From positions 1 through 49,374 of the forward strand of contig ONGJ01000014.1 of assembly GCA_900317375.1 (NCBI GenBank): a stretch of 49,374 bases of DNA, in the 5' to 3' direction. The notes under the pieces were generated by a model that had not been told where the DNA came from, did no database searches, and saw nothing but the letters and a program-made list of their open reading frames with translations. Positions 1-49,374 of this stretch are shown here, piece by piece (the stretch's first letter is position 1; each line of letters opens with the position of its first letter). The DNA is from an uncultured Eubacteriales bacterium (GTDB taxonomy: Bacteria; Bacillota; Clostridia; Oscillospirales; Oscillospiraceae). The translations under genes and the position numbers were made by a program.

Positions 1-366
1 GGCCATCACCTGCAGGACCAGATCCGCGATCAGCATACCTGCCAGGCCGCCCTCCTTCTGCCGCGTGTCGAGGAGCTCCATATCGAGGACAAGGATATCA
101 GCGCCGATGGTTTTTGTGATGTTCTGCCATTCGACCAGTGTATCTTTGTAATTCCGGCCCAGCCGATCAATGCTTTTGATGATCAGAAGGTCACCCGCCT
201 TCAGGCGCTTCAGCATTTTCCGGTACGCCGGACGGTCGAAATCCTTGCCGGACTGGTAATCACAAAAGATGTTTTGCTTTGGGATGTTGTACGGTTCCAG
301 CGCAGTAAGCTGCCGGTCGATATTCTGCTCTCTGGTTGAAACCCGTACATAAGCATAATTTGCCAT
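1..366 (-). CDS. Serine recombinase (resolvase/invertase family), C-terminus cut by window edge
   Basis: The reverse strand reads 122 uninterrupted codons from an ATG at 366 to the window edge. The N-terminus MANYAYVRVSTREQNIDRQL carries the serine-recombinase catalytic signature, with nucleophile Ser10 in YVRVST and Arg8 beside it. The later stretch LKAGDLLIIKSIDRLGRNY matches the second conserved block of the catalytic domain, with its arginines. The family cuts and rejoins DNA through a phosphoserine link during transposon resolution or site inversion. A GGAGG-like site (AGGAGGTAATATC before ATG) supports this start. The DNA-binding C-terminal part lies outside the window, so small resolvase versus large phage-type recombinase cannot be settled; the catalytic domain starting at residue 1 and the spacing look most like a Tn3/Tn552-type resolvase. 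It marks the left end of an accessory region. Confidence 0.88.
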   Translation of the reverse strand, partial: MANYAYVRVSTREQNIDRQLTALEPYNIPKQNIFCDYQSGKDFDRPAYRKMLKRLKAGDLLIIKSIDRLGRNYKDTLVEWQNITKTIGADILVLDMELLDTRQKEGGLAGMLIADLVLQVMA

Positions 367-541
367 GATATTACCTCCTGTTTTCTGGTTTCAACCATAC
401 TTTACAGCAGGCAATTCGGTACAACGATCGCTGCCCTTCCAGTGATTCCACCATTGAGGGGCATTGAACTGTTTCCAAAACAGGGGAAACAAAAAAGGTA
501 ACCAGTTTACAGAAAAATATTATAGCAAAGAGCCAGGCTTT

Positions 542-567
542 ACGCAAGCGCGTATACGCAATTGCGT
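542..567. promoter_or_regulatory. 26-bp palindrome, likely operator of the XRE regulator
   Basis: Bases 542-547 (ACGCAA) mirror 562-567 (TTGCGT), and the centre 550-559 is the perfect palindrome GCGTATACGC; all share one axis at 554/555. Eleven of thirteen base pairs are symmetric. It ends 33 bases before the ATG of the adjacent helix-turn-helix gene, where an autoregulatory operator would be expected. Binding is inferred. Confidence 0.55.
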
Positions 568-600
568 CAAAGAAACTAAAATAGCCCCGAGGTGGGGCAT

Positions 601-843
601 ATGACCGTTAAGGATGCCGTAGTACTTCGATTTCAGCAAATTTGTGAGCTACGGAGAATCAAGCCAAACGAATTAGCAAACATCTCCGGCGTGACGCCAT
701 CAACTGTCTACAGTATGATGGACAGCAAACGGCGGGATTTGTCGGTTATTACGATCAAGAAGCTGTGCGACGGTCTGGACATCACCCTTGGAGAATTCTT
801 CTCTACCCCGGAGTTTGATAATCTGGAGCAGGAGATCAGGTGA
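601..843 (+). CDS. XRE/Cro-type helix-turn-helix transcriptional regulator
   Basis: An 80-residue protein, essentially a single HTH domain. The core runs from LRFQQICELRRIKPNELA through SGVTPSTVYSMM to TIKKLCDGLDITLGEFF, which is the XRE (HTH_3) pattern, with the recognition helix around VTPSTVYSMM. Such single-domain proteins bind palindromic operators as dimers and often control mobile or plasmid-like genes. The ATG at 601 is chosen over an in-frame GTG at 592 because GAGGTGG (589-595) then sits at ideal spacing. A palindrome lies just upstream (542-567), so autoregulation is likely, and a hairpin terminator follows at 889-930. It stands alone between a recombinase and an Rpn-type nuclease; its targets beyond its own promoter are unknown. 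Confidence 0.88.
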   Translation: MTVKDAVVLRFQQICELRRIKPNELANISGVTPSTVYSMMDSKRRDLSVITIKKLCDGLDITLGEFFSTPEFDNLEQEIR

Positions 844-888
844 ACAGCACAGTCTGAGTTGACAGGCAGGCAATTGAACATAAGATAA

Positions 889-930
889 CCGCCGGGCACA
901 TCCGTTAAGATATGCTCGGCGGCGATTTTT
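889..930 (+). terminator. Rho-independent terminator after the XRE gene
   Basis: Arms CCGCCGGGCA (889-898) and TGCTCGGCGG (913-922) pair over ten bases with one mismatch, followed by CGATTTTT. It lies between the XRE stop and the stop of the convergent nuclease gene. Confidence 0.75.
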
Positions 931-946
931 GTCAGGCTGTATCGAT

Positions 947-1747
947 TTATACGGGAAGCAGAGCGGCCTGCTTTTCAAACTCGGCAACGGTCATGTTGGC
1001 CTGCTTCGCAGCATTTTCGGGGGAAAGCAATCCCTGCTTCACCAAGTTGACCAGCATGCCAAGGGCGCCCTCCGCACGGCCCTGTTCGCGGACTTCCATA
1101 TCGTGAATCATCATGGTCATATACTCCAACCTCCTGTCTTCGTTGGTCTTTACGGCATTCACTGCCTCATCCAGTTCTCTGCTGTATGAGCCTGTTACCT
1201 TACCCGATCCCAGATATAGGATCACTTCTTTCAGCTCGTTGCTGATCTCTCCCTCTGTTCCAGCTGTGTTCACAACGATCTTGTAGGTATCATCCCCTAA
1301 GCTCAGCCCGGGTACTTCCCTGCATACGGTCTCAAATGTGTATATGTAACGGTTCCGTCCGAACGGGTCATAGTTGCAGATGAAAATGACAAAGGATTTT
1401 CTCAGGTTCCGATAATCATCCCCGGGATGCAGAACGTGGATGTCAATCACCGACTGGTAATAGCGCATCCGCCGCGGCAGATTCCGTTTGTCCGTCGTCT
1501 GTACCTCAACGTTGTAGATCGTGCCCTTCTCGTCCTCCACGTACAGATCAAGCCGGATTCCTTTCGAGCTGTAGCCCTCTTTCGCAGTCTTCTGCGGTTC
1601 AACCAGTTCTATCTTTGCAATTTTGATCTCCAGAATGTATTCCAGCAGCGGTTTCAGATGCTTTGTGTTCCGCATGACGGCGGCAAACATGTAGTCGTCC
1701 ATCAGGGTCAGTTCTTCAATCGGCTTGAAAGCTCTCTCGTCTGCCAT
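947..1747 (-). CDS. Rpn family recombination-promoting nuclease / putative transposase (PD-(D/E)XK)
   Basis: A 266-residue protein of the PDDEXK_2/Rpn family. The N-terminal ELTLMDDYMFAAVMRN block is typical, followed by a PD-(D/E)XK core: IRLDLYVEDEKG with Asp67 and NVEVQTTDKR with Glu81 and Gln83 (numbered from the chosen start). The C-terminus carries a helical tail with EVREQGRAEG and a repeated hydrophobic motif, as in these proteins. Known members such as E. coli RpnA are calcium-stimulated endonucleases that raise RecA-independent recombination; the group is also annotated as putative transposases. The start MADERAF is preferred because AGAAGGG lies six bases upstream; an ATG two codons earlier overlaps that site. 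It is convergent with the XRE gene. The physiological role is not visible from sequence. Confidence 0.88.
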   Translation of the reverse strand: MADERAFKPIEELTLMDDYMFAAVMRNTKHLKPLLEYILEIKIAKIELVEPQKTAKEGYSSKGIRLDLYVEDEKGTIYNVEVQTTDKRNLPRRMRYYQSVIDIHVLHPGDDYRNLRKSFVIFICNYDPFGRNRYIYTFETVCREVPGLSLGDDTYKIVVNTAGTEGEISNELKEVILYLGSGKVTGSYSRELDEAVNAVKTNEDRRLEYMTMMIHDMEVREQGRAEGALGMLVNLVKQGLLSPENAAKQANMTVAEFEKQAALLPV

Positions 1748-2042
1748 GCGCATCCCTTCTTTCGATTCTATTGTAGAGCATGCCCGGAGCAAATGCAAGT
1801 AGAAACTGTTAAGAATTGTGATCGTTCATTTCTGAGTCATGAGAATAGAAATGGCTGCGGAAGGGACTGGATAACCACTCCCCCTCCGCGGCCGTTTTGC
1901 GCCCGGACGCACAACTGAAAAGAAAAAGCGACGGTGAGCGGCCGCCGCTTCTGAACGGAGGTGATGAGAAGCTTAAAATGAGTTAAAGGCCTCTCACCAA
2001 GCAGTATCATACCACTGAAAGCTCATAAACGCAAGCAGAAAC
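1748..2042. other. Gene-free stretch between nuclease and small unknown gene
   Basis: No convincing gene is visible. It holds an imperfect hairpin (GGCTGCGGA at 1853-1861 with TCCGCGGCC at 1885-1893, followed by GTTTTG), possibly a weak terminator, and the 5' region of the nuclease gene. A GGAGGTGATG at about 1958 opens only a five-codon frame. Confidence 0.4.
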
Positions 2043-2372
2043 TCAGTGAAGTGTGTCAAGGAACTCATCGCGTACCTGATATCTTGCCAACAAGCCAGTC
2101 TCTACATCTTCTCCTGCGGCAAGCTCTTCCTGCTTCATCGTCAGCTTCTTTACCGTCCAGATGACGATCTCATACATTGTCGGCCTCTCCCCCGCGGGAG
2201 TAAAGCCTTCCCAGAATTCCTTGTTGTCCTGCTTCGAATTCTCGTAGCTGGCCTGAAACGCGGGAAGCACCTCAGCCACATAATCCTCAACCGACATATT
2301 CTCTTTTTTCGCACTGTTAGAGAGGATCGTAAAGACCATATTCTCTTCTTCAGGCGTCACGGCAGTCATCAC
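2043..2372 (-). CDS. Small protein of unknown function (about 109 residues)
   Basis: I do not recognise this protein. It is acidic and soluble, with no signal peptide or membrane segment. The first half (TPEEENMVFTILSNSAKKENMS, then VEDYVAEVLPAF) looks helical, and the rest (MYEIVIWTVKKLTMKQEELAAG) also predicts helix. The start is uncertain: GTG at 2372 or the ATG directly after it, with AAGG just upstream. It begins two bases after the stop of the DUF2075 fragment, so it may be the partner of a lost helicase gene or a piece of a broken neighbour. The codon pattern looks coding, but the surroundings are patchy. It could be a remnant. Confidence 0.45.
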   Translation of the reverse strand: MMTAVTPEEENMVFTILSNSAKKENMSVEDYVAEVLPAFQASYENSKQDNKEFWEGFTPAGERPTMYEIVIWTVKKLTMKQEELAAGEDVETGLLARYQVRDEFLDTLH

Positions 2373-2373
2373 C

Positions 2374-2682
2374 TTACTTCAAAATTTTCAAAACTACACT
2401 ATTTGCATTTATATATTGTTTTCTAACCAGCGCTGCATTAATGATCTCCTTTATTTGATTCTCCCCATAATAGGCCCCGCGAATAAAAGACTTAGCATTC
2501 AAACGATGAGCTTCATCTACTAACAGGCAGTCAAATTCATTAGCTGGCCGGGCAACATACTGGATTGAGCTTTGAAACAAATTCTGTGTGTAGCCTGTCA
2601 GTCTATTCCCCTGCCTCAACTTCTCAAAATACACTTTTCTGGGTGTAGCGTTTTTAGTAACGTATTCTATGCTATAATCCAT
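2374..2682 (-). pseudogene. Fragment of a DUF2075 (Schlafen-associated helicase-like) protein
   Basis: About 100 residues match the middle of DUF2075 proteins: YVTKNATPRKVYFEKL, then NEFDCLLVDEAHRLNAKS with a Walker B/DEAH-type motif, then YGENQIKEIINAA. Complete members are several hundred residues long and begin with a Walker A loop before the YVTKNA block. Here the sequence before MDYSIEYVTKNA is unrelated and runs into the start of the divergent SnoaL-like gene, so Walker A is missing. After EIINAA the frame ends quickly in unrelated sequence. I read it as a both-ends-truncated remnant. DUF2075 proteins are common in defence and mobile regions, and this stretch is more AT-rich than the flanks. 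Confidence 0.72.
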
Positions 2683-2723
2683 TATTCTATAATTGCAGTT
2701 TTAGTAGAAAGAGAGCAAGAATT

Positions 2724-3254
2724 ATGACTGCAAAAGTATTAATAGATACACTTTTCCCAGCTTGTAAAGTCAAAGACGCCACAGTTCTAAGTGACATTTT
2801 CAATGAGGACGCAGTCTTTGTCACCCATAGTGGCGCAGCTTACCGCGGTCTTGCTCAAATTCAGGAGTATTTCAAAACTCTTTTCTTTGAAGGAGAGATC
2901 CGTGCATGGGATGTGAAGAGATTGCTGGATGAAACCGCTGTAGAATGGTACTATAAATACCAGTTCAACTATGCCGGCTCTGTCTCCTATGATGGTGTCT
3001 CGCTGTTTGAGATCAGAAATGGAAAGATTTCTCTCTGGCGTGATTTCATCCAGGCAGCTAAAAGAACATATCCTCTTGAGGTCAAGGATATAGAGCTTTT
3101 GCAGGCAGCCGGCAGGCTTGAGACTTGCACGGACTGGATCGACACACTTTCGAGGCATGATGAGAGATTCCTAGGAGTTGCCGAAAAGCTGCAAGATGCT
3201 TTGGATGATTTAATCTCTTTGCTCCCTGCTGAAACTATGCAACCTGAAGAGTAA
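2724..3254 (+). CDS. SnoaL-like / NTF2-fold protein
   Basis: A 176-residue protein with an N-terminal NTF2-like (SnoaL) fold. FPACKVKDATVLSDIFNEDAVFVTHSGAAYRG resembles the opening helix and first strand, and the block SLFEIRNGKISLWRDFI is the typical closing strand pair (function of xxGKIxxWRDY). The tail from about residue 120 (VKDIELLQAAGRLETCTDWIDTLSRHDER) is an extra helical segment. Such folds serve as small enzymes or binding modules; no catalytic assignment is possible. It is preceded by AGAAAGAGAGCAAG and lies between two pseudogene fragments on the other strand. Base composition is AT-richer than the chromosomal core, which suggests the gene arrived with the accessory segment. Confidence 0.7.
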   Translation: MTAKVLIDTLFPACKVKDATVLSDIFNEDAVFVTHSGAAYRGLAQIQEYFKTLFFEGEIRAWDVKRLLDETAVEWYYKYQFNYAGSVSYDGVSLFEIRNGKISLWRDFIQAAKRTYPLEVKDIELLQAAGRLETCTDWIDTLSRHDERFLGVAEKLQDALDDLISLLPAETMQPEE

Positions 3255-3421
3255 GGACCTTGATAAGAGTAAACACAATGCTCCCCTTGATTTCTTGGGT
3301 TTTGTTGGTTTTGTTATTATATTACGACTCTCGTCCAAAAAAAATCTCTCGATCTTTCATCCTTCCGGGTTGAGATTAGCGAGGAAGCATAAACAACCTA
3401 TATACTATGACCATAAAATGA

Positions 3422-3466
3422 CTGACCACCGCTCAGGAATACCCGGGCAGTGGTCAGCTTTATTTT
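3422..3466. terminator. Hairpin terminator between convergent SnoaL-like and peroxidase genes
   Basis: CTGACCAC (3422-3429) pairs with GTGGTCAG (3450-3457), and the stem extends with gaps towards the GCTC/GGGC region. CTTTATTTT follows on the plus strand and TCATTTTA on the minus strand, so it could serve both convergent genes. Confidence 0.6.
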
Positions 3467-3483
3467 GGTTTAGGTTAGGTTCT

Positions 3484-4071
3484 TTAATTCCGCGCATTCT
3501 CCACCGCTTGTTCAAGAGCAGTTTTGACTGCATCTTCCAGCTCTGCTGGCTCGACTCCAGGCTCAAACCGTTCCAGAACCTCTCCATCCCGGCTGATCAG
3601 GAATTTCGTGAAATTCCATTTGATTTTGCCCTCCTTCTGGCTTTTCAGGAAGGTATAAAGGGGGCTTTCATCCTTCCCGTTGACCTTAAGCTTGGCAAAC
3701 CGCGGGAATTGTGTGTCATAGTTCTTCTTGCAGAAGTTGTCGATTTCAGCGTTATCCCCCGGCGCTTCGTTCAGAAACTGATTGCAGGGGAAATCCAGAA
3801 TCTCAAATCCCTGGTCCCGATAGGCCTCATAGAGCTTCTCAAGCCCTTCATATTGCGAGGTATAGCCGCACTTGGTCGCCGTGTTTACGATCAAAAGGAC
3901 CTTTCCCTGGTATTCTTCCAGCGTTGTCTCCTCATTGTCCAGATTAAGAACCGTAATGTCGTAGATCGTTGGTTCTTCAGCGAAAACAACTGCTCTGCCG
4001 GCAATGTTGAGGCTGAATGCCATTACTGCGGCAAGAAGCAAAGACAGCAATAGCACCTTTGACGCTACCAT
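3484..4071 (-). CDS. Exported glutathione peroxidase family protein (thiol peroxidase)
   Basis: A peroxidase of about 195 residues that reduces hydroperoxides, in bacteria usually with thioredoxin rather than glutathione. The active-site block NTATKCGYTSQYEGL has cysteine (C68) in place of selenocysteine. The other catalytic residues are visible: Gln98 in FPCNQF and Trp152 in KWNFTKFL. Before the domain, MVASKVLLLSLLLAAVMAFS is a hydrophobic export signal, with a possible cleavage after FA (VVFA-EEP), so it probably acts outside the membrane or anchored to it. The ATG at 4071 is the natural start for that signal, but its AGGAG site is about 15 bases away, and the open frame continues upstream into a broken ATPase gene, so the original 5' end may have been disturbed. 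The gene ends at a shared hairpin (3422-3466). Confidence 0.85.
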   Translation of the reverse strand: MVASKVLLLSLLLAAVMAFSLNIAGRAVVFAEEPTIYDITVLNLDNEETTLEEYQGKVLLIVNTATKCGYTSQYEGLEKLYEAYRDQGFEILDFPCNQFLNEAPGDNAEIDNFCKKNYDTQFPRFAKLKVNGKDESPLYTFLKSQKEGKIKWNFTKFLISRDGEVLERFEPGVEPAELEDAVKTALEQAVENARN

Positions 4072-4350
4072 TGGTATTTTTGGTATACTCCTGTTCTCGG
4101 GTAAGCGTGTAGAAATTATCTCCATGCCAGAGCCGGAGCTCAACTATAACCTTAGCGCTCTCTTGTGGAGCCAATTTGTTGGCTGTGATACGATTAATGA
4201 TTACTTTGTCAGTAAACTCCGTATCTCCATACAGGCACCAGAAGAATGCTTGAGCGAAGGTCGTTTTTCCAGTTCCGTTTGAGATATGCAAGTTTGGCTC
4301 GACCACTTCTAACCCACTGGTTTTCTGGATTCTTACGGCAAACCGAAAGC
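4055..4350 (-). pseudogene. N-terminal fragment of an SMC/DndD-like AAA ATPase
   Basis: Codons read on the minus strand give LEVVEPNLHISNGTGKTTF, then AQAFFWCLYGDTEF, which is the Walker A region of AAA_23-type, SMC/RecF-like ATPases (compare GxNGxGKTTLLxAFxWxLYG). NRITANKLAPQESAKVIVEL followed by NFYTLTREQEYT matches the following strand region. The coiled coil and Walker B half are absent; the frame runs instead into the peroxidase signal peptide, overlapping its start. The first residues of the domain are also irregular. Such ATPases occur in DNA repair, in Dnd/phosphorothioation systems and in several phage-defence systems. Only the fragment class is supported, not a system. Confidence 0.68.
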
Positions 4351-4417
4351 AGCGATGCATCTTGAAAATTATATGCGAGAGATGCGGAAGAGATACCAAC
4401 ACCCAGCAAACAGACAG

Positions 4418-4458
4418 CCGGCCGGTGCAGGCATGCACCGGCCGGATTTTTGTTTTTG
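4418..4458 (+). terminator. Strong hairpin terminator (bidirectional stem)
   Basis: Perfect 11-bp stem: CCGGCCGGTGC (4418-4428) and GCACCGGCCGG (4435-4445), loop AGGCAT, then ATTTTTGTTTTT on the plus strand. It lies just downstream of the aconitase X swivel gene on the minus strand, where it has no matching T tract, so it is best read as plus-strand or bidirectional. Confidence 0.75.
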
Positions 4459-4467
4459 ATGAGGGTG

Positions 4468-4898
4468 TTACATCACTTCGACGACGCCGTTTTCTTTCAC
4501 CTCGATGGACATGCCGTCCTGCACATAGTTAAGGAACTCATCCCCGAGGCGGTCGATGACGGGCATATTGGCATCCGTCCAGAAGGCGGCGAGGATCGCC
4601 CCGGCGGCGGCCAGCGAATCGATATGCTTGGAAAACAGCATGCAGGCCGGCTGCCTGCCGGTCGCGCAGACCTCCCGCCCGTGGTGGAGCCGATGGTCTC
4701 GGGAAGGCAGAGCGCCTTGCCGACCATGGACTTCTGATAGAGGTCGGGGTTATTCTGGTCGCTGCACCTGACCTTTTTGTCCCCTGTCAGCATGGGGGTC
4801 TGGTAGCTGGCCAGGGTATTGAAGCCGCCGCGGGATACCAGCGCCTCGGCCTGGCAGGTCCCGGCCGTCACGACATGGCCCTGAAATGTTTTTTTCAT
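4468..4898 (-). pseudogene. Aconitase X small (swivel, DUF126) subunit with a frameshift
   Basis: The first frame starts MKKTFQGHVVTAGT and includes GFNTLASYQTP, NNPDLYQKSMVGK and PETIGSTTGG, the hallmarks of the aconitase X swivel domain, where the catalytic serine-containing loop lies. Immediately after GSTTGG the frame changes. The next frame continues with VCATGRQPACMLFSKHIDSL, AAAGAILAAFWTDANMPVID and RLGDEFLNYVQDGMS, the normal C-terminal half, to a TAA at 4468-4470. The expected MVLQ-like residues after GSTTGG are missing, so a deletion of about 13 bases near 4680 would explain both the loss and the shift. The gene follows the catalytic subunit by 13 bases with a GAGGAGG site, so the pair was an operon. 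It is either a recent inactivating mutation or a sequencing/assembly error. Confidence 0.82.
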
Positions 4899-4911
4899 GT
4901 TTCGCCCTCCT

Positions 4912-6186
4912 CTACTTGCTGAGCCCGGTGATCATGCGAAGGATCTCGGCTTCCGGATAAAAACGGGCGCTGGAATAGGTGCGGAGCTTGTTGGACGAGG
5001 TGATGACCGGCATCGATTTGCACAGGGGGTTATTCATGAACATGAGGGGGCAGATGGAGCTTGTATGAATGTTCATCCGTTTCAGAATGTTGGCATACTC
5101 CGTCTCTTCCAGGGCTTTGAGAACGCCCGGGGCCGCCGTGAAGACCGTCGGGATGACGACCTTTGTATGGCCAGCCTGCTCCAGCGCAATGTCGATCTTT
5201 TTCGTCCAGTCGATCATCTGGCTGAGAGACATGTGCGGACAGCCCATGAAGCAGAGCTTCGGTCTGGCGTTCAGGTCCTTCCAGATGCAGGGGTAGCTGT
5301 CCTTCACGCGGCGGATCTCGGCATCGTCGACGACGTATACCGGCGCGCCTTCGCGGATCAGCTTTTCGCCGAAATCGACGGCCTCGGGCGTCAGATGCTC
5401 AATATGGTACAGGCCCACCGAGCCATTGGAGGCCGTGGCCGCGCCGAAGTCCTTAAGATAGGTGCAGACCGTGTCGTTGAGCTCCGTGCCCAGGAAGCGG
5501 TCCAGGCCCTTGATATAGGGGACCTTTTCCAGCACCTTCATGCCGACGGCCGAGCCGAAAAGCTGGGCGTCGGGGAGGGAATCCGTTTTCAGCTCCACAA
5601 CCCAGTCGGCCTTTCTTCCGTCATCCGTCAGGAGGCCGAACTCCGGGACGCAGCCCGCGATGGAGCCGAACATCTCGATCATGCCGGAGTTCCGGTTGCA
5701 GCGCGCGCCGAGCACGGAGTTGGCATATACCACGGCGGAGCTCTCGGCCCAGCTCAGAACGTCGCCGCGCTTGGGCGTGTTGCCCACCTGCGGGAGATAG
5801 CAGGTGCAGGTATAGGCGTCGTCCGACAGGATGCCGAAGCGCTTCACCTGCTCTTCGTATCTCTTCTGCTGGCTGTACATGACGTCAAAGACGATCTTCT
5901 GCAGAAGATTCGACGGGACGTTTTTGACGTCGACCGGTCTGGGGTCCGCGGTGAAGGGCTGACGGCTGACCTGTCCGTCGGACAGGATCTTGTCATACAG
6001 CTCGTAAACTGGTTTCATGATGCCGAGCCCGAAGCTGATGACCGTATGCCCGTATTCACTCGTCACCGGAACCATGCGCTGCGCATCAAAAGCCTCGCCA
6101 TAGGCGACCAGCGTCTGCATCACGCGGGACATCGTTTCGCCGCGGGAACCGTCCAGGATGGCCTGCTGTTCCTTTGTCAGCTGCAA
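4912..6186 (-). CDS. Aconitase X catalytic subunit (DUF521)
   Basis: A protein of about 424 residues covering the whole DUF521/aconitase X catalytic domain. Visible blocks include MQLTKEQQAILDGSRGETMS at the start, YGHTVISFGLGIMKPVYELY, NSVLGARCNRNSG, KLCFMGCPHMSLSQMIDW, and the C-terminal SSICPLMFMNNPL. The cysteines in GARCNRN, MGCPH and SICPLM are candidate iron-sulfur ligands. Characterised bacterial members form heterodimers that dehydrate cis-3-hydroxy-L-proline; archaeal ones dehydrate phosphomevalonate, so the substrate here is open. The TTG at 6186 is chosen because GGAG lies eight bases upstream and the N-terminus then fits the family; the longer GTG start at 6195 would overlap that site. 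The partner swivel gene just downstream is frameshifted, so activity is doubtful. Confidence 0.9.
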   Translation of the reverse strand: MQLTKEQQAILDGSRGETMSRVMQTLVAYGEAFDAQRMVPVTSEYGHTVISFGLGIMKPVYELYDKILSDGQVSRQPFTADPRPVDVKNVPSNLLQKIVFDVMYSQQKRYEEQVKRFGILSDDAYTCTCYLPQVGNTPKRGDVLSWAESSAVVYANSVLGARCNRNSGMIEMFGSIAGCVPEFGLLTDDGRKADWVVELKTDSLPDAQLFGSAVGMKVLEKVPYIKGLDRFLGTELNDTVCTYLKDFGAATASNGSVGLYHIEHLTPEAVDFGEKLIREGAPVYVVDDAEIRRVKDSYPCIWKDLNARPKLCFMGCPHMSLSQMIDWTKKIDIALEQAGHTKVVIPTVFTAAPGVLKALEETEYANILKRMNIHTSSICPLMFMNNPLCKSMPVITSSNKLRTYSSARFYPEAEILRMITGLSK

Positions 6187-6236
6187 GTACCTCACTCCTT
6201 TTTTCTGATTGATTTTTGTACACTGAGGATGGACTT

Positions 6237-6265
6237 ATTGTACAACGCTGACAGGGTTTTCACAA
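6237..6265 (-). promoter_or_regulatory. Candidate promoter for the aconitase X operon
   Basis: On the minus strand TTGTGA (6260-6265), a 17-base spacer and TACAAT (6237-6242), about 50 bases before the TTG start. Confidence 0.5.
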
Positions 6266-6321
6266 GATATTTTTTGCTGTCAATGTGAAGCGGAGGGGCC
6301 GGTGAGAATCGGTCTTTCATG

Positions 6322-6351
6322 TTGACAGGAATGCGCAGGAAAGGCTATAAT
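6322..6351 (+). promoter_or_regulatory. Consensus promoter for the orphan P-loop protein
   Basis: Perfect TTGACA (6322-6327), 18-base spacer, perfect TATAAT (6346-6351). The leader of about 90 bases before the ATG at 6448 contains a GGCGGG/CCCGCC hairpin around 6382-6405. Confidence 0.8.
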
Positions 6352-6447
6352 CGTGCCGGGAAGAACGCAGCGGAACCATCGGGGCGGGCGAAGGTATCCC
6401 CCGCCGGCATCATCGCTGTCTGACTGTACGGCGGAAAGGAAGAAAGC

Positions 6448-7548
6448 ATGGAAAAATACACAGAACTGGAACAGGCGCTCCGGGACCCGACGCTTGTACT
6501 GATCACCGATCAGATCCCGACACAGACCGAGCTCAACACCGTTTACGTCAAATACAAAATCCTTCCGAACAGGCAGAAGCGGATCTCGAACTATTATTCC
6601 AGGCTCTTTCTGGGACACAGCGTGCCGGAGATGTACAGCCTTGTGCAGAGCAAGCTGATCGCGGACTCGAATCTGTTGAAGGACCTGCAGCTGCCTGAGG
6701 AAACATTCGTTGTTTCGGAGCCGGATCTCTACTACAGGGAAGACGACTTCAATGCGGGGGAGCTGAACATCTGCTTCATCCTCGGGCATTCGGGAAGCGG
6801 AAAATCCAGGATGGCGGGGACCCTTGTGGGGGACGATATCGACCATATCGAACTGGACGACCTGCTGCTCACCAAAGATCATTTCACCATGGAAGAGCTG
6901 AAGAACTATTCCGATATGATGTACAGCTTTTTCAGCGGTGAAGGGGCGAAATACTATATCGGCGTCGAGGAGCGGGCCGACATCCCCAAGGAAGAATACG
7001 AAGACAGGGTGTTCGTAGACTTCGTCAACTTTGCCATGGACTATGCAAAACAGCACAGGGAAAAGAAATATATCATAGACGGGATCTGGATCTACCTCTA
7101 TTTCAGCGATCCTTCGGTTTTTGCGGATTATGCGGTGTTCATCAAGGGAACGTCGTTCCTGAAATCCAAAATCCGTGCGATGAAGCGGGAGATGCAGAGA
7201 GACAAGGCGGCGCTGCAGGACAGGAAGCAGATGTTCGGCCGGGAAGTCAGAAACTATCTGCTGGACGAGAACAAGATCAACTGCTTTCGCAGCTACTTCA
7301 GCAGCAGTCCGTTAACGATTTTCAGGGAAGAGGTCAACGACGCCGACAGGCAGGCCGAAGCCGTCAGGAATGCGCTGTTCGCCATTGAGGAATGCTTCGT
7401 GAACGGCGACACGGACGGAATCGCCGAGATCAGGAAAAAGGCGGAAGAGAACGCGGAGCTGTCCGTCTGGAACAAAGTGCGGATCTTCAACGAATGCACG
7501 TCCGCACTGACCGATTCCAGGCTTGGAGAACGCCTGGCGCCCGTGTAA
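6448..7548 (+). CDS. P-loop NTPase of unknown function
   Basis: A 366-residue soluble protein. A clear Walker A loop GHSGSGKSR sits at residues 113-121 after the strand ELNICFIL, followed by DDIDHIELDDLLL, so the middle domain resembles small-molecule or nucleotide kinases. YIIDGIWIYLYF (about 208-219) looks like the strand carrying the Walker B aspartate, and basic residues in KSKIRAMKREMQRDK may form a lid. The first 100 residues (including TELNTVYVKYKILPNRQKRI) form a separate domain that I do not recognise; the last 90 are helical and charged. A near-perfect promoter (6322-6351) and GGAAAGGAAGAAAGC before ATG suggest good expression. It is monocistronic, closed by a 17-bp terminator. It could be a kinase or a defence-type NTPase; no function is claimed. 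Confidence 0.8.
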   Translation: MEKYTELEQALRDPTLVLITDQIPTQTELNTVYVKYKILPNRQKRISNYYSRLFLGHSVPEMYSLVQSKLIADSNLLKDLQLPEETFVVSEPDLYYREDDFNAGELNICFILGHSGSGKSRMAGTLVGDDIDHIELDDLLLTKDHFTMEELKNYSDMMYSFFSGEGAKYYIGVEERADIPKEEYEDRVFVDFVNFAMDYAKQHREKKYIIDGIWIYLYFSDPSVFADYAVFIKGTSFLKSKIRAMKREMQRDKAALQDRKQMFGREVRNYLLDENKINCFRSYFSSSPLTIFREEVNDADRQAEAVRNALFAIEECFVNGDTDGIAEIRKKAEENAELSVWNKVRIFNECTSALTDSRLGERLAPV

Positions 7549-7566
7549 GAAACCGGAAAAATAATC

Positions 7567-7612
7567 AGCCCGTCCTTCTCTGCCTGAGCGCAGAGAAGGA
7601 CGGGCTTTGTTC
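7567..7612. terminator. Strong bidirectional terminator
   Basis: Perfect 17-bp stem: AGCCCGTCCTTCTCTGC (7567-7583) pairs with 7590-7606. TTTGTT follows on the plus strand and GATTATTTTT on the minus strand, serving the P-loop gene and the convergent dehydrogenase. Confidence 0.9.
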
Positions 7613-7634
7613 TATCGATCGGAGCGAAGCCGGA

Positions 7635-8783
7635 TTACATCAGGCTGCGGTAGAGGGCGGCGATCTCCTCGACGGAGGTGTCGCGGGGGTTGCCCGGGCA
7701 GCAGGCGTCGGCAAAGGCGCTCTCGGAGAGGAACTGCACGTCCTCGTCCTTGACGATCGCCTTGAGGTCGGCGGGGATGCCCACGTCGGCGCCCAGCTTT
7801 TTGACGGCGGCGATGGTGGCCCTGGCGGCCTCTTCGTCGTTCATGCTGTCGATATAGGGGACCTCCATGGCGCGGCCGATGGCGCGGTAGCGCTCGCCGG
7901 CGACGGGCATGTTGTACTCGAGGCCCAGGGGCAGCAGGATGGCGCAGGCGACGCCGTGGGGCGTGTCATACAGGGCGCTGAGGCCGTGGGCCATGGAGTG
8001 GACGATGCCGAGACCCACGTTGGAAAAGCCCATGCCGGCGATGTACTGGCCGAGAGCCATGCCCTCGCGGCCGCAGGCATCGTTCTCCACGGCGGCGCGC
8101 AGGTACTTGGCGATCAGGCGGATGGCCTCGAGATGGAACATGTCGGAGATGGCGCAGTGGCCCTTGGTGATATAGCCCTCGATGGCGTGGGTCAGGGCGT
8201 CCATACCGGTGGCGGCGGTGAGGGGCTTGGGCATGGAGTACATCATCTCGGGATCGACCACGGCGACCTCGGGGATGTCGTTGACGTCGACGCAGACGAA
8301 CTTCCGCTTCTTCTCGACGTCGGTGATGACATAGTTGATGGTGACCTCAGCAGCGGTGCCGGCGGTGGTGGGGACGGCGATGGTGAACACCGCGTGCTTC
8401 TTGGTGGGGGCCACGCCCTCAAGGGAGCGGACGTCGGCAAACTCGGGGTTGTTGATGATGATGCCGATGGCCTTGGAGGTGTCCATGACGGAGCCGCCGC
8501 CCACGGCGATGATGCAGTCAGCATTGAACTCCTGAAAAGCCTTGACGCCGTTCTGGACGTTCTCAATGGAGGGATTGGGCTTGATGTCGGTGAAGAAGGT
8601 GTAGGCAACGCCGATCTCGTCCAGCACGTCGGTGATCTTTTTGATCTCGCCGGACTTGACCACGTGGCGCCCGGAGGCGATGAAGGCGCGCTTGAAGCCG
8701 CGGCGGGAAAGCTCGCCGCCGATCTCTTTGACGGCACCGGCGCCGTGATAGGAAACAGGATTGAGTACGATGCGATTTGCCAT
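7635..8783 (-). CDS. fucO: Iron-containing alcohol dehydrogenase, lactaldehyde reductase type (FucO)
   Basis: A 382-residue group III alcohol dehydrogenase, near-collinear with E. coli FucO, which reduces L-lactaldehyde to 1,2-propanediol with NADH during anaerobic fucose or rhamnose breakdown. MANRIVLN opens as in FucO. The nucleotide site GGGSVMDTSKAIGI, the stretch NNPEFADVRSLEG and TTAGTAAEVTINYVITD are highly typical. The four iron ligands are Asp195, His199 (DALTHAIEGY), His262 (VHSMAH) and His276 (DTPHG), one residue offset from FucO. GGAGATCAGTTTC before the ATG at 8783 sets the start; an upstream in-frame extension lacks one. A promoter at 8935-8963 gives a leader of about 145 bases. 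No other fucose gene is adjacent, so another short-chain alcohol substrate is possible. Confidence 0.9.
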   Translation of the reverse strand: MANRIVLNPVSYHGAGAVKEIGGELSRRGFKRAFIASGRHVVKSGEIKKITDVLDEIGVAYTFFTDIKPNPSIENVQNGVKAFQEFNADCIIAVGGGSVMDTSKAIGIIINNPEFADVRSLEGVAPTKKHAVFTIAVPTTAGTAAEVTINYVITDVEKKRKFVCVDVNDIPEVAVVDPEMMYSMPKPLTAATGMDALTHAIEGYITKGHCAISDMFHLEAIRLIAKYLRAAVENDACGREGMALGQYIAGMGFSNVGLGIVHSMAHGLSALYDTPHGVACAILLPLGLEYNMPVAGERYRAIGRAMEVPYIDSMNDEEAARATIAAVKKLGADVGIPADLKAIVKDEDVQFLSESAFADACCPGNPRDTSVEEIAALYRSLM

Positions 8784-8934
8784 GAAACTGATCTCCTTTT
8801 CAAAATAAATGACCTGTCCAGACAGGCCGCGGGGCACCTGACAGCAGCACAGGCTTCCGACTCTCGCTTGGCTATGTTCCGTCGGTTCCTTCTCAAGCCG
8901 CCTGCCCGTTCTGTCAGTTCAGCCCTTCTAACAC

Positions 8935-8963
8935 AGTTTACCACAAAGTCTTCCCGCTGGCAA
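8935..8963 (-). promoter_or_regulatory. Candidate promoter of the FucO-type dehydrogenase
   Basis: Minus strand TTGCCA (8958-8963), 17-base spacer, TAAACT (8935-8940). In the leader, the short palindrome CCTGTC-CA-GACAGG (8813-8826) could be an operator or an RNA hairpin close to the ribosome binding site. Confidence 0.5.
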
Positions 8964-8966
8964 CAG

Positions 8967-9010
8967 AAAAAGGGCCCGGACAGGCTGAAAACAGCAGAGC
9001 CTGTCCGGGC
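8967..9010 (-). terminator. Terminator of the permease-GGDEF-EAL gene
   Basis: Stem of 13 bp: GCCCGGACAGGCT (8974-8986) with AGCCTGTCCGGGC (8998-9010), followed on the minus strand by CCTTTTTC, directly after the stop codon at 9019. Confidence 0.85.
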
Positions 9011-9018
9011 GGGCCGGA

Positions 9019-12000
9019 TCATGATTTCGGAGCGGTTTCTTCCTTTTTCACGCCGATGACGATGTGGTGGCGGTCGCTTTCGCGGGTGCGGATGGTCTGC
9101 AGCGTGTACGGCGTCGGGACACCGTTTTTCACTCTGCGGAAGGGCAGGGTGACGGATTCGTTCTGTTCCGCCAGGCGGATCAGGTTTGCCTTGCCGGTCG
9201 CCTCGCGAAGCGGCCCGGCATCGTCCTCGGCCACATCCTGCAGCAGGTTTTTGCGGGCACTGTCAAAGAAGTCGATCCCGCCGGGGTGGATCTCGAGTTT
9301 TCCGCCCTCGCCGGTAACAAACTCCAGATAAAAGTCTGTCAGCACGTCCACATAAAAGATACGCTCAAAATCGCCGGTCAGCGCCTCAGAAATGCTGACG
9401 GCGGTTTTTTCCGTTTTGGCGGTATGCGCGTCCGCCGCTTCCCCGGAGCGCTCGATCAGGAAGCGGTCAAAGGCCTCGGGCGGCACGGGCTTGGAGAAGT
9501 AATAGCCCTGCACCAGGTCGCAGCCCATGGCCTTGAGGACCAGGTACTGCTCCTCCGTTTCCACGCCCTCGGCCACGACGGGAACATGCAGGTAGTCCGC
9601 GATGTCGATGATCAGCTCGATCATGCGCACGTCCCGGGTTTTGCCGAAGGCGCTGCGCACAAAGCTCATATCCAGCTTCAGCGCGTCAATCGGGAGATGG
9701 GAGAGCATGCCCAGCGAGGAGTAGCCGGTCCCGAAGTCGTCCATCTCGATGCGGAAGCCCATGCCCACGCCGCGCAGCTCCTTGGCCGTGGTGATCACCT
9801 GATCGGCGTCCCCGGTATAGGCGGATTCCGTAATCTCGAGGACCAGATCCTCGGCATTCAGGCCGTAGGTCTCCAGGATCTCGGTGAAGATGTCCTTCAG
9901 ATTCGGCGTCAGCATGTCGATGCGCGAAACATTGACCGACACGGGCACGGAAAAGCCGAAGCGGTCCTTCCAGCTGCGGATCCGCGAGGCCGTCTCGCAC
10001 CAGACGAAACGGTCGAGGTCCAGGATCAGGCCGTTGTCCTCCAGCAGCGGGATGAAGACGCCCGGGCTGATCATGCCCAGCTCGGGATGATCCCAGCGGA
10101 CCAGGGCCTCAGCGCTGGCCAGGATGGGCTTTTCGGGCCGGATATCATACTTGGGCTGGAAGTAGACCATGAAGCGGCCGCTCTCCAGAGACGGCTTGAA
10201 GTCCTCCAGCAGGCGCTCGCGGTACAGCTCGGCCTCGTGCATCTCGGTATCGTAAATACCGATGGCCTTGCGGTAGCCGCTGCGGACCGAATTCGCGGCC
10301 GTCCGGGCATAGTCGAAGCGGCGTTCGATCTGCAGGGATTTGTCCACATTGGAGTACACGCCCATGCGGAGCCGCACGCGGTTTTCGGACACGTCCTCGT
10401 CCACAAGGCCCTCGGAGGCCTTGTCCAGAATGCTGCCGTAGTCCTCGCGGTGGGGGCAGTAGATGAGGAAGGTATCCGCCGCCCGGCGGCATCCCACGCC
10501 GCCGACCTCGCGCGAGATCTGACGCACGCGGCTGCCGATGCGCGCCAGCACGCTGTCGCCGTACTGCTTCCCGTAGCGCTCGTTGAGCATGTGGAAATGG
10601 TTGACATCCAGGACGATCGCGTCCATCGGCTTGTCGGCATAGTGCTGGTCGAACATGCGCACATAGCGCAGGAAATAATCGAGGTTAAAGAGGTTCGTCA
10701 GGCTGTCGCGCTCGGTGGACTGGATGATGTTGCGCTTTTCGGAGAGCTCGATGCAGCGGTTGATGCGCGCCCGGACGATCTCGACGGTGGGATAGGGCTT
10801 GGGGATGAAGTCAATCGCGCCGAGCCGCAGGCACTCGACCTCGGCGCTCTGGTCGGCGGTCATCACGATCACCGGGATATTCCGGAGCTCTTCCTCTTCC
10901 TTCATCACCTTCAGCACTTCCATGCCGCTCATTTTCGGCATCTGCAGATCCAGAAGCACCATGGCCAGATCGTCCCCGCTGCCCTTGATCTGCTCCAGCG
11001 CCTCGATGCCGTCGGAGGCATAGAGCACGTCGTATTCGTCTTCGAGCATATTGCCCAGCATCATCTGGTTGATGCGCTCGTCCTCCACGATGAGAATATG
11101 GTGCTTGAGGTGAAGGATGTCCGCGTTCTCATCATCCCGGAAGGCCGGCTTTGCGGCGAGCTCGGCATCCTCACGCGTGACGGCGCCCATGCCCTTCAGC
11201 AGCTTCTTCTCCTCATACATCAGGCCGTCTGCGCGTTCGAAAACGGGGTGAAAGCTTGTGTCCTCCCCGGGCCGGTATTCGGAAAGGCCGCCGGAGATGA
11301 CGACGTCCCCGGTGCTGATATGCTCGACGGAGCGGTCATGCAGGGCCAGGACCAGCTCCTTACGGATGAGATAGTCGCGTCCCCGCATGATCACCACGAA
11401 CTCGTCGCCGCCCGTTCTGTACACCGGGCTGTGCTGGAAGATATCGCAGATCATGCGGCTTGCCTTGCGAATGTGCTCATCGCCCGCCTTGTGGCCGAGG
11501 GTGTCGTTGATGACCTTGAGGCCGTTGACATCGCAGACCGCAACGGCAAAGTTCTCCGCCGTCTGGGCAGCGATGTCGGCATCCATCTGCTTTTCCTGCA
11601 GAAGGAAGGCATGCTTGCTCTTGACGCCGGTCAGGGGGTCGGTAAAGGCGACTGTCGTTGCCTCATCGCGCTCTTCCAGGGCTTTCTTTTCCCAGCGCTG
11701 CATGGAGATGTAGTTTGCCAGCATGACGGCGATGGCGAGGCCGAAAAGCGACGTGATGAGGATCAGACTCGTGTTGTCCGCGTCATGAATGCGGGAGAGC
11801 TCGTGCTCAAAGAAGGTATCCTCGTCCATGGCGAGGGTCTGTTCATCCGCGGTGCCGTCCACGTAGTTGTGGATCTCCTCCATGATGGCATTTTCCCTGC
11901 TCTCATTGAAGCGCTCGGCCCAGGTCGCGGAAAGCATGACGACGAAAGCCAGCAGGGCAATCCAGACGATGATGGCCTTGCCGAAGTTTCTGGAGTGATC

Positions 12001-13410
12001 CTTCCGGATGACGCCGTTGAAGAAAACCAGGCCGAGGATGGACCAGGCGATCAGGAGGGCATAGGTCTCCGTCTCGATGGTGTTGTCCGAGAAGATGCCG
12101 GGGAAGCCGAGATAGACCAGGAAGATCACCAGAATGACCATGCAGATGCCGCTAATGATGCGGTGCTTTCTGTCGTGCTCCTGTCCGGAGACCTTATAGA
12201 CGGCGGCGGAGGCAAAGCCGTAGAGGATGGTGGCGCCGAAGGTGGTGGTATCCACGATCCAGCCGATGGCCGTCCTGCCCAGGAAAGGAATGGGCAGCGA
12301 GATGAGCGTCACCAGCACGATGGTGTTGACGGGGATCTGTTTGTCATTGAGCTCGGTATAGCGCGCGGGGAGGATGCCGTCCTGCGCCGCAGCATAGCAG
12401 AGGCGGCTGAGCGTGCGCAGCATGCCGATCAGGCTGGTCAGAACCAGCGCCACCAGGGAGAGCATCAGGATGTTGACGCCGGTCCCGCCGAGATAGAAGT
12501 TCGCCGCATAGAAGGCGGGCAGGCCCGCGATGCCGTCGAACTCGTCCAAACGGCGGATATAGTCCAGCCAGCTGCTGCAGCCCTCGGGGTAGGCGGAGAC
12601 GCTCATCAGGACAATGAAGATGTACAGCGCGGTGATGACCGTCACCGAGATGACGAGGATGCGGAAGAGGCTGCTGTGCTTAAACCGATACTCCTCAGCG
12701 GAGTGGGACACGCTTTCAAAGCCGATAAAGGCCCAGGGCGAGATGAAGGCAATGCGTATCACCTGGCGCAGGGCGCCTTTGTCGGGGAGGAAGGCCGGCG
12801 CCATGCTCATGCCCGCGGAGGGGCGGCGCAGCATGGCAACAGCAAAGCAGAAGGTGATGCCGACCGTAAAGACCAGGACGAGGATCTCCATCAGGCGGGC
12901 GGTGGCCAGCTTGCTCTTCGCGCACAGCAGCGCCACCAGACCCATGACAATCAGCGTGACGGCCGCCTCGCCGGCATAGACCTCATAGCCGAAGATCGTG
13001 TAGAGATACCCGACCTTGAAGACCCCCCGGAGGAAATAGCGCGCAAAGAGCGGAACGCTGGTGGCGTTTGCCCAGAAAATGGAGATGTAGGTCAGGAACA
13101 TGAACCAGGCCGCGAGGAAGGCGCGGTCATAGCCGAAGACATGCTTGATATAGTTGTAAAGGCCGCCCGTGCCGGGATAGTGGTTGCCAAGGTAGTGATA
13201 GTGACTCGACACCATCAGCATCATGAGATAGCCGACCAGCAGGCCGAGGGTCGAGCCGAGGGGGCCTGCCTGGGAGAGATAGGTCCTGCTGGTGACGACC
13301 AGGGAGCCCCAGCCGATGGCCGAGCCCACAGACAGGGCCCAGACCGTCAGCGGAGAAAGATAGGGCTGCAGTTTTGTCTGCTGATTCACACCGGATGAAG
13401 GTTCTGACAT
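9019..13410 (-). CDS. APC-type permease fused to GGDEF-REC-GGDEF-EAL cyclic-di-GMP signalling domains
   Basis: One uninterrupted frame of 1463 residues. Residues 1-495 are an amino acid/polyamine (APC superfamily) permease with about 12 membrane segments; SVGSAIGWGS (27-36) is the family's unwound first-helix motif. Residues 498-548 form an outer loop and 549-567 a final membrane helix. A GGDEF domain follows (about 585-745), with intact TGGDEF at 666-671, so diguanylate cyclase activity is expected. Next is a receiver domain (771-888) with Asp821, Thr851 and Lys871. A second GGDEF domain (about 895-1055) is degenerate, RRAADTF at 975-981. The EAL phosphodiesterase domain (1065-1320) keeps EAL (1101), VNVS, EITES, DDFGTG (1224-1229), KLD and EGVET. 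The tail (1340-1455) is PAS-like. Transport or ligand binding may thus feed directly into cyclic-di-GMP control; that link is inferred. It is monocistronic, with its own terminator. Confidence 0.93.
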   Translation of the reverse strand: MSEPSSGVNQQTKLQPYLSPLTVWALSVGSAIGWGSLVVTSRTYLSQAGPLGSTLGLLVGYLMMLMVSSHYHYLGNHYPGTGGLYNYIKHVFGYDRAFLAAWFMFLTYISIFWANATSVPLFARYFLRGVFKVGYLYTIFGYEVYAGEAAVTLIVMGLVALLCAKSKLATARLMEILVLVFTVGITFCFAVAMLRRPSAGMSMAPAFLPDKGALRQVIRIAFISPWAFIGFESVSHSAEEYRFKHSSLFRILVISVTVITALYIFIVLMSVSAYPEGCSSWLDYIRRLDEFDGIAGLPAFYAANFYLGGTGVNILMLSLVALVLTSLIGMLRTLSRLCYAAAQDGILPARYTELNDKQIPVNTIVLVTLISLPIPFLGRTAIGWIVDTTTFGATILYGFASAAVYKVSGQEHDRKHRIISGICMVILVIFLVYLGFPGIFSDNTIETETYALLIAWSILGLVFFNGVIRKDHSRNFGKAIIVWIALLAFVVMLSATWAERFNESRENAIMEEIHNYVDGTADEQTLAMDEDTFFEHELSRIHDADNTSLILITSLFGLAIAVMLANYISMQRWEKKALEERDEATTVAFTDPLTGVKSKHAFLLQEKQMDADIAAQTAENFAVAVCDVNGLKVINDTLGHKAGDEHIRKASRMICDIFQHSPVYRTGGDEFVVIMRGRDYLIRKELVLALHDRSVEHISTGDVVISGGLSEYRPGEDTSFHPVFERADGLMYEEKKLLKGMGAVTREDAELAAKPAFRDDENADILHLKHHILIVEDERINQMMLGNMLEDEYDVLYASDGIEALEQIKGSGDDLAMVLLDLQMPKMSGMEVLKVMKEEEELRNIPVIVMTADQSAEVECLRLGAIDFIPKPYPTVEIVRARINRCIELSEKRNIIQSTERDSLTNLFNLDYFLRYVRMFDQHYADKPMDAIVLDVNHFHMLNERYGKQYGDSVLARIGSRVRQISREVGGVGCRRAADTFLIYCPHREDYGSILDKASEGLVDEDVSENRVRLRMGVYSNVDKSLQIERRFDYARTAANSVRSGYRKAIGIYDTEMHEAELYRERLLEDFKPSLESGRFMVYFQPKYDIRPEKPILASAEALVRWDHPELGMISPGVFIPLLEDNGLILDLDRFVWCETASRIRSWKDRFGFSVPVSVNVSRIDMLTPNLKDIFTEILETYGLNAEDLVLEITESAYTGDADQVITTAKELRGVGMGFRIEMDDFGTGYSSLGMLSHLPIDALKLDMSFVRSAFGKTRDVRMIELIIDIADYLHVPVVAEGVETEEQYLVLKAMGCDLVQGYYFSKPVPPEAFDRFLIERSGEAADAHTAKTEKTAVSISEALTGDFERIFYVDVLTDFYLEFVTGEGGKLEIHPGGIDFFDSARKNLLQDVAEDDAGPLREATGKANLIRLAEQNESVTLPFRRVKNGVPTPYTLQTIRTRESDRHHIVIGVKKEETAPKS

Positions 13411-13501
13411 GGTTCTCTCTCCTCACAGCGCCGCTCCTGCCGGCGGAAGCATCCCGGAGGCAGGGCGTCTGCGTTTTTGAATTTGCATTTTTATTTTATA
13501 T

Positions 13502-13531
13502 ATAGTACCATGGCACGGCAGGGTTTCGCAA
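13502..13531 (-). promoter_or_regulatory. Candidate promoter of the permease-GGDEF-EAL gene
   Basis: Minus strand TTGCGA (13526-13531), 18-base spacer, TACTAT (13502-13507) in a TA-rich tract, about 90 bases before the ATG at 13410. Confidence 0.45.
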
Positions 13532-13564
13532 GTGCGACGGGCAAAAAAAGCAACAATTTCTTCG

Positions 13565-13593
13565 TTGAGCTTCGGCAGTGCCTGTGATATGAT
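13565..13593 (+). promoter_or_regulatory. Candidate extended -10 promoter of the HAD gene
   Basis: TTGAGC (13565-13570), 17-base spacer, TGATATGAT with the -10 hexamer TATGAT at 13588-13593 preceded by an extended TG. Confidence 0.6.
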
Positions 13594-13665
13594 GGTGACA
13601 GGACAGGGAATATGATAAAAAGAGAGCATGCGGGCAGGCTTGGAAACGGAGGATGGGAACAGAGC

Positions 13666-14343
13666 ATGAGCGGAGTGGATTTTCGGGCGGTACACGCCGT
13701 GATCTTTGACATGGACGGCGTGATCTTTGACTCGGAAAGGCTGTATGTCGACTGCTGCTCGGAGGCAGCGGAGGGGCTCGGGATGGAAGGCATCGTCGAA
13801 ACCACCCTGCGCTGCATCGGGGTGAGGGCCGACGTGACCGATCAGATCCTGCTCGACGCCTATGGGGACAGGGCGCTCATCGACCGCTTTCAGGAAGCAG
13901 CCAGAGCCCTCTTTCTGGAGAAATACCGGGCGGGGCTGCTGGCCGTCAAGCCCGGGGTGCGGGAGCTGCTGGCTTATCTGAAGCGACGGGGAGCCGGGCT
14001 TGCCGTTGCCTCGTCCACCCGGACGGACATTGTGGAGAAGGAACTGGCGGATGCCGGCCTGCTCCCCTTCTTTGACCGGGTGGTGGGCGGCGATCAGGTC
14101 AGCCGGAGCAAGCCGCATCCGGATATCTTTCTGCGGGCGGCCGAGGCGCTTGGAGAGCAGGCAGAGCACTGTCTCGTGATCGAGGATTCCTTCAACGGGG
14201 TCCGTGCAGGCCGGGCGGCGGGCATGCAGGTAATCATGGTGCCGGACCTGCTGCAGCCGGACGGGGAGATGCGCTCGCTCGCCGGCGCGGTGGAACCCTC
14301 CCTGCTCCATGTACTGAAAAAAATGCAGAAAGAAAAAGCGTAA
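13666..14343 (+). CDS. HAD superfamily hydrolase, beta-phosphoglucomutase-like
   Basis: A 225-residue subfamily IA HAD phosphatase or mutase. Motif I is FDMDGVIFDSE, with the two catalytic aspartates; motif II is ASSTRTD; motif III is the lysine in SRSKPHPDIF; motif IV is VIEDSFNGVRAG. The helical cap lies between motifs I and II (about residues 20-90). The substrate cannot be told apart among sugar phosphates; the DxDGV followed by DSE pattern and the SRSKPHPDIF stretch fit beta-phosphoglucomutase-like and sugar-phosphatase members. The ATG at 13666 fits the family N-terminus, although its GGAGGA is about 12 bases away; an ATG at 13612 would add 18 unusual residues. The gene runs directly into a repeat element at its stop codon. 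Confidence 0.88.
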   Translation: MSGVDFRAVHAVIFDMDGVIFDSERLYVDCCSEAAEGLGMEGIVETTLRCIGVRADVTDQILLDAYGDRALIDRFQEAARALFLEKYRAGLLAVKPGVRELLAYLKRRGAGLAVASSTRTDIVEKELADAGLLPFFDRVVGGDQVSRSKPHPDIFLRAAEALGEQAEHCLVIEDSFNGVRAGRAAGMQVIMVPDLLQPDGEMRSLAGAVEPSLLHVLKKMQKEKA

Positions 14344-14554
14344 GTCGGAATGATAGGACCTCTCTCCCCATTGTGAGCGGCCGCAGTGGCTGCGTCAGGG
14401 GCAGGATCTTCCCTTGCCGCGCACGGTAGAGACTGATTGGGAGTGCCCGACTTCAGATACCTGCTGTTGCGCGGAAGGCAAGTCTATACCTCGCACCTAC
14501 AATTCACCGCCGCGCATATTTTGTTTCAACAAACCAGGTCCTGGTTTTCCGACT
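14343..14554 (+). repeat. Interspersed structured repeat, copy 1 (with terminal inverted repeats)
   Basis: The element begins AGTCGGAA-TGAT-AGGACCT (14343-14361) and ends AGGTCCT-GGTT-TTCCGACT (14536-14554), an imperfect inverted repeat (15 of 19 positions). Inside are module B (about 14377-14442, starting GCGGCCGCAGT and ending GACTGATTGGGAG) and module A (about 14461-14516), in which GCGCGG pairs with CCGCGC across roughly 40 bases. Related copies lie at 38802-38935 (A, same strand) and 20235-20401 (A and B, opposite strand). The element has no coding capacity. It overlaps the HAD stop codon and fills the gap to the DUF2804 gene. Confidence 0.72.
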
Positions 14555-14592
14555 ATCACCGAAGAAAACCACAATGGAGAGAGGGTCTGAAA

Positions 14593-15666
14593 ATGGAAAA
14601 AACGTATATCGGATGGCAGGACTGGAAAGAAAAAAGCCGCCAGACCGAGGTGACGGAGGAAACGGAGCTGCTGGCGAATGACGGGAAACTGCTGACCAGG
14701 GGCTGGGCACGGCAGAACGTATTTCGCTATGACCGGGACCGGGTGCGCCATCCCCTGCGCCGCAAGGAATGGGATTTCTATCAGATTTCGGACGGGAAGA
14801 TGATGGCCCAGATCAGCTTTGCCAACATCTCGCTGGGCGGGTATGCCTCGGCGGTGCTGGTGGACCTGCAGGCTGGGAAAACCCTGGTGTCGAGCATGGC
14901 GCCCTTTGTCGGCGGGATGGACCGCTATGTGCTGCCGGCGAAGGGCGACGTACCGAACGATGTCGTCTTTCGCGTCGGCAAGGCGCTTTTCGAGGTGCAC
15001 ACCGGGCGGGAGACCCGCAGCATCCGCTTTGAAAACGGCGATGTGCGCTGCGCCTTCAGCATGGAGATCATGCCCGGGCTGGAGAACATCACGACGGTGC
15101 TGCCCTTCCGGGGCGCCCCCGACCGGTATTTCATGACCACCAAGCAGAACTGCATGCCCTGCTCGGGAAGCTTTACCGCCCCGGGCGTGTCGGCATCGTT
15201 CTCAAAGGAAAACTGCTTTGCCGTTCTCGACTGGGGCCGGGTCTGCACCCCCTATTCGCTGGTCTGGTACTGGGGCAACGGCTCGGGCAGGGCCACGGAC
15301 GCGGAGGGGAAGGAGCACCTCTTCGGCTTCGAGATCACCTGGGGCATCGGGGACGAGGCCGAGGCCACCGAGACCTGTGTCTTTGTGGACGGAAAGGCCC
15401 ACAAGATCGGAGCGGTGGACGTGGAGACCTTCCCGAAGCCGGACCGGTATATGGAGCCCTGGCAGTTTCTGTCCGACGACGGACGTTTTCAGATGCGCAT
15501 GACGCCGTTCTATGACCATCACAGTGATTTGGACGTGAAGATCATGCGGATGCACAGCCACCAGGTGCACGGCCTGTGGAACGGAACGGTCACGCTGGAG
15601 GACGGACGGGTGCTGACGGTGCACGACCTGTACGCCTTCTGCGAGTACGTCGAAAACCGCTGGTGA
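14593..15666 (+). CDS. DUF2804 family protein
   Basis: A 357-residue cytoplasmic protein with the DUF2804 pattern: a conserved N-terminal stretch with LLANDGKLLTRGWAR, then RRKEWDFYQISDGKMMAQIS, CAFSMEIMPGLENITTVLPF and ASFSKENCFAVLDWGRVCTP, and a C-terminal region with MTPFYDHHSDLDVKIM and QVHGLWNGTVTLEDGRVL. The fold is probably lipocalin/hydroxysteroid-dehydratase-like beta sheet; no enzymatic activity is established to my knowledge. There is no signal peptide. The start at 14593 is set by GAGAGGG seven bases upstream; an earlier in-frame GTG would translate the repeat element. It is transcribed away from the HAD gene on the same strand and could be co-transcribed through the repeat. Confidence 0.82.
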   Translation: MEKTYIGWQDWKEKSRQTEVTEETELLANDGKLLTRGWARQNVFRYDRDRVRHPLRRKEWDFYQISDGKMMAQISFANISLGGYASAVLVDLQAGKTLVSSMAPFVGGMDRYVLPAKGDVPNDVVFRVGKALFEVHTGRETRSIRFENGDVRCAFSMEIMPGLENITTVLPFRGAPDRYFMTTKQNCMPCSGSFTAPGVSASFSKENCFAVLDWGRVCTPYSLVWYWGNGSGRATDAEGKEHLFGFEITWGIGDEAEATETCVFVDGKAHKIGAVDVETFPKPDRYMEPWQFLSDDGRFQMRMTPFYDHHSDLDVKIMRMHSHQVHGLWNGTVTLEDGRVLTVHDLYAFCEYVENRW

Positions 15667-15751
15667 AGCGCTCCCCCGCATTCCGGCCGTGCAGACGGAA
15701 AAGCCCGCTGCTTTGAATGGCTTCCCGGCGGAAGGGTGACAAAAATAATCC

Positions 15752-15780
15752 TTGAATTCGTTTGGAAGTTATGGTATAGT
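15752..15780 (+). promoter_or_regulatory. Promoter of tRNA-Val
   Basis: TTGAAT (15752-15757), 17-base spacer, TATAGT (15775-15780), 11 bases before the tRNA 5' end. Confidence 0.75.
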
Positions 15781-15791
15781 AATTGGGCCTT

Positions 15792-15868
15792 GGAGGGTTA
15801 GCTCAGCTGGTTAGAGCGTCCGCCTCACACGCGGAAGGTCGACGGTTCGAGTCCGCCACTCTCCACCA
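15792..15868 (+). tRNA. tRNA-Val (anticodon CAC), CCA encoded
   Basis: A 77-base cloverleaf: acceptor GGAGGGT paired with ACTCTCC, D-arm with TTAGCTCAGCTGGTTAGAG, anticodon stem TCCGC/GCGGA around loop CTCACAC with anticodon CAC reading GTG codons, T-arm with GGTTCGAGTCC, discriminator A and encoded CCA. A promoter lies just upstream and a terminator follows. Confidence 0.95.
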
Positions 15869-15878
15869 TCCCAAAGGA

Positions 15879-15916
15879 GAACCCCTGCAGTCGGCAGAGG
15901 TTCTTCTCTATTTTTT
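15879..15916 (+). terminator. Terminator after tRNA-Val
   Basis: AACCCCTGC (15880-15888) pairs with GCAGAGGTT (15894-15902) with one mismatch, and ATTTTTTC follows. The transporter gene starts only 20 bases later, so its transcription depends on read-through or an internal promoter. Confidence 0.7.
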
Positions 15917-15936
15917 CTGCAAGGGCGCTGCTGTCC

Positions 15937-16863
15937 ATGAAAAACAACAAATTCCACATTTTTCTGCTGTTTCTGTGCTCCTTTCTCTGGGGCACCACCT
16001 TCGTCGCGCAAAGCATCGGGGCAGAGCATGTCGGCGCCTTCACCTATCTTGCCGGGCGCAGCTGGGTCGCCGTGGCGTTTCTGACGCCGGTGGTGCACGT
16101 GATGGACCGCTTCTTTGACCGGCGCGGGATCGACAATCGCCGGCCGAGGAATGCGTCCCAGCGGAAATACCTGATCACGGCCGGCTGCATCAGCGGCGTC
16201 CTGCTCTGCGCGGCCAGCGCCGCCCAGCAGATCGGCATCGCCTATACCACGGCCTCCAAGGCAGGCTTCATCACGGCGCTGTATGTGGTCATCGTGCCGC
16301 TGCTGAGCATCTTTCTCAACCGGCGCCCGACCAGGCAGATCTGGTTCTGCGTGCTGCTGGCGCTGGTGGGGATGTATCTGCTGTGCATGACCGCCGAGAG
16401 CCTGCGCCTCGAGGTCGGCGATGCCTGGGAGCTGGCCTGCGCCTTTCTGTTCGCGGTGGAGATCCTGGTCCTCTTCCACTACAGCTCGCGGGTGGACGCG
16501 GTGCGCCTGTCGAGGATGCAGTTTCTCGTCGTGGCGATCCTCAGCACGGTGCTGATGCTCCTGCTGGAGGAGCCCACGGCCGAAGCCATCCGCCTCGCCC
16601 TGCCGGCCATCCTGTACGCCGGGATCTTCTCCAGCGGCATCGCCTATACGCTGCAGATCTTCGGGCAGGAGGACGTAAACCCCACGCTGGCAAGTCTGGT
16701 GATGAGCTTAGAGAGCGTCTTCAGCGCGCTGACGGGATGGCTGATCCTCGGCGAACGCCTGACACCCCGGGAGCTGGCCGGATGCGCGCTGATGTTCATG
16801 GCCATCATCCTGGCTCAGCTCGATCTGCGGCCCCTGCTGGGCATAAAAAAGCCTTCTCCGTGA
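15937..16863 (+). CDS. EamA family (drug/metabolite superfamily) transporter
   Basis: A 308-residue inner-membrane protein with ten predicted helices in two EamA repeats. The first repeat opens with LLFLCSFLWGTTFVAQSIG and includes TTASKAGFITALYVVIVPLL, a DMT signature; the second contains ILYAGIFSSGIAYTLQIFGQ and the classic LMSLESVFSALTGWLILGERLT. DMT/EamA proteins export metabolites, amino acids or drugs; the substrate cannot be assigned. The ATG at 15937 is preceded by AAGGGCG. The gene follows tRNA-Val closely and has no obvious promoter of its own. The stop codon is embedded in a compact terminator hairpin. Confidence 0.9.
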   Translation: MKNNKFHIFLLFLCSFLWGTTFVAQSIGAEHVGAFTYLAGRSWVAVAFLTPVVHVMDRFFDRRGIDNRRPRNASQRKYLITAGCISGVLLCAASAAQQIGIAYTTASKAGFITALYVVIVPLLSIFLNRRPTRQIWFCVLLALVGMYLLCMTAESLRLEVGDAWELACAFLFAVEILVLFHYSSRVDAVRLSRMQFLVVAILSTVLMLLLEEPTAEAIRLALPAILYAGIFSSGIAYTLQIFGQEDVNPTLASLVMSLESVFSALTGWLILGERLTPRELAGCALMFMAIILAQLDLRPLLGIKKPSP

Positions 16864-16876
16864 GGAGAAGGTTTTT
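16852..16876. terminator. Terminator overlapping the EamA stop codon
   Basis: CCTTCTCC (16852-16859) and GGAGAAGG (16864-16871) with loop GTGA, then TTTTT; the A-rich 5' flank gives a T tract on the minus strand for the convergent activase gene. Confidence 0.85.
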
Positions 16877-16890
16877 ATTCTCTTCTGATT

Positions 16891-17829
16891 TCATTCTCTT
16901 CCTATGCCCGAGATTTCGGCCTGAAGACCGCTTTCCTCGAAAAGCTCTCGGATCGCCTCCACCCGCTCGGGGGGCGGGGCTTCGAAGCGCTCCTGCCGGC
17001 TGCCGATATGCCGGGCCTTGGAAACGCCCAGGCTGTGATAGGGCAGAAGCGTCACGCGCAGGATGCGATGCAGGCGGTAAAAGTCCGCCGTGCGGGCCAT
17101 CAGGTCGTCATCGTCGTTCAGACCGGCGATCAGGGGCATGCGCATGTGGAGCTTCGGGCGGGTCGTCTCGCGCTCGGCCAGCATGATCAGGTTCTCCAGA
17201 ATCCGATCATTGTCAAGGCCGGTGAGGGCGCGGTGGCGCTCGCGGTCGAGGCACTTCATGTCATAGAGGATATCGGTCACGTTCTCCATCTGCGCGAGCT
17301 GCAGGAGGGCAGACCCGTCACCGCAGCCGGAGGTATCCAGGCAGACGCGGATGCCGCTTTGCAGGGCGAGTTCCGTGAGGGCGAGGGCGAAGTCCGCATG
17401 CATCAGGAGCTCGCCGCCGCTTATGGTCATGCCGCCGCCGGTGTTTTCGTAAAAGGAAATGTCCCTGCAGACCTCGTGCATAACCGCCTCGGGCGTCATC
17501 TCTGTACCGACGGTGCGCAGGCCTTCGGCATAACAGCCCTCGACACAGCGCAGACAGAGGTCGCAGCGGCCGCGGTCGATGTCCGCCTCGCCGTCTTCGT
17601 TTACGAACATGGCCTCGCGGGGGCAGTGAGCGATGCAGTAGCCGCAGTGGATGCAGCTGTTGGGCATGCGGATGATCTGCCGCTCGGGAGAGATCAGCTC
17701 GGGGTTATGACACCATCGGCAGTGCAGGGGGCAGCCCTTGAGGAACACCGTGGTGCGGATGCCGGGGCCGTCGTCGGTGGAGAACTTCTGGATGCCGCCG
17801 ATGAGGGCGGTGCGTCCTGTGTCGCCCAT
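16891..17829 (-). CDS. Glycyl-radical enzyme activating enzyme (radical SAM)
   Basis: A 312-residue radical SAM activase of the PflA family. It would use S-adenosylmethionine and a [4Fe-4S] cluster to place a glycyl radical on its partner enzyme. The cluster motif is KGCPLHCRWCHNPE, with Cys33, Cys37 and Cys40. Two extra ferredoxin-type clusters follow in an insert (CIHCGYCIAHC and CDLCLRCVEGC, about residues 58-100), as in activases of the diol dehydratase, hydroxyproline dehydratase and decarboxylase groups. TGGGMTISGGELLMH is the SAM-binding GGE region. The ATG at 17829 lies six bases after the stop of the glycyl-radical enzyme, so the two genes are one operon and the specific pair is clear. 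Confidence 0.93.
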   Translation of the reverse strand: MGDTGRTALIGGIQKFSTDDGPGIRTTVFLKGCPLHCRWCHNPELISPERQIIRMPNSCIHCGYCIAHCPREAMFVNEDGEADIDRGRCDLCLRCVEGCYAEGLRTVGTEMTPEAVMHEVCRDISFYENTGGGMTISGGELLMHADFALALTELALQSGIRVCLDTSGCGDGSALLQLAQMENVTDILYDMKCLDRERHRALTGLDNDRILENLIMLAERETTRPKLHMRMPLIAGLNDDDDLMARTADFYRLHRILRVTLLPYHSLGVSKARHIGSRQERFEAPPPERVEAIRELFEESGLQAEISGIGRE

Positions 17830-17835
17830 GGCGCG

Positions 17836-20214
17836 TCAGACCGCCTCGCGGAAGTGGGCCGTGCGGTAGATGATCGAGTTCTGGGCATCGCGGTCCAGCT
17901 CGGTGAAGTAGGCCATGTAGCCGGCCACCCGGACCATCAGGCCGCGGTAGTTCTCGGGATGCTCCTGCGCCTTTCGCAGGGTCTCGTCGTCGACGACGTT
18001 GATCTGGATATGCTCGCCGCCGCACTGGAAGAAGGTGCGGATGACGCCCTCGATGGCCTGCAGGCCCTTCTCGCCGCTGACCCCCTGCGGGTCGAAGCGG
18101 ATGTTGAACAGGGCGCCGTCGTGGAAGTTCTCCATGCCGGTGGAGGCCACCGACTTGACCGTGGCGGTGGGGCCCTTGACATCGCGGCCCATCATGGGCG
18201 AGGCATTGTCGCAGAAGGCCTCGCCGGCCAGGCGACCGTCGGGCGTCGCGCCGCAGACCGCCCCGTGGGAGACGTTCACGGTCTGGGAGAGGTTCGAGAA
18301 GGAATAGGTGCCGCCGCGGGCATCCTTCCAGGTCTGGACATTCGAGGCGATGAACTGGATCATCTCGCGGTAGACAGCATCGGCGTGCTCGTCATCGTTG
18401 CCGAACTTGGCCGGCTTGTTGATGAGCAGCTGGCGGACGCGCTCGTCCCCCTCAAAGTTGCGGTCCAGAATGCGGATCAGCTCGTCCATGCTGAGGTCGT
18501 GATCCTCGTACACGCACTTTTCGATGGCCACCAGCGAGTCGGAGAGATTCGCCGCGCCCGTCACGAACATGCCGGCCGTGGTGTACTTCGCCCCGCCCTC
18601 CTGGACGGAACGGCCGGACTCGACGCAGCCCTTCGTCACCATGGAGGCGAAGATCACGGGGTAGCGCGTGGCGTGGTAAGGCTGCATGCGGTTGTAGCCG
18701 ATGCGGATCTTGTCGTAGAAAAAGAGCAGCTGCTTTTTGACTGCGTCCTTGAGCTCCTCAATGTTCCGGAAGCTCCGGGGGTCGCCGGTCTGCAGACCCA
18801 CGAGGTCGCCGGTGGCGGGGTCGACGCCGTTGTGCAGGGTGATCTCGAGCACCTTGGGGGCGTTGACATAGCCCGCGTCGGGCGAGCCGTCCGTCGTGCC
18901 GCCGCCCGGGCCGGGCTGGATGCAGCCGACGATGGTCCAGTCGCGCGCCTCTTCCATAGAGCAGCCCTTGCCCAGGGACATTTTCATGGCGGCTTCGTCG
19001 TTGAAGAAGCCGGGGTTGGCCATGCCCGCCTGCACCATCTCGCAGCCCTTGCGGATCAGCGCCTCGGGGGTGTTCTTCCAGACGCGGACGGCCAGCACAG
19101 GCTGGGTCGTCTGCATCTCGGAGGCGGCGTCCAGGCAGAGATAGCTCAGGTCGTTGGTGGCGTCCCGGCCGTCCGGGGTCTGGCCGCCGACGATGAGGAT
19201 CTGCCACATCGGGTAGCCGGCGAAGGAGGTGGCATACCAGTGGTCGCGCACCTCGTAGACCTCGCAGGCCTTCAGATAGAGGCACTCGAGCAGCTCCAGC
19301 GCCCGGCCGGCTTCGAGAGTCCGGTCGATGATGACGTCCTTCTTATAGAAGGGCCACAGGTACTGGTCAAAGCGGCCGAAGCCGCAGGCCGTGGTGCAGA
19401 CCTCGATGTGGAAGCAGACATGCACGAACCACACAAGCTGCAGCGCCTGCCAGAACGTCTGCGGCGGGTTTTCGGGGACGACACGGCAGTTTTCGGCGAT
19501 CTGGAGAAGCTCGGCGCGGCGTGCGGGATTTTCGCAGGCCGCCGCCTGGTGCTCGGCCTCCTCCGCCATGCGGTGGGCATAGGCGATGAGGCCCTCGCAC
19601 TGGATGATGCAGGCGTTCCAGAAGTCGATTTTCCTCTGGTCGTCCGCGCTCATGCTTTGGGTCGAGGCGATGCGGGCACGGCACTCGTCCATATAGCCGC
19701 GCAGGCCGACCCGCAGCAGCTTTTCATGGTCGCAGGTGGTCTCGCCCGAAACGCCGTTGCGAAGGCCGACCGAGATGATGTCCTCGCGCCGGGCCTTTTC
19801 GATGTCCGGGGGCAGGACGCGGCCGGCCTCGTCCTCCATGGAGCGGCCGATCCAGTACTCGTTGAGGATGCGGACGATCTGCTCGCGGTCCTCCGGCGCA
19901 ATGTCGTAGGGGTCGCACTTTCTGACGGGAAACTCGTCGATATCGTGCAGATAGAATTTCTCGGCCGACTGGAACTCGGGATGGAGATTCGCGCCGCGGT
20001 AGCGGTTGGTGGGCGTGCCGACAATCAGCTCATCCTCCATGATGAGGGTGGTCATATGCTCCAGGATGTAGCGGACCACCTCCGCCCGGAACACCGGGGC
20101 GGCGTCGCCGGCAAAGCGTTTGTAGGCCTCGGTCTGCAGGACCAGCCGTTCGGCGGTGATGCAGGGCCGCGAGGCGAAGTACTTTTCTCTCATTCTGCGA
20201 ACTCTGTCGGTCAT
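17836..20214 (-). CDS. Glycyl-radical enzyme of unassigned substrate (PFL-like, divergent active site)
   Basis: A 792-residue enzyme with both halves of the PFL/PflD family. The glycyl loop MVRVAGYMAYFTEL carries the radical Gly765. The active-site cysteine is C431 in WTIVGCIQPGPGGGT. In glycerol/propanediol dehydratase, choline lyase and hydroxyproline dehydratase the motif is Cys-x-Glu; here the glutamate is Gln433. Upstream, the usual Gly-His-Thr before the DxxK motif reads SGETTCDHEK, so the catalytic-type histidine appears to be Glu158. The adjacent activase with extra ferredoxin clusters fits a dehydratase, lyase or decarboxylase rather than true pyruvate formate-lyase, which has Cys-Cys. 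The start is set by AAGGAG six bases before ATG. A repeat element fills its 5' region, with the aldo/keto reductase gene upstream. The substrate is unknown. Confidence 0.9.
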   Translation of the reverse strand: MTDRVRRMREKYFASRPCITAERLVLQTEAYKRFAGDAAPVFRAEVVRYILEHMTTLIMEDELIVGTPTNRYRGANLHPEFQSAEKFYLHDIDEFPVRKCDPYDIAPEDREQIVRILNEYWIGRSMEDEAGRVLPPDIEKARREDIISVGLRNGVSGETTCDHEKLLRVGLRGYMDECRARIASTQSMSADDQRKIDFWNACIIQCEGLIAYAHRMAEEAEHQAAACENPARRAELLQIAENCRVVPENPPQTFWQALQLVWFVHVCFHIEVCTTACGFGRFDQYLWPFYKKDVIIDRTLEAGRALELLECLYLKACEVYEVRDHWYATSFAGYPMWQILIVGGQTPDGRDATNDLSYLCLDAASEMQTTQPVLAVRVWKNTPEALIRKGCEMVQAGMANPGFFNDEAAMKMSLGKGCSMEEARDWTIVGCIQPGPGGGTTDGSPDAGYVNAPKVLEITLHNGVDPATGDLVGLQTGDPRSFRNIEELKDAVKKQLLFFYDKIRIGYNRMQPYHATRYPVIFASMVTKGCVESGRSVQEGGAKYTTAGMFVTGAANLSDSLVAIEKCVYEDHDLSMDELIRILDRNFEGDERVRQLLINKPAKFGNDDEHADAVYREMIQFIASNVQTWKDARGGTYSFSNLSQTVNVSHGAVCGATPDGRLAGEAFCDNASPMMGRDVKGPTATVKSVASTGMENFHDGALFNIRFDPQGVSGEKGLQAIEGVIRTFFQCGGEHIQINVVDDETLRKAQEHPENYRGLMVRVAGYMAYFTELDRDAQNSIIYRTAHFREAV

Positions 20215-20234
20215 GGTAATCTCCTTTATGATAG

Positions 20235-20401
20235 CTCCCAATCAGTCTGTGCCGTTTCGCGGCAAAAGAAGGGTTCTGCCCCTGTCGTCAGTACTGCGGC
20301 CGCGAATAGGTTTTTTGGGCGAAATCGTCTCCCCCGCTTCTGCGCGGCGCAGAAAGCTGTAGGCGAGAGCTCAGTTCCTCTTCCGCGCAGCGGCAGAAGG
20401 C
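20235..20401 (-). repeat. Interspersed structured repeat, copy 3 (modules A and B)
   Basis: Read on the minus strand, module A (20401-20342) has TTCTGCCGCTGCGCGGAA, then CTGAGCTCTCGCCT and GCGCCGCGC; it matches the copy at 38848-38905 closely. Module B (20303-20235) begins GCGGCCGCAGT and ends AGACTGATTGGGAG, matching 14377-14442. Module order is A then B, the reverse of copy 1, and no terminal inverted repeat is visible. The element lies between the reductase stop and the ribosome binding site of the glycyl-radical enzyme, so it is probably in their shared transcript. Confidence 0.7.
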
Positions 20402-20421
20402 TTCGTACGGGGAGAAACAGC

Positions 20422-21303
20422 TCAGTACTTTTCCATTGGGACCTTTTCGGTGGGGGCGGGGAAGGAACGGGACAGGCGGTCGAGATCTTCCTCGGTCAGA
20501 CATATATCTCGAACGGCCCAGTTCTCCTCGATATGGTCGAAGCCCACGGCCTTCGGCATGGCGGCCATATCCTGCAGGCGGAGCACGAAGGCCAGCAGCA
20601 CCTGGACAATCGAGCAGTTGTGCCGCTCAGCGACCGCGCGGACGTTTTCATCCCGGGCCATCCGTTCCTTTGACACATGATCCTGGGTCACGAGGGCGCC
20701 GGCCCGGCCCACCGGGCAGTAGGCCATGAAGGGAATGCTTTTCTCCCGCTGCCACGGCATCAGGTCATACTCGATGCCCCGGCTGCCGAGGTTGTAGAGG
20801 ACCTGGTTGACGCAGCACCGGTGTCCGTCCGGCACGCGCCAGAGGTCCTCCATGTCCTGCACGTCAAAGTTGGAAACGCCCCAGCGGCGGATCTTCCCCT
20901 GTTCCTTCAGCTCTTCCATACAGGCGACGGCCTCGCTGAGGTCGGCATCGCCCCGCCAGTGCAGCAGGTAGAGATCGACCCAGTCGGTCCCCAGATGGGC
21001 GAGGGAACGGTTCAGGCTCGAGTAGATGCGCCGGCGGTTGGCATTCTCGGGCAGCACCTTGGTGACGAGGAACTGGTCCTCTCTGCGATATCCCTGCAGG
21101 GCCCGGCCGACCAGCAGCTCGGACCGGCCGTCGGCATACATCTCGGCCGAGTCGATCAGACGGAAGCCCAGTTTGAAGCCGTGCCGCAGGCCGGCGATCT
21201 CGCGCTCGGCCCGGCGGTCGTCCTCGGCCATCTGCCAGGTCCCCTGGCCGAGACGGGGCATGTCCGCCCCGTCCGGCAGGCGTAAGGTTTCCTGAAATGC
21301 CAT
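20422..21303 (-). CDS. Aldo/keto reductase
   Basis: A 293-residue NAD(P)H-dependent TIM-barrel reductase. The catalytic tetrad is visible: Asp in RLIDSAEMYADG, Tyr in the same block, Lys in FLVTKVLPEN and His in YLLHWRGDAD. GIEYDLMPWQREKSIPFMAY and the cofactor-binding end region complete the family pattern. The substrate is not defined. The frame starts eleven bases after the stop of the NhaC-like transporter, so it is likely co-transcribed with it under the lysine riboswitch. It is separated from the glycyl-radical enzyme by the repeat at 20235-20401. An aldehyde product of the glycyl-radical enzyme could be its substrate, but that is only inference from position. Confidence 0.9.
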   Translation of the reverse strand: MAFQETLRLPDGADMPRLGQGTWQMAEDDRRAEREIAGLRHGFKLGFRLIDSAEMYADGRSELLVGRALQGYRREDQFLVTKVLPENANRRRIYSSLNRSLAHLGTDWVDLYLLHWRGDADLSEAVACMEELKEQGKIRRWGVSNFDVQDMEDLWRVPDGHRCCVNQVLYNLGSRGIEYDLMPWQREKSIPFMAYCPVGRAGALVTQDHVSKERMARDENVRAVAERHNCSIVQVLLAFVLRLQDMAAMPKAVGFDHIEENWAVRDICLTEEDLDRLSRSFPAPTEKVPMEKY

Positions 21304-21314
21304 GGGAACAAAGA

Positions 21315-22871
21315 TCAGGCAGCAGCCTCGGCTTCGTCGCCGGTGCCGTACTTCTTTACGGCGGCGCGGTGCAGCACGATCATGGCCGCAACCAGCAGGA
21401 CAGCCGAAACAACCAGACCGATGATGCCGTTGCCGGTGATGCCGATGAGGATGTAGCCCACCAGGCTGCAGGCCGCAATCGTCAGGGCATAGGGCATCTG
21501 GCTGCCGACGTGGTCGAGGTGGTTGCAGCTGGCGCCGGTGCTGGAAAGAATGGTGGTGTCAGAGATGGGCGAGCAGTGGTCACCGAAGATGGAGCCGGCC
21601 AGCGTAGCGGCCAGGGCGGCAACGGTCAGGTTCGGGGCGATGGCCTGCGCAACCGGAGCAACGATGGGGAGCAGAATGCCGAAGGTACCCCAGGAGGTGC
21701 CGGTAGAGAAGCTCAGGAAGGCCGCGAAGATAAAGACAATCATCGGGAGAATCGCGCCGGGAACGCCGATGGTCTGGAACAGGTTGCTGACATATTCCGG
21801 CGTACCGAGCAGCTCGCGGCAGACACCGCCGATGGCCCAGGCCAGAAGCAGGATGACGCCGGCGGTGATCATCGGCTCCATGCCCTTGACGACGCCCTGG
21901 AAGAACTCATGGAAGCTCATGATCTTACGGGGGACGTAGAGCAGCAGCGAGAAGAGAATCGCCGCGAAGGAGCCCCAGGTCAGGGCCTGGCCCGAAACGC
22001 TGTTGCCGAGGGAGGGTCCGAAGAGGCCGGCGACGGAGGGATCGTCGCTCCAGAATCCGCCGATATACATCATGGCGAGAATCGACACGACAACCAGCAC
22101 GAGAATCGGGAGAACCATGTCCCAGAGCGTCGCGTTGGACGGGGTTTCCATGCTCTCGTAATCCTGATCTGCGGCCGCCGAGAGGTCGCCCCTGCGCGCC
22201 TTGAGCTCAAAGCGGTACATCGGGCCGAAGTCCCACGAGAAGACGCAGATGAGAATCACCATCAGCAGGCAGAGCAGGGCGTACAGATTATACGGCACCA
22301 TGGCCATAAAGCCGCTGATGCCCGAGCTGAACACGCCCGTGTCGACCATGTAGCCGCCGACCGCGGCGCCCCAGGTCGAAATAGGGACCAGAATGCAGAT
22401 CGGGGCGGAGGTCGAGTCGATCAGGTAGGCCAGCTTCGGACGGCTGACGCGGTAGCGGTCGGAGACCGGCTTCATGACCGAGCCCACCGTCAGGGCGTTA
22501 AAGTAGTCGTCGATGAAGATCAGGCAGCCCAGCAGGGTGGTCAGCAGGGTCGACTGGGTCTTGCTGCGGATGACCTTGGAGGCCCAGCGGCCGTAGGCCT
22601 TGGCGCCGCCGGAGGCGTTGATGAGATAGACCAGCGAGCCGAGCAGGAAGCAGAACAGCATGATGTACCAGTCCGCACGCCCGAGGATCAGCTCGAACAT
22701 GACATTGACCGGCGCCACGACCGGGTTCAGCCCTGCGGCGCTGGCATAGATGATGGTCCCGGACAGAACACCGGCCACCAGAGAGAAGACGACCTCCTTG
22801 GTGATCAGGGCCAGTACGATCGCCACAACGGGCGGCAGCAGAGACCATGCGCCAACGTAAACAGATTCCAT
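21315..22871 (-). CDS. NhaC-family antiporter, probably a lysine transporter (LysW-like)
   Basis: A 518-residue membrane protein with about 12-13 helices. It belongs to the NhaC/ArsB ion-transporter superfamily: GCLIFIDDYFNALTVGSVMK, DSTSAPICILVPISTWGA, STGTSWGTFGILLPI and GDHCSPISDTTILSSTGA are all typical. NhaC-type genes behind lysine riboswitches are considered lysine transporters, and this one has such a riboswitch with a terminator directly upstream (22911-23172). High lysine should therefore stop transcription before the gene. The start MESVYVG is preferred; the longer frame runs back into the terminator hairpin. AAGGATG lies 12 bases upstream. Downstream genes (aldo/keto reductase and perhaps the glycyl-radical pair) may share this control. 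Confidence 0.88.
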   Translation of the reverse strand: MESVYVGAWSLLPPVVAIVLALITKEVVFSLVAGVLSGTIIYASAAGLNPVVAPVNVMFELILGRADWYIMLFCFLLGSLVYLINASGGAKAYGRWASKVIRSKTQSTLLTTLLGCLIFIDDYFNALTVGSVMKPVSDRYRVSRPKLAYLIDSTSAPICILVPISTWGAAVGGYMVDTGVFSSGISGFMAMVPYNLYALLCLLMVILICVFSWDFGPMYRFELKARRGDLSAAADQDYESMETPSNATLWDMVLPILVLVVVSILAMMYIGGFWSDDPSVAGLFGPSLGNSVSGQALTWGSFAAILFSLLLYVPRKIMSFHEFFQGVVKGMEPMITAGVILLLAWAIGGVCRELLGTPEYVSNLFQTIGVPGAILPMIVFIFAAFLSFSTGTSWGTFGILLPIVAPVAQAIAPNLTVAALAATLAGSIFGDHCSPISDTTILSSTGASCNHLDHVGSQMPYALTIAACSLVGYILIGITGNGIIGLVVSAVLLVAAMIVLHRAAVKKYGTGDEAEAAA

Positions 22872-22910
22872 AATTTTGCCACATCCTTTTCTGATTGATT
22901 GCTTTCTCTG

Positions 22911-22947
22911 AAAACAAAAGCAGCCGGTTGCGCGTCGCACCGGCTGC
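22911..22947 (-). terminator. Riboswitch expression-platform terminator
   Basis: Stem arms GCAGCCGGT (22920-22928) and ACCGGCTGC (22939-22947), extended inward by TGCG/CGCA; on the minus strand CTTTTGTTTTC follows. It lies between the lysine aptamer and the transporter start. Confidence 0.85.
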
Positions 22948-22992
22948 CTCAAAGATCATCTGACAGATACAGGGATGAAAACAGAACCCTGT

Positions 22993-23172
22993 CCGTAATA
23001 ATGAGCTCTCCGCAAAAGATGCGACAGTCATATGCATCTTCTGCATATGCCCAGGCCGGATTTACGCCTCATCCGCCTTCGGCGTATGCCCCTTTCCTTC
23101 GGCCGGGGATTGCTGGTCCCCTCGCTGCGGCCTCGGTACTCTTGACAATACGCGCCTCTACTTTTATTACGG
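22993..23172 (-). promoter_or_regulatory. Lysine riboswitch (L-box aptamer)
   Basis: On the minus strand, P1 is closed by CCGTAATAA (23172-23164) and TTATTACGG (23001-22993). Inside, AGAGGCGCG followed by AAGAGTA matches the conserved 5' core of the L-box and its loop-E-like turn. GGCCGAAGG and CGCCGAAGGCGG give the next helices; then CTGGGCATATGCAGAAG and ACTGTCGCATC, with GGAGAGCTC closing, follow the order known from the B. subtilis lysC leader. The length of about 180 bases is typical. Transcription would start at or next to the P1 strand. A terminator follows, so ligand binding should switch the gene off. Confidence 0.9.
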
Positions 23173-23176
23173 TTTC

Positions 23177-23205
23177 AGTATAGCAAAGAGAATAAAAATA
23201 TACAA
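23177..23205 (-). promoter_or_regulatory. Promoter of the lysine-riboswitch transcript
   Basis: Minus strand TTGTAT (23200-23205), 17-base spacer, TATACT (23177-23182); the expected start site falls at the 5' end of the aptamer. Confidence 0.8.
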
Positions 23206-23265
23206 TAATCGTATATTCACAAAATTATGCTGAATTTTGTGCCCGTTCCTGTGGCTTTTGCAGTT

Positions 23266-24513
23266 TCAGTGACGGGGACGGTAGCGGTCGGCCTCCTCTT
23301 CCCGGGGCGGCTGCTCCTCCCGGCGGACCGGCTGCCGGCGGTTTCTGCGGCTGAGAACTGTGAAAGCGCCGCCGACGGCGCTCAGGACGGCAATCCCGAC
23401 GACGATCACGGCGGTCGGTACCCTGCGTGCCCCCTCCTCTTCGACAACCGCCTCTGCAGGCGGCACCTCAGAGGCGGTCACGGGAGCGGCTGCGGGCGCT
23501 TCTCCCCCGCCTGTCTGATCGGCAGGCAGCTCCGGCGCAGCCGGTTCTGCCGCTGCAGCGGGAGCTGTTTCCGGTTCCGCCGCAGCAGGCGGTGCCGGGT
23601 CGGGCGCGGCGGCGGCCTCCTTCGCCTTCTCGTCCAGATCAAGGGCGTAGTCGGCCAGATAGGCGCCCACCTCGGCAATGCGTGCCTGGTACTCGCCGAT
23701 GTTGCGGGTCATCACAACAACGATGATCGGAGTCGGCGTGTAGATGATCGCCGCGCAGTGGTTGTTGTTCTTGCCGGCATAGGTCTCTTCAAAAGCACCG
23801 TACTTCTGCGCGACGCCGTAGCTCTTCAGGGTCGGGTTCAGATTGAAATACTCATTGGGCTGGGCCTGTTCCAGATACGGGATCACATGCGGATAGGCCG
23901 CATCGCCGCCCGTATACAGGGTTTTCATGACCTGCGTCATGTAGCGGGCGGTATAATAGCTGACATCCAGAAAGTCCTGAGAGAAGTATTCCGCAGGCAG
24001 ATCGGTGAACTTCTCGGTCATGTCGCTGCACTTGCCGTTGTAGGTGCCGCCCAGGAAGCTCACCATGGCGTGGCCGCTGTCGTTGTTGGAATAGACCAGC
24101 GCCGTGGACTCGAGATACTCCAGCGTGCAGCCCATCACAATGCTCTCGGGCGTCAGCTCGCCCGCGGCCTCCTTCTCGGCCATCAGCATCGAAACCGGGA
24201 CCTTGTAGAGGCTGGCAGAGTACATCCAGACATCCGCATCGTAATACCAGCAGTCGCCCGTGCCCGTATAGCAGAAGCCGACGGAGAAATCCTGCCAGTT
24301 GCCCGTGATGTCATGCTCTTTCAGGAAGCCGTCCATCCAGCTGTTCAGCGCATCACTGTCGATGATGCCGCTGTCGGGTTCGGCAGCGAGAGGAAGCTGA
24401 CCGGCGACTTCCCCGCCGCCCTCGGCGAAGGCCGCCGCGGGGAGAAGCAGCAGGCAGGCCAGCAGCAGGCAGGCAAACTGTTTTACTGTATTATACTTTT
24501 CGTGTTTTTTCAT
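23266..24513 (-). CDS. Secreted, membrane-anchored serine hydrolase (class A beta-lactamase fold)
   Basis: A 415-residue protein. Residues 1-30 are a signal peptide ending LLPAAAFA. The catalytic domain (about 50-290) has the penicillin-binding/beta-lactamase motifs: Ser101-x-x-Lys104 in SASLYK, YSNN (141-144) for the SDN motif, and a degenerate third motif QKYG (Lys237-Tyr-Gly239) instead of KTG. GKNNNHCAAIIYTPTPIIVV resembles the strand after the third motif. A Pro/Ala/Glu-rich linker (about 300-365) leads to a single membrane helix (VIVVGIAVLSAVGGAFTVLS) and a basic tail, so the domain is probably tethered outside the cell. It may act on peptidoglycan peptides or simply be beta-lactamase-like; resistance should not be assumed. 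The gene has its own promoter (24598-24626). Confidence 0.85.
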   Translation of the reverse strand: MKKHEKYNTVKQFACLLLACLLLLPAAAFAEGGGEVAGQLPLAAEPDSGIIDSDALNSWMDGFLKEHDITGNWQDFSVGFCYTGTGDCWYYDADVWMYSASLYKVPVSMLMAEKEAAGELTPESIVMGCTLEYLESTALVYSNNDSGHAMVSFLGGTYNGKCSDMTEKFTDLPAEYFSQDFLDVSYYTARYMTQVMKTLYTGGDAAYPHVIPYLEQAQPNEYFNLNPTLKSYGVAQKYGAFEETYAGKNNNHCAAIIYTPTPIIVVVMTRNIGEYQARIAEVGAYLADYALDLDEKAKEAAAAPDPAPPAAAEPETAPAAAAEPAAPELPADQTGGGEAPAAAPVTASEVPPAEAVVEEEGARRVPTAVIVVGIAVLSAVGGAFTVLSRRNRRQPVRREEQPPREEEADRYRPRH

Positions 24514-24597
24514 ACCTTATCCGATGATCCTTACTGCAATGTCATTCCAGAGGATTTTGAAGCATTCGGAGGATTCTCCGTGCTCTCTCAGCCGTGT

Positions 24598-24626
24598 ATT
24601 ATACAGGACATTGCCAGGAAAGACAA
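24598..24626 (-). promoter_or_regulatory. Promoter of the anchored serine hydrolase
   Basis: Minus strand TTGTCT (24621-24626), 17-base spacer, perfect TATAAT (24598-24603), leaving a leader of about 80 bases. Confidence 0.7.
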
Positions 24627-24673
24627 CTGCAAAATCTGTCGGCAGGAAGAAGGAGCAGGGCGCATATCCATAC

Positions 24674-24703
24674 TTGTGCAACAGGGCTTTGCTGTGGTAT
24701 ACT
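24674..24703 (+). promoter_or_regulatory. Promoter of larBEC
   Basis: TTGTGC (24674-24679), 18-base spacer, TATACT (24698-24703), about 30 bases before the larB start; divergent from the serine hydrolase promoter. Confidence 0.65.
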
Positions 24704-24733
24704 TCTCGGCAGATTGAAACGAGGTGTTGCCCT

Positions 24734-25498
24734 GTGGATAAAACAGAACTGAACAGACTGCTCCGGCAGGTGGCCGACGGCAGCGTCAGCCCGGAGGATG
24801 CCGCGCTGAAGCTGAAGATCGAGCCGATCCGCGAGGTCGGCGATTATGCCAAGGTCGATATGCACCGCGGCATCCGCCAGGGCGTGCCCGAGGTGATCTA
24901 CGGCGCAGGGAAGACGCAGGAACAGATTCTCGGCATTGCGGAAACCATGCTGAAAAACGGACAGAAGACGGTTCTCGTGACGCGGGTCTCCAATGACGCC
25001 GCGGCCTATGTCCGGCAGGGCCTTCCCGAAGGCACCCGGCTGGAATACAACGAAGCGGCCCGCACCGCCGTCATCGGCGAGCTCCCCCGCCCCACGGGCG
25101 CCGGAAAGGTCGTCGTGGCCACCGGCGGCACCAGCGACATCCCCGTGGCGGAAGAGGCGGCCGTCACCGCCGAGGTGCTCGGCAACGAGGTGGTACGCCT
25201 GTATGATGTGGGCGTCTCGGGGCTTCACCGCCTGCTGAATCACCTGGATGTCATCATGAGCGCAAGGTGCATCGTCGCCGTCGCCGGGATGGAGGGCGCG
25301 CTGCCCTCGGTCATCGGAGGACTGGCGGACTGCCCGGTCATCGCGGTGCCGACCAGCATCGGCTACGGCGCCTCCTTCGGCGGGGTCGCAGCGCTGCTCA
25401 GCATGCTGAACTCCTGTGCCAGCGGCGTCTCGGTCGTCAACATCGACAACGGCTTCGGCGCGGGCTACATGGCCAGCATGATCAACCATCCGGGCTGA
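24734..25498 (+). CDS. larB: Nickel-pincer cofactor biosynthesis protein LarB
   Basis: A 254-residue protein that carboxylates and hydrolyses the pyridinium ring of nicotinic acid adenine dinucleotide, the first step in making the nickel-pincer nucleotide cofactor. The C-terminal two thirds have the AIR-carboxylase (PurE-like) fold: VVVATGGTSDIPVAEEA, RLYDVGVSGLHRLL, CIVAVAGMEGALPSVIGGL and PVIAVPTSIGYGASFGG are typical of LarB. The GTG at 24734 is chosen because GAGGTG lies seven bases upstream and the N-terminus (DKTELNRLLRQVADGSVSPE) fits; an upstream ATG in frame would add 70 residues across the promoter. It is first in the operon larB-larE-larC, eleven bases before larE. Confidence 0.95.
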   Translation: MDKTELNRLLRQVADGSVSPEDAALKLKIEPIREVGDYAKVDMHRGIRQGVPEVIYGAGKTQEQILGIAETMLKNGQKTVLVTRVSNDAAAYVRQGLPEGTRLEYNEAARTAVIGELPRPTGAGKVVVATGGTSDIPVAEEAAVTAEVLGNEVVRLYDVGVSGLHRLLNHLDVIMSARCIVAVAGMEGALPSVIGGLADCPVIAVPTSIGYGASFGGVAALLSMLNSCASGVSVVNIDNGFGAGYMASMINHPG

Positions 25499-25508
25499 GG
25501 ATGCGGAT

Positions 25509-26321
25509 ATGGACGCACTGCATAAAAAATACGAATCCCTGAAAACGCTGCTGCGCGGATACGGCAGTGCCGCCGTCGCCTTTTCCGGCGGGGTCGACTC
25601 GTCCTTTCTGCTGAAGGCAGCGGCAGAAGCCCTGGGGGATCGGGCCATCGCGCTCACGGCGGCGCCCCCCTTCGTTCCCCGGCGCGAGCTTAAAGAGGCG
25701 GAGACCTTCTGCCGGGAAAACAGAATCCGGCAGATCGTGCTGCCGGCAGAGGCCTTTTCGCTGGAGGAGGCACGAAAAAACCCGCCTGACCGCTGCTACC
25801 GCTGCAAGACGGAGCTGTTCTCGCGGATGCGGGAAAGGGCGGAGGCGGAAGGCTTTTCGGTAGTCGTTGAGGGTTCGAACGCGGACGACCTGCTGGACTA
25901 TCGGCCGGGAATGCAGGCCCTGAAGGAGCTGGGCATCCGGAGCCCGCTTCTGGAGGCCGGCCTCAGCAAGGCGGAAATCCGGGAGCTCTCCCGCGAGATG
26001 TGCCTTCCCACCTGGGACAAGCCCAGCTTTGCCTGTCTCGCCTCGCGCTTTCCGGTCGGGGAGGAGATCAGCGATGAAAAGCTGCAGACGGTCGAGCGCT
26101 CGGAGCAGTTTCTGCGGGACTGCGGATTCCGCCAGTTTCGGGTTCGGCTGCACGGCAGCCTTGCCCGCATCGAACTGCTGCCGGAGGAACTGGAAAAGGC
26201 CGCAAAGCCGAAAATGCGCAAAAGGATTACCGACGCGCTGGAGGAATACGGCTTCCGCTATGTGACACTGGACCTGACCGGTTATCGGACCGGCAGCATG
26301 AACGAGGTGCAGAGGAAATGA
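25509..26321 (+). CDS. larE: Pyridinium-3,5-biscarboxylic acid mononucleotide sulfurtransferase LarE
   Basis: A 270-residue ATP pyrophosphatase-family protein that adenylates the substrate carboxylates and swaps them for thiocarboxylates. The PP-loop is AFSGGVDSSFLL (about 24-35). The third conserved block has GSNADDLLDYRPG. Cysteines sit in DRCYRCK (Cys96, Cys99) and SFACLASR (Cys176). Cys176 matches the sacrificial sulfur donor of Lactobacillus LarE; the extra CxxC pair fits the variant that uses a [4Fe-4S] cluster to carry sulfur, so this protein may act catalytically rather than sacrificially. Its stop overlaps the larC start by four bases (ATGA), which suggests coupled translation. Confidence 0.95.
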   Translation: MDALHKKYESLKTLLRGYGSAAVAFSGGVDSSFLLKAAAEALGDRAIALTAAPPFVPRRELKEAETFCRENRIRQIVLPAEAFSLEEARKNPPDRCYRCKTELFSRMRERAEAEGFSVVVEGSNADDLLDYRPGMQALKELGIRSPLLEAGLSKAEIRELSREMCLPTWDKPSFACLASRFPVGEEISDEKLQTVERSEQFLRDCGFRQFRVRLHGSLARIELLPEELEKAAKPKMRKRITDALEEYGFRYVTLDLTGYRTGSMNEVQRK

Positions 26322-27502
26322 AAACGCTTTATCTGGACTGCGGCATGGGGGCCGCGGGCGATATGCTGACAGCGGCGCTGATGGGTCTGACGGATGACCG
26401 GGAGGCCGCGCTGGAGGAACTGAACCGGGCCTTTGCAGGGAAAGCCGTGCTGTCCCTCAGCCCGGACCGGAAGGGCAGCCTGCATGGCCTGCACTGTACA
26501 GTCAGCATCGACGGGGACGTTGAAGGCCAGGAGGAGAAAGACCATCACCATCACCACCATCATACCTCCCTCGCAGAGGTGGAGGCGTTCATAGGCAGTC
26601 TCCGGCTCCCGGAGAAAGCGGTTGCGGATGCCCTGGCGGTGTTTCGCCTGATCGCCGAAGCCGAGGGCAAGGTCCACGGCAGCACGATGGAGAACATCCA
26701 CTTTCACGAGCTCGGCACGCTGGACGCGATGGCCGATGTGGTGTCGGTCTGCTATCTGATACATCTGCTGAAGCCGGACCGGGTTGCCGCCTCGCCTGTC
26801 CATGTCGGCAGCGGAACCGTCCGCACGGCGCACGGGGAGCTCTCGGTGCCGGCGCCGGCCACCATGGAGCTGCTGAAGGGCATCCCGATCTATGCGGGCG
26901 AGATCCGCGGGGAGCTGTGCACGCCCACGGGAGCCGCGCTGCTGAAGCACTTTGTCGATCGCTTCGGGACCATGCCCGCCATGAGCGTCGAAAAGATCGG
27001 ATACGGCACGGGAACGAAGGAGTTTCCGCAGGCCAACATCCTGCGCGCCCTGCTGGGCGATGCGGAGGACGAGGGAGAACGTCTGCTGGAGCTGTCCTGC
27101 AACCTGGACGACAGCACGCCGGAGGACTTGGGCTATGCCATGGAGGCGCTGTTCCAGGCGGGAGCGCTGGACGTTTGGTACACCCCGATCGGCATGAAAA
27201 AAAGCCGCCCGGCCGTCATGCTGAGCTGCCTCGGGCGGGCGGAACAGCGGGAAGCACTGCTGCGCTGTCTGTTTCGGCACACCGGCACCCTCGGAGTGCG
27301 CGAATTCCCATGCAGCCGGGTCACGCTGACGCGCAGCTTCCGTACGGCCGACACACCGTGGGGGCCGGTACGCATCAAGCGTGCGGAAGGCTTCGGCGTC
27401 GTCAGGGAAAAGGCGGAGTACGAAGACCTGAAGGCCATCGCGGAAAAAGAAAAGCTCACGCTGACCGAAGTGCGCAAGGCACTGAAAGACCCGCCGGCAT
27501 AA
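26318..27502 (+). CDS. larC: Nickel insertion protein LarC (single frame)
   Basis: A 394-residue CTP-dependent nickel insertase that completes the nickel-pincer nucleotide. The N-terminus TLYLDCGMGAAGDMLTAAL is typical, followed by a His-rich metal segment with seven consecutive histidines (76-82). HFHELGTLDAMADVVSVCYL and PAPATMELLKGIPIYAGEIR also match LarC. The C-terminal half (LSCNLDDSTPEDLGYAMEAL, then DVWYTPIGMKKSRPAVML) is in the same frame, whereas Lactobacillus plantarum makes the full protein by ribosomal frameshifting between larC1 and larC2. No lactate racemase (LarA) gene lies next to it, so the client enzyme must be elsewhere. The terminator overlaps the stop codon. Confidence 0.95.
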   Translation: MKTLYLDCGMGAAGDMLTAALMGLTDDREAALEELNRAFAGKAVLSLSPDRKGSLHGLHCTVSIDGDVEGQEEKDHHHHHHHTSLAEVEAFIGSLRLPEKAVADALAVFRLIAEAEGKVHGSTMENIHFHELGTLDAMADVVSVCYLIHLLKPDRVAASPVHVGSGTVRTAHGELSVPAPATMELLKGIPIYAGEIRGELCTPTGAALLKHFVDRFGTMPAMSVEKIGYGTGTKEFPQANILRALLGDAEDEGERLLELSCNLDDSTPEDLGYAMEALFQAGALDVWYTPIGMKKSRPAVMLSCLGRAEQREALLRCLFRHTGTLGVREFPCSRVTLTRSFRTADTPWGPVRIKRAEGFGVVREKAEYEDLKAIAEKEKLTLTEVRKALKDPPA

Positions 27503-27521
27503 GCCGGCGGGTCCGTTTTTT
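27488..27521 (+). terminator. Terminator of larBEC
   Basis: GACCCGCCGGC (27488-27498) with GCCGGCGGGTC (27503-27513), loop ATAA, then CGTTTTTT; the stop codon forms part of the loop. Confidence 0.9.
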
Positions 27522-27580
27522 CAGCCTGTTTTATGCAGGTTCACGGCTGCGGTATTTCCGGTCGGAGGGATAAAAAAGGA

Positions 27581-29398
27581 TTATCCTGCGCTCCCCTCGC
27601 CGGGCAGCTCTGCCCCCTGCATGCGGTCGAGGATCGCGTACAGCGGGAGGAAGGGGTCGTCGCGCATGGCGGTCACGCTGCCGAGCTCCATGAGCTCGGC
27701 GCCGGTCCGGCTCGGCTGCCAGACGGGCAGATCGCCGCCGTTGGGGTCGCCGGTGCGGATGAAGTTGACGAAGTAATCGGAAAACTGTCCGGCCAGCTCG
27801 CGGTCGCGCGCATCGTACAGATCAGAGTCCGCCGGGATGTTGTTGTAGCAGTAGACCTCTTCCCCGCTGTGCCAGGTGCCGAGACGTCCGTTGTCCTTCG
27901 TGAAGAAGTATTCATAGGCCGGGAAGGCGTTTTCCAGTGCCTCGCGGGACCAGCAGAAATGGCCGTAGGTGAAATAGAAGACGCTGTAGAGGTCGGTCCA
28001 GGTATCTTTGGCCTCCTGATCCGTCGAGACGGGATAGAGCGCCAGCACCTCGTCGGCGTATTCGCCGAACATGCTGCGGACCTTCTGCTCGTAGTTCTTC
28101 CGGTTCGCCTGTTCGAAGAGGATGAAGGGGCTTGCCTCCAGCGCGTTGAAGCCCTGCAGGCAGGCCTCTTCGTTGTGGACGCCCCTGCGGTAGGATTCAT
28201 ACGGGGTCTCGGTGAGGACATAGCCGTCAACCGTGATATGGTGGTTGACGTCGGCCGCCGCGGCCAGGCTTTCGGCATCCACCCTGCGCAGCTCGGCAAT
28301 ATTCGCGGCGTGGAAGTGTTGGAGCGTCTCGTCACCGGTCTTTTTCGCCTCGTCCAGCAGACGGAAGGAATGCGCAGGCAGCGGCGCGGAAACCGTGGAG
28401 CTCTCACCGATGGCGCGGCGGAACAGGCCCCTGGCAAGCGACGAGGTGCAGAGCGCACTGACACAGGCCGAGCCGGCCGACTCGCCGGCGATGGTCACGT
28501 TATCCGGGTCGCCGCCGAAGGCCGCGATATTCGCCTGCACCCACTCCAGCGCCTTGATCTGGTCCAAAAGGCCGTAGTTGCCGGTGGTGCCGTTGGGAGA
28601 CTCGGCCGCCAGCTCGTCGGTTGCGAGGAAGCCGAAGACCCCGAGGCGGTAGCCCATGTTGACCGCGAGCACGCCCTTGCGGGCAAGCCCCTCGCCGCGG
28701 TAATCGGCGTACCAGGGCTGGCCTGTCTGGAGGGCACCGCCGTGGATGAAGACCAGAACCGGCAGATCCTGCTGCGGCCCGGCGGGCTTCCAGATATTCA
28801 GATAGAGGGAATCCTCGGAATTGGCCTCGCGGAAGTGGTCGTCCAGAGAGACCTCATAATCATGAAAGCCGACGATCTGTGAGAGAGAATTGTAGATCGC
28901 GGAATTGCGCGGCTGCATGGACATGGGCGCGAAGGTGTCAGCCTTCAGGACGCCGTCCCAGGGCTCGGGATCCTGCGGCTCGCGCCAGCGCAGATCCCCC
29001 ACGGGCGGAGCAGCATAGGGAATGCCGGCATAGACCTCGACCGCTTTGTCGGCTGTCAGGACGCCGGTCAGCTGTCCGTCCGCCACCGTGATGATGTCGG
29101 TCACGCCGCCGTTTGGCCCCTCGACAGCGGGACGGCGTTTCACCGGGCCGACCGTCAGGTAAAAGAGCAGGCCCATCAGCAGCAGCATCAGGCCGAGGAA
29201 GCCGGCAACGCGCACGAAGCCGCTCTTCTTTGACAGCGTACGGGCATAGAAGACAGCATAAGCACCCAGCAGAAGGATCGCCAGGATCCATCCGAGAACG
29301 GTGTTCTTGTTCAGTTCGAGAAGGACGAGAAACAGCAGCGAGAACAGCACGAAGAAAACCCAGAAAAGGGGCCGCGGTTTCTTTTGCTCTGTGGTCAT
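27581..29398 (-). CDS. Membrane-anchored type B carboxylesterase/lipase family protein
   Basis: A 605-residue protein. Three hydrophobic helices at 11-28, 35-51 and 63-83 form an N-terminal membrane domain, then the alpha/beta-hydrolase domain starts near 103. GIPYAAPPVGDLRWREPQ is the family opening; the oxyanion loop is FIHGGAL (218-224); the nucleophile elbow is GESAG (305-309) with Ser307. EDSLYLNIWKP and NGTTGNYGLLDQIKALEWVQ are further signatures. WHSGEE near residue 520 is the likely catalytic histidine loop. It would cleave carboxylic esters outside or at the membrane; the substrate is unknown. Most bacterial relatives are soluble, so the three-helix anchor is unusual. It is followed on the right by the uracil permease gene on the same strand. 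Confidence 0.9.
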   Translation of the reverse strand: MTTEQKKPRPLFWVFFVLFSLLFLVLLELNKNTVLGWILAILLLGAYAVFYARTLSKKSGFVRVAGFLGLMLLLMGLLFYLTVGPVKRRPAVEGPNGGVTDIITVADGQLTGVLTADKAVEVYAGIPYAAPPVGDLRWREPQDPEPWDGVLKADTFAPMSMQPRNSAIYNSLSQIVGFHDYEVSLDDHFREANSEDSLYLNIWKPAGPQQDLPVLVFIHGGALQTGQPWYADYRGEGLARKGVLAVNMGYRLGVFGFLATDELAAESPNGTTGNYGLLDQIKALEWVQANIAAFGGDPDNVTIAGESAGSACVSALCTSSLARGLFRRAIGESSTVSAPLPAHSFRLLDEAKKTGDETLQHFHAANIAELRRVDAESLAAAADVNHHITVDGYVLTETPYESYRRGVHNEEACLQGFNALEASPFILFEQANRKNYEQKVRSMFGEYADEVLALYPVSTDQEAKDTWTDLYSVFYFTYGHFCWSREALENAFPAYEYFFTKDNGRLGTWHSGEEVYCYNNIPADSDLYDARDRELAGQFSDYFVNFIRTGDPNGGDLPVWQPSRTGAELMELGSVTAMRDDPFLPLYAILDRMQGAELPGEGSAG

Positions 29399-29424
29399 GA
29401 AACACCTCCGGGTGGAATACAGAT

Positions 29425-29454
29425 CAGGCAGGCTGCCGGAGGGCGGCCTGCCTG
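29425..29454 (-). terminator. Stem-loop after the uracil permease gene
   Basis: CAGGCAGGC (29425-29433) pairs with GCCTGCCTG (29446-29454), directly after the permease stop. There is no strong T tract, so it may stabilise the 3' end or terminate weakly. Confidence 0.5.
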
Positions 29455-29460
29455 AAAGCT

Positions 29461-30810
29461 TTATTCGGAGAGCTGCTGTTTGTCAGCCTTGGAGAGCATG
29501 AGATTCGTCAGGATGCCGAGGATCAGGGCACAGGCGACGGTACGGATTTCCACCGAGCCGAAGGTGACCGTCATGCCGCCGACACCGACGATGAAAATCA
29601 CGCAGGCCGTATAGAGATTGCGGTTGTTGTTCAGGTCCACGCCCTGGAACATCTTGAAGCCGGAGCTGGCGATAAAGCCGTAGAGCGCAACGCAGACGCC
29701 GCCCATGACGCAGCTGGGGATGGTTTCCAGGAAAGCAACCAGCGGGGTGATCAGCGAGAAGAGGATGCAGGCAATGGCCGCACCCCAGATGCTGATGGTG
29801 GAGGCGTTGCCGGTCAGGGCGACGCAGGCAATGGACTCGCCGTAGGTGGTGTTGGGGCAGCCGCCGAAGAAGGTGCCGACAAAGGAGCCGATGCCGTCGC
29901 CGAGAAGGGTGTTGGTCAGGCCGGGCTCTTCCAGGAGGTTCACGCCGATGATGGAGGAGAGGTTCTTGTGGTCGGCCAGATGCTCGGCAAAGACGACGAA
30001 GGCGACCGGGGCATAGGCCACAAACAGAGTCAGCAGATAGCTGGCGGTGATGCCGTTCCAGTCCGCACGGAGAAAGACGAAATCAGGGAGGGACAGGATG
30101 GATTTCACGGAGCTGAAGGCGCTGTAGTCAATGACCTGAAGCGAGACATTGCCCGTGTTCTTGCCGACCAGATAAAGCATGCTGGCTAGCAGATAGCCGC
30201 CGATGATACCCACCATGAAGGGAATGAGCTTCAGCGTGCGCTTGCCGAAGGTGGAGACCAGCATGGCGATCACCAGGGTCACGAGGCCGCAGAGGAGGCC
30301 GATCTTGGGTTCGCCGCCCTCGATGTCCGAGGACATCAGCAGGCTGATGGCGTAGGAGGAAAGAGACAGGCCGATGATGGCAACCGTCGGGCCGATGACC
30401 ACGGGGGGCATCAGCTTGTCAATCCACTTGACGCCGCAGAACTTGACGACGAGGGCAATAACCACATACACACTGCCGGCGATCAAGGCACCGACGATCA
30501 GGCCGGCATAGCCGATGGCCATGGACGCGGCGCCGCCGAAGGCAGTCAGCATCGGGCCGATAAACGCAAAGGACGAGCCGAGGAACACCGGGCTGGCGCT
30601 TCTCGTAAAGAGCAGGTAGATCATGGTGCCGCAGCCGGCGCCGAAAAGCGCAGCGGAGGCGGTCAGGCCGTTGCCGACGGCAGCAGGCACGGCGATGGTG
30701 GCGACCATGATCGCCAGGAGCTGCTGGATGGCGGCAAGCACGATCTGCCCGAAGGGCGGCTTGTCCTTGATGCGGTAGGTTAGGTTCACTGCAGGTTTTT
30801 CCATCTTCAT
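29461..30810 (-). CDS. uraA: Uracil permease (NCS2 family)
   Basis: A 449-residue nucleobase transporter with about 14 helices, including the half-helices of the UraA fold. Family landmarks are LTASAALFGAGCGTMIYLLF, PVFLGSSFAFIGPMLTAFGG, MPPVVIGPTVAIIGLSL, VFAEHLADHKNLSSIIG with the substrate-site glutamate, and the stretch from GDGIGSFVGTFFGG to NTTYGESIACVALTG. It imports uracil with protons. The start at 30810 has AAAGG five bases upstream; an ATG two codons later is possible. pyrR lies just upstream on the same strand, so both genes should follow the pyrimidine-sensing attenuator at 31424-31450, a common arrangement in Bacillota. Confidence 0.93.
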   Translation of the reverse strand: MKMEKPAVNLTYRIKDKPPFGQIVLAAIQQLLAIMVATIAVPAAVGNGLTASAALFGAGCGTMIYLLFTRSASPVFLGSSFAFIGPMLTAFGGAASMAIGYAGLIVGALIAGSVYVVIALVVKFCGVKWIDKLMPPVVIGPTVAIIGLSLSSYAISLLMSSDIEGGEPKIGLLCGLVTLVIAMLVSTFGKRTLKLIPFMVGIIGGYLLASMLYLVGKNTGNVSLQVIDYSAFSSVKSILSLPDFVFLRADWNGITASYLLTLFVAYAPVAFVVFAEHLADHKNLSSIIGVNLLEEPGLTNTLLGDGIGSFVGTFFGGCPNTTYGESIACVALTGNASTISIWGAAIACILFSLITPLVAFLETIPSCVMGGVCVALYGFIASSGFKMFQGVDLNNNRNLYTACVIFIVGVGGMTVTFGSVEIRTVACALILGILTNLMLSKADKQQLSE

Positions 30811-30864
30811 TCAACCTTTCTCAACAAAAATACCGGGGAATGCATGAAAAATATGGAGAATGGG

Positions 30865-31407
30865 TCAGTCGCCCAGTTCCATCAGGTAAACGCCGGTCTC
30901 GCCGTCGAACTCCGGCACACGGACCTCAACCAGCTCGCTGCGGGAGGTGGGCAGGTTCTTGCCTACGAAGTCCGCCCGGATGGGCAGCTCGCGATGCCCG
31001 CGGTCGACCAGGATGGCCAGCTGGATGCTCCGCGGCCTGCCGCAGGCGAAGATCGCCTCGATGGCGGCGCGGGCGGTCCGGCCGGTGTACAGCACATCGT
31101 CCACCAGAACGACATCACGGCCGGTGACGTCAAAGGGCAGGGAGGGCTTGGACACCTCGGGGCTTTCCGCCAGAACGGTCAGATCGTCCCGATAGAAGCG
31201 GATATCGATGCTGCCGCAGGGGACGGAGATGCCCTCGATGCTGCGGATGTTGTCGCGCAGGAGCAGGGAGAGCGGTTCCCCCCGGCGGCGCACCCCGACA
31301 AAAACGAGATTCCCGGCGCCCTTGTTCTTTTCGACAATCTCATGGGAAAGACGCATCAGCGCACGCTTTACGGCGTTTTCATCCATGATCTGGGCTTTCT
31401 GATGCAT
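30865..31407 (-). CDS. pyrR: PyrR, bifunctional pyrimidine attenuation regulator / uracil phosphoribosyltransferase
   Basis: A 180-residue phosphoribosyltransferase-fold protein that binds pyr-leader RNA when UMP is high and promotes termination; many members also convert uracil to UMP. The PRPP loop is VVLVDDVLYTGRTARAA, and LVFVGVRRRGEPLSLLL, VPCGSIDIRFYRDDL and ILVDRGHRELPIRADFVGKN are typical. The ATG at 31407 has GGAGG nine bases upstream, directly after the leader terminator. It is first in an operon with the uracil permease. The leader of roughly 140 bases, ending in a terminator just before the gene, fits autoregulation by attenuation. Confidence 0.95.
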   Translation of the reverse strand: MHQKAQIMDENAVKRALMRLSHEIVEKNKGAGNLVFVGVRRRGEPLSLLLRDNIRSIEGISVPCGSIDIRFYRDDLTVLAESPEVSKPSLPFDVTGRDVVLVDDVLYTGRTARAAIEAIFACGRPRSIQLAILVDRGHRELPIRADFVGKNLPTSRSELVEVRVPEFDGETGVYLMELGD

Positions 31408-31423
31408 ATCGTCAGACCTCCGC

Positions 31424-31450
31424 AAAAAAGACCCTGCCGCAGGCGGCAGG
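31424..31450 (-). terminator. Attenuator terminator in the pyrR leader
   Basis: Minus strand CCTGCCG (31450-31444) and CGGCAGG (31439-31433), then GTCTTTTTTG; the pyrR ribosome binding site follows at once. An upstream TCATAAGAGGC and a GGCGC/GCGCC hairpin could form the antiterminator/PyrR-binding region, but the match to the known binding loop is only partial. Confidence 0.75.
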
Positions 31451-31550
31451 ATCGCATACGCAGTCAAAGGCGCAGAGCGCCGATGCCTCTTATGAACGAT
31501 TTTGCCGGCATCACGGTACCAAGGCTTAAAAATCTTCTTTTCGTGGAGGA

Positions 31551-31578
31551 TTATACATCCGGCGGCCATGTTTTGCAA
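31551..31578 (-). promoter_or_regulatory. Promoter of pyrR-uraA
   Basis: Minus strand TTGCAA (31573-31578), 16-base spacer, perfect TATAAT (31551-31556). Confidence 0.7.
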
Positions 31579-31665
31579 GAGCGTTTTCCCGCACTCAACC
31601 CAATTTGTGGCTTTCTATAAAGCCTCAAACCCGATATCTTGTTATTTGGTACAAACTGAACAGCG

Positions 31666-31696
31666 GAAAAAGAGGCTGCGGAAATCCGCAGCCTCT
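31666..31696 (-). terminator. Terminator of nifJ
   Basis: AGAGGCTGCGGA (31671-31682) and TCCGCAGCCTCT (31685-31696); on the minus strand TTTTTCC follows. It starts 26 bases after the nifJ stop. Confidence 0.9.
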
Positions 31697-31721
31697 GAAG
31701 GGTTTATGCTGTTTTGGGAGA

Positions 31722-34700
31722 TTATTCGTACATCTCCTTGAGCTTCATCAGGTGGGCGAAGCGCTCCTTGGCATTCTCTTCGTTGGCCTCGAAGAGTCTG
31801 TCGGCACGATCCGGGAACTCGCGGGTCAGGCGGCTGTAGCGTGCCTCGTTCATCAGGAACTCGCGGTAACCGCCGGCCGGCTCCTTGCTGTCGAGGGAGA
31901 AGGGCTTCTCGGCATCCGGGTTGAAGCGGAAGAGGTTCCAGTAACCGCACTTGACGGCCTTGTCCATTTCCTTCTGGCAGTTCTCCATGCCGCCCTTGAT
32001 GCTGTGCATCTCGCAGGGGGCATAGCCGATGATCAGGGACGGGCCCTTGTGCGCCTCGGCCTCGGCAATGGCCTTGAGGGTCTGGACCTTGTTGGCGCCC
32101 ATGGCGACCTGCGCAACATAGACATAGCCATAGGTCATGGCCATCTCGGCGAGGGCCTTGCTCTTGAGCTCCTTACCGGCAGCTGCGAACTGGGCAACCT
32201 GGCCGATGTTGGAGGCCTTGGAGGCCTGTCCGCCGGTGTTGGAGTAAACCTCGGTGTTGAAGACGAAGATGTTGACGTCTTCACCGGAGGCCAGGACGTG
32301 GTCGACACCGCCGTAGCCGATATCGAAGGCCCAGCCGTCGCCGCCGAAGATCCAGACGGACTTCTTGTTCAGATAATCCTTGCCGGCAAGAATCTGTTTG
32401 CCGAGCTGGCAGGCCGGGCAGGTGCAGGTGTCTTCACCGGCAGCCTTGGCGGCCTCGGCCGCGGCGGTCATCTCGGCAACTTTGTCACCGAGGTGCGCCT
32501 TGGCAGCGTCGGACTTGAAGAAGGCGAGAGTGTCGTCGATGGTGTTGACGTTCTCTTCCAGGGCCTTGATGAATCTCTTCGTGGGCTCCTGGTTCTTGTT
32601 GCCGTCGTCATAGGTGTCAAGCCACTCTTCCGCGGCAGCCTTCAGTTCCTTGCAGACCGTCGGGGCTTCGATGAGCGCCTCAACCTTGGCCTTGAGATCG
32701 TCGCGGATCTTCTTCTGACCGAGGTAGACACCGAGGCCGTGCTCGGCGTTGTCTTCAAAGAGGGAGTTGGCCCAGGCGGGACCCTTGCCTTCCTTGTTGA
32801 CGGTGTAGGGCGAGGTGGCAGCCGGGCCGCCCCAGATGGACGAGCAGCCGGTGGCGTTGGAGATGATCATATGATCGCCGAAGAGCTGGGTCACGAGACG
32901 GGCATAGCTGGTCTCGGCGCAGCCTGCGCAGGAGCCGGAGAACTCGAGATACGGCTGGGCAAACTGGCTGTACTTCACATTGTCGGCAACAAACATCTCG
33001 GGCTTGTCGGAGACCTCGGCGACCATGTAGTCGAAGACCTCCTGCTGGTCGATCTGGCTCTCCATGGGAACCATGGCGATCGCGCCGACGGCGCACTGGG
33101 TCACGCAGACGCCGCAGCCCATGCAGTCAAGCGGAGAGACGGCCATGGTGAACTTGTATTCGCCCTTGCCCTTGCCGGCCTTGATCTCGGCAAGCTTGGT
33201 CTGGGCGGGAGCCGCCTTGGCCTCGGCCGCGGTGAGAGCGAAGGGACGGATGGTGGCATGCGGGCAGACGAAGGCGCACTGGTTGCACTGTACGCACTTT
33301 TCGGCATCCCACGCAGGGACGGTGACGGCGATGCCGCGCTTCTCATAAGCGGAGGCACCAAGCTCGAAGGTACCGTCGGCGTGATCGACGAAAGCGGAAA
33401 CCGGCAGGCTGTCGCCGTCCATCTTGTCGACCGGGTCCAGAATGGCGCTGACCATCTTGACGGTCTTCTCGCGGCCGGTCTTGGAAACGGTCTCGGCCTT
33501 GTCGACGGCATCGGCCCAGGAGGCGGGCACGTCAACCTTGACATAGGCGGTGGCACCGGCGTCGATGGCCGCATAGTTCATGTCGACAACATCCTGGCCC
33601 TTCTTCAGGTAGGAGTGCAGAGCGGCATCCTTCATGTACTGGATGGCCTCGGCCTCGGGCATGACCTTTGCCAGGGAGAAGAAGGCGGACTGGAGAATGG
33701 TGTTGGTGCGCTTGCCCATGCCGATCTTCTTGGCCAGGTCAATGGCGTTGATCATGTAGAGCTGGATGTTGTTCTTGGCGATGTAGCGCTTGGAGGCGGC
33801 ATCCAGATGATGCTCGAGCTCGGCAAAATCCCACTGGCAGTTGACGAGGAACACGCCGCCGGGCTTGACGTCACGGACAATCGGGAAGCCCTTGGTGATG
33901 TAGGAAGGAACATGGCAGGCAACGAAGTCGGCCTTGTTGATGTAGTACGGGCTCTTGATGGGCTTGTCGCCGAAGCGCAGGTGGCTGATGGTGACGCCGC
34001 CGGTCTTCTTCGAGTCGTACTGGAAGTAGGCCTGGACATACTTGTCGGTATGGTCGCCGATGATCTTGATGGAGTTCTTGTTGGCGCCGACGGTTCCGTC
34101 GCCGCCCAGACCCCAGAACTTGCACTCGATGGTGCCTTCGGTGGCCGTGTTGGGAGCAAAGCTCTCATCCAGCGAGAGGTTGGTCACATCGTCGACGATG
34201 CCGAGGGTAAACATGCGCTTCATGTCGTCCTTCTTCAGCTCGTTGAACACGGCGAAGACAGAGGCAGGAGGCGTATCCTTCGAGCCGAGGCCGTAGCGGC
34301 CGCCGATGACCTTCTTGTCGGTGATGCCGGCATTGGAAAGGGCCGTTACGACGTCGAGGTAGAGCGGCTCGCCCTGAGAGCCGGGCTCCTTGGTGCGGTC
34401 AAGAACGGCGATCTTCTTCGCGGTCTCGGGGATGGCGGCAAGCAGCTTGTCCGGACAGAACGGACGATACAGGCGGACCTTGACAAGACCGACCTTCTCA
34501 CCCTGTGCGGTGAGGTAGTCAATGACCTCTTCGGCGACATCGCAGATGGAGCCCATGGCGATGATCACGCGGTCGGCATCGGGAGCGCCGTAGTAGTTGA
34601 AGAGCTGGTAATCGGTGCCGAGCTTGGCATTGATCTTGCCCATGTACTCTTCAACGATGCCGGGGACGGCCTCATAATACTTGTTGGAGGCCTCGCGGTT

Positions 34701-35381
34701 CTGGAAGAAGATGTCACCATTCTCGTGAGAGCCGCGCATAATGGGGTGCTCGGAGTTCAGGGCGCGCTCACGGAAGGCCTTGACGGCATCCATGTCGACC
34801 ATGTCGGCCAGGTCCTCGTAGTCCCAGACCTCGATCTTCTGCAGCTCATGGCTGGTGCGGAAGCCGTCGAAGAAGTTCAGGAAGGGAACTCTGCCCTTGA
34901 TGGCGGCCAGGTGGGCAACCGGGGCCAGGTCCATGACCTCCTGTACGCTGCCTTCGGCCAGCATCGCAAAGCCGGTCTGGCGGCAGGCCATGACGTCAGA
35001 GTGGTCACCGAAGATGTTCAGGGTGTGGCTGGCAAGGGTACGGGCGCTGACGTGGAAGACACCGGGAAGCAGCTCGCCGGCGATCTTGTACATATTCGGG
35101 ATCATCAGCAGCAGGCCCTGGGAGGCCGTATAGGTGGTGGTCAGGGCACCGGCGTTCAGCGAGCCGTGCACGGCACCGGCCGCACCGGACTCCGCCTGCA
35201 TCTCCTGCACCTTGACGGTGCTTCCGAAAATGTTCTTCCGGCCGGCAGCGGACCACTGGTCCACATAGTCGGCCATCGGGCTGGACGGGGTGATAGGGTA
35301 GATTGCCGCAACTTCAGTAAATGCGTAGGATACATGGGCGGCAGCATTGTTGCCGTCCATCGTTTTGAAGTGTCTCTGCAT
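31722..35381 (-). CDS. nifJ: Pyruvate:ferredoxin (flavodoxin) oxidoreductase
   Basis: A single-chain 1219-residue enzyme that oxidatively decarboxylates pyruvate to acetyl-CoA and reduces ferredoxin, central to clostridial fermentation. Domain order is standard: N-terminal pyrimidine-binding domain (YAFTEVAAIYPITPSSPMAD), CoA/transketolase-like domain, gamma domain, then two [4Fe-4S] clusters (CVQCNQCAFVCPHA and CMGCGVCVTQCAVGA, about 695-760), and the thiamine-diphosphate domain with SGSCAGCAETSYARLVTQLF and GDGWAFDIGYGGVDHV, where GDGWAFDIG is the cofactor motif. A further cysteine, in CTCPACQLGK, also occurs. It is monocistronic with its own promoter (35453-35481) and terminator. The start at 35381 has GGAG at about 13 bases. 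Confidence 0.97.
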   Translation of the reverse strand: MQRHFKTMDGNNAAAHVSYAFTEVAAIYPITPSSPMADYVDQWSAAGRKNIFGSTVKVQEMQAESGAAGAVHGSLNAGALTTTYTASQGLLLMIPNMYKIAGELLPGVFHVSARTLASHTLNIFGDHSDVMACRQTGFAMLAEGSVQEVMDLAPVAHLAAIKGRVPFLNFFDGFRTSHELQKIEVWDYEDLADMVDMDAVKAFRERALNSEHPIMRGSHENGDIFFQNREASNKYYEAVPGIVEEYMGKINAKLGTDYQLFNYYGAPDADRVIIAMGSICDVAEEVIDYLTAQGEKVGLVKVRLYRPFCPDKLLAAIPETAKKIAVLDRTKEPGSQGEPLYLDVVTALSNAGITDKKVIGGRYGLGSKDTPPASVFAVFNELKKDDMKRMFTLGIVDDVTNLSLDESFAPNTATEGTIECKFWGLGGDGTVGANKNSIKIIGDHTDKYVQAYFQYDSKKTGGVTISHLRFGDKPIKSPYYINKADFVACHVPSYITKGFPIVRDVKPGGVFLVNCQWDFAELEHHLDAASKRYIAKNNIQLYMINAIDLAKKIGMGKRTNTILQSAFFSLAKVMPEAEAIQYMKDAALHSYLKKGQDVVDMNYAAIDAGATAYVKVDVPASWADAVDKAETVSKTGREKTVKMVSAILDPVDKMDGDSLPVSAFVDHADGTFELGASAYEKRGIAVTVPAWDAEKCVQCNQCAFVCPHATIRPFALTAAEAKAAPAQTKLAEIKAGKGKGEYKFTMAVSPLDCMGCGVCVTQCAVGAIAMVPMESQIDQQEVFDYMVAEVSDKPEMFVADNVKYSQFAQPYLEFSGSCAGCAETSYARLVTQLFGDHMIISNATGCSSIWGGPAATSPYTVNKEGKGPAWANSLFEDNAEHGLGVYLGQKKIRDDLKAKVEALIEAPTVCKELKAAAEEWLDTYDDGNKNQEPTKRFIKALEENVNTIDDTLAFFKSDAAKAHLGDKVAEMTAAAEAAKAAGEDTCTCPACQLGKQILAGKDYLNKKSVWIFGGDGWAFDIGYGGVDHVLASGEDVNIFVFNTEVYSNTGGQASKASNIGQVAQFAAAGKELKSKALAEMAMTYGYVYVAQVAMGANKVQTLKAIAEAEAHKGPSLIIGYAPCEMHSIKGGMENCQKEMDKAVKCGYWNLFRFNPDAEKPFSLDSKEPAGGYREFLMNEARYSRLTREFPDRADRLFEANEENAKERFAHLMKLKEMYE

Positions 35382-35452
35382 GTCTGTTGCTCAACTCCAA
35401 TTCTAATAGATTTCTTTTCGGGCCGGGGAAAGCCCGCTGTAAGACAACTTAC

Positions 35453-35481
35453 AGTTTACCATTCTTTTTGCAAAATGTAAA
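35453..35481 (-). promoter_or_regulatory. Promoter of nifJ
   Basis: Minus strand TTTACA (35476-35481), 17-base spacer, TAAACT (35453-35458), in an AT-rich region about 70 bases before the start codon. Confidence 0.65.
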
Positions 35482-35548
35482 CAGTTTGAAAGCACAAAAA
35501 TTCTTTTTCTTTGTTGATTCTGTGCCCGAAGAAGCCAAAAAGAAGTCC

Positions 35549-35577
35549 TTGTGCTTTTTCGGCCGGCGTATTATAAT
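35549..35577 (+). promoter_or_regulatory. Promoter of the Asp23/DAK2 operon
   Basis: TTGTGC (35549-35554), 17-base spacer, perfect TATAAT (35572-35577). Confidence 0.65.
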
Positions 35578-35634
35578 AGATTGCTTGTAAATCTGTCTGA
35601 TTAGCAGGCAATCCGGCGGAAAGGAGAATCGATT

Positions 35635-35988
35635 ATGATCAACATCACCAACGAAAGCGGGACGATTCGCATCACCGATGATGTCTTCACCAATCTCGCA
35701 GGCGATGCCGCCACCAGCTGTTTCGGTGTTAAGGGCATGGCAGGCCGCAGCAAGGACGGCGGTCCTCTCCAGCTTCTGCGCAGAGAGTCGATGTCCAAGG
35801 GCGTGGTCGTTCATTATAACGATGAAGACGACAGCATTTCCCTGGAGCTGCATATCGGCGTAGACCAGGGCGTCAACATGGCGGCTGTCGCCCGCAGCAT
35901 CATGAAGGAAGTCAGCTACAAGCTGACAAAAAACACAGGCGTCCCCGTGAAGGCCGTGGATGTGTATATCGATACCATTATAGGATAA
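35635..35988 (+). CDS. Asp23/Gls24 family envelope stress protein (YloU-like)
   Basis: A 117-residue Asp23-family protein. The block GTIRITDDVFTNLAGDAATS is the usual start (IxxEVIxxIAGxAA), followed by FGVKGMAG, and the C-terminal SISLELHIGVDQGVNMAAVA and VPVKAVDVYIDTII are characteristic. In Bacillus, YloU is encoded next to the DAK2-domain protein YloV, and the same pair is seen here with 31 bases between stop and start. Members are linked to envelope stress and membrane-associated polymers. The start is set by AAAGGAG eight bases upstream. It is the first gene of the transcript. Confidence 0.92.
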   Translation: MINITNESGTIRITDDVFTNLAGDAATSCFGVKGMAGRSKDGGPLQLLRRESMSKGVVVHYNDEDDSISLELHIGVDQGVNMAAVARSIMKEVSYKLTKNTGVPVKAVDVYIDTIIG

Positions 35989-36019
35989 GCGTTCCCCGCC
36001 TGTCCTCGGAGGTGTTCTT

Positions 36020-37786
36020 TTGAAAGATTATATTGATGCCGCAGCCTTCAAGGAGATGATCCTTTGTGCGGATGCGGCACTTCACAGCAATATTCAGGCC
36101 ATCAACGACCTGAACGTTTTCCCGGTACCGGACGGCGACACCGGCACCAACATGGGTCTGACCATCAGCAACGCCGCAGTTGAACTGCGCAAGCAGGGCT
36201 TCGGCAGCGTTTCCGCCGCTGCCGACTGCGTGTCCAACGCGATGCTGCGCGGGGCCCGCGGAAACTCGGGTGTCATTCTCTCGCTGCTGTTCCGGGGTAT
36301 TTCAAAGCGTCTGAAAGGCCTTCATACCGTCGGTGCCATCGAGTTTACCGGTGCCATGGCCGACGGGGTGGCAGCCGCCTACAAGGCGGTTATGAAGCCC
36401 GCCGAAGGCACCATCCTTACCGTTTCACGCCTGGCCTCGCAGGCGGCCGCCAAGGCGGCAGAGGACGGCGCCTCGCTGGAGGATTCCCTGCAGGAGGGCA
36501 TCCGCGCAGGCGAAGAAGCCCTTGCCGATACCGTCAACCAGAACCCCGTACTGAAAAAGGCAGGGGTCATCGATGCCGGCGGCAAAGGATATATGATCAT
36601 ACTCAGCGCAATGCTTGCCTCGCTGCTGGGAGAGATGACTTCTGCCGAAATGGGGAAAGCCGTTATCCCCGAGCCGGCCGCGGCAAAAAAAGACGTCAAA
36701 TGGAGAGAATACTTTACCTTTACCTTTGATACTGTCTATGTGGTTCGGAAGGCTGCCCCGGATGTCGACCTGGAGCCGCTGCGTAAATACCTGGGCAGCA
36801 TCGGCGACTCGCTGGTGATCAGCGATGACGATGAGATCTTCAAGGTCCACGTCCATACCGACATGCCGGGCAACGCCCTGAATGAAAGCCAGAAATACGG
36901 CACACTTGAGCTCGCTAAGATTGAAAACATGCGGACCCAGGCCGAGCAGGAAGAGGCCGGCAAAGAAGTCCAGAACACGGAAGTCCTTGAACAGATCGAG
37001 CGTGAGCTGGAAGGGATGAAAAGCGGCGAAAAGCCCGAAGACAAAGCAGCCCCTGCGGAAAAGGCAGCACCGACCCCGGAAGAGGAAAGCGATGACTATG
37101 TTGCGGAGCCGGAAAAGGAATACGGCGTTGTGGCCGTCTGTGCCGGCGAGGGCGTAGCCGGTCTGTTCCGCGAGCTGGGGGCGGACCAGATCGTCACGGG
37201 CGGTCAGACCATGAACCCCTCGACCGCGGACATCCTGCGTGCAGTTCAGCATACCCCGGCCAGAACGGTCTTTGTCTTCCCGAACAACAAGAACATCATC
37301 ATGGCGGCGGAGCAGTGTTCGGGTCTCACCGAGAAAAAGATCATCGTCATGCCCACGCGTACGATCCCGCAGGGGATTTCCGCACTGCTGAACTTCACCC
37401 CCGGAGAGGATGAGGATGATGTCCCGGTGGAGAGCCTGATCGGAGCCATGGGCGAGGCGATGGGCAACGTCCACACGGCCATGGTCACCTATGCAGCACG
37501 GGATTCCGACTTTGACGGACATGCCATTCACGCCGGCGAGTATCTTGCCCTGCTGGACGGCAGCCTGATCGGCAGCTTCACCAACACCAAAACGCTGTTC
37601 AAGGAGCTGAGCTGGGCCATCGACGATTTCCATCCGGACAACATCACGATCTATTACGGAGAGGATGTAACCGAGAGTGAAGCCAATGCCGCGGCGGAAA
37701 CCATCATCGGCAACTTCCCGGATGCCGACGTCGTCGTGGTGAACGGCGGTCAGCCGGTCTACTATTATATGATATCTGCGGAATAA
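36020..37786 (+). CDS. fakA: DAK2-domain protein, fatty acid kinase FakA/YloV-like
   Basis: A 588-residue protein with the two-part FakA architecture. The N-terminal DhaL/DAK2 kinase domain has LNVFPVPDGDTGTNM, where Asp38 and Asp40 bind Mg-ATP, and LRGARGNSGVILSLLFRG. A second domain after about residue 360 (VVAVCAGEGVAGLFRELGAD, then MNPSTADILRAVQHTPARTV and PNNKNIIMAAEQC) matches the FakA C-terminal region. An acidic Glu/Lys/Pro-rich linker joins them (about 310-370). With a FakB (DegV) partner, such proteins phosphorylate fatty acids taken up from outside; no FakB gene is in the window. Translation starts at a TTG (36020) with GGAGG at eight bases. It follows the Asp23-family gene. Confidence 0.88.
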   Translation: MKDYIDAAAFKEMILCADAALHSNIQAINDLNVFPVPDGDTGTNMGLTISNAAVELRKQGFGSVSAAADCVSNAMLRGARGNSGVILSLLFRGISKRLKGLHTVGAIEFTGAMADGVAAAYKAVMKPAEGTILTVSRLASQAAAKAAEDGASLEDSLQEGIRAGEEALADTVNQNPVLKKAGVIDAGGKGYMIILSAMLASLLGEMTSAEMGKAVIPEPAAAKKDVKWREYFTFTFDTVYVVRKAAPDVDLEPLRKYLGSIGDSLVISDDDEIFKVHVHTDMPGNALNESQKYGTLELAKIENMRTQAEQEEAGKEVQNTEVLEQIERELEGMKSGEKPEDKAAPAEKAAPTPEEESDDYVAEPEKEYGVVAVCAGEGVAGLFRELGADQIVTGGQTMNPSTADILRAVQHTPARTVFVFPNNKNIIMAAEQCSGLTEKKIIVMPTRTIPQGISALLNFTPGEDEDDVPVESLIGAMGEAMGNVHTAMVTYAARDSDFDGHAIHAGEYLALLDGSLIGSFTNTKTLFKELSWAIDDFHPDNITIYYGEDVTESEANAAAETIIGNFPDADVVVVNGGQPVYYYMISAE

Positions 37787-37788
37787 AA

Positions 37789-37811
37789 AATTCCCCGCCT
37801 GGCGGCGGGGA
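37789..37811 (+). terminator. Hairpin after fakA, identical core to that at 38952-38974
   Basis: CCCCGCC-TGG-CGGCGGGG with flanks forms a strong stem directly after the stop codon. ATATCTGTAA follows rather than a T tract, so termination is uncertain. The 23 bases are identical to 38952-38974. Confidence 0.55.
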
Positions 37812-37837
37812 TATCTGTAAAGCAAGCAGAAGATGTC

Positions 37838-37867
37838 AAACCTCCCTGTCTGACGGCGGGGAGGTTT
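37838..37867 (+). promoter_or_regulatory. Hairpin just before the cation antiporter gene
   Basis: AAACCTCCC (37838-37846) pairs with GGGAGGTTT (37859-37867). It would hide a GGGGAGG purine tract near the possible TTG start at 37866. A role in translation control or 3' processing of fakA mRNA is inferred. Confidence 0.4.
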
Positions 37868-37895
37868 GCAGACAGAAAGGAAAAACAAAACCTAT

Positions 37896-38789
37896 ATGCT
37901 GATCCCTGTACTTTTGTTTCTTGTCGGATTCGGACTGCTGATCAAGGGAGGCGACTGGTTTGTCGACGGCTCGGTCGGTATTGCGCGCCGGTTTCACCTG
38001 CCGGAGCTCCTGATCGGCGCCACCATCGTCTCAATCGGCACGACGCTGCCCGAGGTCATGGTCTCGAGCCAGGCAGCTCTGGAGGGCAACGCCGGTATCA
38101 GCTACGGCAATGCCATCGGCTCGATCATCTGCAACACCAGTCTGATCGCGGCGATCACCGTCACAGCCAGGCCCGGAAAAGTGAATCCGAAGACTTTTTC
38201 TCTGCCGACTGCCTTTTTCTTCGCAGCTGCCCTTTCGTATGCGGTGATCGCCTGGACTTCCGGCCGCTTTCAGCGCTGGATGGGCATCTGCTATCTGGCG
38301 GTGTTCGTGATCTATATGACCGTATCCACCGTGCAGATGAGAAAGCGCCCGGAGCTCACGGAGCGCGCCGGAGAAGAAAATGCGGAAGAGGAAGGCGCCG
38401 GGGGAAAGGAGAAAACGCTCGCGCAGGAGCTTCTCTTCCTGGTGATCGGGGCCGCGGCCATCGCCGTCGGCGCCCGCTTTCTGGTAGACAACGGCAGCCT
38501 CATCGCCGCAGCGCTCGGCGTCCCCGATTCCGTCGTCGGCCTGACCATGATCGCGCTGGGTACCAGCCTCCCTGAGCTGATCACCGCGATCACCAGCCTT
38601 ATCAAGGGGCACAGTTCGCTGTCTCTGGGCAATATCATCGGGGCAAATCTGTTCAACATCATTCTGGTCAGCGGCATGGCCATAATTCTGTGCCTGCCCG
38701 CTCTGCGGAAGGGAGAGCTGAAGCGCTGGCAGGGAATCCTGCTGCTGTGCATCTACGCTGCCTTTACCGTTTACCAATTCGTATCGTAA
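37896..38789 (+). CDS. Calcium/sodium antiporter (YrbG/CaCA family)
   Basis: A 297-residue membrane protein with ten helices in two inverted repeats. Both alpha repeats are visible: VSIGTTLPEVMVSSQAALEG with GNAIGSIICNTSLI, and MIALGTSLPELITAITSLIK with GNIIGANLFNIIL. The central loop is acidic (ENAEEEGAGGKEK). Members exchange calcium or other cations for sodium. The ATG at 37896 gives the typical N-terminus directly at the first helix; AAGGA lies about 15 bases upstream. A TTG at 37866 would add ten residues and sits against a GGGGAGG tract. The gene is flanked by two copies of an identical hairpin and is followed by repeat copy 2. Confidence 0.9.
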   Translation: MLIPVLLFLVGFGLLIKGGDWFVDGSVGIARRFHLPELLIGATIVSIGTTLPEVMVSSQAALEGNAGISYGNAIGSIICNTSLIAAITVTARPGKVNPKTFSLPTAFFFAAALSYAVIAWTSGRFQRWMGICYLAVFVIYMTVSTVQMRKRPELTERAGEENAEEEGAGGKEKTLAQELLFLVIGAAAIAVGARFLVDNGSLIAAALGVPDSVVGLTMIALGTSLPELITAITSLIKGHSSLSLGNIIGANLFNIILVSGMAIILCLPALRKGELKRWQGILLLCIYAAFTVYQFVS

Positions 38790-38801
38790 GGGCAACATGT
38801 C

Positions 38802-38935
38802 AGTCGGAATTGCAGGACCTGACCCAATTTTCAGTGCCCGACTTCAGGTTTCTGCTGCTGCGCGGAATTTGAGCTGAGCTCTCGCCTTCAGATTGCCGCG
38901 CCGCGCTTATTTGTTTGGGGGTAAACAAGGCTCTG
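38802..38935 (+). repeat. Interspersed structured repeat, copy 2 (module A)
   Basis: It starts AGTCGGAA-TTGC-AGGACCT (38802-38820), as copy 1 does, continues GTGCCCGACTTCAG and module A (TTTCTGCTGCTGCGCGGAA to CCGCGCCGCGC). GCGCGG pairs with CCGCGC as in the other copies. Module B is absent. The 3' end is degenerate (GTTTGGGGGTAAAC, then AAGGCTCTG), with no clean inverted repeat. It begins 12 bases after the antiporter stop codon. Confidence 0.7.
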
Positions 38936-38955
38936 CTCCCAGGGCATAAATAATT

Positions 38956-38982
38956 CCCCGCCTGGCGGCGGGGAGTTTTTTT
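38956..38982. terminator. Terminator between antiporter repeat and rpmE
   Basis: CCCCGCC (38956-38962) and GGCGGGG (38967-38973), then AGTTTTTTT on the plus strand; AATTATTTA on the minus strand. It closes the convergent rpmE operon as well. Confidence 0.8.
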
Positions 38983-38985
38983 GCC

Positions 38986-39183
38986 TTACTGGAGGCCGTA
39001 TTTCTTGTTGAACTTATCAACGCGGCCGCTGGTGTCGACCAGCTTCTGCTCGGTGTAGAAGGGGTGGCACTTCGAGCAGATTTCAACGGTGATGTTCTGC
39101 TTGGTCGAACCGGTCTCAATCACATTGCCGCAGGCGCAGCGGATGGTGGTCGGCTGGTAGTTCGGATGAATATCCTTTTTCAT
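38986..39183 (-). CDS. rpmE: 50S ribosomal protein L31 (type A, zinc ribbon)
   Basis: A 65-residue ribosomal protein. [20 protein letters not shown] and [20 protein letters not shown] are highly characteristic. The four zinc-binding cysteines (C16, C18, C37, C40) are all present, so this is the zinc-binding form rather than the zinc-free paralogue made under zinc limitation. It is the last gene of the ribosomal group, 77 bases after rplA, where rplJ normally stands, and it is closed by a terminator. Confidence 0.97.
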
Positions 39184-39260
39184 GATTGTATCTCCTCATT
39201 TCAGTGTGCCTTGAGTGTGCAGACGCATCGTTACAAGGCGTCAATGTGGTGTTGTCGGAA

Positions 39261-39953
39261 TTAAAGCTGCTTCTGGGCGTTGATCTTGACGCCGGGGCCC
39301 ATGGTGGAGGCCGTCACGCAGGAGCGGATGTACTGGCCTTTCGCGGCAGCGGGACGGGCCTTGATGATGGCACCGATCAGGGCAGCGTAGTTCTCGAACA
39401 GCTTGTCGGAGCCGAAGCTGACCTTGCCGATGGGGCAGTGAATGATGTTGGTCTTGTCCAGACGGTACTCGACCTTACCGGCTTTGGCTTCCTTAATGGC
39501 CTGGGCGATGTTCGGCGTGACCGTGCCGGCCTTCGGGGACGGCATGAGGCCTTTCGGTCCGAGCAGCTTACCGAGGCGGCCGACCGTGCCCATCATGTCG
39601 GGGCTGGCAATGACCGTATCGAAATCAAACCAGTTTTCCTTCTGAATCTTTTCAACGAGCTCCATGCCGCCGGCGAAATCGGCACCGGCTTCCTTGGCCT
39701 CGTCCACGCGCTCGGGCTTGCAGAAGACCAGAACGCGGACCGACTTGCCCGTTCCGTTCGGCAGAACGATGGCGCCGCGGACCTGCTGGTCAGCGTGACG
39801 GCCGTCGACACCGAGCTTGACATGCAGCTCGACGGTTTCGTCGAACTTTGCCTTGCTGGCGGAGATGACAAGATCAAATGCATCCTTCGGCTCATACAGA
39901 GCCTGTTTATCAATGAGCTTTGCGCTCTCTTTATAATTTTTACCTCTGAACAC
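39261..39953 (-). CDS. rplA: 50S ribosomal protein L1
   Basis: A 230-residue L1 protein, full length. [55 protein letters not shown] and [20 protein letters not shown] are family signatures. L1 forms the L1 stalk of the large subunit, near the E site, and often represses its own operon by binding the mRNA. It follows rplK on the same strand, about 100 bases apart, in the normal rplK-rplA order. Immediately downstream is rpmE instead of rplJ-rplL. Confidence 0.98.
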
Positions 39954-40053
39954 TTTGTTTTCCTCCTAAATAGTGGTTACATGCGGATGATAGGATCCTC
40001 CCACGAAGAAACGGTCTCAGCCGTTCGATGAGGAGCGATAAACCGCCCGGGAA

Positions 40054-40479
40054 TCAGTCGCCGACGACAACACCCATGGAACGGCAGGTCCCGGCGATCA
40101 TGCTGATGGCGGATTCGATGTCGGTGCAGTTCAGGTCGGGCATCTTCTGCTCGGCGATCTTGCGGACATCTTCCTTGCTGATGGTGGCAACCTTATCCCG
40201 CTGGGGGACGCCGGAGCCGGACTCGATGCCGCAGGCCTTCTTGATCAGCAGGGCGGCGGGCGGAGTCTTGGTGATAAAGGTAAAGCTGCGGTCGGAATAA
40301 ACGGTGATGACGACCGGAATCATCATGCCCATGTCACCCTTGGTACGCTCGTTGAAGTCCTTGGTGAACTGGCCGATGTTCACGCCGTACTGACCGAGAG
40401 CCGGGCCGACAGGGGGTGCCGGAGTCGCTTTTCCGGCAGGAACCTGGAATCTGACGTATCCAACAACTTTCTGTGCCAT
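40054..40479 (-). CDS. rplK: 50S ribosomal protein L11
   Basis: A 141-residue L11 protein. [20 protein letters not shown] and [15 protein letters not shown] are the N-terminal domain, where the proline-rich loop contacts elongation factors; [20 protein letters not shown] and [20 protein letters not shown] are the RNA-binding C-terminal domain. It binds the GTPase-associated region of 23S rRNA. It lies directly after nusG in the canonical order, with GAGGTGC before the start codon. Confidence 0.98.
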
Positions 40480-40497
40480 TGAGAAGCACCTCTTTCT

Positions 40498-41022
40498 TTA
40501 ATCTTTGATAACTTCGACCTGATCGAGCTCCAGATCCACAGGAGTCTCGCGGCCGAACATGGAGACCACCACGCGCACGCGGTTCTTCTCGGGTTCGAGC
40601 TCTTCCACAACACCGTTGAAGCCGGTAAGCGGACCGTCGCTGACCCGAACAGTGTCTCCCAACTGATAGGCGACCGAAATCTCACGCCGCTCGACGCCGA
40701 GGGAAAGAATCTCTTCCTCGGTCAGCGGGATCGCCTTTCCGTCCGACCCGACAAAACCGGTCGCGCCGCGCACATTGTGCACCAGATGCCAGCTGTCATC
40801 GGTAAGAATCATTTTCACCAGGACATAGCCGGGAAAAATCTTCCGCTCGACGGTCTTTTCACCGGAGTCGGTAATCTCGGTCACGGTTTCCATCGGGATG
40901 TTGACATCCATAATCAGGTCTGTCATCCGGCGGTTTTCCGCCGCCTTCATCACCGCAGCCGCGACTGCGTTTTCATAGCCGGAGTACGTATGAACAACGT
41001 ACCACTTTGCCTCTTCCGCCAT
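40498..41022 (-). CDS. nusG: Transcription antitermination/elongation factor NusG
   Basis: A 174-residue NusG. The NGN domain has WYVVHTYSGYENAVAAAVM and RKIFPGYVLVKMILTDDSWH, followed by NVRGATGFVG; the C-terminal KOW domain has GDTVRVSDGPLTGFNGVVEE. It binds RNA polymerase and links transcription with Rho or ribosomes. It follows secE with four bases between stop and start, in the universal secE-nusG pairing. Confidence 0.98.
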   Translation of the reverse strand: MAEEAKWYVVHTYSGYENAVAAAVMKAAENRRMTDLIMDVNIPMETVTEITDSGEKTVERKIFPGYVLVKMILTDDSWHLVHNVRGATGFVGSDGKAIPLTEEEILSLGVERREISVAYQLGDTVRVSDGPLTGFNGVVEELEPEKNRVRVVVSMFGRETPVDLELDQVEVIKD

Positions 41023-41026
41023 GGAT

Positions 41027-41299
41027 TTATCCTACCAGCGTAAAGAGAGCACGGATGAGCATCTGCGCCAGCTCGTCAAAGCCCCAGAGGACGACAGCGG
41101 AAACAAGCATGACCGCCACAGAAATGCCCGTGTTCTTGGCAAGAACGGCGGGAGTGGGCCAGATCACCTTTTTCAGCTCGCTCTTCATCTCGCGGAACCA
41201 TTTCTGGACACGCTTGAAGAAGCCGGGTTTGGCATCGTCCTTTTTGACCGCGGTAACGGCCTTGGCAGGAGCAGTGCTGACTTTCTTTTCTTCAGCCAT
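41027..41299 (-). CDS. secE: Preprotein translocase subunit SecE
   Basis: A 90-residue SecE with one membrane helix (TGISVAVMLVSAVVLWGFDE). The conserved amphipathic segment before it, WFREMKSELKKVIWPTPAVL, is the family hallmark. A lysine- and alanine-rich N-terminal extension precedes it. SecE clamps the SecY channel. The ATG at 41299 is chosen, with GGAGG ten bases upstream; a TTG two codons earlier is possible. It lies between rpmG and nusG. Confidence 0.95.
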   Translation of the reverse strand: MAEEKKVSTAPAKAVTAVKKDDAKPGFFKRVQKWFREMKSELKKVIWPTPAVLAKNTGISVAVMLVSAVVLWGFDELAQMLIRALFTLVG

Positions 41300-41319
41300 T
41301 TTCAATAATCCTCCTGTCC

Positions 41320-41481
41320 TTACTTGGTTTCAACGTGCTTGGTGTGTTTTCTGCAGAATGGGCAGTACTTGCTCCGCTCCAAACGGTCAGAAGTGTTCTT
41401 CTTGTTCTTGACCGTGTTGTAGTTTCTCTGCTTGCATTCTTCGCATCTGAGTGTAATTTTGACTCTTGCGCCTGCAGCCAT
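41320..41481 (-). CDS. rpmG: 50S ribosomal protein L33
   Basis: A 53-residue L33: [20 protein letters not shown], then [20 protein letters not shown] and [13 protein letters not shown]. Four cysteines (CEEC and CPFC) bind zinc. It is the first gene of the cluster, 20 bases before secE, with AGGAGGTGCCGAACT before the ATG. Its promoter is at 41588-41616. Confidence 0.97.
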
Positions 41482-41563
41482 AGTTCGGCACCTCCTATTT
41501 TATTTACCTGTATGAACCAGGCATTGCCTCCCTGTATAGGACAAAGAGCGCACAAAAAGAAAA

Positions 41564-41612
41564 CCTCTCGTCCGACAGGTAATGGGAACTATACCACACA
41601 TCGGACGAAAGG
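41564..41612. promoter_or_regulatory. Inverted repeat around the rpmG promoter start region
   Basis: CCTCTCGTCCGA (41564-41575) mirrors TCGGACGAAAGG (41601-41612), 11 of 12 positions. One arm overlaps the -35/spacer region and the other lies about 6-17 bases past the predicted start site, so the arms bracket the -10 box. Possible operator. Confidence 0.5.
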
Positions 41613-41616
41613 TCAA
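41588..41616 (-). promoter_or_regulatory. Promoter of rpmG-secE-nusG-rplK-rplA-rpmE
   Basis: Minus strand TTGACC (41611-41616), 17-base spacer, TATAGT (41588-41593), leaving a leader of about 100 bases. Confidence 0.8.
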
Positions 41617-41643
41617 GAAAAAATCAGGAAGAAATTCAGAAAA

Positions 41644-45644
<4,001 letters not shown>

Positions 45645-45661
<17 letters not shown>

Positions 45662-46517
45662 CCACTTTCAGGTTGATGACGGCCAGAATCGCCACCAGAA
45701 TAAAGACAACGAAGGACAGCGCCGAGGCGTAGCCAAAGTTTGCCTTGCCCTGGAAGGCGGTATTGTAGATGTGGTGGGACATGGTCATCGTCGTGCCTGC
45801 CGGCCCGCCGTTGGTCAGGTTCACAGACTCGTCGTAGAGCTGGAGGGTGCCGTTGATGGACATGATGACGGTCATGATGATCACGGGGCGCAGCTGCGGC
45901 ACCGTGATGTGCCAGAAGGTATCCCAGCCGTTGGCGCCGTCGATGCGGGCGGCCTCATATACGGAGTAGTCCAGATTCTGAAGCCCGGCCAGATAGAAGA
46001 CCATATTGTAGCCCGTCCAGCGCCAGATGAGCGCAAAAATAATCACCCCTCTGGCAGTATTGGTCTGCCCCAGCCATTTGATGTTCTCGTGGATGATGCC
46101 GAACTTCATCAAAATCGTATTGATCATGCCGGTATCGTAAAACAGCGTCCGGAAAACCAGGGAATAGGAGACCAGGGAAATCGCGCAGGGAAGGAAGATG
46201 CAGGTGCGGAAAAGCCCGCGGCACTTCAGATTGGGGTTGTTGAGAAGCTGCGCCAGCAGCATCGCCAGCACCAGCATGACCGGAACCTGAATAATCAGGT
46301 AGAGGAAGGTGTTCTTCAGCGACATGATAAAGGTCTTGTCCTTGAACATGCGCAGATAGTTGTTGTACCAGGGATCGGCCCATTTCATATTCGCGCTGGA
46401 GCCGGTTTTAAAAGAGGTAATCAGAGCAGAAACCATGGGATAAAAGCTGAAGATGAAAATCATGGCCGAGGCCGTAAACAGAAAGGCCCAGCCGACAGCT
46501 CTGCGTCTTTTCTCCAC
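45645..46517 (-). CDS. Carbohydrate ABC transporter permease (MalF-type, CUT1)
   Basis: A 290-residue permease with six helices. WAFLFTASAMIFIFSFYPMV is the first helix, and the EAA loop is YEAARIDGANGWDTFWHITV, followed by PQLRPVIIMTVIMSINGTLQ. TNGGPAGTTMTMSHHIYNTA is the typical CUT1 P-loop-side segment. Translation most likely begins at the GTG at 46517 (VEKRRRAVG), with AGGAGG six bases upstream; a longer ATG frame would read through that site. The ribosome binding site can pair in an 18-base hairpin (46524-46541). The gene lies between the solute-binding protein and the second permease. Confidence 0.92.
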
Positions 46518-46523
46518 AGGAAT

Positions 46524-46541
46524 CCTCCTTTCAAAGGGAGG
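46524..46541 (-). promoter_or_regulatory. Hairpin that would sequester the permease ribosome binding site
   Basis: On the minus strand CCTCCCTTT-GAAAGGAGG folds on itself with one mismatch, pairing the AGGAGG of the MalF-type gene with upstream CCTCC. Confidence 0.5.
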
Positions 46542-46577
46542 TTGCCCCGCCATGACCGTGACGGGGCAACACCGTTT
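46541..46577 (-). terminator. Intercistronic stem-loop between binding protein and permease genes
   Basis: GTTGCCCCG (46541-46549) and CGGGGCAAC (46562-46570) form a 9-bp stem. On the minus strand no T tract follows, so it probably acts as a 3' stability element or partial terminator for the binding-protein mRNA. The T run lies on the plus strand. Confidence 0.6.
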
Positions 46578-46610
46578 TTTTGTTCAATAAATCTTGCGTC
46601 AGATGCGGGA

Positions 46611-47891
46611 TCAGCCCATCTCGAACTCGATCTGATCCTGAGCGTCCTGAAGCTCGCTCTCCAGATCGCCGCCGTTGATGATGTTGGTGATGGCATTGCC
46701 GACGTAGGTACGGGCGGTGTAGTGGTAATCGTTCTGCTCAACAACGGGAACGTAAGCGCCCATGTCGACGATGTCGCTGTAGATTGCCTGGCCGCCGAAG
46801 TAGGCAACGCCTTCCTGGTAAACTTCGGACTCGCCGGCACTGATGCAGCAGGTGATGACGCCGCCGTCACGCAGGGCGTTGTCATAGGTCTCCATGGCGC
46901 CCTCGCCGCCGCCGAAGGTGTAGGCGAGGAAGTCGCAAGCCAGGTCAACATTCTTGCAGTTGCCGGTGATGTACAGGGAGGAGCCGCCGTTGGCCGCATA
47001 GCCGTCCTTGCCGCCGTCGAGGGTGGGCAGGGTGGTCAGGGCCCATTTGCCGCTGTTTTCGGCAACCTGCTCGATGGTCGGGATGATCCAGTTGCCGTTC
47101 ATGACGCCGGCGGTCTGGTTGCCGACGATGGTCTGGTCGCAGTACTCGGACCAGGAGTTGGCCAGAAGAATGGTGCCGTCCTTGGCGCCCTGAACAATGA
47201 CCTCAATGATGCGCTCGAAAGGCTCGTTGCCGACGAGGTTCGGCTTGCCGGAACGCCACTGGGAGAGGCCCTCGGCCTGCATCATCATGTAGGGCAGGTC
47301 ATCGCCGGAGTGGTCCATGGAGAGAAGGGCAAAGCCGGTCTTCTCTTTGACTTCCTTGGCGATTTCAAGCCACTCGTCCCAGCTGATGCCGGTGACATCG
47401 TCGATGGTATAGCCGGCCTCTTCGAGAACGTCGGTGCGGTAGGCAAAGATCGCGGTGCCGTTGTCAACGGGAACGCCGTAGTGCACGCCGTCGATGGTGC
47501 TGTAGCTCAGCTTCTCAGCGCCGAAGTCACTCCAGTCAATATCAGCGAGCTGCAGGTCGACCCAGCAGTCGGGATAGTCGGCCACATAGGACTGAATAAA
47601 GTGATCCTGGAAGAGGACGATGTCGGGCAGGGAGCTCAGATCGCCGGAGGAGCCGGCCAGGGTCATGGCCTGTTCCACGTCGCTGGAGCCGGACTGGGTG
47701 GCAATCTCAAGTTTGAAGTTGGGGTTGACCTTCTGATAGGCAGCCTCGGCAGCCTTCAGCGCGGGGATGTTGAAGTTTGCGTCCCAGGCATAGACGGTCA
47801 GGGTGTCGTCAGCCGCAAACGCGGTCCCGGACATGGCCATAAACGCGAAGACCATGGTCAGGACGAGGAGCAGGGAAAGCAGTTTCTTCAT
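46611..47891 (-). CDS. Extracellular sugar-binding protein of an ABC transporter
   Basis: A 426-residue family 1 solute-binding protein. Residues 1-27 are a signal peptide (MKKLLSLLLVLTMVFAFMAM, then SGTAFA-ADD) with a standard signal-peptidase I site; there is no lipobox cysteine, which is unusual for a Gram-positive-type binding protein. The mature part begins with DTLTVYAWDANFNIPALKAA, and GVHYGVPVDNGTAIFAYRTD and TGISWDEWLEIAKEVKEKTG are typical of CUT1 sugar-binding proteins. It delivers a sugar, plausibly a galactoside, to the two permeases downstream. The gene is first in the transport operon, with GGAGG about nine bases before ATG, and is preceded by a palindrome (47942-47958). Confidence 0.93.
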   Translation of the reverse strand: MKKLLSLLLVLTMVFAFMAMSGTAFAADDTLTVYAWDANFNIPALKAAEAAYQKVNPNFKLEIATQSGSSDVEQAMTLAGSSGDLSSLPDIVLFQDHFIQSYVADYPDCWVDLQLADIDWSDFGAEKLSYSTIDGVHYGVPVDNGTAIFAYRTDVLEEAGYTIDDVTGISWDEWLEIAKEVKEKTGFALLSMDHSGDDLPYMMMQAEGLSQWRSGKPNLVGNEPFERIIEVIVQGAKDGTILLANSWSEYCDQTIVGNQTAGVMNGNWIIPTIEQVAENSGKWALTTLPTLDGGKDGYAANGGSSLYITGNCKNVDLACDFLAYTFGGGEGAMETYDNALRDGGVITCCISAGESEVYQEGVAYFGGQAIYSDIVDMGAYVPVVEQNDYHYTARTYVGNAITNIINGGDLESELQDAQDQIEFEMG

Positions 47892-47941
47892 GATTTTTCC
47901 TCCGTAAAGAATAATGTTACGCGCAGGTTAAGGACCTACTG

Positions 47942-47958
47942 TGATGATTTTATCATCA
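47942..47958. promoter_or_regulatory. Palindrome upstream of the sugar-uptake operon, possible operator
   Basis: TGATGAT-TTT-ATCATCA is symmetric over 17 bases, about 50 bases before the binding-protein start, overlapping the likely promoter (minus-strand TATATGATGATAAAAT). It could be the target of a regulator; the protein is not known. Confidence 0.45.
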
Positions 47959-48022
47959 TATACGACACAGAAGTCACCGTTTTCAATGAAAAAATCGGCA
48001 GTTTCGATTATTTAAAATTTAA

Positions 48023-48074
48023 CACCGTCAGAACGCACAAAAGAGGAAAATAGCTTTTGTACATCCTGACGGTG
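48023..48074 (-). terminator. Large nested hairpin after the AraC-type gene
   Basis: CACCGTCAG (48023-48031) pairs with CTGACGGTG (48066-48074); inside, ACAAAAG (48037-48043) pairs with CTTTTGT (48054-48060). It sits about 35 bases after the regulator's stop and may end that transcript or form a leader structure of the sugar operon. Confidence 0.55.
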
Positions 48075-48109
48075 CGTAAAACAGAGTCCGGTTTCCGGGT
48101 GAACGCTTT

Positions 48110-49060
48110 TTACTGGTTGGCGGAGTCCCAGCCCCGGTGGGCGGAGATGCTGTAAGCGTCCACCTGCAGGCCGCTCTTCTTCTCCTGCAGCTTCCACTGG
48201 TAGGGCGTCGTGTCTAGGAATTTCTTGAAATTGCGCGAAAAAGCGGACACCGAGGCAAAGCCACACTCGGCGGCCACGAGCTCCATGGGGCTGTTCTTCC
48301 GGCTCAGCAGAGAGCAGGCCCGGCGCACGCGGATCAGGTTCACATAGTCCATCGGCGGCATGTTGATGCAGTCGGTGAAAACGAGACGGAAGTGCGGCTC
48401 GCTCAGGCCGCAGATCCGAGCCAGGTCCGCCGCCCGGATGTTCTGGTCATAGTGCCCGTCAATATACCGCAGGGCTGGCAGAACCTGATAGATCGCGGTC
48501 TCGGCGTGTTCGTTCCAGTCCGCATCGGCAATCTCGCGCTCCTGCATGCGCATCAGCTCCAGCAGATAGATCTTCAGCAGACTGCGAATCAGCTCTTTCC
48601 GGTAGGGACGGCGCTCGCGCGCCTCTTCCAGAATGCGCCAGACGGTCGCGCTGAGCTCGGGATATTCCTCGATGCGCAGGAGGCTTGCCCGTTTGTTGAC
48701 GGTAAAGAGGTTTTCCGCAAGCCGCTTCGAATTGTCGGGGACCATCTCGGCCAGCAGCTCTTCCACATCAAAGAACAGGTACTCCCACGAGCTTACCTCG
48801 CTGCTGACCGTGGAGTGCGGATAATAGGCGGGAATGGCCGAGATCATCGCGTCCTCATAGGGGACCGTGCGATCGCCCAGCAGCAGATGACCGGAGCCGT
48901 AGTGGCAGTAGCCGACCTCAAACAGATTGTGAAAATGCCTGCGTTCGTCCGTATGTCCGTAATTGCCGACCCAGGCCTGGCCCAGCAGCGCCAGCACACT
49001 CTCCCCTTTCGGAACCTCATAGAAGCGAAATTCCAGCCTGTCCCGCTTTTTCCTGCCCAT
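48110..49060 (-). CDS. AraC family transcriptional regulator
   Basis: A 316-residue regulator. The N-terminal half is a cupin-like sensor (EVPKGESVLALLGQAWVGNY, RRHFHNLFEVGYCHYGSGHL with HxHxxxE-type residues). The C-terminal half (about 190-300) has two helix-turn-helix motifs: NIRAADLARICGLSEPHFRL and MELVAAECGFASVSAFSRNF followed by KKFLDTTPYQW, the AraC signature. The gene lies upstream of, and on the same strand as, the solute-binding protein, permeases and beta-galactosidase, so it is the likely sugar-responsive activator of that operon. GGAGGTGCTGAGAAC lies before its ATG. Its operator is not proven; the palindrome at 47942-47958 is one candidate. Confidence 0.92.
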   Translation of the reverse strand: MGRKKRDRLEFRFYEVPKGESVLALLGQAWVGNYGHTDERRHFHNLFEVGYCHYGSGHLLLGDRTVPYEDAMISAIPAYYPHSTVSSEVSSWEYLFFDVEELLAEMVPDNSKRLAENLFTVNKRASLLRIEEYPELSATVWRILEEARERRPYRKELIRSLLKIYLLELMRMQEREIADADWNEHAETAIYQVLPALRYIDGHYDQNIRAADLARICGLSEPHFRLVFTDCINMPPMDYVNLIRVRRACSLLSRKNSPMELVAAECGFASVSAFSRNFKKFLDTTPYQWKLQEKKSGLQVDAYSISAHRGWDSANQ

Positions 49061-49163
49061 GTTCTCAGCACCTCCCGTCCGCGCGGCGCAGATGAAAAAC
49101 CCGCAGCAGTCAGTGTAACACGGCCCTGCCGCGCCGTCAAGAAAGCAGACGCGGCAAGCAGGG

Positions 49164-49193
49164 AAAACGCCGGGGACAGAACCGTCCCCGGCG
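49164..49193 (-). terminator. Terminator of the flavoprotein gene at the right edge
   Basis: CGCCGGGGAC (49168-49177) and GTCCCCGGCG (49184-49193), a perfect 10-bp stem, then TTTTC on the minus strand, 20 bases after the stop codon. Confidence 0.88.
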
Positions 49194-49214
49194 TCAGGCC
49201 GTGCAGGGTTTTGT

Positions 49215-49374
<160 letters not shown>

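Follow-up and report, generated by a model that had tools for sequence, protein, structure and literature searches.

The locus and its surroundings

The gene described here lies in the window, the whole stretch of 49,374 nucleotides that was analysed (contig ONGJ01000014.1), which comes from an uncultured Eubacteriales bacterium. The features of the locus and its neighbours are:

7635-8837: iron alcohol dehydrogenase (neighbour)
8974..9010, minus strand: 13-bp hairpin and U run directly 3′ of the stop codon, candidate intrinsic terminator (RNA fold)
9019..13410, minus strand: whole gene, 1463 aa, APC - TM13/TM14 hairpin - GGDEF - REC - degenerate GGDEF - EAL - PAS-like (ORF list, Pfam, relatives of the same order)
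13417..13424, minus strand: ribosome-binding-site-like GAGGAGAG, ATG 6 nt downstream (read from the sequence)
13612-14343: HAD hydrolase (neighbour)
17836-20241: glycyl-radical enzyme (neighbour)

In the ORF list the fusion gene is an uninterrupted frame of 1463 codons with an ATG start at 13410, which bears out the unbroken frame reported in an earlier note on this DNA; its orientation is corrected here, the gene reading on the minus strand from 13410 to 9019. The opposite strand of the same region carries a likewise open frame of 1444 codons (ORF list), so that in such GC-rich DNA frame length by itself is little proof of a gene, and proof comes from homology. The hairpin downstream of the stop codon (z of -3.2, with an equally good fold in 2 of 200 shuffles) is likely an intrinsic terminator between the fusion gene and the alcohol dehydrogenase gene, judging from its predicted fold, and was not reported by a stricter terminator scan (loop at most 8). 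A functional tie of the fusion gene to its window neighbours was considered and no evidence for one was found, the terminator-like hairpin separating it from the dehydrogenase. Riboswitch control was likewise rejected, as Rfam at gathering scores gave no match at the gene in the window or at 11 related loci. Elsewhere in the window Rfam matched one lysine riboswitch and one tRNA, and a single cobalamin riboswitch was found at these gathering scores among the 11 related loci, away from the fusion gene.

Domain organisation of the protein

The modules of the protein, all encoded on the minus strand, are:

12004..13359: APC-superfamily (LeuT-fold) module, residues 18-469, with gate residues W34, W226, E232, H236, M330 and R336 (Pfam, local HMM, AF2, Foldseek, GkApcT mapping)
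11647..11976: TM13 (479-517), short outer turn and TM14 (530-588), forming an outer hairpin and signalling helix (AF2 model, linker lengths)
11203..11649: GGDEF 1 (588-736), active site intact, without RxxD inhibitory site (Pfam, alignment)
10771..11097: receiver (772-880) with E776/D777, phospho-acceptor D821, T851 and K871 (Pfam, alignment)
10288..10710: GGDEF 2, degenerate, RRAADTF at 975-981 (alignment)
9487..10203: EAL phosphodiesterase domain (1070-1308), catalytic residues kept (Pfam, alignment)
9022..9441: C-terminal PAS-like domain (1324-1463) (predicted structure, homologues)

The domain search proposed in the earlier note recovered AA_permease_2, GGDEF, Response_reg and EAL in the protein. 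The Pfam matches are AA_permease_2 at residues 18-459 (96.3 bits, cut-off 27, profile positions 1-422 of 427), GGDEF at 588-736 together with a second GGDEF stretch, Response_reg at 772-880 and EAL at 1070-1308. The intact GGDEF, the D821 receiver, the RRAADTF degenerate GGDEF and the EAL motifs all lie where the note had placed them, the GGDEF motif itself occupying residues 667-671. Its order APC-GGDEF-REC-GGDEF-EAL also stands, the list being incomplete at its end where the PAS-like domain (approximately 1324-1463) was overlooked. Of the outer loop and extra helix described there, the loop is retained and the single helix becomes two in the AF2 model (479-517 and 530-588), TM14 being one continuous helix from 530 to 588 that reaches into the cytoplasm.

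Across 79 fused proteins (window included), D627, G668, D669, E670 and F671 of GGDEF 1 are present in all and G667 in 78. The RxxD product-inhibition site is absent, residues 659-662 of the window protein being QHSP, with H660, S661 and P662 found in 79/79. For the EAL domain the residues checked were E, N, E, D, D, K, E and Q, which we take to be the catalytic set: E1101, N1160, E1192, D1224 and D1225 are kept in all 79 proteins, and K1245, E1281 and Q1301 in 78, with one gap. For the receiver they were what is presumably the functional set of acidic pair, phospho-Asp, T/S and K; D777, D821, T851 and K871 occur in 79/79, and E776, which lies outside this count, is present in the window protein. 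The C-terminal domain (1324-1463) matches no Pfam family; its model (pLDDT 88.7) gives weak matches to solved structures, mostly PAS/LOV/PYP/Cache, and in other proteins its homologues stand ahead of kinases or GGDEF domains.

Relatives and frequency of the fusion

Relatives are encoded in 152 of 168 candidate stretches of genome contigs, and the best 80 of these 152, most of which match nearly the full protein length, were retained. The search for the same architecture across genomes, suggested in the earlier note, gave the same domain order in 80 distinct frames including that of the window, and hence at 79 other loci (raw count 82, with L099 and L142 left out as truncated duplicates of the window and L187); 79 of the same-order frames exceed 1250 aa. 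The window comes from a 161-contig draft genome, a circumstance favouring an assembly chimaera or a frameshift artefact at the junction (11650-11900). However, the junction lies in a single frame at the 79 other loci and most of the best 80 relatives span it, with identities of 52-79%, leaving such an artefact a negligible probability. The fusion gene is confirmed as real, due neither to chance nor to a junction artefact.

When frames of 690 aa or more are counted and the window's own genome is included, long-frame fusions occur in 3 of 299 sampled genomes across the phylum and in 16 of 61 genomes within the genus. The earlier description of transporter-linked cyclic-di-GMP enzymes as rare therefore holds for the phylum and fails for the genus.

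Fold and gate of the APC module

The AF2 model of the APC module (pTM 0.85, pLDDT 85.5) has a LeuT-type fold in which TM1 and TM6 are interrupted, at 32-34 and 229-232 (DSSP of the model). Structures of LAT, AdiC and CAT homologues are its best Foldseek matches; the target TM-scores are approximately 0.7-0.8 for AdiC, GkApcT and the majority of LAT entries, and 0.52-0.69 for CAT1 and CAT4.

The conserved TM6 aspartate of SLC7-type transporters is absent from the window protein, which has E232 instead; this lowers the case for a working SLC7-type transporter and leaves the APC fold assignment intact. E232 aligns with Asp237 of GkApcT, and this position is E in 115/116 fused rows and in 0/40 stand-alone permeases (35 of the 40 have D), the stand-alone rows of this and the following comparisons including near-copies. 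In GkApcT the alanine mutant of Asp237 lost function, according to the excerpt of PMC5803215. It should be mentioned that D to E at gate position 232 is a conservative change. Pro at 235 is found in none of the 116 fused rows versus all 40 stand-alone ones, and Phe at 330 in 2/116 versus 39/40, the window protein having M330. A systematic change between fused and stand-alone rows is seen at the intracellular-gate positions, those aligned with D237, T241 and M321 of GkApcT.

Nearly every row, fused or stand-alone, retains the TM1/TM6 glycines, R336, R379 and D387. Transport may persist, since nothing of the LeuT core is missing and the fused module has the GWG motif of TM1 in common with most stand-alone permeases. 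Loss of proton-coupling residues was rejected as a mark of receptor conversion: GkApcT Glu115 and Lys191 align with T107 and F181 of the window protein, but the 40 stand-alone rows also lack an acidic residue at the former and Lys at the latter, so these positions do not separate fused from stand-alone proteins.

An input module with interchangeable outputs

The APC-plus-hairpin module is found with a range of outputs, namely kinases with none to two receivers, PAS-kinase, GGDEF, GGDEF-REC-GGDEF-EAL and HD-GYP (Pfam on exemplars, domain map). Two further APC fusions in the window's genome are APC-hybrid histidine kinases, one of them broken. A tree of 55 APC domains is divided by a branch with 100% support into 38 fused domains on one side and 17 stand-alone ones on the other, and the labels alone, kinase and cyclic-di-GMP require at least four changes, which is three besides the split from the permeases. 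The gate differences and this single branch may reflect one old event and are thus not independent evidence. The permease core has 45 columns that are invariant over 46 fused rows, the most distant of which are 27% identical to the window protein. At L084 and L085, GGDEF-REC-GGDEF-EAL frames occur without the APC module, L085 starting with PAS-like repeats, so the enzyme half can exist alone.

The REC-GGDEF-EAL halves of the fused proteins form one clade adjoining stand-alone ones. A history in which an APC-GGDEF gene fused once with its neighbour was rejected, as the APC-GGDEF proteins L188, L199 and L217 sit inside the APC clade of the window and the neighbour of L199 belongs to the other REC-GGDEF-EAL clade; later losses or exchanges must therefore have occurred.

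The linker between TM14 and DxLT has 33 residues (67 rows) or 26 (18 rows), and the one between TM14 and the kinase His has 42 (29 rows) or 49 (1 row), with no other length in either case (115 distinct rows, 122 with copies; 2 of 124 eligible frames were unreadable). Linker length changed at least three times on the tree. Between the receiver KP and DxLT there are 31 residues in all 71 rows readable by pattern, of the 79 fused. The excerpts of PMC8041772 and PMC9587094 describe DGC linkers of coiled-coil type whose lengths likewise differ by seven residues, and the seven-residue steps seen here are what a signalling coiled coil would be expected to give. Together with the swapping among kinase, GGDEF, EAL and HD-GYP outputs, these heptad-quantised linkers suggest that the APC part evolves as an input module, as either a transceptor or a receptor would.

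Kinases and split genes

No local kinase model matches anywhere in the window, in agreement with the absence of a nearby histidine kinase in the earlier note. This does not hold in general: of the 42 fused genes, that of the window among them, whose two flanks each extend for 3 kb or more, 17 have a kinase domain within 6 kb and five an APC-kinase within this distance, the window having none. A same-strand gene containing REC-GGDEF-EAL lies within 800 bp of 13 of 30 APC-kinase genes and of 0/18 stand-alone permease frames of the same list. Kinases with other sensors also adjoin these genes. The parts of the fusion (APC-GGDEF; REC-GGDEF-EAL) also occur split as adjoining genes, with 3 of 11 APC-GGDEF genes having a REC-GGDEF-EAL-containing neighbour, and APC-kinases are adjoined by stand-alone REC-GGDEF-EAL genes that belong to one clade with the fused halves.

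Comparison with known systems

Transporter-kinase fusions have already been described, namely CbrA (PMC13022988, PMC8871633) and KsAmt5 (PMC8534201). As presented in excerpts of the sources, CbrA/CrbS (Pseudomonas, Vibrio; SLC5-STAC-HK) likewise has a transporter that helices connect to a signalling part in the cytoplasm, for nutrient sensing in one polypeptide; unlike the APC protein of the window, it has an SLC5 transporter, STAC linker and kinase output (CbrA: PMC13022988, PMC8871633; CrbS: PMC5715377). A Pfam scan of the window protein gave no SSF and no STAC. KsAmt5 (Kuenenia) is a transporter fold turned sensor that binds without efficient translocation and has a fused kinase, but its fold is Amt and its output a kinase (excerpt of PMC8534201). 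In the eukaryotic receptor of PMC12958826 an amino-acid transporter fold also became a dedicated receptor, although in the excerpt it signals via partner proteins with no fused enzyme.

In DgcR/WspR/PadC an input similarly controls GGDEF via a coiled coil whose length varies mostly by multiples of seven, whereas the inputs are a receiver or phytochrome and PadCs also have a large -4 group (excerpts of PMC8041772, PMC9587094). GkApcT (CAT-family APC transporter, 5oqt) shares the fold, with a weak sequence match (E 5e-7), but is a stand-alone, proton-coupled transporter whose gate D237 corresponds to E232. The second half of the window protein resembles PvrR-like REC-EAL and REC-GGDEF-EAL phosphodiesterases, in which the receiver has no attached transporter; the match to the PvrR NCBIfam model is far below its cut-off. 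No transporter fusion with an APC fold or with these outputs, whether APC-GGDEF or APC-kinase, is mentioned in titles or abstract openings among the literature matches listed, a coverage mostly outside subscription journals.

Possible function

The protein is probably a membrane receptor controlling cyclic-di-GMP, with a converted APC-family amino-acid transporter as its sensor. The ligand of the LeuT-fold pocket would be a small nutrient, an amino acid or amine being the likeliest candidate, and its binding would shift the gate helices, transport having presumably been lost or slowed. TM13, the outer hairpin and TM14 would relay the movement to a parallel coiled coil, which would set the register and hence the activity of the first GGDEF, a predicted cyclase. 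Separately, a histidine kinase, probably a sister APC-kinase, would phosphorylate Asp821, and the receiver, by way of a 31-residue linker of its own, would act on the degenerate GGDEF and on the EAL phosphodiesterase. With a nutrient input to GGDEF and a phosphorelay input to EAL, one molecule would weigh both and make or destroy cyclic-di-GMP. Observations that weigh against this reading are that an APC-kinase lies within 6 kb in only 5/42 cases, that APC-kinases and APC-GGDEF genes with an adjacent REC-GGDEF-EAL gene (13/30 and 3/11) are a minority, and that kinases with other sensors adjoin these genes as well.

The earlier note had proposed a transceptor responding to amino acid supply and phosphorylation. 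The input-module behaviour (output swapping, heptad linkers) agrees with this proposal, in which the amino-acid ligand is conjectural and transport and enzyme activities are predicted. A true transceptor, overlapping the receptor reading, would have an APC part that still transports, with turnover and not occupancy driving cyclase and kinase outputs, as has been proposed for CbrA. The modelled LeuT fold, its similarity to GkApcT, AdiC and the majority of LAT entries, and the core residues shared with stand-alone permeases are in its favour; the systematic change at the gate speaks against it, and we regard it as rather unlikely.

Regulation could also run in reverse, the cytoplasmic half gating a working permease through phosphorylation or nucleotide binding so that the APC part is the output. 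The APC-fold KimA, solved with the regulatory nucleotide c-di-AMP, is among the structure matches, and GGDEF and EAL could serve as binding domains. This is nevertheless improbable, given that the checked catalytic residues are kept in 78-79/79 proteins, that kinases and HD-GYP enzymes can take the place of these outputs on the same module, as would suit an input module, and that heptad linkers are typical of sensor-to-enzyme transfer. There is a similarly small chance that the APC part is a mere membrane anchor, all regulation coming from the receiver, the PAS-like domain and signals in the cytoplasm: the APC-less enzyme halves of L084 and L085 would suit it, but an invariant permease core and a linker length held to heptads are hardly to be expected of an anchor.

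Biological meaning

Being fused to cyclic-di-GMP enzymes and, in sister proteins, to kinases, the APC fold in gut bacteria related to Clostridium is probably a plug-in nutrient sensor that helps in switching lifestyle. More tentatively, and with nearly balanced confidence, it may be a general-purpose receptor in gut Clostridia that joins to the principal classes of bacterial output (hybrid kinases, GGDEF, EAL, HD-GYP), with arrays of adjoining genes whose kinase and cyclic-di-GMP enzyme have one type of sensor in common, the window protein being a dual-input switch in which a nutrient sets synthesis and a sister-receptor phosphorelay sets breakdown. There are few examples of the conversion of a transporter to a receptor, each of those known here having a single output, and in this family stand-alone permeases occur within one lineage alongside fusions to kinases, fusions to cyclases and the bifunctional fusion. 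A small set of gate residues divides transporters from fused modules, which makes the conversion open to residue and output swaps. To our knowledge, the inputs to cyclic-di-GMP in rumen and gut bacteria are largely unknown; if the proposed function is true, the fusion would provide a direct link from nutrient to cyclic-di-GMP in these bacteria.

The fusion gene and its relatives

The gene under study has the following features:

9019-13410, minus strand: fusion gene, ATG at 13410 to stop at 9019, 1463 codons (open reading frame call)
6 nt upstream of the fusion-gene ATG, minus strand: GAGGAGAG sequence, read from the sequence
8974-9010, minus strand: 13-bp hairpin with a U run, downstream of the fusion-gene stop (fold z -3.2); absent from a stricter pattern scan of the same DNA

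The unbroken frame of 1463 codons described in the earlier note is present, and the residues named there are in their places. A Pfam search returned, in this order, AA_permease_2, GGDEF (as two segments), Response_reg and EAL, each scoring above its cut-off. As an antisense frame of 1444 codons, which probably arises from GC-rich codon usage, is also open across nearly the whole gene (9064-13398, plus strand), frame length alone is weak evidence for the fusion gene in DNA of such high GC content.

The genome_contigs scan gave 152 relatives among 168 candidate stretches. Most of the best 80 of these span nearly the whole protein, with identities of 52-79%, and their titles all refer to metagenome-assembled or uncultured genomes, and many of them name the gut of sheep, goat or deer, or else the RUG series of rumen genomes. 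Their taxon labels contradict each other and were left unused. The search for the same architecture across genomes, as proposed earlier, gave 82 APC-GGDEF-REC-GGDEF-EAL frames on local domain mapping, two being cut copies, leaving 80 distinct frames including that of the window; 79 of them exceed 1250 aa. A misassembly at the junction, raised in the earlier note, is contradicted by relatives of such identity covering nearly the whole protein, and an assembly chimaera is excluded by the identical domain order of the 79 other frames.

A profile built on the APC-hairpin module (the AA_permease_2 domain with TM13, outer hairpin and TM14) was also run against sampled genomes at an E-value of 1e-60, or a looser 1e-40 for the genus and family samples. 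The samples overlap partly and each contains the window's own genome; as the number of candidates scored was capped in several of them, counts are lower bounds. Any match, stand-alone permeases counted, was found in at least 9/299 genomes of the phylum, 14/391 of the class and 12/197 of the order, and at the looser threshold in at least 28/61 of the genus and 14/150 of the family samples. Fusions, taken as matches in frames of at least 690 aa, were found in at least 3/299, 7/391, 8/197, 16/61 and 7/150 genomes respectively.

Elsewhere in the window, a lysine riboswitch (22995-23168, minus strand, 75.7 bits) lies upstream of a Na+/H+-antiporter-family gene (21315-22952, minus strand), whose product may therefore move lysine. 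There is also a glycyl-radical enzyme (PFL-like) with a radical-SAM activase (16891-20241, minus strand).

Catalytic domains and signal path

Residue conservation was checked in 79 aligned fused proteins. The GGDEF 1 site, the metal Asp, the EAL catalytic residues and the receiver residues examined are kept in 78-79 of them, so the window protein is predicted from its sequence to be bifunctional. No RxxD site occurs in these 79 proteins, and GGDEF 2 deviates from the motif with D979 and F981 retained in all. Pfam has no family for the last 140 residues, the predicted model of which is confident (pLDDT 88.7). Solved structures match it weakly, the best at E 7e-4 and two at E ≤0.001; as most of the 50 listed belong to PAS, LOV, PYP or Cache proteins and a few to pilus ATPases, the domain is termed PAS-like. 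Other GGDEF and kinase proteins of the genomes studied (L089 4113-7640, L182, L185, L218) contain it in up to four copies.

In the AlphaFold2 model, TM14 continues as one helix (530-588) up to the GGDEF. Counted from a fixed position in TM14, the DxLT motif lies 33 residues away in 67 distinct rows and 26 away in 18, while the kinase histidine lies 42 away in 29 rows and 49 away in one. No other lengths occur in the 115 distinct rows, two eligible frames being unread, and at least three length changes are required on the tree. In coiled-coil-controlled cyclases, lengths are reported to fall mostly in steps of seven (PMC8041772, PMC9587094), with a large group at -4 also described (PMC9587094). 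Between the receiver and GGDEF 2, the distance is 31 in every one of the 71 readable fused rows (of 79) and in 22/23 rows not led by APC.

The APC fold and its gate

The AlphaFold2 model, built from 46 aligned rows, has a pLDDT of 85.5 and pTM of 0.85. Its top Foldseek matches are LAT, AdiC, GkApcT, BasC and ApcT structures (target TM-scores ~0.7-0.8), with lower scores for CAT1 and CAT4 (0.52-0.69). By alignment with GkApcT, a stand-alone CAT-family transporter, E232 corresponds to Asp237, H236 to Thr241, M330 to Met321, R336 to Arg327, W34 to Thr43 and W226 to Phe231. Asp237 and Glu115 are reported to participate in the intracellular gate of GkApcT, function being lost in the Asp237 alanine mutant (PMC5803215). 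E232 is present in 115/116 fused against 0/40 stand-alone proteins and D95 in 116/116 against 0/40, while P235 (0/116 against 40/40), Q236 (1/116 against 38/40) and F330 (2/116 against 39/40) mark the permeases. W34 is common to permeases too (34/40), and neither group has residues matching the coupling Glu115 and Lys191. The contrasting residues thus place a remodelling of the gate on the branch separating fused modules from stand-alone permeases; as a single branch carries them all, the differences amount to one historical event.

One module with many outputs

In its 3.1 Mb, the window's own genome has 46 matches to GGDEF and 18 to EAL; for a Clostridium relative from the gut, this is a heavy cyclic-di-GMP apparatus. 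On contig 50 of this genome, a single frame of 1437 codons encodes APC-hairpin-PAS-(PAS-like)-HisKA-HATPase-REC-REC. On contig 161, an APC-kinase-REC-REC lies next to two genes, one REC-GGDEF-EAL and one HK-REC. This APC-kinase-REC-REC is split, the frame of the permease part overlapping that of the kinase part (L087 13224-16408), owing either to an error in the draft sequence or to gene decay.

Over all loci, 146 distinct APC domains were mapped, near-copies included. The output is GGDEF-REC-GGDEF-EAL, whether or not the PAS-like end is present, in 75 (APC part long enough), a kinase with 0-2 receivers in 32, GGDEF alone in 12, PAS-kinase in three, HD-GYP in two and PAS-GGDEF in one; 20 have APC alone, being stand-alone permeases or, in a few cases, broken fusions, and one is cut after PAS. 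Exemplars of these types were confirmed by Pfam. The HD-GYP-like fusions (L194 957-3323, L201 3438-5819; Pfam HD_5) would be a phosphodiesterase-only version. The reverse swap, GGDEF-REC-GGDEF-EAL without APC, occurs in L084 and L085, the latter frame starting with PAS-like repeats.

In a tree of 55 APC domains (IQ-TREE quick mode, SH-aLRT), 17 stand-alone permeases are separated from 38 fused modules by a 100% branch. With the root placed on the permeases, which is our choice, a kinase group diverges first among fused modules. The cyclic-di-GMP outputs fall in a single nested set (support 99, 24 rows) which also holds two PAS-kinases, and the two HD-GYP fusions are placed apart. The labels alone, kinase and cyclic-di-GMP require at least four changes, three besides the split from permeases. 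FastTree with 137 rows gave the same picture, the fused set being more weakly supported (81). The REC-GGDEF-EAL halves of fused proteins form one clade (99), sister to stand-alone REC-GGDEF-EAL genes; with outgroups added they are nested among these genes, in a group with support 100 that also takes in two rows either cut from fused proteins or lacking APC. Stand-alone permeases of the same subfamily also occur as a tandem pair and a triplet (L219, L221), with GWG or GFG in TM1 and GF(D/G)xIPQ in TM6.

Gene neighbourhoods

The two halves are found as adjacent genes in L199 (APC-GGDEF and REC-GGDEF-EAL, 14 bp between open frames) and L235 (APC-GGDEF and REC-GGDEF-EAL-GGDEF, 66 bp). L179 has an array of HK-REC, REC-GGDEF-EAL, APC-kinase, APC-GGDEF-REC-GGDEF-EAL and APC-GGDEF, partially present in L180, L181 and L234. 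In the fetched regions, a same-strand gene containing REC-GGDEF-EAL (fused ones counted) lies within 800 bp of 13/30 APC-kinases, 3/11 APC-GGDEF genes and none of 18 stand-alone permease frames. Among 42 fused genes flanked on each side by 3 kb or more, the window's included, a kinase domain lies within 6 kb of 17 and an APC-kinase within that distance of five; L055, a would-be further case whose open frame overlaps the fused frame by 4 bases, was left out of the count. The window has no kinase domain within 6 kb of the fusion gene, in agreement with the earlier note, so a kinase partner for the receiver's Asp821 is one that we infer.

Relation to known receptors

Transporter-kinase fusions as such are already known, examples being CbrA, described as a rare transceptor (PMC13022988), and KsAmt5 (PMC8534201). 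The receptor Ssy1 is reported to have its evolutionary origin in amino-acid transporters (PMC12958826), and another transporter-receptor link is described in PMC11109136. Judging by titles and abstract starts among the matches listed from the open full-text literature, APC-GGDEF, APC-EAL and APC-kinase fusions are undescribed; the architecture may well be in domain databases already. The fusion is a real, conserved architecture and, more important, belongs to a modular receptor-like family, which extends transporter-derived receptors to a new combination of fold and output.
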